The notes under the pieces were generated by a model. It was not told where the DNA came from. It searched no databases and was given only the letters and a program-made list of their open reading frames with translations. Positions 1 through 64,000 of a stretch of DNA of 64,000 nt are shown here, piece by piece (within the stretch, counting starts at the first letter, position 1; the number at the start of each line of letters is the position of its first letter). Where the stretch lies: the NCBI GenBank assembly GCA_030141605.1, contig JAQGDQ010000072.1:653672-717671 (forward strand), in the 5' to 3' direction. The translations under genes were made by a program, and so were the position numbers. Source of the stretch: Tubiluchus corallicola (Eukaryota > Priapulida > Priapulimorpha > Priapulimorphida > Tubiluchidae).

Positions 1-324
1 ATGTTGTTGAATAAAAACCATTGTTGAAAATAAGTTATTTTATAATTAGAACAAAGACTGCAAGCTTGACAAAACTTCACTTACTAATTTCTTCGGTATC
101 AGCAGTGCATTATCTTTTGGTGCTGAGGAAATCTTGGTTTCACAGCTACCAATAATTATTTAGTACATTGAATTACTTAACCATCTGCTATTGTATTTGT
201 TAACACGAAATGCTTTTAAGTATAAAATTGTTTTTATGTAGTTATTTTTAGCTGTCTTCTGCTAATAAGTAAGCTTATACCTGCATACAATGTCTTAATA
301 CCTGTTTATGTAACTGTTAAACAG
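1..324 (+). other. Intron sequence upstream of first visible PTBP exon
   Basis: AT-rich sequence without a supported exon. It ends in an acceptor (aacag) at 324. The gene must begin before the window, because RRM1, RRM2 and the start codon are absent. Confidence 0.6.
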
Positions 325-3300
325 GCCTAGGGAGAAGTGGTGGCCTTTCTGTCATTCCTGGCTTGGCTGGGTTACCAGGTCTTCCTGGACTAAACCCCAC
401 AGCATTAGCGATGGGAGCTGCTGGACTGCGATTGCCAGGACAACCACTCGGAGGGGAGGTTCTTCTCGTCAGTAATCTCAATGAACAGGTAAGTTTGCGT
501 GGTTGAAATGTTGGAACCCTACTTTGCTTGATTGCAAATGGGACAGCTCTGATAAATGATTTGCTTGTTTTAAGATCTTTTGCATGCTGTTTTTTGATAT
601 ATCAGTGCATTATTTACGTTGGTTCTTGGTGCACAGTTTCTTTAATTTGCATATTTTTTATTGATTAGTATCTTAGAACACAAGCTTATCTACCGAGCTG
701 TCCTATTTGATACCCAAAAATTCTAGTGTACAAAAAAATGCTATGCAGTTCTGTAACTTCTCCCTTGTGGAAAGTTTTCATTTATTTTACTGAATTCTTT
801 TATCCATATTACAAGCACTGACAAGAAATTCATCTTGCAAACCTGGCAAAATACATTGAGGACAAACAAGTTATTTTATTATAAGCTTTTAAATTGTGTT
901 TGGTTCGTTAACTTTTTATTAATGGTAGACCTACACTTTCATGGCTGTTGAGAAAAATAGCGCTTAGATCCTTTGCAAGTTTTATTTGCATTTCTATCAT
1001 GCGCTGTGCACTTTAATATTACCTGCTTACTGTGCTCTCACGGGTACTAGAATACAGATCTTTGCCTTCGTTTTAAACGTGAAGGCTGACACTTGAATTG
1101 TATCACACATTCGTACTGCTATAGCATCACATGTTCGTACTGCTATAGACTAGCAGTGTTTCGAATTAATACTAAATTTCTTTCATCTTACTAGTTTGAC
1201 TGCACTTCGCACTAAGCGGAGTCATGCATGCTTGTTTATTAATCAACTACTGTTGTTATAGTTTAATTAATGTTTCACTGACGGTGATTTTCCTTTCTTT
1301 CCCGATCGTGATTCAATGTGCTGCTCGGTGTATCTAACGTGGACTTCTCTATTCGTTCGCTCGGACAATCCGTCCCTCTTACGCTCTGCTACTCTCTCTA
1401 GATGGTCACGCCAGAAGCTCTCTTTACCCTTTTTGGTACGTTTTATTGGCACTTTTTATTTATTTTTCTTTACTCCTTGACAAGCTTACTGCACTATATG
1501 TAATATCTTCAGATACAAAATTTTTCTATTTGTTCATTTATGATCCTGCAAGTGTGAATGTTGGGTGTATAAGGTGAAAGATTGTTTATAGTTACTATGT
1601 CTTCTAAAATTGTTGAATGGTTATTGTGTCACCAACTGTACTGAACATGGTAATATTTAATAAAGACGAGACATCATTTACACTTCTTATTGTACTTTTC
1701 GAAAAGTAATCTGTCGATACTTGGTGTGACATCTGCTTTTGTTGTTTCTTTAAAAGTTTCAGTAATATTTCAATGTTTGTAAATGCTAGCAAAAAATTAC
1801 TAATCTAGAGTGAGGCCACATATTATGCCATAAATGTGTTGTAATTGTAACATTGGACTACACAGTTCATTTTGACTGAAGTTCGTAAAATATGAGTAAA
1901 CATCTAGACCTCCACAGTAAATGTACTGATTCTGTTGCCATATGGCATGTCTGTTTACTTATGGGTGAACATAAAATTTCTGACGGAAATTTCAGCGCTT
2001 AGTAACATTTTACCATTCATGGTGATTTGTACATAAAATTTGAGGTCTTAATGTAGCGACATCAAAGTGATTGTTTATTTTTTATTTGGGTGCATAGAAA
2101 AATGAGAAGCAAAATGCATAAGTAAGAAGTAAATGGTAAGCGAAAACAATTTTGTCCATTTTTTTGTAAAAGTTACAACTTCATAATATAGGCAATATGT
2201 CTATGATCGGTGTCATGCTATATCTAAACTCTGTTCTGAGTAGGGTTTTGTAGACCTATTTAGATTTTAATGTAACTTATTTTACTAAAAAATTCACAGC
2301 TTTTCATAGTTTAAAATGACAATTTTGTCATACAGTGACTGCAAAAACTTTAAAATTCTAAAGAAATTAAGAATGGGTATTTGTAATGCAGTAACACCTA
2401 CAATTTGTTGAATGAACATTATACTTTTGAGTTTGGATCCCAGTTATTATTTGTCAGCAGCAGCTGCTTCTGTCATGGATTTGTGTTGTCCTCATTGTTG
2501 ACGCAAATGAAAATGATCATGATCATGATTACGATTGTTGTTGTTAGTACAAGACAATGCTATTGACGATTATGATGATAATACCGAAGATCTATTATAG
2601 TGATGGTGAAATTGTTTAAAATATGTACATTCCGATGTATCCTGCAAAAACTTCGCGAGCGTTATAATTTAGTGTATTAATTATGCAGTATATTTATTAA
2701 CTGAACTTTATTTTTTGGGCATTTGATCTTTTAATATAATTTACAGTTTGATAAACAATAATTCATCCAGTTCTTCTACTTATGTGTGCACCGAGTAACT
2801 CCGATTCTAGTTCAAGTCTTTTTACTATCAACAACAATTCTGCTTTCAATTGTAGCAGAAAGCTACTCGAAATTGATTTGCGTGAACTAAATTGTCGAAT
2901 TAAGTTGTTGTCGTCTTTTTTACGATACTTTGCAGATTGTCCTAGGAGTGAATTATAGTATGGGATCTCAATGCCACTTTGTTAGTCTGTTTATATATGT
3001 TGAGTTTTATTCACTGTGTTTCTGTTTACTACTTTCCTTTTTTTGTGCTTCTTATAATAACAGTTTCTTTGCTTGCGATACTATTCTCTAGTACTCATAG
3101 ATAATACTTGGGCAACATCTACTGTATTTTGTCTATTAAACCGTGAATGGTTTGATCTAAAATATTCTTCATATGGTAAGTATCTTGACTGAGCCTGTTG
3201 GTTCGGTTGCTAAGTTTTGACATCCAGGGATTTTGAGTTCAAATCTCTTTGCCTGTGTTTTGATTGGAGTGTTTTTCGATTGAGACGTGCTACTGTATAT

Positions 3301-6300
3301 ACTGAGAAAGATGAAACATCTGACGGGGGAGTGAAAGATGTCAGTATGGTAAAGCCAAATTTTTAAAATCCTGTTCATTCTGTGGCTATGTTTTGCAGCC
3401 GATTTGACATGTCTGTTATTCTTATAGGTGTTTATGGTGATGTAAATCGTGTAAAAATTCTTTATAACAAGAAAGACAATGCCTTAGTACAAATGGCTGA
3501 TGCACAGCAGGCACAACTGGGTAAATTCCTTTCATCTGTTTCTTTTTCGTATTTTAGGGTAATGGGGATTTTCAATTAAATCAAATTTTGATTTTTGCAC
3601 AAAAATGGCAGCTTACGTGAAATGCATTGTCAAATTTTTGCTCTTTTTTATAGGATTTAAACTGTAGCTGCGATATAATCTTAAATTTACACAACATTTT
3701 TAAGACTAATAAAATTATGCTAGCACTTTTATTTAAATTCACACATGATATTTAGTTTTATAAAAAATAACTTAGTTTCCTCTATTTGATTATTGTGATT
3801 ATTCCTAAGCAAAGCTTCTGAAATTTGAAGCGTAGAGAATTGCACTAATAAAACAAGCTGCAGAGAAATTTTTATTGAGAAGCATGTAATGTCTGCCTTA
3901 AGGTCATTGTAAATTTGTTACATTTGTCTAAATAGTTTTTGATTATTTTAGCCATGACTCACCTGGATAAACTGAAACTTTGGGGAAAGGTGATCCGTGT
4001 TGCTCCATCCAAACACGTTTCCGTGCAGATGCCTAAAGACGGGCAACCTGTAGGTATCTTTAAAAGATTACAAAGTGTTTGCTTGTGTACCACTGCATTT
4101 CACAATATAATTGTGAGAGTCTGTATTAAATTTTACAAGCATATCTTATAGAAAACATAGTTTCTTCAGTACCTTAAAAGTATGTATGTTTTATGTTAAT
4201 CACATCACATCTCCAGCTATAAAAGAATTGATTAGTAAGTCATGTTGCAATTTCATTTGTTTGTTCGTACTATAAGAGTGTGTGTAAGTTTTTCATTATA
4301 TTTCACATTTTACATTGTAGGATGCCGGGCTTACGAAGGACTTCACTTCGTCCACCCTCCATCGATTCAAGAAGCCTGGATCGAAAAACTACCAAAACAT
4401 TTTTCCTCCATCCGTCACATTGCATCTATCTAACATTCCGTAAGTATTTTATAGTGTTAAACGCAATTTTTGAAGTTGGGATGGATATTGAGTAAAATTA
4501 AGTAAAACCAGAGATATGTAACAACTTGCCACATCATTTGTAGTATATAAGACTACACAAATTTCATTATACGTATTATAATATAATGACAATAAATTGC
4601 TTGCTTACTTACTTATTATACATTATTGGAAACACGTCTAGCTTGCTGTTTTTATTTTTATGTACTTGAGAAGTGAATAACGGCAGTTCTCAAGAAAATT
4701 TTTGTGTTCGATTCATTTGTCAAGTTCATTTGCTCAGTTTAGCCAATTCTATGATTTCATTTATAATTTACTTTAGGTAGTCTGCATAACATGTTTGTCT
4801 GGTTATGTCATAATTGCTTTTTTCATTTTTCTAGACCAAATGTTACTGAGGAAGAAATCAAAGACGCTTTTATGGAAACGACAGGTGGAACTGTCAAGGC
4901 ATTTAAATTCTTCCCGTAAGTCCACTTCTTGATTCAAGAATGATTTTCCTTGTAATTTTCTATGATTTAATGTATAGTATTATTATACAGCAAGTCCTTG
5001 CTTAACGACTCATGATGGTGATTTATCTTTGAGTCAAATGTTTGCTTCTTGCTCGAAGTGCTAAACGTCTTGTGTATTGTGTTATTACTTTTTGGAAAAG
5101 CTGCTACGAGCCTAATTCAAAACTAGATGGTTTTCGGAAAGTCACTGTGTACTTATATATATATTTATTAACAGACATGTTTCAGTATAGAATACAGGAG
5201 GTAAATATGAATAACACTACATCTGTGTATCTACCACCTTCTCGGGTGAGACATAAACGTTCTTCAGTTGTTAAAATCATATCGGGATCAAAAGCTGAAA
5301 TGTAAAAAACATGTATTACGCAAATATGTGCCCTAGTTATTCTCAGTAAGGTCAGATAGCAGCACATACCTGCAGGAGTAGATTCACCTTTTTGTGCTTA
5401 TCTGTATTAGTGATGAATCCATCTGTTTTATGTTACATATTGATAGCTCTCTTGCAAGCCAATTCTTTTTGTTTACACGTTTGTAAGAACAATACTGTGT
5501 GAAACATTTCTTAGCAGGTGCACACACTAAGTTTAAAAAAAGAAATATTCATGGCATTAGATGTGAAATTGGACATTCTTAAGATTGTCTGACATTAGAG
5601 ACAAAGTATTTGCTCAGTGAGCTATAAAGACGGTTCACAAAAAGCAAAACAAATTAAGCTACCTCTAACAACGTTGTACATAAATATGGGATTTAGGAAA
5701 AAAGATCGCCGGCAAATGGAAAACACACCTGATGGAAGACGCACAAAAGCATGTTTGTGAGCTGGGCATTACTGATTTTTGCCCGTGTAGTGCATTGCCA
5801 CGATCTATATTTCTTATGAAAAACATTGCTTCATTTAACAACGGTTTTGCTAGAACTTTATGTTGTGAAGAAAGGGCTTGCTGTACTATATATGTAAACT
5901 TAATGATATTACTATTTTAACAAAATAATTTCAAATGTTTGTGCTTGTTAAGTTTTTGTCACTTATTCGTTGAAGGGAATCGTTTGTGCATAATGTAAAT
6001 TTCTTACATTTTCAGAAAAGACCGAAAGATGGCGCTGATACAGATGGGGAACTTGGAGGAAGCTGTTGTTGCTCTTATCGTAAGTTTTTTTCTTGCAGTT
6101 TAATGGCAGTAGAATTACCTGTGCATGTGTGACTGCAGAGAAAATTCCCGATTTACCATGTTACTGCGGGCTAGTTCTCTCCTTAAGGAAGGACGAGCAT
6201 TTATCCAATTGTGCCTAAGTCACATTTCTCTCTGTTGTCCTTGACATAGAGAAAAAAGAGCTAGGTTTCTGTACAGTCATTCAACAGTAGTTACTAATCC

Positions 6301-6454
6301 CTGCAATTGTGCACTGAATTGAGACATGCAACATGTTAAACTGAATAGGAACCAGAATGTAAACGTTTTTTAATTGTTGTTTTAGGCTATGCATAATTAT
6401 CAGCTGGGTGATTCAAGTCACTTGAGAGTTTCATTTTCCAAATCAACAATCTGA
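325..6454 (+). CDS. PTBP1: Polypyrimidine tract-binding protein, C-terminal half (5' part outside window)
   Basis: RNA-binding regulator of alternative splicing that binds CU-rich RNA in the nucleus. Eight exons join in one frame: 325-488, 1402-1435, 3428-3520, 3952-4049, 4321-4439, 4835-4915, 6016-6079 and 6386-6454 (TGA). They encode 239 residues. A Gly/Leu/Pro-rich linker is followed by RRM3, with RNP2-like LLVSNL and RNP1-like NALVQMAD, and then RRM4, with LHLSNIP and MALIQMG. The protein ends in SFSKSTI, the usual PTBP terminus. All eight junctions have GT..AG borders and agreeing phases. The second exon is only 34 nt, as in vertebrate PTBP genes (see findings). RRM1, RRM2 and the promoter lie left of the window. 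Invertebrates usually carry one PTBP gene, so PTBP1 versus PTBP2/3 cannot be told apart. The family call is near certain; the start of the first visible exon (325 or 331) is less so. Confidence 0.95.
1286..1401 (+). promoter_or_regulatory. Pyrimidine-rich tract before 34-nt exon, candidate PTB binding region
   Basis: This stretch contains several C/T-rich blocks (TTTTCCTTTCTTTCCC, CTTCTCTATTC, GTCCCTCTTACGCTC, CTCTCTAG). PTB prefers UCUU and CUCUCU. The tract is longer and more C-containing than those of neighbouring introns. Its role as an autoregulatory silencer is inferred from the vertebrate precedent. Confidence 0.55.
1402..1435 (+). CDS. PTBP1: 34-nt PTBP exon, probable autoregulatory cassette exon
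   Basis: This exon runs from ATG GTC ACG to a single G completed by GT in the next exon. It encodes [11 protein letters not shown] plus the first base of Gly, and corresponds to VTPQSLFILFG in RRM3 of vertebrate PTBP. Its acceptor follows a dense pyrimidine tract containing TCTCTCT. Because 34 is not a multiple of three, skipping shifts the frame. Exon 325-488 joined to 3428 reads CAG GTG TTT ATG GTG ATG TAA, a stop after five new codons with five exon junctions still downstream. Confidence 0.9.
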
Positions 6455-9400
6455 AACGGAAATGTGATTTCTAATTTACATCACAAGTAATCTCTTAATA
6501 ACCGTTTGGAAGATGCAAGTTTTTCTCAACTGTTATTTTCCACAGTAATGATGAATTTTTGACAACTATTACTTATAGATGTCACTATCATCAAAGAATG
6601 GTAGATTTGATTTTTGAGACTGAATTTTGGTGTAAAATTACTTTTCAGAGTATATAAATGAAGCATGTTTTTAGTCTTATATCTTTACTACAAATGTGTA
6701 CTGATACTTATTATGTATTATGGTGACTGTATAATGTCTGTAAACAAAAGTGTAATGTAAACCTAAACTTTATATAGATATTATGTATATGGGCAGTATT
6801 GTATTTCAGAGATCCTATAAAAACCTTTCCAAAGGTTTCACAAAATAAATACAAATGTGGTGGGTCGTCATAATTTTACATAAAGTTTATTTCAACATAG
6901 TTTTCATCAGGACCAGAGTTTTTTGTGCCCAGAAACTTGAAATGTACTTTAATACTAATACATTTCTATATTTGTTTATTTGTATCAGCAAATGGTGTTA
7001 GTTTAATCAAGCTTGCATATGTACATGTCTATATTTTTGCTTTTTCAACTATTATATTATATTCTATCAGATTTCCATGCATAAATTGAGGAAACTATTT
7101 TATTACTAAGTATGTGTTAGTAATGTTTTGGTCGTAAGTAGCTGTAGTCACTGTTGGGCACAACCTCCAAGGGCAGCCATTTTATAGCTACGCTAGACAA
7201 AGTTTTATGACATTGTTTAGCAGCAGTTCTTTCTAATGAAATTACCTGTTTATATACAAGCATTGCTGCTGCTGGCTGAATGTTGTACACCACTAATTTA
7301 AGATTTTGTTTTTTCAAAAATTATAAAATCTATTCTATATTGTTCAGTATTAAAGATTAATATTTACTTTTGGGACCATGGTAAAAATGAACTTACCAAA
7401 CTGTTTGTCTGGTATTTGTTACAGTAACTGTCAGTCTAGCTGCTGTAGTTAAAGCTCCCAGTGTTAACACGCTATCCTCGCATTTTGGTAATCTCGTATT
7501 TTTAAAATATTTATATGTTAAGTGTTTATTTACGTATACTTCTATATTGTTATTTAGATTTTGTGTACCAACTAATCAAATCACTAATTTTGTCTCGGAT
7601 TATAAAATACACCTGGCATCTGACAGACATGCTGCAGCTGTACAGCTAATGTGTACTAGAGTTTGTTGAGATGTAGCAACTAAAAACTTTCGATTTAGTG
7701 TGTGATTTTTTTCACATACAACTCTTATACCAATTGTTGAGATAAATGGACAACATTTATAAACCAAAGACTAGTTGGAGGGAACAGTACTGTCAGGAAA
7801 TAGACTGATAGTACCTGGTGTAATATTGTGTATAATAATGCTTACTTGTATTCTACAGTGATTGCTTATACATATTGCTGCCTGTTGGTACTTGTAAACT
7901 TGCAAACGGATGTTTTTGTTTTTTATTATTTAAGTTAAGCTTACACTTTGTAGCTTATAATAGCAAAAGGAACTCATTCAAAAGGGAAATTGTAAATAAG
8001 TTGATGCCTAGATATATATTGGCCAGTTTTTTATTCTGTGTGGCAGCTTTGTATGTGATAAATGGTGAACAATTGGCATTTAGGTTCTGTTAGTTTGCAA
8101 CTTCAAAGTGTTGGTAGCAGGTAGGTTGTAAAGTAATGGACAGTAACTACCGTACAGCTATTTTTAATAGAATAAAAGTCTTTTGTGTAATGATAAATAA
8201 AAAATAATCATTTGAAGGTCCAAGATTCGTGCAAGAGGACACACTGAGTCAATTCATTGGTGATTTGATTTGCTGTTCCAAGGAGGTGATATGATAGGTT
8301 GTTCCAAAGTTTATTATAAGTACGTTAATCTGCCCTGTGTAAACGTACGAGTGGAATTTTGGTTTAAAACACGAAATTATCATCAATTAACTGTAAAAGT
8401 TAATTTACACCTACATTAAATTCATTGTATCAGGTAAAGGTTTATTTAGAGAAGCTACGTCAGAACAGACACTTTGTTTAAAGGACTTATTACAGCGCGA
8501 TGATACAAAAATTTTGGAAGAAGCACTAAAAAGCTTTGTTGATCCATTAAAAGACTTTTATGCACTACGTGTGAGCAGCATCATGCTGACTGTTCGCTTA
8601 TTCAGTCACTTTCATCTTTTAGCATGTATACCTGGTGAATTGCCGTGGTTATAGCTATTTTCTGTAGTATTATAGTGAAAATATAAATTGTCTGTTGTAT
8701 TAACGGTTGTTTTTGCACTATAGCAACTGATTGATACAAGTCACATATGGTAGTTTTAATTTGTATATGCAATCACTGTAGCATCCTTCATTAATTGTTA
8801 TCCCTCTGCAACAGTCCAAAACGTGCCTTACAAAGGTGCTAGCCTACACTGAGTATATTTTTTGTAAATTATCTGCAGATTCATATGACAAGCACTTGTA
8901 TTGCAGAATTATTATTGAGAAAATTTAATATGTACAATGTTTTATTAAAATATACATTTTGTAAGCATCCAAACTGAAAAAAACTTGGTTGATGTGTTAC
9001 TTTACTAAAACATCTGGCTGTGCCCAGCACTTGTAGTATATTTCGTGATGTGTGTATTATGTATTACTAAACGACTACTATATTTTGTGTCTTTACTAGT
9101 ATCCTACATAAGTAGATGCTGTTTTTCTTTGCTTTGCATTTAAAATCTGTCTGCCTATTCTTATCTGACTTGTAACCAAAATGTGGAGACGTTTGCGCAT
9201 TTGTGGCTACGCTGACAAAATTGTGACTAAAATTGTTGATTTCATCCGTCGACACGTCTCTACATTAATGCTGGTAATCTAAAAATTTTGCTTGCTTACT
9301 GTCGTTTCTTTTACCACGTACGTACGAGAAGCAGCTCATGGTTGCTCATTTCTGCTGCAATGTTTTGTTTACACAAAATATCTCTGCTTCTCTTTTTCTG

Positions 9401-10913
9401 TGTTCAACTAATGCAAGGAAAATTATGATAACCAGGAATGTTAAAACCAACAGTTTTGCTCATATGACTGCTGCTGTGTCACCAGTAGCACGATGTCAAA
9501 AAAATACCTGGTTTAGCTGTTCCTGGTACAGTACAGAATACCGTATTACAAGTGTAGTAAAAAATCTGCTTGCAATTTTGTTTCTAATGAAATTTTAACG
9601 GTGTTCTTGGTACTGTGGTAGATAATACTTCCACTGTTTCTTATCTCTGTATCTCTATGCTTCATTATCATATTAAATTACTTTAATGAATTTCTTCAAT
9701 CGCTAGCTACTTTTGTTTCATCTTCTTGGTTATGTGTATTCTTTGTTTCTTTCTTTCAATGGTACATAAATGATCGCCGTCCTTTATTACTTTTCCGTCT
9801 CATTTTTCAGTTTGCAAAATTTTAATAGTATTTCTAGATTAGTGGTATTTACACCACCTAGTAAAGGTAACAGATAATATACAACCGTCACCATCTAATA
9901 TCATCATCACCACAATTTAAGTTCACAAGCATTGTAATGAGTAGCACTATTTGTCAACAGTTTCGTAGATGGTGATATCAAGTTAGTGGTAAAAGTACCT
10001 GACATATCCACATGAAATAGAAGCTTTTTTGCGGTGACCAACAAATTGAATCTGCTTCAACCCCGAACTGCGATCTTTTATCGTCAAAGTGCACGTATTT
10101 AAATTGCATGTGTTTTTCAATTTTACATAAATACGAAAATACTGACAAAATTGGAAACAATCTTGATCACAAGAGCTCAAATAATGTAAAATCCACTGCA
10201 GATTGTTTTAATATATAACAATACATAGTTTTTAATTAACAAGAAATATTGATCTACAACGAAAACAAAATTTATATGATCAAGTTTTACAATAGAGTGT
10301 CAATCTCATTATCGATACGATGCAAACAATGAATGCTGTACATTAAGGTATTACAGTACTTAAAACTCCACAGTGTGTTTTGTAATTAAGCACACCGTTT
10401 AATGAAAGGCTCTTTAACGGCAAACAAACACAAATACCACCAAGTGACGCATACTTTGACAGTATGTTTGAGACAAAGTCTTCAGCTGGGTTTTAGAATA
10501 ACTATAAATTTTATTCTAGCATTTCCTAAATGATTAATGTAAGAACATGAATCACCAGTCCACATTTTCACCATAGGTCTAAATGCATTCAGAAATACTA
10601 GAGCACTGTATACTACTCACCACTCACCATTTTTGCATTACAAACTATGTATATAGCTGAGCTGTATTAAAGTCAGTTCGTTTAAAAAAATCAGGTGCCA
10701 TTAGTGGCTAAACTCTAGTGACTGAGTGGATCGGAGATGGCAGATGGACTGTTGACATCTGATTCAATAAGTTGGTTTTTAGAGGTGGAAACTGCACAAA
10801 CTGCAAAATTGCTTTTCAACTGCAGCAAGTCTAGTTTTGGAATTCTCTTCTGTAACCTTTACATAGTGCTAGGGCAGCATCAACAAAGCATTGTCAGTGT
10901 AAGCAGTCTAAAA
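6455..10913. other. PTBP 3' UTR and intergenic region
   Basis: AT-rich. A canonical AATAAA at 6844-6849 is the first good polyadenylation signal after the PTBP stop; further ones lie near 8170-8205. Two short open stretches look better than background (8430-8640 + and 9067-9255 -) but lack recognisable homology or clear splice sites. Nothing else is supported. Confidence 0.5.
6844..6849 (+). promoter_or_regulatory. Candidate PTBP polyadenylation signal
   Basis: AATAAA lies 390 nt after the PTBP stop codon. It is the first canonical hexamer on this strand after the gene. Actual use is inferred. Confidence 0.4.
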
Positions 10914-10919
10914 TTTATT
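10914..10919 (-). promoter_or_regulatory. Candidate WDR83OS polyadenylation signal
   Basis: AATAAA on the minus strand (TTTATT on plus) lies 40 nt downstream of the Asterix stop codon. This implies a very short 3' UTR, consistent with the compact gene. Confidence 0.5.
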
Positions 10920-10958
10920 AACGTTTTCTCCAAATATCATGGAAGCTTTGGCCCGTCA

Positions 10959-13900
10959 TCAAGACCATGGAAGTGTCATAGGTTGTGGATTTTGCAGATA
11001 AGACATAACTACGGCAGACATAGATAACCTAAAAACAAATATACATTTATTTAATTTGAAGCTAAATGAAGCTCATTGGAAAAAAATCAGTGTGTGACTA
11101 CACCAGACTACACACTGATATTTATGAAGGTTAGTTCCAGAATTTCAATTGATGAAAGTAACATCTAACATATTTTTTAAAGTCTATCAAAACTGCAACG
11201 TCAAAAAGCAATGCCACATTTGCACAACTGTGAACAAGTTGCTGTAGAAACCAGATTACTCGTAATATGAACGCCCGCAAAAAACTGCTTAGTCTAGAGT
11301 AAATTTAAGTGTTAATTGGCAAAAACTAATATCCATTTTCAACAGTATACAGAATCTTGTCAATCGGCGAATTTTGGACAACTGCATTTTTACTCCATAA
11401 ATTACTATTCTTCTTAACACATACATCCTGAATACTCATGTTACTAAACATTGCATTACGCTGAAAGTAGCAAGTCTTCACATCAATTTAGAAACGAAGT
11501 AACCCAAAATATACGTAACAAAAACTTCTGCACTGTAGTGATTTTTTTGCATGACTTAAAGGAAAACAGCATGATTTTCCATTTCATACCCCACTTTGAA
11601 GTATACATTTTAACACATTTAATAATGCCAAGACATTTCTGATAAATAAATAATAGGTTAAAACTTTAATGATGAGCAGGCCCAGCTAGTAATGACATCA
11701 CAACTGAACATAAGTTTTAACAGTACAAATATGTACCTTGCACATATTTGAGAAAACGGAAATTATGGTACAGTGCTACCTTTACAACATTCAGTGTGAT
11801 ATACAGAAACTCGGCAAATTTAAAATTCAAATTTCAAGTTCACCACTGTGGTCATGCCTGAGTTCTCAGACGTGTAACACGTCAGACCCGAACATTTCCG
11901 AACTGTTTTTGTTTCCGACATGTAGAAACGTGTTTCCGAGATGTAGGCACTAGTGTGTGTCTAACTAGCGAATGGCAAAATGCATGTAACAGCAAAGAAC
12001 TAGCCTTACAAATGCGAAATTACATTTCTGTGACAATAATTCTTTTACATAAATCATTCCTGAAAAAATAGCACGTTCCCTTTCTACATTAAATAGTTTA
12101 GAATGTTTTCTGCTAAGTTTAAGACTGGATCCTGTTTTCCTTCAAATTTCACACACATGAATATTCCATGAAGTAATGGTCTACAAAAAGGTTCTTACAT
12201 AAAACTGCTAAGTATCTGTTTTGTGTCATCTGATGTTTTGGAGTTGGCAAAGCTAATGCAAGAGCAATATAGAGCAACCCACGCACACCATTTCATCTGT
12301 AAACACAAAAAACTATCAATAATTAGAAATGTTGCAAAGTTCTAGTTACAAGTTACATACAGCAATATGATGCAGCCAGAAGAAGCTATAAACATAAATT
12401 ATAATGGTTAAGCAACTAAATTTACATGAATAAATAATGTAATCAATAGTTAATTTGTCATTTCCACAATTTCCTGTGGTTATTAGTTGTATGAGTAGCA
12501 ATTTTGTACTTGAGTGGATAGATGCGTGATATGTGAATGGCATGTGGCTGCCGCTGGGCTAATACTCACTCTCTGCGGTAGCACCTGTAAACCTTGGCTG
12601 TTTACACCGCAGATTGTATACCCATCCAAACACGGCTTAAACACCTCTACTGGTTCAGTGGCTCATCATAGAGGGTTCTCCTTGATAGTAAGTTATACTT
12701 CAATCATGTCACCACACCACAAACATCTCATTGAATATGCCCTGCCTTTGAAGGCTGTTATTCGGTTTGCAGTGTGTATACAGTTTATGTGAATGCTGTA
12801 TAATTATACAGTTCACTGATGAATAATACTCATGTTGTATTGTTTTGTTCATCAATAAACTTACTAAGATATAAAAAAATTCTGGATCCATCTTAAAACA
12901 GCTCTGGATAAATGAATTAGCAAGAACGAACACCCTAATAATATAGTAAATTGGGTAATCCTAAGGTGCTGTATCTGATAAACTAAATCTATTAAAAATA
13001 TTGTAACAGGGGCAAATGCAATTTATTTTCAGTCCTTTCTACATTGTATTGGTACTTGTCAATATGAAGCATTGTATACCAGGCATAAATCCATTGATAT
13101 GAAATGGCCTTGTTGAACAAACAGGTGCATTTTATAACTCAGCACCTTTCCGTAATTGCAACCAGCATAAACATGGAACAAATGCCTGGCAGTGTTTCAC
13201 TCCATAAATTTCCACTCCTATGGCATTACTGGTTATGGATTGCAAGACAGCAACAATCCAGTATTGAATCCTGGACTTCTTGGATGCCGTCTTATTACAT
13301 TACAATATTATGGACATCTCATGTAGACGACTTACTCAACCATCTAAATTTCCATTTCTAACATGCAGTGATGAGCCAGAATAAGTACTAATTTATGCTT
13401 TCCACAACATGACAATTTGAAATACACAAGAATTTCTTTTTGTCATAGTATACAGACCATTAACCACTATACAAAAATTTACACTATACAATGTACATTA
13501 CAATCACTAGCACTAAACCATTAAAGCTTACCCTCATCATGAGACCGCAAATGCTAAATATCATACCAAGAACATTCATGTAATCTGGCACAGGGTCATC
13601 TGAAACACCATTGTTTGCTGTAGTATTTGGCTTATACCTAGCACAAACAAAAAAAATAAAGTGATGCAATAGTCAAAAATAGCTCTAATTAAAGCACGAA
13701 CATGTTCTCACCCAAATACTGAACCTTTGAAATTCCGCAATTGCTAATGTGACTACATATGTGAAACTAGCAAAAGGTCAACATAAAAACCTAGTCAGAC
13801 AAAAGCTATCTGATGAAAAATTATTAGAAAGAAAATACTCTTTAAGTGATGAGGAAGCCTTCAGATCCAAATTCACCGATGTTGAAAATTCTTCATTTTT

Positions 13901-14166
13901 CAACACTTCAGACATGTTGGCACTTCTAAAGATAAGACTGGATGAACACATTCCGACTCCTAAGAATCATTATGTTTGACCTGAGAGACCTTCCACCATT
14001 TGGAGTGATCTCCTTCTAATGGTCATTGCCAACTTTAAATATTCACTTTGGTTATCAATGGCTGAGAGTGGGCTTAAAAATCATAAAATTGTTACCTCTG
14101 AATTTTCCCTGGCCTTCGTGGATCATTGATGTTGTTACCCTGATTAGCAACTCCAGAAACTGACAT
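10959..14166 (-). CDS. WDR83OS: Asterix (WDR83OS), PAT complex subunit
   Basis: Small ER membrane protein. With CCDC47 it forms the PAT complex, which shields transmembrane segments during multipass protein insertion. There are four exons on the minus strand: 14166-14096 (ATG), 13637-13532, 12296-12199 and 11028-10959 (TGA). Together they total 345 nt and 114 residues, against about 106 in human. The protein has the basic N-terminal motif [13 protein letters not shown], then [22 protein letters not shown], a second hydrophobic stretch beginning [18 protein letters not shown], the KTSDDTKQ segment, and the conserved end [21 protein letters not shown] followed by a serine. Splice phases agree at all three junctions. 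A minus-strand AATAAA lies about 40 nt after the stop. The first intron contains an unrelated open frame on the other strand. The identification is strong because almost every conserved block of the family is present. Confidence 0.95.
13749..13979 (+). other. Unassigned open frame antisense in first WDR83OS intron
   Basis: This is an open stretch of 76 codons rich in Lys, Glu, Leu and Ser. It begins [15 protein letters not shown] and contains [19 protein letters not shown]. Its balanced charged composition is unlike the low-complexity frames typical of AT-rich noncoding DNA, which hints at a remnant of a transposon or a small gene. No family is recognised, and no convincing promoter, splice site or polyadenylation signal is visible. 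It may equally be chance. Confidence 0.25.
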
Positions 14167-17100
14167 AGTGAAATTAGTGATACGATCTTACATGCACCTG
14201 GTGCCTAATTAGTGAACTGGTTTAGGAAACTGTAATGATAAATTTATTAAATTAAGATCCTATTACAACAGCATAAAGAAGCGAGATGTAAAAACTGATA
14301 ATTAACTGGGAAATTAAATTTTTAGGACAAGTTCACATCTTGTGAGGAGATATAGAAAAGCCAAGGAAGACTTTACATATTTATTTATTTATTTTATAAA
14401 GAACATTTACAAAATATCTTACAAAAGATGAGACTGACAGGCTATGTTAACTTACTTGGCTTTTTTTGGGATCATACTGTACTCTTTCTGAGGGAAAAAC
14501 TTGCTCAGCCAACTTATATCAGAGATTTTCGTATTCGTGTTAACGCTTAAATATTTTCCACCCGTATTTACGTTATTCTTACCAGGTGGTTCTCAATAAT
14601 AAAATTTTTCTTATCAAGTATAATTTCGAAAATTTATATAAATTTAATTTATATTCACAGTTTTTAGCATTGTGAATTAGCCAATACTGTATTGTATACA
14701 TGTAAGAAAACAAACAATTTTTATAATTACATCAGTGGCTACATACAAGTGTTATTTACAGTAATTCTTACACTTTATCAGCTGGCTTTCTTAAGTAGAT
14801 TGATGGTTACATATATGTTAATACAGTTATACAGTAACCAATTACTGAGCCTACTCAGGGAGGAGTCATCCATGATCCATCATCATCTCATGCAAGGCCA
14901 CTTGAAAGTTCTTTTTTATTTCTTCACTAGTTTAATTATTTGCTACTGCTAATTTATTTCTCCACTGTTCATACCGACTGCTTTATTTGTATTATCTTTC
15001 AAAGACTAATGGTCGATCTAAACCTATACTTACAATGTGTCTCTTGTAAGTATTGTACTAGTTCAAACAATACCACACCATTATTAAATCTAGGTTTACC
15101 ACACCTTTAAAAAATTAATCTCAAATACCTTAACCATAAATAGCATGTCTATCTAAATTTTTAAAACCATGTTTGCAAAATATAATTCCAGGTTGCTGTA
15201 ACAGTGGTACAAACCTTCTGAAATTTATTAGTTGTATTTAATACATATCTAGGTTAATAATATAATACAATATTATCATGTTATTTATTATTCAATCAGT
15301 TTAATTTTACAAGTACATGAAATTTCTGCTTCATTAGTTTTCTCTGTTGTATAACCCGATTAAATTTGTTAGCTATTTTGCTTATCTATATACAAATACA
15401 CAATTAGTTACTAGTTTACTTTTCCTTATTAATTTTATTATTTACTTTTGTTTTGCTTAAATCACCAAAATTAAGTTGAGCTTGAATAACTCGCGATTAC
15501 ATTGCGAATACAAATACATACCCCATTCTTCATGAAAACTTCATGTTAAAGAATTCTTTGCAAAAGTTCAAAAAATTCACAAGGGGAGAACGCCTACGCT
15601 GCATGCACTACACACATCACTGTCTGAGTATTTGTTTACACCAACAAGCAGCGTCAACATACAGTACACTTATGCAGTTTATACCTTGTGACGGTATCAC
15701 GGTAAAGATTGACTTATTGTGGATGGAATGCATGATTTGCTCGGTTTCGGTCATCGTGATTGTTCTTATTGAAAAACAGTAATGGAATTCGTCACACTAG
15801 GATTCAGCGATTAGACGGGCCTTTCGATGCAGCCGTCAGACGGAAAGTGTTGGAATACGAAGCCAAAATATAAAAACTTTTACTTAGTTTCCAATGAGCA
15901 ACAGAAAATTATTGAAGCAATGAAAGCACAATCTAAAAAAGCTCGATTCATACCTACAAACTGCAAAACAATCTGTGTGTGACAATTTCTCGTCTGTTTG
16001 CTCCGAAAAATGAGTTTAGAACATGATGAACTGTAGTGTTAAAAATATTGTGCTTACACTTCGGACAGATTACATAAGATCCAGTTTTTGGTAGTGCCTT
16101 TTTAATTTGTTTCATTTTAAGCCAAAGCGCATAGTTTATCGATGCAGTTTAGTCATCTCGAGATTTGTATCCATTTCAATAAAAATATCGCAATTACATT
16201 ACGTAATGCAATTTTTTGCGTTAAAATTTTATGTATGATGTTTCTTCTTCCTGAATTTTGAATATTAACTAAAGAAAAAGACATTGTAAATCGTAAATTC
16301 ACAACTGTAAATTGTTTATACTTACACCATAAACAATGAGTTCCGTATATTTGGTAATTTGTGTAGCACAAAGAGCATTGTACTAGATTGTTTTGTACTA
16401 CACATACTTTTTCAACTTTGTAATAGAATGAGTGTCAGAATAACCTTGCTTGAAATAACATAATAAATAATTATTTTGTCATCGAATACATTATATCGTT
16501 ACTTTTTTATTTTGTAAAAGTGGATAATAATACGTTAATAATAAATGTATTATTATCATTAATTTTTATTTCAGTCCAACTGACCACAAGAATTTTATTT
16601 AATCCTAATATTTTAATAATACTGCAGTGTAAAAATGAACACAACATATTGTAATCATGTAAAAACAAAAGCTAACGAACAACAGTTAAATTTCCAGTTG
16701 ATATTAAAAGTCTCACTGACTGAAACATGACAAAGTTAGAAATGTTCATATATGTTTAATCACTAATTCTAGAGCTAATATGTTATAGTCTCTTTGTCCA
16801 CGGGGTTCGCATATTTTTGTCAAGGCTGATAAAATGAAGACATTACTAAAAATTGTCACATTAGCATTATAATTAAGCTTCAGCGAGTTTCTCTGCATTT
16901 ACAAATTCATTAATTCTTCTAATACAATGAGGTTACTTTATCTGACTTATTTTACAAGAAAAGAACTTTTGTTACCAAGGCCCACACTTTTGTAGCTTGT
17001 ATTGCTGACAATGTTTTCAATTAATGCCACAAAAATTTTAACAATATGCAGTAGTTTTACTTTTGCACATCTATTAGAATATACCATAATGGACTTAATG

Positions 17101-18118
17101 GACTTATAACTTTCGACGGTAGTAAAATATATTGCTTTTGATGTAAACATCTTAATGAGCGTTACGACAATCGTTTCTATCAGCTGACTACCTATCCGAC
17201 CCAAGGTCAAATACTGTCATGCAGTAATAACAGCTTTATTTTTAGCCCAGTTGTGTATGACAGTATCACAACAAACTGCGAGTACACTCTGCTACGTCAT
17301 CAGCAGAGCTGTGCTAGTTCAATTTTTCACCTGGAGAGGCGTAAGTGCAGCTCCATCGAGTTTCCCACGAGATACAAAAAAAGTTAATTATTCATTAATT
17401 AGACAACGTACTGCTAAAAAATTTCGCCAAGTTGTTCACAGGGAAGGCAGCTATAAAATAAGTTTAACTTCATTTTCTACTTATATAAAATTATAATCTT
17501 TGTTATAATGTTTACTTGCCACGCAGCAGTTATAGTACCCTCACTATTCAGAGATAGCAGACATGATAAGCATTTAGTCTTTTGTCATCTCGTGCTTTTT
17601 AAAACTTTGTACTGTAGACTATTATCGAGTACTACTACTAAAGTACTATCCAGTGTTTATTTGAAGGCAAAAAATTATTCTGATTCCGATTAGTTCTTAC
17701 ACCAACATATGGGGAGAAATGACAAACATTATTAAATTTACGTCAGAAGTTAGTTTTACAAAATTTACAATAATGACATTAAAAATACAATAAAATAATC
17801 AAAATTGGGAGAAAGCATGTCTACTAAGTACTATTGAGTATTGTGTAATTATTATTTCGAAAATCACTGCTGTACATTAAAATGCCAAAAATATGTAAAA
17901 AGGCAATGGATGAATTATTTAGATACTAATGAAGCAGGTTAGACACTCAGCAAGTACAAAATACTTACCAAGAAATGTTTGGTTTCACGCTACTAACCTA
18001 CCTGTCTACCTAACACGTAGTTACTAGCTACTACTTACTTAGCCTAAATTACAGCTGAAATGAAGCGAAAGCAAAAATGACGAAATTAAAATAACACATA
18101 TTCTGCCTGTGGCAAGGA
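14167..18118. other. Intergenic, AT-rich
   Basis: This region holds the upstream side of WDR83OS, which should carry its promoter near 14167-14340, followed by AT-rich DNA with short chance frames. No exon, RNA gene or complete mobile element could be supported. Confidence 0.45.
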
Positions 18119-18870
18119 CTACAACAGTAACAAATGGCGCCCATCAATTCTTTTGATGATTTTGAAAGCTTGTATTAAATCAGCATGCGTCCTTCTAGTT
18201 AATAGTGTATGCAGACGTTTAAGTCGCTGACAATGTGGAACATTCATCGACTCTTCAACCTTTTTGTAGCCCTTCTTTGGACACCCTCGATCAGGATCAG
18301 ACATATCTTTAATAAAGCACGGATTCCAAACAGGACTGGCATATTACACAATTGGACAGACTTTCGATTTATGTAGCGTGATAAGTATGCTTGTCTTTTT
18401 ATTAATGAGTGTTCTGTTTATCATGCCAACTATCATGTTTGCTTTTTTGACTTTAATGGAGATGTGCTTTCCAGGTTTTACTTTTGATGATATTATGACA
18501 CCTAAGTCAGTTTCTCCTGGAGTACATTTCATGAAGTGTTATTAACTGTGTGATCTTGGTGTGGATTTGAAATCCTATATGCATTAATTTACACTTGCTT
18601 TCATCGACTAAAATTTGCCATTCTTGTGACCAATTAAAAAGCACTTGTAAAGAGTTTTTTGGGACAAAATTTCATCATAAATATGTGCCCATTCTACTGC
18701 ACATTTTGAAGTCATACGCAAATTTAGACAATTTTATTCCTACACCTTCGTCAATATCATTTACATAAACTAGAAACAAGAGGGGTCCCAGAACTGATCC
18801 TTGAGATACCCCAGCACAAACAGGCACATACTTCGAGAAACTGTTCCCAATTGCAGTTTGGGTTGGGTTC
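18119..18870 (-). pseudogene. Degenerate non-LTR (LINE) reverse transcriptase fragment
   Basis: Read on the minus strand, the segment carries VSQGSVLGPLLFLVYVNDID, the RT motif preceding the catalytic loop. The catalytic-loop region follows as KFAYDF where active enzymes have F/YADD. Further on come ETDLGVIISSKVKP, KKANMIVGMINRT and CQRLKRLHTLLTRR with THADLIQAFKII, which are typical of the thumb and C-terminal part of CR1/Jockey-type LINE ORF2 proteins. At least two frame changes and several stops (one right after MCSRMGTYL) interrupt it. The first catalytic Asp is replaced by Tyr, so this is dead. The endonuclease and the N-terminal RT domain are missing here. A fragment covering an earlier part of such an RT lies at about 55.7-55.9 kb. 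Confidence 0.8.
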
Positions 18871-19619
18871 TGAATAGGGCTTTCTGAATTGTCTGATTAA
18901 TTCTAGCCAAACCTGGAGTGGTGTGTCTGACAGTGTTGCTTCTTGTATATCAGATGTAGTGATTTGGTCTGTTAGTATTCTGTCTGTGTTCTGCACAGAG
19001 AAGAGTTCATTTTAAGTTTGGTTGTTTATAGGAATCTGCTAATTTGGCTTTTGCTGTGAAGTATATACTGTATAATTATTGTGTTGTACAGGAGTGTTTG
19101 TGTGAAATAGATCACACTATTCAAGACAGTGTTGGGTGGATTGGGGCTTTTGTTAATGCAATAGATTCGAGTTTGTTGCACTTTACATGTGTGTTCTGTA
19201 CAGACCAGATAGTATAAACCTGAATTTAGCCACGAAATTCCCAAAAAACATTTCCCGAGTCCTGATAATTCATTTATCTTAAAAAGCAATGATTGGTCAG
19301 TCTAGTGTTTCAGTTTCTGATAATAGTACTATATGTCCTCTGATAATATGCAATATAGCTTTCCTGTTCTACTGCTGACAAGTTTCAGCTAATTCAGTTA
19401 TTGCTGCAAACTGTCCGGGTCGACTACATCTGGAATATGCCAGTCAAGTGCGAAGCAATTCTTATTAATTGAATTACATCAAAATACTAGTGACTAGAAG
19501 ATGACCAAAAAATCAAAAGACATGATTGAAACCTTGAATGCCATACTAGGATTAAGATACTGTCATGTATTGATAATACTGCTAACAATGGTATGAATCG
19601 GTTAGTTTTCATGAGGACA

Positions 19620-20511
19620 CTTCTATCTGAGAAAGGTATAGGTCCAACTCAAGAGTGAGCAAGAGCCATCGAAGATGCATGAGAGCCGGAAACTTCGGAA
19701 GTTCGTAGCTTCTTAGGACTCATTGGATTCAGTAGCCAATTTATCCCAGATTTCGCTACTATATCGGAGCCGCTTCGCAAGCTAACTCGAAAAGGAGAAC
19801 CATTTGAATTTGGACTAGAACAGAAGGAAGCATTCAAGTTGCTGAAACAAAAGTTGGCAAAAGCTGCTACACTGGCTTATTATGATAAAGATGCACCAAT
19901 TAAAGTCATAGCTGATGCAGGGCCTGTTGGTCTTGGAGCTGTATTGATTCAAAAGAAAGATGGTGACATGCAACCAGTCTGCTATGCAAGTCGTAGTTTG
20001 ACCGCATGTGAGAGAAGATACTCGCAAACGGAGAAAGAGGCTTTAGCACTGGTCTGGGCATGCGAACGATTTCATGCATACGTATATGGATAAAAGTTTG
20101 AACTGTTAACTGACCATAGAGTTTTGCAAACTATTTACGGTCCTAGATCAAAACCATGGTACACGGATAGAACGTTTGGTACTACGGTTGCAACCGTATA
20201 ACTATAAAGTAGTTTACGTGCCAGGACAACAGAACATTGCTGACCCACTATCACGTCTTTTAAGAGTAGAGGATGCCAACAATCATGAACATGGTGCAGA
20301 GGAGTATGTAGGCACAAAATAAAGCCTTCGAACCAAGGTGTGGTGGCCTGGCATGGATAAAGCAGCTACGAAATTTTGCAAGTCATGCCATGGATGTCAA
20401 ATTGTTGCTCGTCCCGATCCGCCAGAACCATTGAGGCCTACGGTATTGCCAGATGGACCATGGCTGGACCTTGCCATTGACTTACTTGGTCCATTACCTT
20501 CTGGTCATTCT
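19620..20511 (+). pseudogene. Ty3/Gypsy retrotransposon pol fragment (RT thumb, RNase H, integrase start)
   Basis: The order is that of Gypsy pol. First comes the end of RT (SEVRSFLGLIGFSSQFIPDF), then RNase H with ADAGPVGLGAVLIQKKDG, YASRSLTACERRYSQTEKEA and LTDHRVLQTI. A tether ending VVYVPGQQNIADPLSRLL follows, and then the integrase zinc finger and core start (VWWPGMDKAATKFCKSCHGC, GPWLDLAIDLLGPLPSGHSI). In-frame stops occur near 19654, 19678 and 20091. A frameshift lies near 20157, and a deletion removes the DNA between the tether and the zinc finger near 20320. No LTRs were found. The fragment stops abruptly at about 20511, where hAT sequence takes over. Confidence 0.85.
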
Positions 20512-21269
20512 ATATTATCAGGAAAATATAGGATCATATCAAGAAAAGAAGCAAAAATTATACCATGCTTCACAGTTTAGTCTTGATTCTGATTCGGAGG
20601 AAGGAGAACCAATTCAGGAATACAAACCTGCAAATGCTCAGTCCTTTGATGAAAAGCTTTGTTCGGAGTTCAAGGCTTACTTGCTTGAAAATAGCACACA
20701 TGTTGAATACGAAGACAGTTTGCAATATTGGCAATCAAGATCTACAGTTCATCCTAACTTAAAAATTTTAGCATTAAGACTGTTCTCTGTTCCTGCTAGT
20801 ACTGTGCCAAGTGAAAGGCTTTTTGATTTCCAAAAAGTGGGCTTCATTAACACCAGCCACGAGTGAAAAACTATTACTGTTAAAAGATTGGAAAGGGCAT
20901 GGCTTTTGAGTAACACCTATATATATGTAATTCACATAATAAATATTTTCATTGACTGGCTTGTACAGGCTTACTGTTATTTCACAAACTGCTTTTCTAT
21001 AGTGTCGTCTATAATACATAAACTGATATTATATAAAGTTACACTTGTATACAAAACTACAATTCATATTTTGTGAAATTTGCATTTCTTTATTTTTTGT
21101 ACCAACACACCACAAAAAAATTTAGATTTTTGCACACATTATTCCAAATTTGATTCGAAAATGGCTAGTAATGAATTCGAAAGTGATTCAAATTCGAAAT
21201 CTTGAAATTCGATTCGATTCGAATTCGAAATCTTGAAATTCGATTTTTTGAGGAGTTTGCTCACCCCTA
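20512..21269 (+). mobile_element. 3' end of a hAT DNA transposon with transposase C-terminus
   Basis: The frame from about 20536 contains SFDEKLCSEFKAYLLENS, YWQSRSTVHPNLKILALRLF and SVPASTVPSERLF, the C-terminal dimerisation region of hAT transposases. The frame breaks at about 20866 and continues shifted as TSEKLLLLKDWKG. Downstream, at 21140-21245, come many palindromic TTCGAATTCG-like motifs, and the element ends with GCTCACCCCTA at 21269. The same ending is found in the MITE at 48386-48776, so the two belong to one family. The 5' end, the DDE catalytic part and the left TIR are missing; the left edge abuts Gypsy sequence. Confidence 0.8.
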
Positions 21270-23180
21270 TTTAAGACCTGATAATTTTTTGTAGAGTGTC
21301 TTCTGCCAAACCATTGACTTTCTTTTGAAAGTTAATTGTCTGTTACTCTCATTTGTTGGTGCCTTGGTGTTGTGCAATCTTCGAGGTCTTCGCAGTATGC
21401 CCACTTTGTAGAATTAACAGGCACTATTAAATCTTTCAAATATAGAGAAAATGTGCAAGGCATTAATCACAAATTGCGACCAAACGTCTTGTTTAATCAC
21501 CTTTATGTAGCTTTAGCTCTTTTTTCTCAACTCCATTGCATCTTTTATAAAAAAATTATGCATTCTTGTAGAAACCTCAACGTACTATTATTATCATCAT
21601 AATTAATTTTGGTATCATAATGTCTGCACTAAGATGTGGGTACAGCGTGTTAAATGTAGAATTTTCGACTCGCTATTTTTCTTCTATCCTTTTAGCCTGA
21701 TAACGTAATAATTATTGTGGTAGAGAGGCAAGTGTGAACCGCCTAAACCGTCTGTAGGAAACACACTCGGCTGAATAGAACGCAAAAGCGTTTCAACGTT
21801 ATACTTTTTGCGAAAATTAATTAAACAAAGCCCGAAGAAAGATGATATCGTTGATTGCGAGTAATGGAGGAACCTGCTTTCTTTTAAAGTTAAAGGTTTG
21901 ATAATCATTTAATGCAAATAGGATTGTTAAGGCAAGTGTTCGCGGCTTAAGATGTAAAACAGTACGATGTGATGAAAATATGATTATACTGCATCTCTAT
22001 GCACATGCATAGCTCTGTGCAAAATATATTATTGGTTATAAAACTTATATATTAACAGTTCTAATCAGACTCAACTCTCAAGTACAGGGTGCCCAGAAAT
22101 TCTTTTTATTTTAAATAATTTTTGGAAAGCCAAAAAAGTTTTTTCCACTGTTGCGACATTTCCAGTCTTCTAAACTCTTCATAATGACCTTTTCCAAACA
22201 GCAGAAATTATCCACAAATTTACATGTAGTTTAATTTTTCATCTGTAATGATAAGCCTTCTTTATAATATGTGATGTGTCATTAAGCAATACGTCGGTAA
22301 ATGAGAAAGAAATTTATATAAAGGCATCCATTTGCATTCCAGGAGCAAAAATCAATAGTGCTTGACTATGTAAAAACTTCAGTTGCTTCGAGAGGAACAG
22401 AAATCACTGAAGCATGAATGTAAAACTAAAAAGTAAAAGCATTCACTTTATGTTACAGGAGAATAATCATTAATGCTTGGCTCCTAAATTTAACTCTTCA
22501 CATGGTTCATTGTTTACACTTCTATATTATGTATTTGTTTAATTAAAAAGCTAAATGGGTACGAAAACTAAAATCTAAATTTGAAATATAGGTCCTCTTC
22601 TTCAGCCATTTTTCTTCCTTTTCTTTATCGTAAAAAATGTAAGGTTGAGTCCTTAGATTTTTTCCTTTTTCAGCCAGCACTTATAACTCTGCATTGCATT
22701 TCCTAAGTCCCGTCTTACTTTCAAGCTGCGTCCTCCATCAGAATTGTTTTAAATGCTGTCTTTTTACATATAAATGCTGTCAACATACAAATGATGCCAT
22801 TGCAGCCCTTAACATGAATCATCATGGTCTACCTAGCTGTCTAATTGCCGCCTAATAGTTGTTTAGTTGGGCAAATTAAATTATTATCTGCATAATTGAT
22901 GAGGGTTAAGTAGTGGGTGTCTTGAGTGTTAAGCTATCAAGTCATTTTAAGATTACAATTTGATCTTTTTGTTTGATGTTTTTTTCAGGTTGTAAAATCA
23001 TGCTGTAATTTATGAAGCTGTAAAATGTCAAAAATTAGATGTCCTACTTTTGTGTCATGCACAAAATCTGCTGAACTATGTGAGGTTGATCCTTGATGAT
23101 AAAATGATTTTGCGAAGAGTATCTTCCTAGTTTTTTTCTCTAATTAAGAAGCTGTGACGAGCTGAAGTTGTTGCAGTACA
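21270..23180. other. Intergenic region upstream of CACHD1
   Basis: AT-rich, with no supported gene. At 22084 a CAGGGTGCCCAGAAA motif resembles one end of a DNA transposon, but no partner end was found. The CACHD1 promoter and any 5' UTR exons should lie here. An acceptor-like TTGCAG at 23171-23176, just before the start codon, suggests an upstream noncoding exon. Confidence 0.4.
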
Positions 23181-26100
23181 ATGTTTTTATGGAATTGCTG
23201 TCATCATTGCTGGACAGTGTTCTGGCTGTTTTCGTGGTGTTTCATACTCTGTGCTGGAATACGAAGTATAAGTAACTCCACACTTTCTCCAGCTGATAAG
23301 GACCTGAATGAGCGTTTGCAACAGCTTGATTTATCTTCACTCGGGCTAGCTAATCTGCCTGAAAAACCTCTGCGGTATGGTCCACTGGGAATGGGCAGTG
23401 GTCAATATATGCATGATAAAATGTGGATGACTGATGTGAATATAAAGAGTGAAGCCAGAACTTTGTCTAGTTTATTAAGAAAAATCAGCAATGAAGAAAT
23501 CCTGGTCACTTCCATGCAAGAAATTTTTGATAAATTGCCGTATGGCAAAGTGTATCCTGATCAGGCTGAAAAAATTTATGCGGTAAGCTTCTTTTTCTAA
23601 CATTACTGTTTCCGTTTCATTATATAATTAATTTGTTTATTGATTTATTTTGTTGTTTCTGTGTATTATTACAAGAATTCCTCCTTTGTTCTAAATCTTA
23701 TGTGTGATCCATTCTTAATCATTTTATCATTTTCTGAGATACATTGCACCTTAATCACAATAGAATCATTCGTTGTTACAAACTCATACATATTTGCTTA
23801 CCTAATTAATAATTATAGCAATAATATGACTGGATTTGTTGCAATGCACAATTTACATAAATTCAGAAGAAGACAAGTTAGTGCTCTTCTGATACTAGTT
23901 ATGAAAGGGTTAGGGTTAGAATGTTAAACGGTTAAAGGTTAAAATGCCCTCTAGAAATAAAAACTACAGAAAAAATAAAGGTATGCAGTGTGTATTGTTT
24001 ACTTTTATTTCATTTGCAATTTTTCTTTCACAATTACAAACATGTTGTTTTTTAAAAATTATACTGTATATTTAGCATTGTCATTCTTTGTATAGCTTTT
24101 GAAGTCCACATGAAAGGCATAAGCTCCTCAAGAAAGTAAAAATTGCTTTTGAAACTTACAGGGCATTTTGACATTTTGTTTTGTTTTTAAATTTTAAAAG
24201 TTCCAGAAATGAGAAAGTTATTTTTCATTATTTTCATTTTACGTAATTAATTTCACAATTTTAATTAAGCAGGGTTCCCGCGGTCAGGGAAAATCCTTGA
24301 AAATACAGATTATCAGGGAAAGTGATGAAAATAGGGCAGAAAGTCGCTGTGAACCGAAATTTTTTCAAACATATTTTTCAGCGATTCGTGTTCAAATAAA
24401 AAAAATTTGCAATGGCAGCCTTGCAGTTTCAATTTCTGTTCCAAAAATAATGGTTGGATTAGGAAAGTTTATTTAATGTGATTAGTGTAATTTTGTGTAT
24501 TACGTATTTTGATTTATGTATGATTTAGACCAAGTGAATTATTATATTGGGAATTCAATATACGTGTATCTGTTTCTAGAATTTCAAGTGACTTGTATAA
24601 CAAGAATATAACATGTTTATTAATGTAGCATGTTGTACAAGTGGATTATGATTTAACATGTTTTAATTAAGCATAACTGCTACAATTTGCTGCACATTTG
24701 ACATGTTAAACTGGCAACCAACCAATTTTGTTAATTGAAGAAGTTTGTGCCAATGAATGTGCACTATTTATATCCATTTTTGTTGAAACGTTTTGAAGAG
24801 TTTTAAGCATAAAGCAGGTGGAACTGATGGCTGGAAAGAGGAGGAGGAGGCCATTGCAAAAAAACAAACAATTGTTTTGCTTTGCAATTGTGCCAACAAA
24901 TTATATATCAGTATATGTATGAATGTGGACATACACAAAAATGTTTGAATATGTATACTTGTAATACAATTTCTGCTTATCTTGCTCATGAATAGAAAAT
25001 GAATATTTGGTCGGAAAAAGTCATGGAAATTTATTTTAAAATTCTGTGGGAACCCTGTTTTAATGTGAAATCTGTTAAAGAAAAATTTGTGAAGCGATTT
25101 ATTTGTGATTTGGTATATCAATTTAGATTCTTCTTTCTGTCACTAATCTTTATAATAAGATTTTATTATATTCATAACTTAATTTTGAGTACTCACATAC
25201 ATTTTTTTATCTCTAGTTGTCATCGCGTGTGAGGAAAAAGTTTAGTAAGTATTTAGATGTACTAGAGAGAAACAAGGCAGCTATTGAAGATATATATCGA
25301 ATACATTTAATTAAACCCATCACGGAGCCACGTCCTTGTTGTGTCATTGGTAATCGTGAACTAAGGTAAATATGTTAATCTTAGAAATAACAGCATGCCC
25401 TTATAAATACTTTTCTACATTTTTAAATTATAAATTCTAAAGTTCTCTAAGAACCAAACAGTGCTATTAGGCCTGCATTAAAAATACTTCTAATTGGCTG
25501 GGTAATATTTTTTTACTATACTCTTGGCCGGGATTTTATAATTCTTTTGTATGTTCATATACTTACTTGATGTAGTCATATAAAAGCATGTGTTTTAATT
25601 ATTATAACATTGTTATTTTGGCGAGGACTGTAGTTAAATTTGTAGCCAGGGTTGCCAGTTTGTTTCTTGCTGATTATCACATTGGAGGCTAAGAAATATC
25701 GTATTTTGCACTAAGTCGGCTTATTAATGGCCAAGTAGTGTCGTCACTTATACCATAATTATAAGTACACACCGCACAAAAAGAAACTATACAATAATCG
25801 ATAATTGCAAAATAATGTAGTAGTGCAAAACAAAAAACTAAGAAACAAATCGTGAAACATTGCATTGAAAAAATTGAAAACATTACTGCTAACCAGTGCT
25901 AAATAAACAAACTTTCATTTCATCTATTTTAGATATTCCACGATTCAGCTTTAAACATGTACAAAGCTTTAGAAAAAAATTGAAAAGAATTTTTTCCTCT
26001 CTTTCTACCGTCACCTTTTGAGCTCATGACGTAAGACAGAAACATTTTTTGTGGCCGGCCTTAATTTGATTAAACTCTAGAGAAAATCCACAGGAAGAAC

Positions 26101-29100
26101 AGGAATTGATCATCTTTCATTAAACAAAATACGTAGTGTATGGTTTTATATTTCCATGTTTTGTTTTTGGACATATAATATTAACTCTAGTTATTTACTT
26201 TGAAAGAGTAGTTGGCAACTAAAGTTATTGAGTCATTGTCAATGATTAATATTTTGTGATTTATAATCGTTTTGTTTGATATTTTAGTTATGATGAGAAC
26301 TTTGGGACTCGAATTAATAAGTCAAGCACTTGTGATGTTGTGCCACCAATTGCAAGTACTTTCAATCCAGGGCGTCGCCTTACTGATGGTAAACATCTTT
26401 TCTGTTTAAAGTATTTAGGCCTAGCTTAACTTAAAGTAAAATAGTATTTGCTAGCTTTAGTTTGCAGTAGTAGATGATCAGTTTCCCATAAAATAAATTC
26501 TAGTTGCATGCAGAGTAAGATGTGTTATTCTTTTGTCTAATTTCAATTTGTTACGAACTTTCTAGGAGATTGATGGCAGTAACGCTTGGTGTGAGTAACA
26601 ATAGCCATACATTAGCACTACGGTCTGTGGAATGCATCTAAGTTTACACGTGATCATATACAAACACACATGTATATATATATGTATATTATACAGTTAT
26701 ACATACATTTGTGTGTATATGTAATTAATAGAAATTTTAAATTATTTTTCTAAGTTTTAATTTCACATCTCTTTACTTTCAGTGTTTTCTCGGCGCACGA
26801 ATGAAGTACCGATATTGAAATGGCAGTACTTTATTTCTGTAGATGGTATACATAATGAGTATCCTGCCCATAATGTTGATGGGATCACTTGGAGAAACTG
26901 TAATAGTCACCTCGATATACGCCATCGGTATTGTCACATTGATACTGTATAACATATAATTAAAGTATACATTTCAAAACGGAATGCATATTTTTCAAAT
27001 TTCATTTTTTAGCATCTACTTTTCATTTTTTTACTCTCAGGTAATGTCACAGTATTCTCACTTTTGATAATTTACACTTAAACATTTAAAAACTAAACTG
27101 GTAGGCAGACAAGTAAGTAGGCACATTACATAGATACATAGAGAAATAAGAAAGTACTAAGTAAGTATAGACTGGAAAGTAGGCAAATAAATAGACATAG
27201 GTAGACAGATTGACAGTGGAAAAGAAGAATTTCGGTTAATTACAGAAGAAGGAATTCCAGTTATTTGTAACATTTGTGCATTCTTATTTTAAAATAATGT
27301 TCAAGTAAAATAGAATTTTTTAATGAAAAAGAGCAAAATGAGGTAAAAAACATGCTAAACAGAAAAGCGTGGTACTCATGAATTACCAAATGACAAAATT
27401 TTTAATTTTATATTATCACATTATGTTAATTGACCATAGTATGGCTTTCTAAGTTTGCACAGTCAATAATTGTCTTATATCTTAAAATCACATTTGCATT
27501 TTTTTTATTGTGTTGTCACAATTTCTGATAATGTTTAGAGACATATATCTCGCCACTCTTCAACCTCGTACAAAATATGTGACTATTGTAATTGATCACG
27601 GAATGGGCCTCAGTGCTGCACAGATTGTTACAGCAAAAGCGATTGGCAAGCACATTCTTTCTTCCCTCTCACACCGTGATAAGGTGAGTATCTCTTTAGT
27701 TTTACTAAAATTAACTTTTCATATGATATACTTTTTTGTTCAGAATGTCAAAACCATTTGTTTAGCTATTCCGATTTGGTGTCGCCTTTAAGTGACATGG
27801 CTTATTGGAGTTTCTTTTATAATACTCTAGTACCGCTATTTGGAAAAGAGTACTTGTGACAGATGGTGAAATACTTGCCTGTAGATAAAATTGTGAGCAC
27901 CTCGTCGTTGAAAATCGGAGTGTTTTCCACAGTAATTTAATTTATTTAGTTTAGTTTATTAAGATTATTTTTCAGTGAGTACCATATAAAGACTTGTTAA
28001 TTTGGCTTCATAGAGCCAAGACTGTAAAATACAGCTTTATCTTTACATGGGAAGAAATGTTAATTTTAAAGTATGTCCCAAAAAACTTCAGATGCAATGT
28101 TACTTAGCTTTAAACCTATCTGATTGAAAAGAGTTGTGTAATTAGAAAAAAAAATTCTTAATAAATTAATCAAAACATCGCTGTACCAATGTCGCAGTGT
28201 GCACCATTGGCTCACCAATAAACATTAACCTTATTGATGATAAAAGGTATTTTTTACTTTTGCTTTACTTAGTGAAGCATGTCCTACGAATGTTCTTTTT
28301 CAAAATTGTTATGTTCTACAAGTTTTCAAGCGACTTATCGTTAAAATAGTTGTGCTTAATGATCATCGCGTGAGTCTAAATTTACAAGTTTCGTACATTG
28401 TTACTGCTTATGCAAAGTAAGACAGCATGTAGGTGACACCAAATTTCAAGACATTATTTTGGCATATTTTATGAGGAGTGTCTGCTTGTCCTTTAACATT
28501 TCTCTTCGTTTTAAAATTAAACTGAACCAGCTTAAAATATTTTATTTTAGGTTGGTTTGATCGGTCTTTCGTACCAGACCTCATTTCCAAGAAATGATGA
28601 CTGCTTATCAAACAAACTAGCTTATGCTACTCATGAAACAAAAACCCGGTTTACTCAGTTTATTGACGGCTTGGAGAAAGAAAAAGGTAAAAAACTGAAT
28701 TTTAAGAATAGTGATTGTGCAAGTTCTGTGTAAATTACCGGTTGGCATAGTTCAGTGGTAGCGTGCTCGCTTCTCACCTGTAAAGTGTAACGGATTCAAG
28801 TCCCAGCCCAGTCATACTAAGGTAGTACCGCTGGTTCTTTGACCTAGTATCCGGATTTATTGAAGTAACACATAGGTAATAATAACCTTGGAAATAAGTA
28901 TTGAGTTATTTTTGAGATTTTATCCCTGGACTATGTCCTACGCGAAATTATTAATTATCATAAAGTAACGAGATGTGATTTAACAGACTTTAACTTTTGC
29001 AGATTGGTAAAATAGTACCTGTAATATTTTCTACATTCCTTTTGAAAAACAGTACTTGTGTTTTGTCCAGGTGACAAAACCAAAACCATTTAAGCACTTT

Positions 29101-32100
29101 AGGAAATGTAGATCCGGAATTATGTACAGTAGGTGCTGCTCAATAGACTCACCTTGGGACGGAAGTGTTTTGACCCAATTAACCGGGTGAATCTATTAAC
29201 TGACAGATGTAGTATTACTAATATTGAAGTATGAATCATCTGCTTGTTATGCACTTAAAAGGCTTTGAATGAATTTTAGAAATGAAGTGAAGCCTAAATT
29301 CCTATGCATTTATTTAAAAATATTATTTTATAATGTGAGCTAATGAAAAAAAACGTAAAGGATTACTCTTCTAAATCACACAAGTCAGTTTTTTTATTAA
29401 AAAAATACAAAAATACTTCCAAGGTCGGCTGCTTCATTTGTTTGCGAAGAAGTTGGATCACAAAGTTCTCATAATGATATAAACATTGAAAATCTGTTGT
29501 TGCATGATGCACAAATTCTCGCAAAATACTTAGCTCTTGGCGTGCTTGAACTGTTGATGGTGCCCGTGTTTTCCTGCAAGTAGCTTCGTCTGTAGTTTCG
29601 TCTAAGCTACATAAGTTAATCGCGAGGTGACCTGTAACTGGAAAAATTTTACCCTAGGTCTCAAGCTTGTTGCTCATATCAGGTGGTGCATTTAGGTCAC
29701 TCTCTTGCAATGTAAGACTTTCACCGTTGTCAGTTTTATTCAGATGAGTGAATCTAGCATAAGTGAAGCTGTTCTGAATCGTGTGTTCAGCAACATTACT
29801 CCTGGACATAGCCAATAGTGCATTGAGAAGGCTGTTTTAGCAGGTCATTTGCATTTAACTAATGAAATGGTAAAAACACATCTTTAATGTGTTTTAATGA
29901 TGAGTTGACTACATAGGTAGTGCATTTGTCTGCCTGTAAAATGATGTTTCACTTTAAGCTCGCATCCCATTTTGCTAGCTGTTGGGCTTCTTATTGAGCA
30001 GCTCGACTGCAAAAGTAAATCGGCTGTGCCTCAGCTAAAACAGCTCAGTTCTGAGCACCAATGGTAATGTTTGCATGTTGTTGCTTAGTTTTTAAAAAGT
30101 TTTTCTATAAATGTGTTTTTCTGCAGGCGCTACAAATCATTCCCTAGCTTTTATGACTGCATTTGACATGATTGGTGTTACATTGAATGAAGAAGAATCG
30201 TCTGGAAACCATGTTGGTATGTTTTTCTCTCAAATTACAAGTTTTTGGAATGCAATAGTTATTAGTGATGGGACAGATTAATCAATATAATTGATGATAA
30301 TTGATTTGGCCTTTTATTTCTGATTATTAATTACTTGTTTCAAATCGATTTTGTTACCAATATGATTTTCAGCTTATTTTTGGGAAAATCCACAAAAATC
30401 GTGTGTGTGAATGTAGCCGTCATTGCTGCAAAATCATCTAATATGGCTCTAGCTTTACATGTGTAATATAGCTTGCTGGTATCGCTACTTAGATGTGAAC
30501 ATTTTTCATAAGCATGAACACGTATTTTCACATGCATCTGCATTCTCTTATTAACTATGCCTGTAAACAGATTATTTGTTTGGTTCTGTTAATCAATTAT
30601 GAAAATGCTACCAGTGTCCCACTATTAATACATGTTGCTTAGAAAATATATCACTTTAAATTGATGATGTTTCTTTTTTTACATATTACCAGAGTTTCTC
30701 ATTCTGCCTTGCAATGAAGACTGACAATTGTATTTCACTAATTAAGCAAAAACTTTTGTTTACTTTGACTGTATGATTTATTCACTGCATTTACAGAGAG
30801 GCAAAAATACGGCACATGGCACACCTGACTTCGCAAAGCGCATCCAGCATCACACTATACAATTATAAAACATGCTGTAGACAATGACCAGCTCACACTT
30901 CTCCAGTGTTTTGCATCTAGCGTGCAGCAAAACTCGTCCAGCAAACTCAAGATGCTGCATGTTCTATATTTTTTCACGCTGGCCAAGCAAAAGTTATAGA
31001 TAGTGTCTATTTTCATTAGCCAGATATGTGAATGCGGTTGTCATAAGTCGTTTTGAATTTTCTCATGTAAGCAATCAAAAGTTGTCTTTCCATTGGCATA
31101 CAACTGTAGTTAAAAAGAAATTTCCAATTTGCTAGGAGTATAGTTTGGCCATCACAGCACGGCAAAATCTCAATTTGTTAATTTGGTCTAATCAATGTCT
31201 TCTTATTCTTGCAGCCTCAGAATCGCATAAGAAATTAGAACATCTAAAATCTCCTCATTCACTTCCATCTTTGTTTGAGCTGCTTGCTTGCTGAAATAGC
31301 AAATGTGAAAAGCAAATTTTGCACGATGCTTGATGCTTAGAGGCTGAAGCTGAGTCAGTTGCTACTATATCAGCTAGCTCACACAGTAAATCAGCTAATT
31401 CAGCTGAAGTAGAGAGACTTTTCAGCTGAGTTGGCTTAAAAAATAAATCAGCTAAGTCAGCTAAAGCTACAAATTTTTGTTAACTAAATAAATAATAAGT
31501 TGTTAGTTACTGTAACTGTTAATTGTGGAAATTTTTTTAAATAGTTCATGTTGTTTATACCCAGAAAAAAGCTGATGTATAAATTCAAATAATGCATTCG
31601 AGATCATTTTTTACTATTATAAAATGCAATGGATTTATTGCAAATGTAATTTAAATCCATTTCTTGGCGAAGCTTGTCTTGATCACCAACGAAACAATTC
31701 CAAAACACCAAAATGATCCCATGTGTGTGACTTGCATTGCCTACTTACGTATTTCATTTTGAATTGACCAGCTTTCTCATTCAAAAATTTCTGAACTTTA
31801 GTTTCTCTGTCTGCCAGCACATGTACTATATGACCTCAAATCCATGAATCTTCGTAGCTGGCAAAAATATCGGCTAGCTCGACTCCCATCACTGAGCAGC
31901 TGGTGCAACTAAAGCTGGGTCTCTTGTCAGCTAGGTCGACTGTAGAAATAAACCGGCTTTAGCTCAGCTGAAATGGCGCGGCTGTAGGCTCTATTGATGC
32001 TGGATCCATGACACATAATGCATGATGATAGGTCAAGTGTTTTGCGAGCCATAGTAGTAAATGTTACTTCAAAAATTAGTTTTGTGATATTTAAAATATT

Positions 32101-35100
32101 CCCTTGATGCTTGGAAATGCAAGTAAACTATTTTTTGTAAGTTAGTTTTGCATACTTTTAAAGTACCCAAACAATTTTTATGTAACTCATTAATGAAAGC
32201 TGGTGATACAGCTGAATAATTCTTTTTGTTATGAAACAAACATTTTGCTCCTTCTAGAGCATTATCAATGTTGAATTTTATGTGAAAGTGAATTTTGGTT
32301 TTTCTGCAGTGTGTTGGCAAAGAGATGCTGACCCTAAGCACATTTCTTTTGTTTTCTATAAATATGTGAAACTAATTTTTCTTTATCTGTATATTTTAGA
32401 TGAAGCTCTAATTATATATGTGAGCCGAGGTTTGCTGTCTTCCATTGCAAATGCCAAAGTTGTCATGGAAACAATAGCAGAGTATAACGATGCCTTGGAA
32501 AACAGAGTGATCATTAACACATATGCATTAATCGATGGTACTTTTCAAAATTTCTTCATTTTATGATTCTGCAGCACTGATTGCCTTTTTAGTGATAATT
32601 TTACAGTTTGATTTTTTTTTGTTATTTAGAAATAGTACCAGTAGCTCATCTGTAATTGTTTCAGAAACCAAAGTTATCATAAATGAAAAGAGTTTCTTAC
32701 AAGACATCGCGGATCAGAATTTCGACAAATATGAAATTAAACAGCAAACTTCAAAGCCTCGTCGCCATGGCAACATGGTACCTGTGAGCTCTCCTGTCAA
32801 TCTGAGTTTCACAGTAGGAAAATTCTATACAGTGCTGAACAGCACCAGTGCATCACAACCATGTTTCTCTTTACCATATTGGGATGATATTGGAAGAGGT
32901 TAGTGAGCCTTAACATTTTCTGGTAATTTTATGCAAATGTTGGTTTTAATAATTATTGTTGATTGTCTACATTTGTGCACCTATGTATAATTTTCTTTCT
33001 GCATCAGACTGCATTTAAGTTTGAAATCACAATTTTAGAATAGCTAATTTCAGTGATAAATTTTTTAATTCATTTTGGAAATGATCATTACAAGTTTTGC
33101 TTGCCTATGTGAAATAGTTATGGCATGTATTGGAAGATTGGCAGACATAGGCTGACTTTCGTATTTTATGTAACAGCGAGTTGTTAACAAGGACTTTTGT
33201 TTCAGGGCTAGTGCTAAGTATCAGTCAGACTTGCGTAGTTGATAATACTGTAGTTGGCGTTGTGGGAATTGATCTTCATGTAGCAGACATTGTTGAAGAC
33301 ATTACTTATTACAATGAAGCACAAACATCATATGCTTTTCAAATTGACAATCAAGGTAAGCATTTAATGATTTCAGTGTGTGAATGTGATTCCATAATTT
33401 TTGCTGCTTCCATTTGTAACGCCATTTCTGAATTTCAGTGTAATTTGAGTGTTTAGCTGCATTTATCTGGTTGCTGTTTCAGGGTATACTATCATGCATC
33501 CATCTTTTACAAGGCCACTATTTACCAGAGAACAGCCTATGCATACCGACATTTTACATGTGGAAAATAAACCAGGATTTACACATATTCGTGAGCGTCT
33601 ACTCAAGTTAGTATATTTCCCATTGGCTTAGTTTTTCCAGCTTACATTAATTTTTGAAGTAAAATAGCAGAAACAGGATAAGAGCATGTGTACTGGGGCA
33701 AATTAAAACAATTTCTCTCTTAATGTGGGAATGGTAAATATTTCATATTTATAAGGTTGTCATCTATGTAGAATTTTTTTGTTTTCTGAATGTAATTTAA
33801 TAAGCTTTACTGAAATTCAGACAAAAATACATTTAATTTTGTTGAAAAATTGTGTTTATCATTGGAAGACAAGAAGAAAACTGGACTCATTTAATCTGTG
33901 TACTCTTATTAGAATAGCTGATGTAAGAAGTAGTGAAGATAGAACCACTTTATAACCAAATGTTCTGCCTATCTAATGCATATTTAGACGAGAAGATGAT
34001 TTTACTATAAATGAAATTTCTTTATCGTTTCTGTAAAATAAAAGTTCATTTACCTTTGCTGCCATATTCATATAATATAAGTAGCTAAGTGTTTATTTTC
34101 GCATAACCTGTAAATTACTGTTTAAAGTGAGGACATTGGTCAGGCTGAACTTGAACTGAAAATTTCTGATGGCAATTCGACTACTACTCATGAGTTACCA
34201 ATTTATGAATACCATTATCAGAAATATCACCGATACACGGCTGTATACATGTGGAGAAGAGTATGTAGCTAATTTCTTTTATGTTACTTACACCTTCCTT
34301 TATGTTAATTGTCTCATATTTGCATAAAAGAGCAAACCTGTAGGAATCGATATGTTTATTGAGCGCAGGCGGTCATTTCGACTATTACAGTCATTTTCAA
34401 TACTATAAATCAAGCCAAAAAAGTATAATTAGTACAATGCTGATATTAAATAGAAAGGCACGAAATGTCATTACAAATCAACAGATTAGAACTTAAATTG
34501 TCAAAATATTGTGAATAAATAAATCTTAACACTCAACTATCATCTGCAGCACAGTGTCGCACTGATTGTATGTTGTTTCGCCAGTCTGTCTTTTCGCCTG
34601 TATATCTTTTCGCCAGTCTATGTTTTTGCTAGTGTATCTTTTCGCTAGTCTGACTTTTCGTCAGTCTATCGTGACTAACACTGAAGACTTAACTAGTAGT
34701 CACCATTGACCATTAGGTATCGACATGGTTTCTTTTAAATGCTCTGGGAAAGAGAGATATAAGTCCTATAGATGCGTGCCATATATCATTGGTTCGCAAT
34801 AAAAAACGAAACGTGAAATAAGATGCGCTGTGGTAAAACTTTTCCTTTTTTTGTTTACCCAAAAATTACCGAAATTTGGCAAATTGCATAAATGAGATAT
34901 TTCCTTTGTTATATGAGACGAAGTTGTCGAAATACCTGATTTGTGAATCAATATCGTTTGTAGAAGTTTAGTTGAACTGTTTGATGATATAATGCTAACC
35001 TGTTTTGAAATCAGATTTTACCTGTATGTTCAATGTCACTATTTTATGCATTACTATATTGTGTGATTGAAGCCAAGTAGACGAAATTTTTGGCTGTTGA

Positions 35101-38100
35101 GTTCGTACAAAAATTCTGCTCTAAGCTGTCAACCAGTGCGCACGTTCTCATGTCATAAAACAATGGTCTAGTAGTTATAGTGTTTGCATGCAGAAAAGAT
35201 GATACCTGATGTTAACAATACTTACCTGTGTTTATTTGACGTTGATGATACTTGTGGTTAATAGTCAATGGTGACTTCTATATATATATATATATATATG
35301 TGTCAGTTCAGTCTTCAGCGGTAGTCATGATTACACTGGCAAAAAGAGACCAGTGAAAAGATAGACTGCCGCAAAGATAGACTGACGAATAGATGCTCTG
35401 ACGCAAAGATACACTGATGCAAAGATGCACTGGCGAAAAGATAGAATGATGAAGTGGCTGATTACCTGTTGCACTCTATCTATTTCAGTGATTTGCATCA
35501 GCTTGACTCTGTTCGGTATCATATTCTGTAATGGTCCTTGTTGATTTAGCCTCTGTGTCACTTTCAAATGCTGCTGGTTTCCCATATTGTGCTTCCCACC
35601 TTGTTGTAAATTGTGCAAATGTGCGGAAGTTTGTTTTTATAATGCTTACTGCTGTGGTTCTTCATTACGTAGACTTCGGGTAATTGTCGTGATATTTTCC
35701 GAATGTCATGTATCAGCGAAATTTTTTTACATTTCTCTGCAATTTCTTCTAATTACATCCATGTTTATTTTGACAATTTAAATTATAATCTGTTGATTTG
35801 TAATGACACTTTGTGCCTTTGTATTTTAGTATCATCGGTGTACTAATTATTCCTTTTTTGGCTTAATTTATATTACTGAAAATTGCTATAATAGTTTAAA
35901 CGATTATTTACACTCAATAAGCATGTTGATATCTAATATTTGTTTGCATATTTTTAAAATGCGCTCTTGAGTTACTGACGTTGTGTTGCTGATTATGTTA
36001 TTACAAAAATGGCTTTTCTGTTATATTCATGTTCATATGCTTATTTTGGTATGAAACTCTGTTCTCTTTTCTCAATCTGGATTTTCTATTCCAAGTCTTT
36101 GCAACCTTGGGGCAAAATATATTGCCTGCATATGCTTGTACATTAGTTGAAAGTATGCCTATTTTGACTTAGTAATTTCAAAACTATTTTACCTATTTTT
36201 ATTCTTCAGATTCCGAGAACTCCATTCACTGTTTGCATAGTTACTATGGATACAAACCAACAGTCTCGTGATTTGAAAAACGTCGCTACTCGGAAAGATT
36301 TGGTTTATCACAGGCTTGACATTGATGTACATCCACGAGAGAACCTGTGCATGCATCTGAAACAGCTCTCCACCCTTGGTAAATTTCAAATTATCAATTT
36401 CTGAATTATAAATAAAAAATCTCAACTGATATGTATTCTTGTGTACTGAAATGTTAAAGGAAGACCGGACCTATTCTTAAGTTGTAGGTCTAAACAAGCT
36501 ACTTTTTGAAATATTGAAAGGGAAAATACTATTTTTTTTCAAGAATGACTTAGGGTAGGTGAAAGAATTATTACCACAAAAACGCAATTTCGCGTTTGCG
36601 CAGCTTGGTCATTGCTGTTACATGCATTTCGCCATTCGTTAGTTAGATGGGCACTAGAGCCTGTATTGTGGAAACTCATTGCTCAAAAAAAAACTGGTGC
36701 TGTACTTCTTCTCAATTGTGAGGTGTTCTTTTGCGATATAGTGCACACATTCAAGAACTCATGCGTGAGCACAGCAATAAATTTGAAATTTGAATTTTTA
36801 TCTTAAGTTTTACCGAGTTTTAGTATATCACACTGAATCTTTTACAGAAACACTGTACTTCAATTTTCATTTTCACATGCTCAGGGAATGTTTGTGCAGT
36901 GGGAAATTATGTTCAGTTTTGATGTCATCACTAGTTGGGCTCGCTCGCACTTCGTTGAGTTTTTAATCTATTATTTAATTAACAGAAATGCTTTTCAGTA
37001 TTATTGGTGTTAAATATGTTCTTTTTACCGTACTTCAAAATGGGTAGGATATGAAAAATAATTTTGCTTTAAACCGCTGCTGTTTTATGTGTTTCTGTAA
37101 CTTGTTTCATGTATTCTTGAACGACTCTAAAATGATAAAAAAATCTATTTACAATTGATTAAAAAGACGTACACTCATATCTCGGTTTACCGGACCTCCC
37201 TTTTTTGAATATCGGAAGAATCGGACAGAATGTGGACTGTTAAAAAGTTCCGCATACTACGGACACAGTCTGTTTTGCGTGCTGACTGCTAGTTGTCGGC
37301 CATCACTTTGTTTACGTTATTACATTATTTAAACATGTGCAGAATAAATATAGAGTCAATTATGCAGAGGTATTTGTAGCAATTACTGACAGTTTTTATA
37401 TACTTTTGCTTAGGAGCAGCCCGTACTAGACGTTTTTGAGACAATTAGGCAATTGATTCTACATTACCGTGAGTTTAATACACGGTGTCTACTGTATTAT
37501 CTTAGTATCGGTAAATATGGACAATAGGCAAATTGGACCGACATCTTCCTGCTTTTGTCAGGAAGATATGAGTGTAAATTTTGCTATTCGGGCTTAGCTC
37601 TTTTTAGATAATTTATTTGCTTTATCTGATGAGTAGAATTACGTGCACATGAATATGCTGTTCAATTTCTCTTTTTTTCCATCATTTTTTAATATTTTAT
37701 TTTACTAACAACAGATGCCCCTACTGTTTTTCTTGCTGCTGGGGCTTTTGAAGTGCCATTTGAGTACATCACACGTGAAGAGACAAAGCTCCGCATTCAG
37801 GGTTACACAGCTTATCTCAATGATAACACTATGCTGATAGCTAATCCTGGATTGAAGAAAAGTGTGAGAAACAGTGCTGCTGCATTGTCACGCATTGGAG
37901 TCGAATGGAAGCAAAAATTTAAAATGAGTAAAATGTCACCGTATGTCGTTAGGCGGTAAGTTTATGACGTTTAATGAAATTTTCATTGAGTATTTTATGT
38001 GTATTGAACAAACACTAAAAAGAAAGTTTGGTAAATGTTTAACGAGTTTTTTAGAAATTCATGATCAAGAATTTGGGCATTAAATCTTTTATTCATTGCA

Positions 38101-41100
38101 GTTATATTGCCGCTCCTCCAGGTGTGTTTGTGGTATATCCTGGGACAGTTGTTAGCAAGACATTTGACCCAACTAAAAGGCCATGGTAAGTAAACCATTT
38201 TAAATTTATTAAGATTAAAAAATGGTAATTTCTTGTGGATTTTTTTACACAAGTTTTTTTTATAGTACTTAGAGATTTTACTAGTAAATGACAGATACCA
38301 TTATATTGACTTGGTTTCCAATGATATCATCATATATGCAAAATTACTTATTTTGTCTGGCACAGATTGTGTAGTATGCTTACTAAAATTTAGCAGGCTA
38401 AGTTAATTTTTGAATGTAAATCGTAAGTTAGAGTGTCATCTGTAGCATCTCAATATTCGCTGGACAACCACTTTGAACTCCTAAACATTAGCCAATTTTG
38501 TCACAGAAGCCATCGATCATTCTTCTAAAATATGCTTCATAATCTCCAAATTTATTGACATGACTCATTGTTGATCTGACTTGGTACTGACTAACTCTAT
38601 GATGCATGGCATTGCTAATATTTGGTTAATTTTTCAGGTTCACAAAAGCATTGGAATACCCCGGGCGAGTCGTCATTACTGCACCGTATCTCGACATTGG
38701 CGGAGCTGGGTACATCGTTACGATCAGTCACACCATATTTGAAGGAAAGTGAGTTTATATTTTTTATTTTTGTATGTCTTGAGCAAGTTGTTTGTTCTTC
38801 TAGATTTTAGCTGCATTTTCAATTTTTTGGAACATTATTCTTCACATTTAACGACATTTCGTTTAACGACACTGAACATTTTATACATTTTTCTCACTTA
38901 ACAATGCATGCCTTGTTTTAATTACAATTGTTTTACTTTTCTCAAAGCAATTTTTATTTTATTGACAACTTTTTTACCTAATTTGAAACACTAAAACAAT
39001 GCTTTTTTATTCTGACCTAGAAATGCCGTAGTGATGTAAAATAGTACAATTATTTATGATCTTGCCTCCCGGCTGACTCCTAAAATTTAATGCTAGCTAA
39101 TTGTATCAAACGAGATCTATTTGAAATTTATGAGCCTCCAGGCACCTGAGTACAAACTTTGTGCAAAGGAATTTTGCCTACAGCCTGTTGCTATAGCTAC
39201 ACGTATCTAGATGAAATTGTTATATTGCAGTGTTTGGTAGCTAACTGCGTTGCTAATGAAAAAGAATCCAGTAGCTAAGTGGTGGTAAGAAATATAGGTG
39301 GTTTCCAGCAAGCAGAAAGAATTTAATCGTAAAAATATAAATAAACTCATAAAACATTTAATTTGTCTTAAGCAGCATTGTCTTTTGCCTATGGAACTTT
39401 TCTCTAGTCTTTTATATTACTGTGTATAGAAATGGCTTCGCTTAATGATATTTAGCTGATTGTCACATTTTGCTGGAACGCATCAGCGTAGTTAAGCAAT
39501 GAGTTACTGTAATTGCTTTATTTAGCAGAGATTTAGTCCCAAAAAGATTATAAAAAAACTTCATGCAAGTCGACATCAGAGAAATTTCTAGTGCATAGCT
39601 GATCTGATCAATTGCCTATTTGCAACAGTTCAATGAATCCTGTTTTTTTGCAAACTGTTCTGGTGTTCAGTTTTGTCTGAACCTCTTGCGAGACATACTA
39701 TAGAAATGATCCTTAAAAGTATGGTCTTTTGTTTTTATAGAGCAGCAGCCATGCACAGTGCTACTGATCAAGTTGTAGCAGTGATGGGTATTGATTTTCC
39801 TGTTGGCTATTTGCATAAACTTTTGATTGATGTTGTACCATTTTGCAGTGAGCCACATTTTAGGTAAGATTTAACAGCTAGAACTGATTTTGCTTTTGTG
39901 GCAGTACTAGATTTCAAGTGGACCTCTCAGTTTACATGAGCCCGGTTGGGGAACTATCCTCAAAATTGTCACATTAAAATAGGGATGTACCAGATCCAGT
40001 TTTGCCGGATCCGCTTCGGATCCAGATCCATGTGTGCCTGTTCCAGTTCCGGTTTCGGATCTGCAAATTAACGTATACAGTATTTCATATGTTTAACCTT
40101 TTGTTCATGTAGTGGCATTGTCTGCCCATTGACTAATTTTAAGTGGAAACACTGCAAACATTGATGTACTGTAATTTTAATTCTTGGCCCCCCCTTGCTT
40201 TGAACTAAAAAAACGTTCCGCTTTACTGAAAGTAGACAGCTTTAAATTTTTAGGAAACTTTCTTACGTCAGTATCGCAATCCTTGCACACTCCTTGATGC
40301 ACAGAACCATACTGTGAAGATTACGAATGTGCGCTACAAGCATCACAGCATAAAAACTAAGCGATACTTTCGTAAATTTCTGAAAATTTTAATGAAATCC
40401 TTCAAATTTTTTAAAAAAATTAAGACTACTCAGCAGTGTTCCCTTCAAGAGGCATTCCCTGCTGAGCAAACCTTACCATCCATTGTGGGCTGGCAACCAA
40501 AAGTGGTGTGTGCGTATTTGCACTGTGGCAAGGCAGTGGGGTGGGGGGGGATTCAGTATTGCCTATTTGCTGTACGTTTTTTGCAAACAAACTGAAATGA
40601 GTAAATGTGGTTAAATTATAGTTACAGTATTTTATTAGGGTAATATTGTTGTACATTTGTGTAACCAATTTTAGAACCATCAGTGCCATCATTATGAACA
40701 TTGCATTTTTAAATAGTCAAAGTTTTTCCAAGCACATCCCATTTCTTGCCAGCAGCAAATTAATTTTTCTGGTTAAATTGCGTACAGAACAAGCATACAA
40801 TACCATCTTCTTTTGATAAGTGTTACTCAATTTTATATTCCGTGAACCAGTTTTATAATCTATTGACCATGTGTTGACAATTATTTCTAGCCAAGCTAAT
40901 TTGAAATCTGCAGTTACAACACACCGGCTCTTAGTAGACAGCTAGTCTGACATAGTGACAAAAAGTACAGCAGCTATTGTTTACACAACTTAACCAGGTC
41001 TGGTAGTCATATTTAACTGGGCAGCTAGAAAACACGTTAAAATAGTGTAGGTACAGAGCACCCTAGTTTAACTCGCTACAAACATGTACTGTTGGTGTGC

Positions 41101-44100
41101 TATAATGATGAGGTGTGATTCATTTGTGAGTTTTTTCTGAATCGCTGCAGACTGCAGACAGGTGCAGTGGTTCAGCCACAGACTGAGAACAACATATGTA
41201 ACAGCATTAAGAGTAGTTTTACCAAAGCCTATGAATTACATGTACGTAGCACAATAATAAAATTGCGGGTGAATTTATAAATCACCTAATAATAGCTTAT
41301 CCATGTGTAGTTTATTAAGTAACAGTTTTTGGCGTTTTCACACTGAGTTTACTTTTACATTACTTCATAAGTGAGTTGAGTGGCAATGTTTTGATACTTA
41401 TCTGCACTTAGCATGCACAAAATTTTTTTCTTTGCGCGTAAGGGAAATTTTTATGCATGAGCGTTTGCGTGCTACTTAAAGGGAACACTGTTAATCGGGG
41501 TAATTAATCTGTTTTGTACATATTTTCCTGCTCCCTTTATATGTTTATCAGTTGGTAGTTTTACAGTGCTACACCTGATGGACATTTTTTGCCAGGTTTA
41601 AATTAAATCCATTAAAATTACCAGATCTCGGTATATGAAACTGAATCCGGTACATCCCTATATAAAGGCAAGTTTTTGCATTTTATGATATTTGTTGTGA
41701 CGTTACTTGATAAACTTGACAACTTATACCCAATGTTTACATTTGAACTCCTCTTTAGGTGCTTCATATTTGATGATACGGGGTATATAGTAGCTCATTT
41801 AAATATGATTGAACCGCCACTCCAAGGACCCATTGAAAAACTACACATAACTCACAAGGTATGCATTCTGATTAGCATCTAACTGTTGGTATTGACGTGT
41901 TATATGTGCCGTTTTTCTCTTATTTGGCTCTGTTTTAATTGTGAATTTGTATCAGCATGTGCACATTAGTGAAGTCATCCTGTCACTTAGCACATTGTTC
42001 TGCATAGTATCCTATACATTCTTATCATTTTTTCATATACATTAACTATAGCCTTTTTCACGTTGTTTACAATGAATGCCAAGTCTCATCATCATATAGT
42101 AGATGTCCTAACAAAACAGGCTAGATATGCTCCAGTGCTCACAGATCTTTTTCTGTTATTGGTCTCAGAAAATGGAACAAACTCCCACTTGATTTGCATT
42201 GTTGCACTAAATTTGATGTGTTCAAGAAAAAACTTAAGACTTGTCTATTCATTTTAGCCTTTCCGAACTAAGTCTATTACAACTGTTGTACAATTCCATG
42301 TTGCGTCTACACTGTACATTGTCTAGTTTAAATTCACTAGGTTTTAATGTGATTTGTTTAAATTTGAACTATAACCCTGATTATGTTGTTATGCACCACA
42401 GAACGCTACTTGCAATTAACGTACAATTTTGTGTAATAATAATAATAATAATAATAATAATGATATGTGACATCATGACATCACACTCTTCTCAACTTTT
42501 AGTGAATTTAAATGTTGTTAGCAATATTGTTATGTAATCTAACTTGTGTGAGAGCTGCAGCTTCAAGTTGAAAATTTGCTATTTAGGAGCCTTTGGTAGC
42601 AAATGACATATTGGAACATGAACACTTTGTCTATAAGAAGTTGTGCAATAGTTTTAGTGACAGAACCATTCAAAGATTTTATCAGTTCAACACAACTCTT
42701 TCCAACATGCTGACAAATGAGATTAATCGGGAACTATGTTCAAGGTACAAGGTAAGAGAAGTTACAAATTGTTATCAGCTCTATAATCAAGTATTTCTGA
42801 CAAAGAGAAACTTGTTTGGCTTTCATTTTGTATTTATGCACATTTTGGCTTATTTTTATTTAAGTTGATAGTATTCACTTTTAAGCTCTGTAGGAAGCTT
42901 ACTATTCATAGAATGTCTGTCAGTAAAACAATGTATACTTTCTGAAGGCATGAAACTGACATGGCGTTGTGCTAAATAATATGGCAGTTTCAAGAGCATA
43001 ATTGATGTTTACAGGCCTCTGAGAGACTTGAGTTCCCATGGAACAGAATGTTTCACAATGTTCAGGGATGTTACCGAAATGAAATTTGCGTGTCGGCTTG
43101 CAGATAATTGTGCTTTCAGTTAAGTTTCGGTTTCGGCGAAATTTATTAAATTTCGGATAACTTTACCCAATTTACCTTTTCTTTTCTCCTAGATGTCAAA
43201 AGTTGCTGAAAAATCTTAGCTAAATTAGTTCAAATAACACAAATTTACTTGAGCGAAATCACGTTTAATTTTATAATTTATGAAATATAGGCTACAAAAT
43301 AAAATTTGTTTATTTTTAATGAAGTATTATGATTTAAACATTAATCATTAAGGGTACTTAAATCCAAAAACATTATAACACATTTTTGTAAGTCACTCCA
43401 TCAAACTTGAAGTTCTACACTTTTAACTTCCTTGTCCTTTTTGTATTAGAGTTTTTACCCGCAATTTTGCATCACAGCAAAAAAGCAAAGAAACAAAAAA
43501 TAAAATATTTTACTTATTTTGGAATTTTCTTTTTTCAGTTTTAATAGTAGTTGGTTTTGCAAAAATGTTTCAGTTTTGTTTCGGTATCAGTTTCCTATGC
43601 TCCATAAATTTCGATTTCTGATTGTAAATTCATTTTCTGTAACATCCCTGACAATGTCCTTATTACGTAGAACCAATTAGTATGCCATGGCGATCCCCGT
43701 GAGTTCGGAATTTTGTAACATGGTGCATTAATAGTTCAAATTGTTTTAAATGGTGCTTAATTTATTGCAAATTACTAGGACATATCACTTCTTGTGAGTT
43801 TTTAATGTTGAACGCTAAATATTTATTGTAGTCAAAATATTGCAAGTTGTAATACTTTGTCTGCAATGAAACATGTTTAAAAAGTAGGGTTCCTGTGTCG
43901 TAACATTGCCATATATGAGTGTATAATTCTCTTGTTTTTTGCCTTCATATTTAAATTCCTTTTGCAGATTGTAGCCGTTCCAGGAACTAATGTTTTTCTC
44001 GGTGTTGTGAATCAAACTTGTAATGTGAACACGGCTTTTTGTCCTTGCAGCAGGGTAAGTAACGTCAGTTTCTAATTTCAAATCCATCAAATTAATTGAA

Positions 44101-46583
44101 TAAGAGAGCCAATTTTTTAAATGTATTGGTGTATACAGGGTTTCTGTGATTGTAACTAGTTTCTTGAAAGTTATTTATCTTCTTTTGTTTAGATATACAT
44201 TCGTGTACAATTATTTTTAGGTTGATAGACTTTGTCTGAACTGCCTCCGAATGGAACAGAATGAGTGTGAGTGTCCATGTGAATGTCCGCTAGATATGGA
44301 TTTTTGTTCTGGAGAATTGCTGGATACAGAAGACAGGTGATTGCATGTAGTTTAACTCAGTGTCATGATATGTATTTAGGTGCCTGCATTTTATGACTGT
44401 TGATTTAGAAATTCGATTTGAGCTTTTGATAATTATTACGACATATTTCTCCTACTAAAAGACAGGAAAATTCACTTTTTGCATTTTTTAATGTAGGAAT
44501 CCCAGCTGCTCACACTATAATGAATATCCGCAAGCAGTTCACATTGACCCTTCTATTACCAAATTTTTGCCACGATGTACAAATAATTTCTGCTCAGGGT
44601 GGACGCGACAATCGTAAGTTTTTTCTTGCTTCAGTAGTAAAAATTTATCATAATAATTATAGTTGTTTAGATAATTCAGCGTAATGGTATTTTATTTCTT
44701 ATGTTTATAGAGATTGCGTTGGCATGGTAGATTGTGAATGGTGTCAGTTTGATGCAGATGGTGAAACAGTCCTGGATACACCCTTCTGTGAAACTCAGCG
44801 TGTCTGCTTTGGAGGTGTCCTTGGAGCTAATTCTCCATACAATGATCACGTTCATGGTTTGTAATGATAAAATTTTTAGTGTGTTGTATAATGTCCTTTG
44901 AAAAGTGCATGTGACCATTCTCACTTGTCGCCTCTTTTGTCATTGTCTCTTTTTTGATTGACGATCCTGATTCTGTTTACTTGTCCCGTCGATAATTATC
45001 ATAGTATTTATCAGCTATTATAAAGAAGAATAAGTGAAAAGTTTTATTGGACAACATATTAAATTACTAGGCACATAGTTTGCTTGGAGAAGATAAACTA
45101 TGTGGTTTGACTGCTCTTGGAATTGCTGAGTGGTCATAGTTTGAGTAAATATCAGATAGTTTTTTATAAGCAAGCTGCATGGGTAGAGTTTTCTAAGATT
45201 TTTCAGCTACTGGATGTTTTTTTGTTTTAGTGAATTGCTGTTGGACCATTTTACTTGAAGTTTGTTTCAAGGTAGTCCTGAATTTTCTCTACTCACTGAA
45301 TAGTTGATATAGCATTTAGGCGTGCATAGTGCATAAATATGCATGAAAGGACACTATTAGGAAGGATTAAATCATTTCTATGGGACCTTTGTGAGATTTG
45401 TTAAAAAGGAAAGAGTTTATGATTATAATAAATTTACAATATCATACAAGCATTGTTATTTTTTATGTAGCTCAAGCTAGGCATGGACCACCATTAAGTG
45501 TTCGTCATACTCCGGTCGGCCCCGTTGCTGGAGGGATTATGGGATGCTTTCTTGTGCTAGCCCTTGCTGTGTATTGCTATCGTCATCATGTTCATCGTAC
45601 GGCACATCAGTACATATGTACTGTCAATGACACGGCTGTTCACATGTCTCAGCTTGATAATGAAATTGACGAAGGTGATTTGCCCTCTGAAGAGCCTGCA
45701 GCAGGTATTTTATTTTGCATGTGAATACAGGTGTTATGAGTGAATGTATGGAGTTTATTTTTTATGTTGCTTGCAAATAAACAAATGATTACTAAATATT
45801 TCACAAAAGATCATATTCTTGTTTTGCTTTTCAGCCCCATGTAATTTCTGTACAGCTGGAACATGCAATTTTGCTTCTAGATTATTTATTACTTGAAATA
45901 TTTACTGAACGTATATTCTTTAAGTATTCTTGCTTAATTTGAGTTTGACACAGGTAGAACACCTTGGCTTGGCTATCAGTAAAGTAACAAAACCTTTCAG
46001 ACTATTAAAATGTTTTGCTTGTAGGCACTTTTAACATTGAAACTATGTGATTGTTTTGTAAAATACTTTTTTTTCACTTTCAGGTCATACAAATATTGTC
46101 TTGTCGTCATTTGAAAATCCTGCCAGCATTTCTCCATACAGGGTTAACACAACCTATCGTCGTCCGCCAGGTGGTGACAGTGACCACGGTTACAGTACAA
46201 TGACACCCCATGAAGACTCTGAACATTGTACACCATACATTGAGCCCCTAGTTATAGGTAAATTTCCACGAGCAATGGGCTCACCCACAACCAGTGATAT
46301 TTGCAGTATGACATCTAGAAGTGACATTGGCGGTACGTGTAGTGATGCAAGTGGGCCTAGTACACGAAGTGAACTGTTTAAGCTACCGGCACCAGTGTCA
46401 GTTTCACGCTCTAAGCGTCTCCAGCAACTTCCAACTATAACACAGTTGCCGGAGCATACTGTTCTTCCGTCATCACCACTGCTAGCTAAAGAAACTAATA
46501 CTACTCCTGGTGGGACAACAATGATGGATTCTGGGACACATGTGCTCGTTGACGTGCAAGTCCACGCAGTTGATACACATTAA
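23181..46583 (+). CDS. CACHD1: VWFA and cache domain-containing protein (CACHD1), complete 25-exon gene
   Basis: Type I membrane protein related to voltage-gated calcium channel alpha2delta subunits. In vertebrates it modulates Cav3 channels and interacts with Wnt receptors. Exons: 23181-23582, 25217-25365, 26288-26388, 26783-26927, 27539-27683, 28551-28686, 30127-30216, 32400-32537, 32665-32898, 33206-33355, 33483-33606, 34128-34260, 36210-36378, 37715-37955, 38102-38185, 38638-38748, 39741-39863, 41759-41858, 42587-42751, 43968-44054, 44221-44336, 44497-44613, 44711-44856, 45471-45704, 46084-46583. The sum is 4140 nt, 1379 aa. Domains: hydrophobic leader 1-26; VWA about 275-500 (TIVIDHGMG); first Cache about 515-605 ([19 protein letters not shown]); second Cache about 710-925 ([20 protein letters not shown]); Cys-rich region about 985-1130 ([20 protein letters not shown]); TM about 1153-1173; cytoplasmic tail with [15 protein letters not shown], ending VHAVDTH. 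Human CACHD1 is 1274 aa. The VWA metal-site motif is degenerate. All phases agree. Confidence 0.95.
24270..25057. mobile_element. TIR element in CACHD1 intron 1
   Basis: The left end starts CAGGGTTCCCGCGG and the right end finishes CTGTGGGAACCCTG, an imperfect inverted repeat enclosing 788 bp. Both ends are followed inward by A-rich runs with GGAAA. The flanks share TTTTAAT but no exact duplication is evident. No transposase is seen, so it is probably nonautonomous. Confidence 0.6.
26672..26720. repeat. AT-rich simple repeat (TA/TGTATA)
   Basis: Alternating purine-pyrimidine tract with TATATATATATG and TGTGTGTATATG segments in CACHD1 intron 3. It is an ordinary microsatellite. Confidence 0.6.
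27105..27220. repeat. Degenerate GTAG/AGATA-like simple repeat
   Basis: This block in CACHD1 intron 4 repeats GTAGGCA, AAGTAAGTA and ATAGACA variants about every 4 nt. It is a decayed tetranucleotide repeat with no coding potential. Confidence 0.45.
28738..28812 (+). repeat. tRNA-like sequence, probable SINE head
   Basis: An internal RNA polymerase III promoter is visible. Box A lies in TTGGCATAGTTCAGTGGTAG and box B is GGATTCAAGTCCC, spaced as in a tRNA. The acceptor stem ends do not pair and the anticodon arm is irregular, so this is not a functional tRNA gene. It is most likely the head of a tRNA-derived SINE or a tRNA pseudogene. It lies in intron 6 of CACHD1, sense strand. Confidence 0.65.
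29127..29850 (-). pseudogene. Tigger/pogo-type transposase remnant
   Basis: On the minus strand one frame runs from about 29850 to 29350 with only two stops. It includes [49 protein letters not shown] and [20 protein letters not shown]. The arrangement V..TIQN.F..A.F, followed by a helical REL..LREFV tail, is that of the C-terminal part of pogo/Tigger (Tc1/mariner superfamily) transposases. A terminus beginning CAGTAGGTGCTGC and flanked by TA lies at 29125-29127, as expected for pogo-like insertions. The opposite end and the DDE core are missing. It lies in CACHD1 intron 6. Confidence 0.6.
29985..30060. repeat. CAGCT-rich repeat, copy 1
   Basis: This is a short segment dense in AGCTGA/CAGCT motifs (GAGCAGCTCGACTGC, AAATCGGCTG, CAGCTAAAACAGCTCAG). 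It is similar to part of 31850-31990. Both probably derive from the end of the same unidentified repeat family. Confidence 0.45.
31330..31995. repeat. Element with subterminal AGCTGA palindrome clusters
   Basis: Two clusters of TCAGCTGA/GTCAGCTA-like motifs (about 31335-31475 and 31850-31990) bracket an AT-rich middle. The organisation matches the hAT-like nonautonomous elements elsewhere in the window, which also carry arrays of short self-complementary words near their ends. Exact TIRs and target duplication could not be fixed. It lies in CACHD1 intron 7. Confidence 0.4.
34557..35455. mobile_element. Foldback element with inverted arrays of 16-bp tandem repeats
   Basis: The left arm has several degenerate copies of TCTTTTCGCCAGTCTA (34570-34675) followed by GTGACTAACACTGAAGACTT and AGTCACCATTGACCATTA. 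The right arm (35215-35455) is the reverse complement of the same order. The arms are about 170-230 nt and the spacer about 480 nt. A (TA)n run at 35279-35299 has grown inside the right arm. No transposase is seen. It lies in CACHD1 intron 12. Confidence 0.7.
37172..37574. mobile_element. Tc1/mariner (pogo-like) MITE with TA target duplication
   Basis: The 403-bp element begins CACTCATATCT and ends AGATATGAGTG, an exact 11-bp inverted repeat, flanked on both sides by TA (37170-37171 and 37575-37576). The subterminal sequence CGGTTTACCGGACCTCC resembles Tigger-type termini. No coding capacity. It lies in CACHD1 intron 13. Confidence 0.75.
39980..41660. mobile_element. hAT-like element with TAGGGATGTACC termini
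   Basis: The ends form a perfect 12-bp inverted repeat, TAGGGATGTACC and GGTACATCCCTA, 1681 bp apart. Inside the left end lies an array of GGATCC/CCGGATC palindromes; the right end has AGATCTCGG and GAATCCGG. The flanks (CATTAAAA and TATAAAGG) do not make a clear 8-bp duplication. No transposase domain was recognised in the interior. It lies in CACHD1 intron 17. Confidence 0.65.
42434..42460 (+). repeat. (TAA)9 microsatellite
   Basis: Nine uninterrupted TAA units in CACHD1 intron 18. Confidence 0.9.
43063..43650. mobile_element. hAT MITE with CAGGGATGTTAC termini and 8-bp target duplication
   Basis: The 588-bp element has exact 12-bp inverted ends, CAGGGATGTTAC and GTAACATCCCTG. It is flanked by ACAATGTT (43055-43062) and ACAATGTC (43651-43658), a 7/8 match as expected for an aged hAT insertion. 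The subterminal DNA repeats TTTCGG/CCGAAA words. No coding capacity. It lies in CACHD1 intron 19. Confidence 0.8.
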
Positions 46584-48377
46584 CTACTATCTTAAACTGT
46601 TATTTATAGTTGTAGACTTGAATGTTTGGAAGTCCTTGTAAAATTATTTCGCTATAATCTCATTTTAGCTAAGCTAGCACAATCTACAGTTTTTTATATA
46701 TAAATGTTTGTTTTAATTTTGCTATATACAATTTTATAAAGTGAAGTTTTTCCCTGTTACGCATTCTGTAGATATTTTTGTTTAAATATGTAAACACGGA
46801 AATAACTGTAATTTTGATTGAATTAAGACATTAAGAAAAAAGCAGTTCAATGGTTGTATCTAGCAAAAGTTTGCTTGTGAATCAGTTTTCTTTTACATTT
46901 GTGTTAGAAATTGTTACTAGTAGTTATATTCTTCTTAGTTAACTTATATAGTTTATTTTTGTATGTATCTATTTTTACTGTGTTGTGCATCGTATGATGA
47001 TATATTACATTTTTGATCAACCCAAATGTGCTGGTATGCTATGGAGTATCTTTGCAATTTGCAAACATGATTATTATAAACATGGTATTTTTCACACAAA
47101 TGTTGCATTTAGATTTGTTTATTAGAATGTGTACATAATTATATTATAGAATAGTTATACTCAATTCACCTTGTATTAGAAAATAGAAATTTTTAGATTA
47201 GATAATTTATAAATTTTCTTGTTTCGTCATCTTGTAAGATGTGACTTTAATCATGAAATATGTTTCTTTTTACTATGGTGTAGCAACTTTTTACTTTCTC
47301 CATCTTTACTGCTTTATATTTGTTTTGTTCCTAACTGCTAGTTGTTTACAAGTAACTCATGGAAGTTCAAGTAATAATGTAATGATAATTTGCCACAGCA
47401 ATTTTAATTTTTTATACAAAGCTGCAGATTTTTCGTTATCAGTGCCAATTAATCCTTTACTTATCATTATTATCACTTCTGTTTTCTGCACATTGACAGA
47501 ATTGCATCGAGCTGTGGGCATTTGTGGATGTAGAGAAAGTTTTAAGTGGTCGCCATGTTATCGCCTTTGTTTTAGGTTCCTACTCATTTTTGCTATTCTG
47601 TAGACCTGCATCATAACTAGAACAAAAACCAGTCTTGGTATTGTATCTGCAGTTTTTAATATCCGTGTTTGTTTTTCAGCTTAATAAGTGATTCATGTTT
47701 ATTGATCTGTTGAAGCATTATGGGCATGAAATTCTATACTTCATAACTTCTGTGAACGAGTTTTCTGTAACTCATGATAGTATTATCTTGTTATCCATTA
47801 GGTTGTATGCAGTCTGTTAGTTCTTCCAGAATATTAGAATGTTGCATAAATTTTGTAGTATGTAAATTTTATATAAATTATTCCTATACTGGTTATTTAC
47901 ATCACAAAAAATTGTTGTGACAATAGTAATTGTCTCTCTAATTTGTTTGTATATAATCTTGTAAATATATTCTTATTACATGATATTAATAATGCAATAA
48001 AAGTCAATAATGTTATGATAAAAAATGACAGCACTAGATATGATATTTACAAGGAATGTACTTTGTAAGATTGCTAATGTTTTCTACTGCCCACAGGGCT
48101 TACTTATTTTCTAGCATTGAATCTCCATTCCTTTTGTATTTATTAAGTTGTGAACTGCTTTCATACAATGTGCATTTTTCCAACCATTCTGGATCAGTGT
48201 GGGATGTGTTCAGATTCCACACAGAAGTGCCATGTAATAAGGGAAACATTCAATTGCTTGATCACCTTAAAAAACTGAAAAGTGGTGTTAGGTATCTACA
48301 ATAAAAATAAAGAGGTGGTTATTCACACAAGGTTTATTAGCGTTAAGGGTATTTTGGGAAGCCACTGCTCTCTTCAT
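46584..48377 (+). other. CACHD1 3' UTR and downstream sequence
   Basis: AT-rich and T-rich sequence after the CACHD1 stop. A canonical AATAAA at 47996-48001 with TG-rich DNA nearby is a plausible end of the transcript, giving a 3' UTR of about 1.4 kb. No other gene is seen. Confidence 0.5.
47996..48001 (+). promoter_or_regulatory. Candidate CACHD1 polyadenylation signal
   Basis: AATAAA in GCAATAAAAGTC, about 1.4 kb after the stop. It is chosen because it precedes the hAT MITE; use is inferred. Confidence 0.35.
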
Positions 48378-48385
48378 CAGGCTAT

Positions 48386-48776
48386 TAGGGGTGAGCATTC
48401 TCTACCAGAAAGCGAATTCGAATCGAACCGAATTTGTGACTTTCGAATTCGAACCGAACATCAGTGTTTCAAATTCGAACCGAATTCGAATTGAGATTGA
48501 AAGATTTCGAACAACCAGTAAAAATTAGTTTTACAAAGATCATGCATATCACTAGATTTTGTTCGGCAATAAAACGACTAGTAATTTGTTTAAAATTGGG
48601 CACAGAAATCACGCTAATTGCACGTTGTTTCAATCATTTTAGTGATTCAGAACATATGAGATTGAAGTGCTAAATTATTCGAATCTATAGTTTTGGATTC
48701 GAATCGAGTTCGAACTAAAAAACTCGTTCTAATCGAATTCGAGCGTTCGAACTCGAACGTTTGATGCTCACCCCTA
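48386..48776. mobile_element. hAT MITE with exact 8-bp target site duplication
   Basis: The 391-bp element begins TAGGGGTGAGC and ends GCTCACCCCTA (exact 11-bp inverted repeat). It is flanked by identical CAGGCTAT at 48378-48385 and 48777-48784. The subterminal regions are packed with TTCGAATTCG-like palindromes, as at the right end of the hAT copy at 20512-21269. It is therefore a deletion derivative or relative of that family and probably a fairly recent insertion. Confidence 0.92.
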
Positions 48777-48784
48777 CAGGCTAT

Positions 48785-51058
48785 ATAAAACAGTCGTTCC
48801 CTAACTGAGGAGTTTGTGTAATTATTGCACAACTAAACAGTTTTTGCACTGGATGAAGTTTCACTTTAGCAGGACATTTACAATCGTGGGAGCACAGTCA
48901 TGCACTTAAGCCTTCAATTTATTGAAGTTAAAACACAACCAGAAGAAGAAGAAGAGCTCAATGTGAATGATAAACAAAACGGGCCTAAGTAAATACAGAT
49001 ATGTATTATATCCGATGAAATGGTTTCTACTCTTGCCATCGATATTGATAAATTAGGCGATAGAAGTGAAGGATGTTTCAGTTCCTTTTTCGAAGTACTT
49101 TGTTCTTATTTTAACGATCAGCATTTTGTAAACAACTGCGCTGAGCCGCCTAGATGTTGTTAATTTACTTACTGGTATGATATTGAATGGAATTTAAGCA
49201 AAAACGATTGAAAGGTAAATTACTGCCAAGTAGCTAACTCATTGTACCACTACCAATCAAGATTAAATTTTAATTAGTCTCTCGGTCTTAATTTGCATTG
49301 TTACGTATTAATGCTGATGCAGCAATAATAGGGTACAGAGAAAAATCATTTGAGAGACGAGTTGGCAAAAGACCATACGTGAGACAGATAATCACCTCTA
49401 TCTAACGCTGAAAATTTGGCTGTCCCATGATAATTGATACTTGTATTAGATACTGTTAGTAACCACAGCAGATTACAAAGCTTTGCATTATTATTATGAC
49501 TATTATTAACAGGATACCCACTGCCTAGTTCAATTTACAGTTATCAATTATCGATTACCTATTATCGATCTTACTCAAATTGTCTACTTTTTGATAAAAG
49601 ACTGTCAATTTTACTTAACAACAAAGAGCTCGTCATCGTGAAAACTACCACCAGTGTTTAAAGTGAGCCGGAACCTAAAATTATAAACTCTGCACCAAGA
49701 AATACAATGTCTCGCCAGGTCGCACATTTAGTTTTCTCACCATTTAATTAGAATTAGCTGTAAGCCTATCCGTAACATATACTAGTAGTACAATTTCTGT
49801 CTTTTGGTCAGCAAAATTGAACTGTAGAGAATAACAATTGGCATAAGTAGTTTATTATACTGAGCAGCTGCTACCCCTTCATCTTAATATTCTGCAACTC
49901 ATTTTTCTTGCGAGTTTTTCGGAAAAAAGAAAACTTTCTTGAGAAGAAGTGCACTGGAGTGATGAGTTAAATCATTTTACCTCATAGTAATTTATGTTCC
50001 TTTAGACTTTAAAAATTAGGCGAATTAAATGTAGACTATGGTGCATCAAAATATAGCTGTAATCAGTTGGCATGATTTTCTTTTGCAGAAGTATGGAAAC
50101 ATACAATTCCAGTTTTAAGGAAGAAGTATCTAAATTTCCCACACAAACATCTTATTTGCTAATGTTGACTCAGCCCTTTACATTTTCCTTAACAACAATA
50201 AATGAATAAAGATAGATGGCTTAAGAGATGGAGTAAAGTACATGATGTGCAATTATCACGCAAGCTTGGCTATAAAGCATGTAACCAAATTAGATTGTGA
50301 CTGACCTGTGTTCATGTTAGTATTACATCAGCTGTGTTACAGCACTGCACTACTTTATCTTCACACATAGTGAAACAGTGTTTTCTAATATCAGTCTGAA
50401 GTTTGAAAGTTTAATGGTGCTTTTGCCTTACTTTGTGTTGCAATAAAACTTCTAGAGTGGAGTTTATAGTTTTAGAACATGTCAAGCTTGACACATGCAT
50501 ATATCCCCCGCCCTGAAAACAGTAGAGCTGAGTAGTCTCTTCTAAAAGTCTGTAATGAAAACAACTTAAAACCTTTTAAAAAAAGGTATCTTGATATACA
50601 TTTTGTAATCTTTTATATACTTTGATATGTTGGCAATTTTAATTTAAAAATTAATAAAACCAGTAACAAAATAACATGTAAATGTAGCATATTTTAAATT
50701 TTGTCAGATAGCGTTTTAACATGCTGTGTCTATCCTCATTCAAACAAAAATGAAAAGATCGGATCTTAGAACTTTAAGCAAAATGTGAAATGCATTGATA
50801 TAGGACTAAAACTAAGATAGCAGAACTGGATTGTCAAATTTAATATACAAACTTTCTTTGATTTTTTTTAAAGAAATAATTGCTGAAAATAGTCCTACAG
50901 CTAGATCTCATTTTTCCTCCTCTCTTAATTGTGGGATTTTTTGCTTTAAAATTTTGTTATTGGTGAATTAGTTTCATCAGTCTTAGTTAATTTTTTATCC
51001 TGAAATTAAGTATGTATTATAGGTCTTTCTTAATGCTTACACTTCTCATGTTTTGTAG
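48785..51058. other. Intergenic / upstream intron of adaptor gene
   Basis: AT-rich, with no exon, RNA gene or mobile element that can be supported. It ends in an acceptor (TTTTGTAG at 51058) that probably begins the coding exon of the downstream gene, so the promoter and a 5' noncoding exon may lie here. Confidence 0.4.
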
Positions 51059-51066
51059 GTTGTAAT

Positions 51067-51129
51067 ATGTATGTGTTGCATCCAGTGCTACTGCTTGTGC
51101 TTCCTACTATAGACTGGCCAAAACGCTGA
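51067..51129 (+). promoter_or_regulatory. Upstream open reading frame in adaptor 5' UTR
   Basis: If the exon starts at 51059, the first ATG (51067) opens a 20-codon frame (MYVLHPVLLLV...) closing with TGA at 51129. A second overlapping ATG is at 51071. Both precede the main ATG at 51182 in other frames and could reduce its translation. This depends on the inferred exon start. Confidence 0.35.
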
Positions 51130-51181
51130 TTAAAACTCAAAAAGCTTTTTGGAAACTTGGCACAAAGGAGCCAACAATATA

Positions 51182-53353
51182 ATGTTGTCTGAAGTTACAT
51201 CTCACATTTCGCTTTTCAATGGGATTTGTGTGTTTGCAAGTATCTCTGTGGTTATTTTACTGATATACCTTGCAGCTCTGTGTGCTCGTTGTAAGAAAGG
51301 ACGAGATTCTTCTGCAATAGCATTGACAAATGTGCAAAGTGTGTCTGTTAGCTATGAGCAGACAGAAAATGTGGTGACAGTTGCTGTGCCTGACCACAGT
51401 GCTGCAAATGGACGAACAGTATTAGGTGAATATCAATCGGATTCTTTACAACGTGTACAGAATCAGAGGCAAGTTGATTCTAAACCAAATCGCCGTTTAC
51501 CAGAGCCACCGCCTGGTCGCCCCAATATTCCGCAACCACCCACTCCTGTTGCCACTGGTCAAGATGTACCAGGTTTTTCTGAAAATTTTACACAACCCAC
51601 TCAGGATAACACCTCTGAACTTTACGAGTCTGTGCGTGATGATGTGCTGATCTCATTGGATTTTCATGCCAAACCTGATCCTCCCTATGCTAAAGTGCAA
51701 AAAAGCTTCCACTTCAATCAGTCAAGGGCAAATGAGCATAAAGAAGTGGCTTCTTCATCTGATTCACCTTATTCTAAAGTTGACCCTCCCTATACAAAAG
51801 TAAAGGGTGAAGTATCAGGTGAAGACTCAGCAGGTTATACTGTTGTTAGAGAACCTGCAGCTGACTATGCTGTAGAGGACTTGTATGAAGCTGTAGAAGA
51901 TGAGAATCTGCCTTCTGTGCCAGATAAAAGTTTTATAGTCGATCAGAGTGCGCAGAGTGATAATGAATCTGGTGCTGGCAGCTCCATGTCTGGCTATCCA
52001 CCTGGAATGGTTCCAAACAGCATTTTATCATCTGATTCGAATTCTGCGAGCCAAAACAAAGAAGGTTCCTATTTTAGTATAGGTATACGGGAACCCTTGG
52101 AAAATTTAAAAGCCAGAGAGGAAGCTAGACGTAAAGAGGAAGCGCAGAAACTGTTAGAACGGCAGCAAAGCGGCATAAATCAAAACACAATAGTCACAGA
52201 TGAAGAGCATTATTATACAACTGTTTCTAATGACTATCCAGACAATGGATATTCACAGGTGGAATGTGAAGATCAAGATCATCAGAACTTTAACGCTGCC
52301 ACAAGTAGGATAGAACGTACAGGTAGTGGCTCCGCGAGCGAGTTGTATGCTGAAATCGACAAAACGTCAGAAACTGAGTCAAATAGAAGTTCATTGTATG
52401 CAAAAGTGAATTATAGTCAAGTACGAAGCACTTCTGTAGGCGAAAATCCCATAGCTGTTAACAGACTTGATCATCTTATTACTTTTGATAATAATTCTAA
52501 TGCTTTTGATAACAACATTACTGTCCCAGCACTGAGTGCTGTGCCTGCAAGTGACAAGGCAGCTAAAGAAGATGTATCTGATCTGTATGCAGTAGTCGAT
52601 TTGAAAAAGAAAGCTAGAACTCGTGCTGCTAAACAAAGACCAATATCTGAACCTAACTTTGATCGACCCGCACATGAATTACCTAACTTTGAGCTGCCTT
52701 TACTTGACGTCTACACCGGGGGTGCACGACCTAAAATCCCTCCTAATAATTTCCTGTCAGATCGTAGCAGCAGTAGACGTGATGATGATCCTGGCTATGA
52801 AAGTATTTCTAACGAAGAAGTTTTTGTGACAAATATCACAGAAACAAAAAATAAGGGCGATTATAACAGTGATAGTTACATTGATAAAACGGGAAGTTTA
52901 ACACGACATGTTAGTGGGGCATTGTCGTGCTCATCAGTTTCAATAACTTATATTGATGATGATGATGGTGACGATGAAAAAACTGATCAAGGAGATGATG
53001 ATCCTAATTATAGTAAACTTGGTGAGCCATCTTTAAAAGTTGTGAGTGATGCTCAGCACTCTCGTCAAAGCAGCTTGAATTATGAAGAATCGTGGCAAAG
53101 ACTAGAAAAGAATCCGGAAATTCATCACGGTTTGGTTCACATCAGTAGTCATAAGCCAAGCCCAAACTTATGGAAAAGGAAAGAGCACATATATCAAGAA
53201 CTTGATAGCTGTGAACTGAAAAAGAGTAATAAAAAGAAGAAAAGGGAAGAGCACAGTCAGCATATGTTTGACTGGCTAAAGCGAGATGGCGGAAAGCATA
53301 GAAAACACCATTCTTCTAGTGATGATGATTTTAGAGAATGTACAAAATTTTAA
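51182..53353 (+). CDS. Transmembrane adaptor with many tyrosine motifs, Cbp/PAG-like architecture
   Basis: One uninterrupted frame encodes 723 residues. The first ATG is at 51182; the frame is open further upstream from a TTG. A short extracellular N-terminus and a single membrane segment (about 13-34, ICVFASISVVILLIYLAAL) are followed at once by CARCKKGR, a likely palmitoylation pair (C34, C37) plus basic stop-transfer residues. The rest is a long disordered cytoplasmic tail. It has a proline-rich SH3-type stretch (RRLPEPPPGRP, 104-114) and about twenty candidate phosphotyrosines: Y148 ESV, Y169 AKV, Y197 SKV, Y204 TKV, Y219 TVV, Y235 EAV, Y357 SQV, Y389 AEI, Y406 AKV, Y411 SQV, Y469 AVV, Y539 ESI, Y610 SKL, Y671 QEL. 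A charged helix (306-329), a lysine-rich segment (680-690) and a possible PDZ-binding end (TKF) complete it. Vertebrate PAG1/Cbp has the same plan, but sequence similarity is weak, so the match may be convergent. Confidence 0.85.
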   Translation: MLSEVTSHISLFNGICVFASISVVILLIYLAALCARCKKGRDSSAIALTNVQSVSVSYEQTENVVTVAVPDHSAANGRTVLGEYQSDSLQRVQNQRQVDSKPNRRLPEPPPGRPNIPQPPTPVATGQDVPGFSENFTQPTQDNTSELYESVRDDVLISLDFHAKPDPPYAKVQKSFHFNQSRANEHKEVASSSDSPYSKVDPPYTKVKGEVSGEDSAGYTVVREPAADYAVEDLYEAVEDENLPSVPDKSFIVDQSAQSDNESGAGSSMSGYPPGMVPNSILSSDSNSASQNKEGSYFSIGIREPLENLKAREEARRKEEAQKLLERQQSGINQNTIVTDEEHYYTTVSNDYPDNGYSQVECEDQDHQNFNAATSRIERTGSGSASELYAEIDKTSETESNRSSLYAKVNYSQVRSTSVGENPIAVNRLDHLITFDNNSNAFDNNITVPALSAVPASDKAAKEDVSDLYAVVDLKKKARTRAAKQRPISEPNFDRPAHELPNFELPLLDVYTGGARPKIPPNNFLSDRSSSRRDDDPGYESISNEEVFVTNITETKNKGDYNSDSYIDKTGSLTRHVSGALSCSSVSITYIDDDDGDDEKTDQGDDDPNYSKLGEPSLKVVSDAQHSRQSSLNYEESWQRLEKNPEIHHGLVHISSHKPSPNLWKRKEHIYQELDSCELKKSNKKKKREEHSQHMFDWLKRDGGKHRKHHSSSDDDFRECTKF

Positions 53354-55690
53354 TTATAATTTGAGAATCAAAACAGGATTTACTCATGTTTTATCATGTT
53401 TTAATTTATTACAAGAAATCACAGATTTTTAGGTGATTGCCTTGACACATTATTTAAAGTGATTAATTAATTTATTTTTTTTATGATTTTGCAGCAAAGA
53501 GCAAAAAATTATAGATGAGTGAATTATTGAGTGCTGCAGGTATAGATTAAACTTTTCCATTGAAGTATCCTGATGCTGTTTTATGATATTTTATCATTTA
53601 AATTCCATCCCCATAGCCACTTTGCACCAGTCACCAGCTTTATGTCATTAAAGGTTAGTCAGTTTTATGATGATCAGAATGTTTCTGTGACTTGTAAAAC
53701 TGATTAATTGCAACTAGTGATATTTCAGTTCTTGCAAGTTTATAAAACCAATAACATTATTTAAGATTTTTAGGTTGTTTATTTGCTACACTTAATAAAA
53801 TTAATGCATTTGGTAAAACTTTGCGGCTTTTTATTTGCCCTATAAGATAATATGGTTTTGTATTCTGACATCCCATTTTTTAATTCATGTTGTATGCTAC
53901 CCTGTAATTGTTTTTTTTTTATAAAATGTAAGGGATTTAATGATGACAAAGCACAAGAAACTGTCATTATAAAAATATATGTTAGTGAAACACAGTCTCA
54001 TTCACCTGAAATGAAACAGGTTTTTTAGAAGTTTTAATAAGCAATGAGCTACAGCCATGTTTGTAAAACAGTTTCCAAAAATGTTAAAACAATTGTTATG
54101 TTGCTTGGCGTCACAAAATACAAAAATAAAGTGAATTTGGGCATACAGGACAAAATAGTGTGCCATTTTATGGTAGTAATTTTTTATTTCGACAATAGCA
54201 TTTCTTGTATCATAAATAAATTCAGTCTGTTTTTAGCTTTTCTTCAGACTTGAGCTCTAATAAGACCAGACTTCAAAAATATGCGTTGACGTATTTGTAA
54301 ATTGTATTTGTAAGTTAGACAGAAATATATTTGTAAATTAGTATTGAAAATAAGAATAATTTATTGTGACTGATTCTTGCTTCGTGATATGCGTAGTTAT
54401 ACTGGTAGGTTTGTGTTTGCTTGACTCCAAATCATTGCTATTACGTAATGCTTGACTTTAATTACTACTTATCATGCAGTGTAATGATTAATAGATACAC
54501 AGAAAATTATCTAATAATTTGGAAATGATAAATGTAGTATTACGCTGATATATTTGTGGTAGGAGTCATCATCTTTTTTTATCATTATGAATATGAATTC
54601 GCTGATAATTTTGCTTGTCACACATTGTAATGATTAATACTATGCAGCGTTTGTTTAAGCTTAGAGATTGTAAGTCTACAAACGTGAATGTTAGAAACTT
54701 TGTTTTTTAAATTTGTTTGCTTTATTAGTGTGCTAATTGGATGGACTTTTCTAATTTAAAAAGTTTGAAAACTATTAGTAATGTTGATATAGGAAACGTA
54801 AAATCATTGTACTACACTACTGTATCCTATAAATAATAATTATTATTATTTTCTGTAAAATAGAGAACCTTCTAATTTTTCATTTCATACCCACAAAAGC
54901 AGTAATCACAATATTCCATGATAACGTTTGTACATTTGTTCTTTTTTTACAATTATCTGTCATTAATATTTGGTTTGCTGTAAAGTTGATTTGACAGTGG
55001 ATATTATAATATTTTATACTTTGTATATTATGAAAACTATGGCCGTGCTGTGAAATCCAATTACATGTGATAATCATTTAATTGGTGGTTTTCTTTTTGG
55101 CTGGTTTGATTTCTTGCATCTCTTTTTACTTACAAAAGTTCATAGGTGTAATTATATTATTATTTTAGTATTAGTATTATTATTAATAGTAGTACCTTAG
55201 TATTTGACTGTTTTGCCATTTCTACAACGTGTTGTCTTGGTTTGAGGGTTGTGTCAAGAATTACTTCCAAGCCTTTTTCTCTATCACTTTTCTACAGTGT
55301 GTGACATAGCCTTTTATTAGCCGTGTGCAAAAGTAATAAGTAATAGTGTATTAAACAATTTTTGCATGAAAGCATTGCTGAATCAATAGAGAATTCTAAG
55401 CTGTCATGCCTTCAAAATTCCCAGTAGTGTCTAAGTTCGTAAGTTCGAGGCCGATCTCTTCGAGTCAGGGGCATAGTATTATGTTTACAGCTGACAGCAT
55501 GGATAGGGGTTAAGCATAAATGACCGCTTTTTACCCCTCCGATCTTCTCTGGATGCTTTATTTATTTTAAGTTTTCTAGTAGTGGTTGCGCTAACGATAC
55601 GATCTGTAAGATAGGTCAGTGTGTTCTTTTACGATCAATAGTGTCAGGTTCCCTAAAAATTCCAGGCGTCTTGTTGCCATTGCAGAAGGC
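53354..55690. other. Adaptor 3' UTR and intergenic region
   Basis: AT-rich sequence. AATAAA at 53794-53799 is the first good polyadenylation signal after the adaptor stop. ATT-type microsatellite patches lie at 54833-54851 and 55155-55190. No gene is seen. Confidence 0.45.
53794..53799 (+). promoter_or_regulatory. Candidate adaptor polyadenylation signal
   Basis: AATAAA lies 441 nt after the stop codon at 53353. It is the first canonical hexamer after the stop. Confidence 0.4.
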
Positions 55691-55915
55691 TAGGATCAAT
55701 GTATTTATCCTGGTGATTAACCTCTAGAATTTTACAAAACAACTGAAGTTAAACTAATAGGCCGATTGGTGTGGCATATGCACTACGCAGTCTTCCAACT
55801 TGTTGGAATATTTCCTTCTAAACTTTTATTCAAGATATACAGAGGCGGTTCCATCAGGACGTTTTTGTTGTTTACTAAAACACTTGCATGAATTCATCAG
55901 GACCAATCAGTGCAA
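55690..55915 (-). pseudogene. LINE reverse transcriptase N-terminal fragment
   Basis: On the minus strand, pieces in two frames read GPDEFMQVF, EPPLYILNKSLEGNIPTSWK, NRPISLTSVV and CKILEVN. This is the well-known start of the RT domain of CR1/Jockey-type LINEs. Stops follow MQVF, and a frameshift separates NRPISLTSVV from CKILE. The endonuclease and the catalytic RT motifs are absent. It could come from the same family as the fragment at 18119-18870, which covers a later part of the protein. Confidence 0.7.
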
Positions 55916-57300
55916 CACGTGCACTGCATGCCTGCTAATTTTCAAAAAATAATTATCATGTAAAAAGCATTAATTTGTAAATATTTCTAATAATTAACTA
56001 TTATTGTTAATATTTATTAACATTTCACACTCGTATTGTAATGTCGGTAGACTATAGGTTTTGCGAACCATCACACTACATAAGCGACGGAGCTGTATGC
56101 ATTCACGATATTTTCCAATGTGAAAGCACACCACATTTTAGACAGGGAAATTATAGGCGTGGCTTAATCAAAACTTGTCCAATAACAATTAGCGGCAGCA
56201 TTATTTTTTATACCAGGCTTACCCTGAGAGAAATGCCCGCCGTTCATTCAATTTGGGTTTTCGTTCAGTAGCGACGCGTAATGCATCACATGGTTTGTTT
56301 GAGCCATTGTTTAATACGTACGGGTACTGTAGTTGATAGAGTTCTGTCTGTAGCTCTTTTAGAGTGCTAGATAATAACTGTTTACCTGTTTTATAAATTA
56401 CTGTAGTGTTTGGACTTTTCATTGCGTCAATTTCAGTTTTCAGCACATCGGTATTTTTATTGCTTTAGTTATATTATCCCGATCGGCTTTAGTGTAATGT
56501 TATTGCAGTAGTTCTCCTTCAGTATGCGAGAAGTGCATGTGTGGTAAGTATTTCTTTTACATCGTTTCTATATTAACATATTTTTAATTACCTAGGATGT
56601 AAAGGTTGGTTTAAAACAAGGTACCGCTTTGACACTGCATCTTTAAAGTTGAATTACGCTACATAATTGTAGCTTAGATCTGCGTCAGTTATGATAAATA
56701 CCTGACATTGCAACTCTCCCGATTTGGAATATTTCATTGAAATTTTAGTGATGTTTTCTTTCACTGTGCGTAGACCACTTCCAACAGATAAGTGAACTTA
56801 GTTTAGAGATCGCTTATCTGTCTCAAGCTATTGTTGTTGTTATTATTTTGCTGTAATTGCCAAATGCTGCATTTGAATGAATGAGCTGTACTAAGGCATT
56901 CATGTAAGGTTGACAAACATTTCAGCTGCTATTGGCCAACAGTTATTTATCACTGCTTATTTCTAGTTTTCTATTTATAGCAAAGTAATACCACATCAGC
57001 AATGTGTTATCTGCATCCGAAATTGTTGTTTCGGTAAATTAATGGTTTTCAAGTAGGTTAAAACTTGGTTGTACAATACTTTATCAAGTACCTTAAGAAA
57101 GCCCTGGACAACAGAAACGGAGTGAGGTCTACAATTTGTTGGTTCATCCGTAGGGCTGCTGAATTTCAATTAGCTATAACGTGTTCTCTACGTTACCTAC
57201 GAAAGCTATAGCTAAATTTGCCTAAAAATTGACATATTTTAAGTACATTTCACACGTTTGTGTACCAGAATTTAGATCGCATTTGAGGCCTCGAAAATAC
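55916..57300. other. Intergenic, weak coding candidate at 56219-56446 (-)
   Basis: The minus-strand stretch 56446-56219 is open for 75 codons with a plausible donor (GG|GTAAGC) at its end. It includes MKSPNTTVIYKTGKQLLSST and ELQTELYQLQYPYVLNNG. It has no initiating ATG at its start, but an internal one lies at MKSPN. No family is recognised and no partner exon was found. The rest is AT-rich without features. Confidence 0.3.
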
Positions 57301-57309
57301 CCTTAAATA

Positions 57310-58095
57310 CAAGAAAATGCGTTGGGGGCCGGGGCTCCGCCCCGTATGGATATAATAGAAAATGGGGACAAAAGCAGTCACGTCACTAATGTCTGCGTGA
57401 ATTCCATTTATTTACGAACCCCTCTACATTGTGATGGTTGGATCCATTACGAGTGGTCTATGATATCATCTATACTCTTATATTAATATTCTTGGTATCT
57501 ACTATCTACTATCTACTATTATATTAATATTCTTGGTATCTTAATATATTTATTTATATATAAGATTCGAGGCTACAGCCCGGACGAGGGCACCATTTGC
57601 GGCGATCTATATATCAAACGAAAGGTCTCGATCTAGTGTCGTGCCATTGATGGTTTATTTTTTGAATGGGGCCCACCGGGAGGAACGGGGGGCGAAAAAC
57701 CTCCAAAAATGGCCCTTTTTCGGCCGTTTTTTGCAAAAGTTATACGGCTGAGATGTAGAGAACGGGAACGGGCCGAGGGGGTGCTGGGTATGGATAGATA
57801 GCCCGTTTAGCGGTGGGTGTAGTAGGCATATATAGAATTCCCAAGAGGGCCACGGGGTCCCGTAACGGGCGTTTTCCCGGACCCAACTCGCGATTTTTTC
57901 GAAATTTTGACCAAACAGCATGCGGGAAAAACGCTCTAGCGTCGCCCGGTGGGACTCTCGGAAGGAGATATATAGCTCTTTACAAAGAGGAAGAACACGG
58001 CTACACGACGATGTGGGCTATATGTTAGGGCAGGTCCACCGAGAGGAGTACTGGCGAGTTAATTAGAGGTTCCATTTTCGGCAATTTTCGCTTAA
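57310..58095. other. GC-rich anomalous island
   Basis: Base composition jumps from AT-rich to GC-rich, starting with a GGGGCTCCGCCCC hairpin (57331-57343) and continuing with GGGGCCCACCGGGAGG, GGGAACGGGCCGAGGGGG and GCCCGGTGGGACTC. No long frame looks coding. It contains the first copy of inverted repeat A (57559-57636). It is unlike anything else in the window and may be a repeat element or foreign insertion. Confidence 0.5.
57559..57636 (+). repeat. Inverted repeat A, left copy
   Basis: About 78 nt (AAGATTCGAGGCTACAGCCC ... GGTCTCGATCTAGT) that recurs in reverse complement at 58819-58897 with three or four mismatches. Matching AT-rich flanks (ATTAATATTCTTGGTAT) extend the similarity. Confidence 0.85.
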
Positions 58096-58417
58096 GAAAC
58101 TGCTGACGCAAAGGCATTGTTGTGACGTCATCCATTGTACTCTGTCTATAACTTTAATTCAGTAAAAGCTGCTACAGGCTTTGCGTTAGTTAAACAAACA
58201 GTAGGCATGATGTTACGGGCTTTGTGTTATAAATGAGGACTAGGTAGGATGTTCGCGTGATATTGATTATACGTGGTTTTTATGCAAAATCTTTTGCGGG
58301 GCCTTTGCTATTTATTATATTATAGCACATAGTTTCAACTTTGTGAAAAATGTTTGGAATGGTTTTGTTGTAATGCTGTGCTGTTGGTGCTTGTGCTATA
58401 GGTGTCGTCATCGTTGC

Positions 58418-58442
58418 CACCATCATCATCATCATCATCAAC
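58418..58442. repeat. (CAT)n microsatellite
   Basis: ACCATCATCATCATCATCAT-type run immediately before the G/T-rich arm. Confidence 0.8.
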
Positions 58443-58464
58443 ATCATGATCACCACGTGAGGTG

Positions 58465-58790
58465 GTGGATTTGATGTGGTGTGCTTTGTGTGTTGTGCTA
58501 TGGATGGTGTGGTGGGGTGATAGGGTGTGTGGGGTGTGGTGTGGGTAGTGTGGTATGGAGTGGGTGGCGTGGTGTGTGGGTGCGAGGGGGTTGTGGTGCA
58601 GTGCGGTGTGATGTGGTGGAGTATTATGGTGTGGGTGGTGTGGTGCAGTGTGGTGTTATGGTGCGGTGCAGTGTGGTGTGATGTGGTGGAGTGGTATGGT
58701 GTGGGCGATGTGGTGTGATGAGGTGGAGTGGTGTGGTGTGGGTTTTGTGTTGATTTGTGCACAAAATTCTTTTTGTGGGGTTTGGCTAGC
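58465..58790 (+). repeat. G/T-rich arm of a long inverted repeat (B)
   Basis: A minisatellite-like tract of TGGTGTGG, GTGGAGTGGTATGG and TGATGTGG units on this strand, ending in the unique block TTTGTGCACAAAATTCTTTT and GGGGTTTGGCTAGC. It pairs with 58929-59255. Open frames here (Cys/Val/Gly-rich or His/Thr/Pro-rich) are products of the repeat and not genes. Confidence 0.85.
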
Positions 58791-58818
58791 CCACCGTTAA
58801 TTAAGATTTTAATCTATT

Positions 58819-58897
58819 ACTAGATCGAGACCTTTCGTTTGATATATAGATCGCCGCAAATGGTGCCGTTGTCTGGGCTGTAGCCTCGAATCTTATA
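58819..58897 (-). repeat. Inverted repeat A, right copy
   Basis: Reverse complement of 57559-57636, located in the loop between the two B arms. Confidence 0.85.
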
Positions 58898-58928
58898 TAT
58901 ATATATATACCAAGAATATTAATATATA

Positions 58929-59255
58929 GGCTAGCCAAACCCCACAAAAAGAATTTTGTGCACAAATCAACACACAACCCACATCACACCACTCCACTTC
59001 ATCACACCACACTGCACCACACCATACCACTCCACCTCATCGCACCACACAATACCACCACACTGCACCGCACCACACCATACCACCTACACACCACACC
59101 ATCCACACCATACCACTCCACCACATCACACCACACCGCACCACTCCATACCACTGCAGCACACCGCACCACACACCACACCACACCACCCACACCATAC
59201 GACTCCACCACATCACACCACACCATACCGCTGCACCACACCACACCGCAAATAG
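58929..59255 (-). repeat. C/A-rich arm of a long inverted repeat (B')
   Basis: The tract starts GGCTAGCCAAACCCCAC and continues with CACCACACCATACCACTCCA-type units. Its first 60 nt are almost exactly the reverse complement of 58731-58790; further out the arms diverge by unit gain and loss. The spacer is about 138 nt. Confidence 0.85.
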
Positions 59256-59402
59256 CTTTCAGAAAAAATATTCACCTATTATTTCAGATTTTGACAGAAC
59301 TGAGGTATTGTATTAGTAATAGTAAGGACTAGTAGGAGGCACTAATGGAATGGAAGTGAAGGTCAGCAAGTAATGCTGTGTCTGGTTATTACTTAATAAA
59401 AA

Positions 59403-61847
59403 ACTCTGGCAATTGCTGAATTTTAAGCAAAAATTTCCAAAAACATAAATAAAACAAAAATAATTTCTCTAAAAATTATTTTTGATATTTGACAGAATTA
59501 CAAACCATAACATCATCGTAGTCGTCATCATCGTCATCTTCGTTGTCATCGTCATTCTCATCATCGTCATCATCAGGCTCAGGCAATTCATCATCATCCT
59601 GTAGCTCAGCTAAAAGAGCAGTCTGCCGGCAGGAGTCCAATAAATCATTATCTGAATCACTGACACAAATAACATAGTTATAATTTACCCTTTTAGATAC
59701 AACTTTGTATTTCCATCAAATAGCAATGAATCTTATTCTAAAGCTTGACATCGTGAGCTGATTAAAACAATCTCAGTTAGCTATAACATCCTACAATGCA
59801 TCATACATCAAACACACACACATTAAGTGAAGCGTGACTTTCAAAGCAAATTGTTCACAGTAACAAGAACAATAACAATGCAAGTACATACTAGACATGC
59901 TATTCCAGAAAATAAAAATCAAATTAAATAAACACAGTAACACAGTATAAAAGACGCAAGTGTTCACAATCTCACCTAGATGTAGTCGAGGCAAGACTCA
60001 TTGTGAGTGCTTGGGACAAAGTGGTACCACCACTGGCAGCTACACTTGGTGCTTGAGAATTCTGCTGACTATTTGTTGTATTGAGACTGGGGAAACTTTG
60101 AGCTGTACTGAGAGGTCCTGCAATGTTGAATATATCATAAGTAAAAACACACACAAAAATGCATAGTAAAAAATTAGCACGAGCAAAAATTTTATTAAGT
60201 AAGCATTTTGGTGACAAGCTAACAAACTTAAGTGGCAAAAACTCATCTTAATTTTAACCAGTTTTAGAACTATAGCTACAACCTATCTATTGAATACAGA
60301 TCTGTTAAAAATTGCTAACATACCCTCGCCAGGTAGGTTAGAAGACAAAGCAAGTCGAACAAGGCTGCTAGCATTATTTGCTCCACGAGTCAAAGCCATG
60401 TTGTTGACAGAATTATTTGGTGCATTACCAGACTGTCGGCGACGTGCAGCAGCTGCAAAGGTCTCCAACAAGCTCACAGTTGCTTCCAAGCTACTCGACA
60501 AATTCGGTACAGAGACACTCATTGGACTGCCTCCACCGCGGCTGGATGATGAAGTTGATGTTGGAGTGGTGCCATCACCCCTCTTGCTTGAGCCACTTGG
60601 AGGTATTTTCTCACGGCGTTTCTCACTGATTCTCTTCAGCAGCGTTTTTTCTTCATTACGACGCTGATGGTGCTCATGTGTGGACATTAGTGAAGAGGCA
60701 TAGGATGATTCTAGCAACTTATTAGGTGGTGTCGGTACTGCTGCTGCTGCTGCTCCTGAAAAGTTGATCAAAGTTATTTAAATGATTTTTTTTATACAAA
60801 TCAAATTGACAAACATTATTTAACTACTGGCTAACTACCACAGGTCTTAGGTGACACAAAAGTCTCACATCCATTTTCCTTAATTTTTGTTCCTATCAAG
60901 GTAATAAGTAACAGATAACTGACTACTATAACTTTACAACGTACCGGACTCATCTGCTGTTTGCACTAGCACAGCGGTTTCAGTATTAACAGAGGTAGCT
61001 GTTGCATTTTGTGGCTCTTCTCCCGAATCAACAGTCACAGTAACTAGGGCTTCAGCACTCGCTAAATTCAATACCGATTCTGCCACGGCCTCAGCTGCCT
61101 CCTGTAGAATAAAAGTTTCTTTTAAAATCATTTTTTAAAGCGACTATGTATTTAAAAATAACCTTCTCTTGTCTATCATTTCAACAGCCATTTTCAATGG
61201 TTTCTGCTTAATCATCTTTTTTTCTACTTTGTTTGGCACCAGTAATAAGATTTTAATGACAGATCAGCATTTCCCTCCAAAGTTTTCTAGCCAAATTCTA
61301 TTATAGCACCTTTGATGTAACTTTAGATGGTAGACTATCAGCAGATGCCGCTTGCTCAGTGGCAGCAACAGAGGATACACCTTTCTTCTCCATGGCTTCA
61401 GGTAAACTTGGAGTGGAGCTGCTCTTACTGCGGCTAGAAGAAAGTACTGGTATTTTGCCTAATGCATCGGCCCTGCGAATATTGCCTGCAAAGACAACCA
61501 ACATTTTTTCACTCTCAGCTCCTTAGAAATTCAAAAAAGGGCTGCAACTCTTGACAAACATCTTTCTCTAAAACAATCAAATCCAACATCTTTCTCTAAA
61601 ACAATCAAATCCTTTTTAGTTTAAAAATTTAATGCAAGAATTTTCACCAGTGTTACATTTTTCTTTGTAATGCACTGTCTTTGCAGATTTAAAATAAAAC
61701 CTTCAAAAATTCTTAGTACCAGATAAGCGCACAAATATTAGCAGTCTTAAACATCAATAGCCGCTACAGAAGAGCCATAGTTGCAATAGCAACAGTAACA
61801 ACTGCAACGACAATACAGGCAATGACAGCAGGCACAGTGAAAACAAT
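59403..61847. repeat. Tandem segmental duplication, copy 1
   Basis: 2445-bp unit carrying five HECTD1 exons. It repeats directly from 61848 to the window end. Differences seen are one GCT unit in an alanine run (copy 1 has one more) and a T/C difference in an intron (TTTCCCTCC against TTCCCCTCC). Confidence 0.95.
59506..61485 (-). pseudogene. HECTD1: HECTD1 internal exons, copy 1 (partial gene)
   Basis: HECTD1 is a large HECT-type E3 ubiquitin ligase. Minus-strand exons: 61485-61310, 61101-60945, 60755-60324, 60117-59976 and 59659-59506, with agreeing phases among themselves. They encode the low-complexity region before the HECT domain: GNIRRADALGKIPVLSSSRS; EAAEAVAESVLNLASAEALV; an Ala run then HEHHQRRNEEKTLLKRISEK and SPMSVSVPNLSSSLEATVSL; AQSFPSLNTTNS; and SDSDNDLLDSCRQTALLAEL with an acidic tail DDDELPEPDDDDDEND. 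The last block is the diagnostic LDSCR...LLAELDDDEDLPEP region of HECTD1. No later exons (HECT domain) occur between here and the adaptor gene. Joining this copy after copy 2 breaks the frame, so it is called a partial or broken copy, although an assembly error could make it the only real one. Confidence 0.75.
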
Positions 61848-64000
61848 ACTCTGGCAATTGCTGAATTTTAAGCAAAAATTTCCAAAAACATAAATAAAAC
61901 AAAAATAATTTCTCTAAAAATTATTTTTGATATTTGACAGAATTACAAACCATAACATCATCGTAGTCGTCATCATCGTCATCTTCGTTGTCATCGTCAT
62001 TCTCATCATCGTCATCATCAGGCTCAGGCAATTCATCATCATCCTGTAGCTCAGCTAAAAGAGCAGTCTGCCGGCAGGAGTCCAATAAATCATTATCTGA
62101 ATCACTGACACAAATAACATAGTTATAATTTACCCTTTTAGATACAACTTTGTATTTCCATCAAATAGCAATGAATCTTATTCTAAAGCTTGACATCGTG
62201 AGCTGATTAAAACAATCTCAGTTAGCTATAACATCCTACAATGCATCATACATCAAACACACACACATTAAGTGAAGCGTGACTTTCAAAGCAAATTGTT
62301 CACAGTAACAAGAACAATAACAATGCAAGTACATACTAGACATGCTATTCCAGAAAATAAAAATCAAATTAAATAAACACAGTAACACAGTATAAAAGAC
62401 GCAAGTGTTCACAATCTCACCTAGATGTAGTCGAGGCAAGACTCATTGTGAGTGCTTGGGACAAAGTGGTACCACCACTGGCAGCTACACTTGGTGCTTG
62501 AGAATTCTGCTGACTATTTGTTGTATTGAGACTGGGGAAACTTTGAGCTGTACTGAGAGGTCCTGCAATGTTGAATATATCATAAGTAAAAACACACACA
62601 AAAATGCATAGTAAAAAATTAGCACGAGCAAAAATTTTATTAAGTAAGCATTTTGGTGACAAGCTAACAAACTTAAGTGGCAAAAACTCATCTTAATTTT
62701 AACCAGTTTTAGAACTATAGCTACAACCTATCTATTGAATACAGATCTGTTAAAAATTGCTAACATACCCTCGCCAGGTAGGTTAGAAGACAAAGCAAGT
62801 CGAACAAGGCTGCTAGCATTATTTGCTCCACGAGTCAAAGCCATGTTGTTGACAGAATTATTTGGTGCATTACCAGACTGTCGGCGACGTGCAGCAGCTG
62901 CAAAGGTCTCCAACAAGCTCACAGTTGCTTCCAAGCTACTCGACAAATTCGGTACAGAGACACTCATTGGACTGCCTCCACCGCGGCTGGATGATGAAGT
63001 TGATGTTGGAGTGGTGCCATCACCCCTCTTGCTTGAGCCACTTGGAGGTATTTTCTCACGGCGTTTCTCACTGATTCTCTTCAGCAGCGTTTTTTCTTCA
63101 TTACGACGCTGATGGTGCTCATGTGTGGACATTAGTGAAGAGGCATAGGATGATTCTAGCAACTTATTAGGTGGTGTCGGTACTGCTGCTGCTGCTCCTG
63201 AAAAGTTGATCAAAGTTATTTAAATGATTTTTTTTATACAAATCAAATTGACAAACATTATTTAACTACTGGCTAACTACCACAGGTCTTAGGTGACACA
63301 AAAGTCTCACATCCATTTTCCTTAATTTTTGTTCCTATCAAGGTAATAAGTAACAGATAACTGACTACTATAACTTTACAACGTACCGGACTCATCTGCT
63401 GTTTGCACTAGCACAGCGGTTTCAGTATTAACAGAGGTAGCTGTTGCATTTTGTGGCTCTTCTCCCGAATCAACAGTCACAGTAACTAGGGCTTCAGCAC
63501 TCGCTAAATTCAATACCGATTCTGCCACGGCCTCAGCTGCCTCCTGTAGAATAAAAGTTTCTTTTAAAATCATTTTTTAAAGCGACTATGTATTTAAAAA
63601 TAACCTTCTCTTGTCTATCATTTCAACAGCCATTTTCAATGGTTTCTGCTTAATCATCTTTTTTTCTACTTTGTTTGGCACCAGTAATAAGATTTTAATG
63701 ACAGATCAGCATTCCCCTCCAAAGTTTTCTAGCCAAATTCTATTATAGCACCTTTGATGTAACTTTAGATGGTAGACTATCAGCAGATGCCGCTTGCTCA
63801 GTGGCAGCAACAGAGGATACACCTTTCTTCTCCATGGCTTCAGGTAAACTTGGAGTGGAGCTGCTCTTACTGCGGCTAGAAGAAAGTACTGGTATTTTGC
63901 CTAATGCATCGGCCCTGCGAATATTGCCTGCAAAGACAACCAACATTTTTTCACTCTCAGCTCCTTAGAAATTCAAAAAAGGGCTGCAACTCTTGACAAA
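61848..64000. repeat. Tandem segmental duplication, copy 2 (truncated by window end)
   Basis: Repeats 59403-61558 almost base for base. It begins at ACTCTGGCAATTGCTG; the DNA just before each copy differs, which fixes the breakpoint. Confidence 0.95.
61951..63927 (-). CDS. HECTD1: HECTD1 internal exons, copy 2 (gene continues beyond window)
   Basis: Exons on the minus strand: 63927-63752, 63543-63387, 63197-62769, 62562-62421 and 62104-61951. They encode the same protein segment as copy 1, with one alanine fewer in the GAAAA run. Being upstream on the minus strand, this copy would be transcribed first, and it is contiguous with whatever HECTD1 sequence lies to the right of the window. The segment sits between the Mib-HERC2/SUN-like middle and the HECT domain in the family and is disordered and Ser/Thr-rich; the acidic tract ends the last exon. 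Neither the N-terminal ankyrin repeats nor the catalytic HECT domain is visible here. Confidence 0.85.

What the first reader, a model, noticed from the sequence alone, without database searches (positions are those of the whole stretch)
51182..53353. Cbp/PAG-like membrane scaffold with an array of Csk-SH2-type tyrosine motifs
The protein has a minimal ectodomain, one TM, a CxxC palmitoylation site and a long disordered tail. At least nine sites fit Y-[AST]-x-[VI] (Y169, Y197, Y204, Y219, Y357, Y389, Y406, Y411, Y469), and one more is YSKL (Y610). The published Csk SH2 preference is pY-[TAS]-[KRQN]-[MIVR]; Y169, Y197, Y204, Y357, Y406 and Y411 fit it fully. Cbp/PAG is described mainly in vertebrates, so an independent or ancestral equivalent in this animal would be new.
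Basis: partly seen in the sequence, partly recalled or inferred. Interest (0 to 1): 0.8.

Follow-up and report, generated by a model that had tools for sequence, protein, structure and literature searches.

The report
Invertebrate relative of PAG/Cbp scaffold
This gene most likely encodes an invertebrate version of PAG/Cbp, a membrane-anchored scaffold known from mammals that parks the enzyme Csk next to Src kinases to switch them off, which would mean this brake on Src is older than the vertebrates.

Summary
51182-53353 (+) encodes 723 residues: 13-residue ectodomain, one TM, CARC, long tail. An upstream in-frame stop argues against missing ectodomain exons. PAG (PF15347) is the only Pfam family matched by the first 105 residues (E 0.0022, 17.6 bits, cut-off 27). 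Against human PAG1, recalled from memory, the N-terminus scores z 6.4 (0 of 3,000 shuffles); recalled LAT and NTAL give 1.2 and 1.7. The genome holds Csk with the key SH2 glutamate, a Src-like tail exon and a six-PDZ NHERF-like protein. By recalled markers the host is an invertebrate bilaterian. Against: Pfam score below cut-off; one shuffle reached E 0.001 for another family; tyrosine order not conserved; C-terminus TKF, not TRL; no full Src recovered; no second species, no experiments. Verdict: probable divergent PAG homologue with an enlarged Csk-motif array.

The parts
51182..53353 (+). Coding exon of the PAG-like protein, 723 aa plus stop
   Evidence: the genome search lists only this place
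51182..51220 (+). Short predicted ectodomain, residues 1-13
   Evidence: in register with PAG profile positions 8 onward
51221..51280 (+). Single transmembrane segment, residues 14-33
   Evidence: Hydropathy; helix 2-43 in the model
51281..51292 (+). CARC, juxtamembrane CxxC (putative palmitoylation), residues 34-37
   Evidence: palmitoylation not tested
51491..51544 (+). Proline-rich stretch RRLPEPPPGRPNIPQPPT with the one [RK]xxPxxP class I SH3 ligand, residues 104-121
   Evidence: aligned with RELPRIPP of recalled PAG1
51623..51634 (+). Y148 YESV, Src-SH2-like site
51686..51697 (+). Y169 YAKV, full Csk preference
51770..51781 (+). Y197 YSKV, full Csk preference
51791..51802 (+). Y204 YTKV, full Csk preference
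51836..51847 (+). Y219 YTVV, Y-[AST]-x-[VI]
51884..51895 (+). Y235 YEAV, Src-SH2-like site
52214..52225 (+).
52250..52261 (+). Y357 YSQV, full Csk preference
52346..52357 (+). Y389 YAEI
52397..52408 (+). Y406 YAKV, full Csk preference
52412..52423 (+). Y411 YSQV, full Csk preference
52586..52597 (+). Y469 YAVV
52796..52807 (+). Y539 YESI, Src-SH2-like; resembles YESI near the C-terminus of recalled PAG1
53009..53020 (+). Y610 YSKL
53339..53350 (+). C-terminal CTKF, form of a class I PDZ ligand
   Evidence: sequence only
51131..51133 (+). In-frame TAA upstream of the ATG
51057..51058 (+). Candidate splice-acceptor AG (15 of 20 pyrimidines upstream); the stretch to the ATG would be 5' UTR
51111..51112 (+). 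Candidate splice-acceptor AG (15 of 20 pyrimidines upstream); the stretch to the ATG would be 5' UTR

Best explanation
It is a divergent invertebrate homologue of PAG/Cbp and works as a membrane scaffold for Src control. Anatomy (shown): tiny ectodomain, one TM, CxxC, class I proline ligand, long tail with 16 YxxPhi sites, C-terminal T-K-F. Mechanism (inferred from PAG): palmitoylation holds it in ordered membrane. A Src-family kinase docks through RRLPEPP and the YE[SA][VI] sites and phosphorylates the tail. The pY-[AST]-[KRQN]-V sites recruit cytosolic Csk through its SH2 domain, and Csk then phosphorylates the Src tail tyrosine and shuts it off. Six near-ideal Csk sites would make Csk recruitment multivalent and graded. 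The C-terminus may link it to a NHERF-type PDZ protein and the cell cortex.
For: Residues 1-105: PAG is the only Pfam family matched, E 0.0022, residues 2-88 to profile 8-96. Four other N-terminal fragments and the 75-residue one also match PAG, E 0.0042-0.019. 0 of 20 segment-preserving shuffles match PAG. BLASTP to recalled human PAG1 (a one-sequence database): E 1e-5 over residues 1-111, reaching the RxLPxxP motif, with a colinear second piece 393-523 (E 0.027). N-terminal score z 6.4 to PAG1, against 1.2 to LAT and 1.7 to NTAL, all three recalled. The juxtamembrane part alone also exceeds most shuffles (18 of 3,000 reach it). Motif enrichment. Host Csk (L002) is SH3-SH2-kinase, its SH2-kinase part 56% identical to recalled human Csk, and keeps E in KVEHYRI, the position I map by recalled numbering to Glu127, said to set Csk against Chk SH2 specificity (PMC10016382 passages). 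Src-like tail exon ends ...DDTQYKDAEIVAS (L015). NHERF-like six-PDZ protein (L011). PAG has 10 tyrosines, two proline-rich regions and a C-terminal VTRL for EBP50 (PMC4861716 passages).
Against: The full-length protein has no Pfam hit, and the best fragment score (17.6 bits) is below the PAG cut-off of 27. Shuffled controls hit some other family in 18 of 20 cases and once at E 0.001, better than the real match, so the E-value alone is weak. The order of tyrosine sites is no better conserved with PAG1 than after permutation (n>=obs 1335, 2289 and 1889 of 5,000 at three settings). The other six BLASTP pieces to PAG1 are weak (E 0.29-8.9) and some are out of order. The C-terminus is TKF, not TRL. 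The protein is 723 aa against 432. The PAG profile found nothing in the genome six-frame search (it rang in none of the 14 control genomes either). No full-length Src was recovered: the best match of a Src query was Csk itself, and the Src-like label rests on one C-terminal exon. No second species, transcript or binding data.
Confidence: 0.7

Rival explanations
1. A convergent transmembrane adaptor: same architecture and use (SH2 docking, possibly Csk), but no common descent with PAG.
For: The Pfam score is below cut-off, one of 20 shuffles reached a better E-value for another family, and tyrosine order is not conserved. TM plus CxxC plus tyrosine-rich tail is a simple design shared by LAT and NTAL.
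Against: N-terminal similarity is specific to PAG1 and not seen with LAT or NTAL, and it extends past the TM to the RxLPxxP motif. The register from the Pfam profile (residue 2 at position 8) and from recalled PAG1 (residue 1 at position 7) agree.
Confidence: 0.18
2. A scaffold whose main readers are SH2 proteins other than Csk, such as SHP-type phosphatases (ITIM-like) or the SHARK-type dual-SH2 kinase.
For: Three sites fit [SIVL]xYxx[ILV] (Y197, Y406, Y411). A SHARK-type kinase exists (L003).
Against: No ITAM, ITSM, YxN, YxxM or YxxP site. A/S/T at +1 with K/R/Q/N at +2 is what the Csk preference (recalled) predicts. This could coexist with Csk recruitment.
Confidence: 0.15
3. Tail of an adhesion receptor whose ectodomain exons lie upstream.
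For: Candidate splice acceptors exist just upstream (AGs ending at 51058 and 51112).
Against: TAA at 51131 is in frame between both good acceptors and the ATG; the three AGs after it have only 7-10 of 20 pyrimidines upstream. The PAG match starts at the natural N-terminus.
Confidence: 0.04

Closest known systems
[quoted passage not shown] PF15347)
   Same: Short ectodomain, TM, CxxC, RxLPxxP proline ligand, many YxxPhi sites of Y[AST]x[VI] and YE[ATS][VI] type, C-terminus of class I PDZ form; N-terminal sequence similarity in register.
   Different: 723 instead of 432 residues (recalled PAG1); ten Y[AST]x[VI] sites against four in recalled PAG1, and six with K/R/Q/N at +2 against none (PAG1 counted by eye on the windows printed); CxxC shifted by three residues in the alignment; extra predicted helices 306-330 and 661-703 (low-confidence single-sequence model); CTKF instead of a TRL end.
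LAT and NTAL (other transmembrane adaptors)
   Same: Short ectodomain, TM, CxxC, tyrosine-rich tail.
   Different: No sequence similarity clearly above shuffles (recalled sequences); no YxN (Grb2) sites here.

Membership tests
PAG/Cbp | Very short ectodomain and single TM | tested here: met
PAG/Cbp | Juxtamembrane CxxC palmitoylation motif | tested here: met
   CARC at 34-37; modification itself not tested
PAG/Cbp | Proline-rich SH3 ligands (two regions) | tested here: met
   RRLPEPP at 104, the only class I ligand; one P..P.[RK] form at 244; further PxxP near 107-119 and at 165 and 517. Binding not tested
PAG/Cbp | About ten tyrosines in SH2-ligand contexts, including a Csk site | tested here: met
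   16 YxxPhi sites, 10 Y[AST]x[VI]
PAG/Cbp | C-terminal VTRL-type PDZ ligand for EBP50 | tested here: inconclusive
   Ends CTKF, class I form but not TRL; a NHERF-like protein exists
PAG/Cbp | Score above the Pfam PF15347 cut-off (an operational test, not a biological feature) | tested here: not met
   17.6 bits at best, cut-off 27; only family hit for that fragment. For this reason it is called a probable homologue, not a certified member
PAG/Cbp | Sequence homology to PAG1 | tested here: met
   BLASTP E 1e-5, z 6.4, 0 of 3,000 shuffles, with PAG1 recalled from memory
PAG/Cbp | Binds Csk SH2 when phosphorylated | not testable with these tools
   Host Csk SH2 keeps the Glu127-equivalent
PAG/Cbp | Located in detergent-resistant membrane | not testable with these tools
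   none
LAT/NTAL | Sequence similarity and Grb2 YxN sites | tested here: not met
   (LAT and NTAL recalled)

The most novel reading that the evidence does not exclude
PAG/Cbp is an ancient bilaterian Src brake that predates lymphocytes, and in this lineage it is a multivalent Csk-gathering scaffold with six near-ideal Csk sites, where recalled human PAG1 has none with K/R/Q/N at +2 and relies mainly on Y317.
Probability: 0.45. Interest if true: 0.65.

Novelty: new member of a known kind. Interest (0 to 1): 0.52.

Why it matters
Csk is a cytoplasmic enzyme that must be brought to the membrane to act on Src kinases. How that happens in invertebrates I found in none of the rows listed by ten paper searches nor in the passages seen of eight papers. 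A PAG homologue in an invertebrate bilaterian would move this module back before adaptive immunity and offer a simple animal in which to test whether the number of Csk sites sets the threshold for Src inhibition.

Tried and rejected
Receptor tail with missing exons: rejected because of the in-frame stop. Recent tandem duplication as source of the motif array: not seen. ITAM, Grb2, PI3K and Crk scaffolds: no sites. Conserved order of tyrosine sites with PAG1 as a proof of orthology: tested and not significant. PDB sequence search: 0 matches up to E 10. A COX1 search to name the host by its mitochondrial code found nothing. A multi-exon gene on contig C663, first thought to be Src, looks Abl-like by recall. 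The PAG1 mention in an anemone paper was a different symbol, PAG15 (PMC6662555 passages).

Full report
OBSERVATION. The frame at 51182-53353 (+) encodes 723 residues. Ten Y-[AST]-x-[VI] sites and six full Csk-preference sites are present, against shuffle means of 0.73 and 0.24, with 0 of 20,000 shuffles reaching either count. Among the 16 YxxPhi sites of the tail, A/S/T at +1 (11 of 16) and then K/R/Q/N at +2 (7 of 11) are each enriched. There is no YxN, YxxM, YxxP, ITAM or ITSM site; three sites fit a loose ITIM. TRF lists only two short arrays, so the motif array is not a recent tandem. A search of the genome with the protein at E up to 10 listed only the gene itself (8 candidates scored).

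GENE START. The nearest upstream in-frame stop is TAA at 51131. The two AGs with a good pyrimidine tract, ending at 51058 and 51112 (15 of 20 each), lie before it; the three AGs after it have only 7-10 of 20 pyrimidines. An upstream ectodomain exon is therefore unlikely, and 51182 is the probable start. No transcript was available.

FOLD. A single-sequence AlphaFold2 run gives a helix at 2-43 (pLDDT 92-95 as block means for residues 11-30), helices at 306-330 and 661-703 and shorter ones, and pLDDT under 50 for 577 of 723 residues (mean 41.8). This is compatible with a TM and a disordered tail, but a single-sequence run cannot prove disorder.

FAMILY. The full-length protein has no Pfam match, no PDB match, and the PAG profile finds nothing in the genome in six frames (which also rang in none of its 14 control genomes). 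Fragments tell more: 46, 60, 75, 105, 155 and 245 residues from the N-terminus all match PAG, at E 0.013, 0.019, 0.013, 0.0022, 0.0042 and 0.019; PAG is the only family in five of the six, the 46-residue fragment also having a weaker hit at E 0.34. The 105-residue match covers residues 2-88 at profile 8-96. The seven fragments tried from further down the protein did not match PAG (five, two). Controls: 20 shuffles that keep the ectodomain, TM, juxtamembrane and tail compositions gave 0 PAG matches, but 18 of 20 matched some family, and one reached E 0.001 (DUF7299), better than the real match. So the E-value alone is weak; what counts is that the family was named beforehand and matches in register from residue 2.

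COMPARISON WITH PAG1. Its ten tyrosines include 105 and 317, and published accounts give ten tyrosines, Y105 and Y317 (PMC4861716 and PMC3167820 passages). BLASTP, against a database of this one sequence, gives E 1e-5 for residues 1-111, ending at RRLPEPPP opposite RELPRIPP, and a second colinear piece (393-523, E 0.027); six more pieces have E 0.29-8.9 and some are out of order. The N-terminal score exceeds all of 3,000 shuffles (z 6.4); recalled LAT and NTAL give z 1.2 and 1.7; the part after the TM (34-111) is reached by 18 of 3,000 shuffles and the first 41 residues by 3 of 3,000. The tail from residue 42 is reached by 22 of 1,000. Whole-protein alignments (two local settings, one global), with the TM fixed and tyrosine cores kept but permuted, were reached by 13, 4 and 4 of 500. 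Against: the order of individual tyrosine windows is not better than permuted order (1335, 2289 and 1889 of 5,000).

PARTNERS IN THE GENOME. Csk: one open frame of 497 residues at C2218 with SH3, SH2 and kinase. The SH2-kinase part is 56% identical to recalled human Csk. Its SH2 reads SKVEHYRI; I map this E, by recall of numbering, to Glu127, which a review names as the residue that mainly distinguishes Csk from Chk SH2 specificity (PMC10016382 passages). Src-like: exon L015 ends in ...STDDTQYKDAEIVAS, a tail tyrosine in Src position; its neighbouring exons were not followed. A longer Src query at E 1e-30 returned ten places with Csk as the best and no obvious Src, so the Src-like label rests on this exon. 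NHERF-like: six PDZ domains in a 957-residue frame (L011); the name is by similarity to a recalled NHERF1 query (41% at best place).

HOST. A SH2-ankyrin-SH2-kinase (SHARK type, L003), which I recall as absent from vertebrates, and Hox homeodomains including one with an UbdA/Lox-like flank (L023) and a posterior type (L028) point to an invertebrate bilaterian, perhaps a protostome. These labels are recalled, and the species is unknown.

MECHANISM. In mammals PAG is palmitoylated and raft-located, is phosphorylated by Src-family kinases, recruits Csk through pY317 and thereby inhibits Src kinases; it can also hold Src kinases open or sequester them (PMC3968143, PMC3469622 and PMC3167820 passages). 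The sequence parts for the same scheme are present here. Every functional step here is inference; the anatomy, and the presence of Csk, a Src-like tail exon and a NHERF-like protein, are shown.

NOVELTY. Ten paper searches ran; most lists were capped. None of the rows listed is, by title and abstract start, about an invertebrate PAG. One held paper has both 'phosphoprotein associated with glycosphingolipid' and 'invertebrate' (PMC2747914, a Gab review; seen in the listing only). Of eight papers I saw passages only. Subscription journals and protein databases were not searched, so an automatic annotation elsewhere may exist. I rate it a new member of a known kind, with an enlarged Csk-motif array.

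On holding the report against the calls I added the missing full-length Src, the weak out-of-order BLASTP pieces and the seven fragments without a PAG match, and corrected the number of upstream exons scanned.

Noticed in passing
window 23166-46583 (+): Multi-exon gene upstream that looks like CACHD1 by recall (no Pfam hit at E 0.01 for the five of its exons tried); a JAK-like two-kinase frame lies on the same contig at C984:570291-571964 (-), about 105 kb from the first exon noted, recalling the JAK1-CACHD1 neighbourhood of human chromosome 1.
   Followed up: partly
window 59395-63482: Direct duplication at 2,442-2,445 bases spacing, near-identical copies (two 300-base families at 99-100%).
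   Followed up: partly
L016, L017, L018: Three long single open frames on different contigs with several hydrophobic segments followed by a tyrosine-kinase-type domain and a similar C-terminal SGY[EQ]SLSDY tail (Pfam confirms the kinase in L016, the only one of the three scanned).
   Followed up: no
L002, L003, L011, and the JAK-like frame at C984:570291-571964: Several signalling genes of this animal sit in a single long open frame (Csk 497, SHARK-type 675, six-PDZ 957, JAK-like 1190 residues open).
   Followed up: no
window 19683-20093 (+): Reverse-transcriptase RNase H fragment of a retroelement (PF17919 E 1.7e-30).
   Followed up: no
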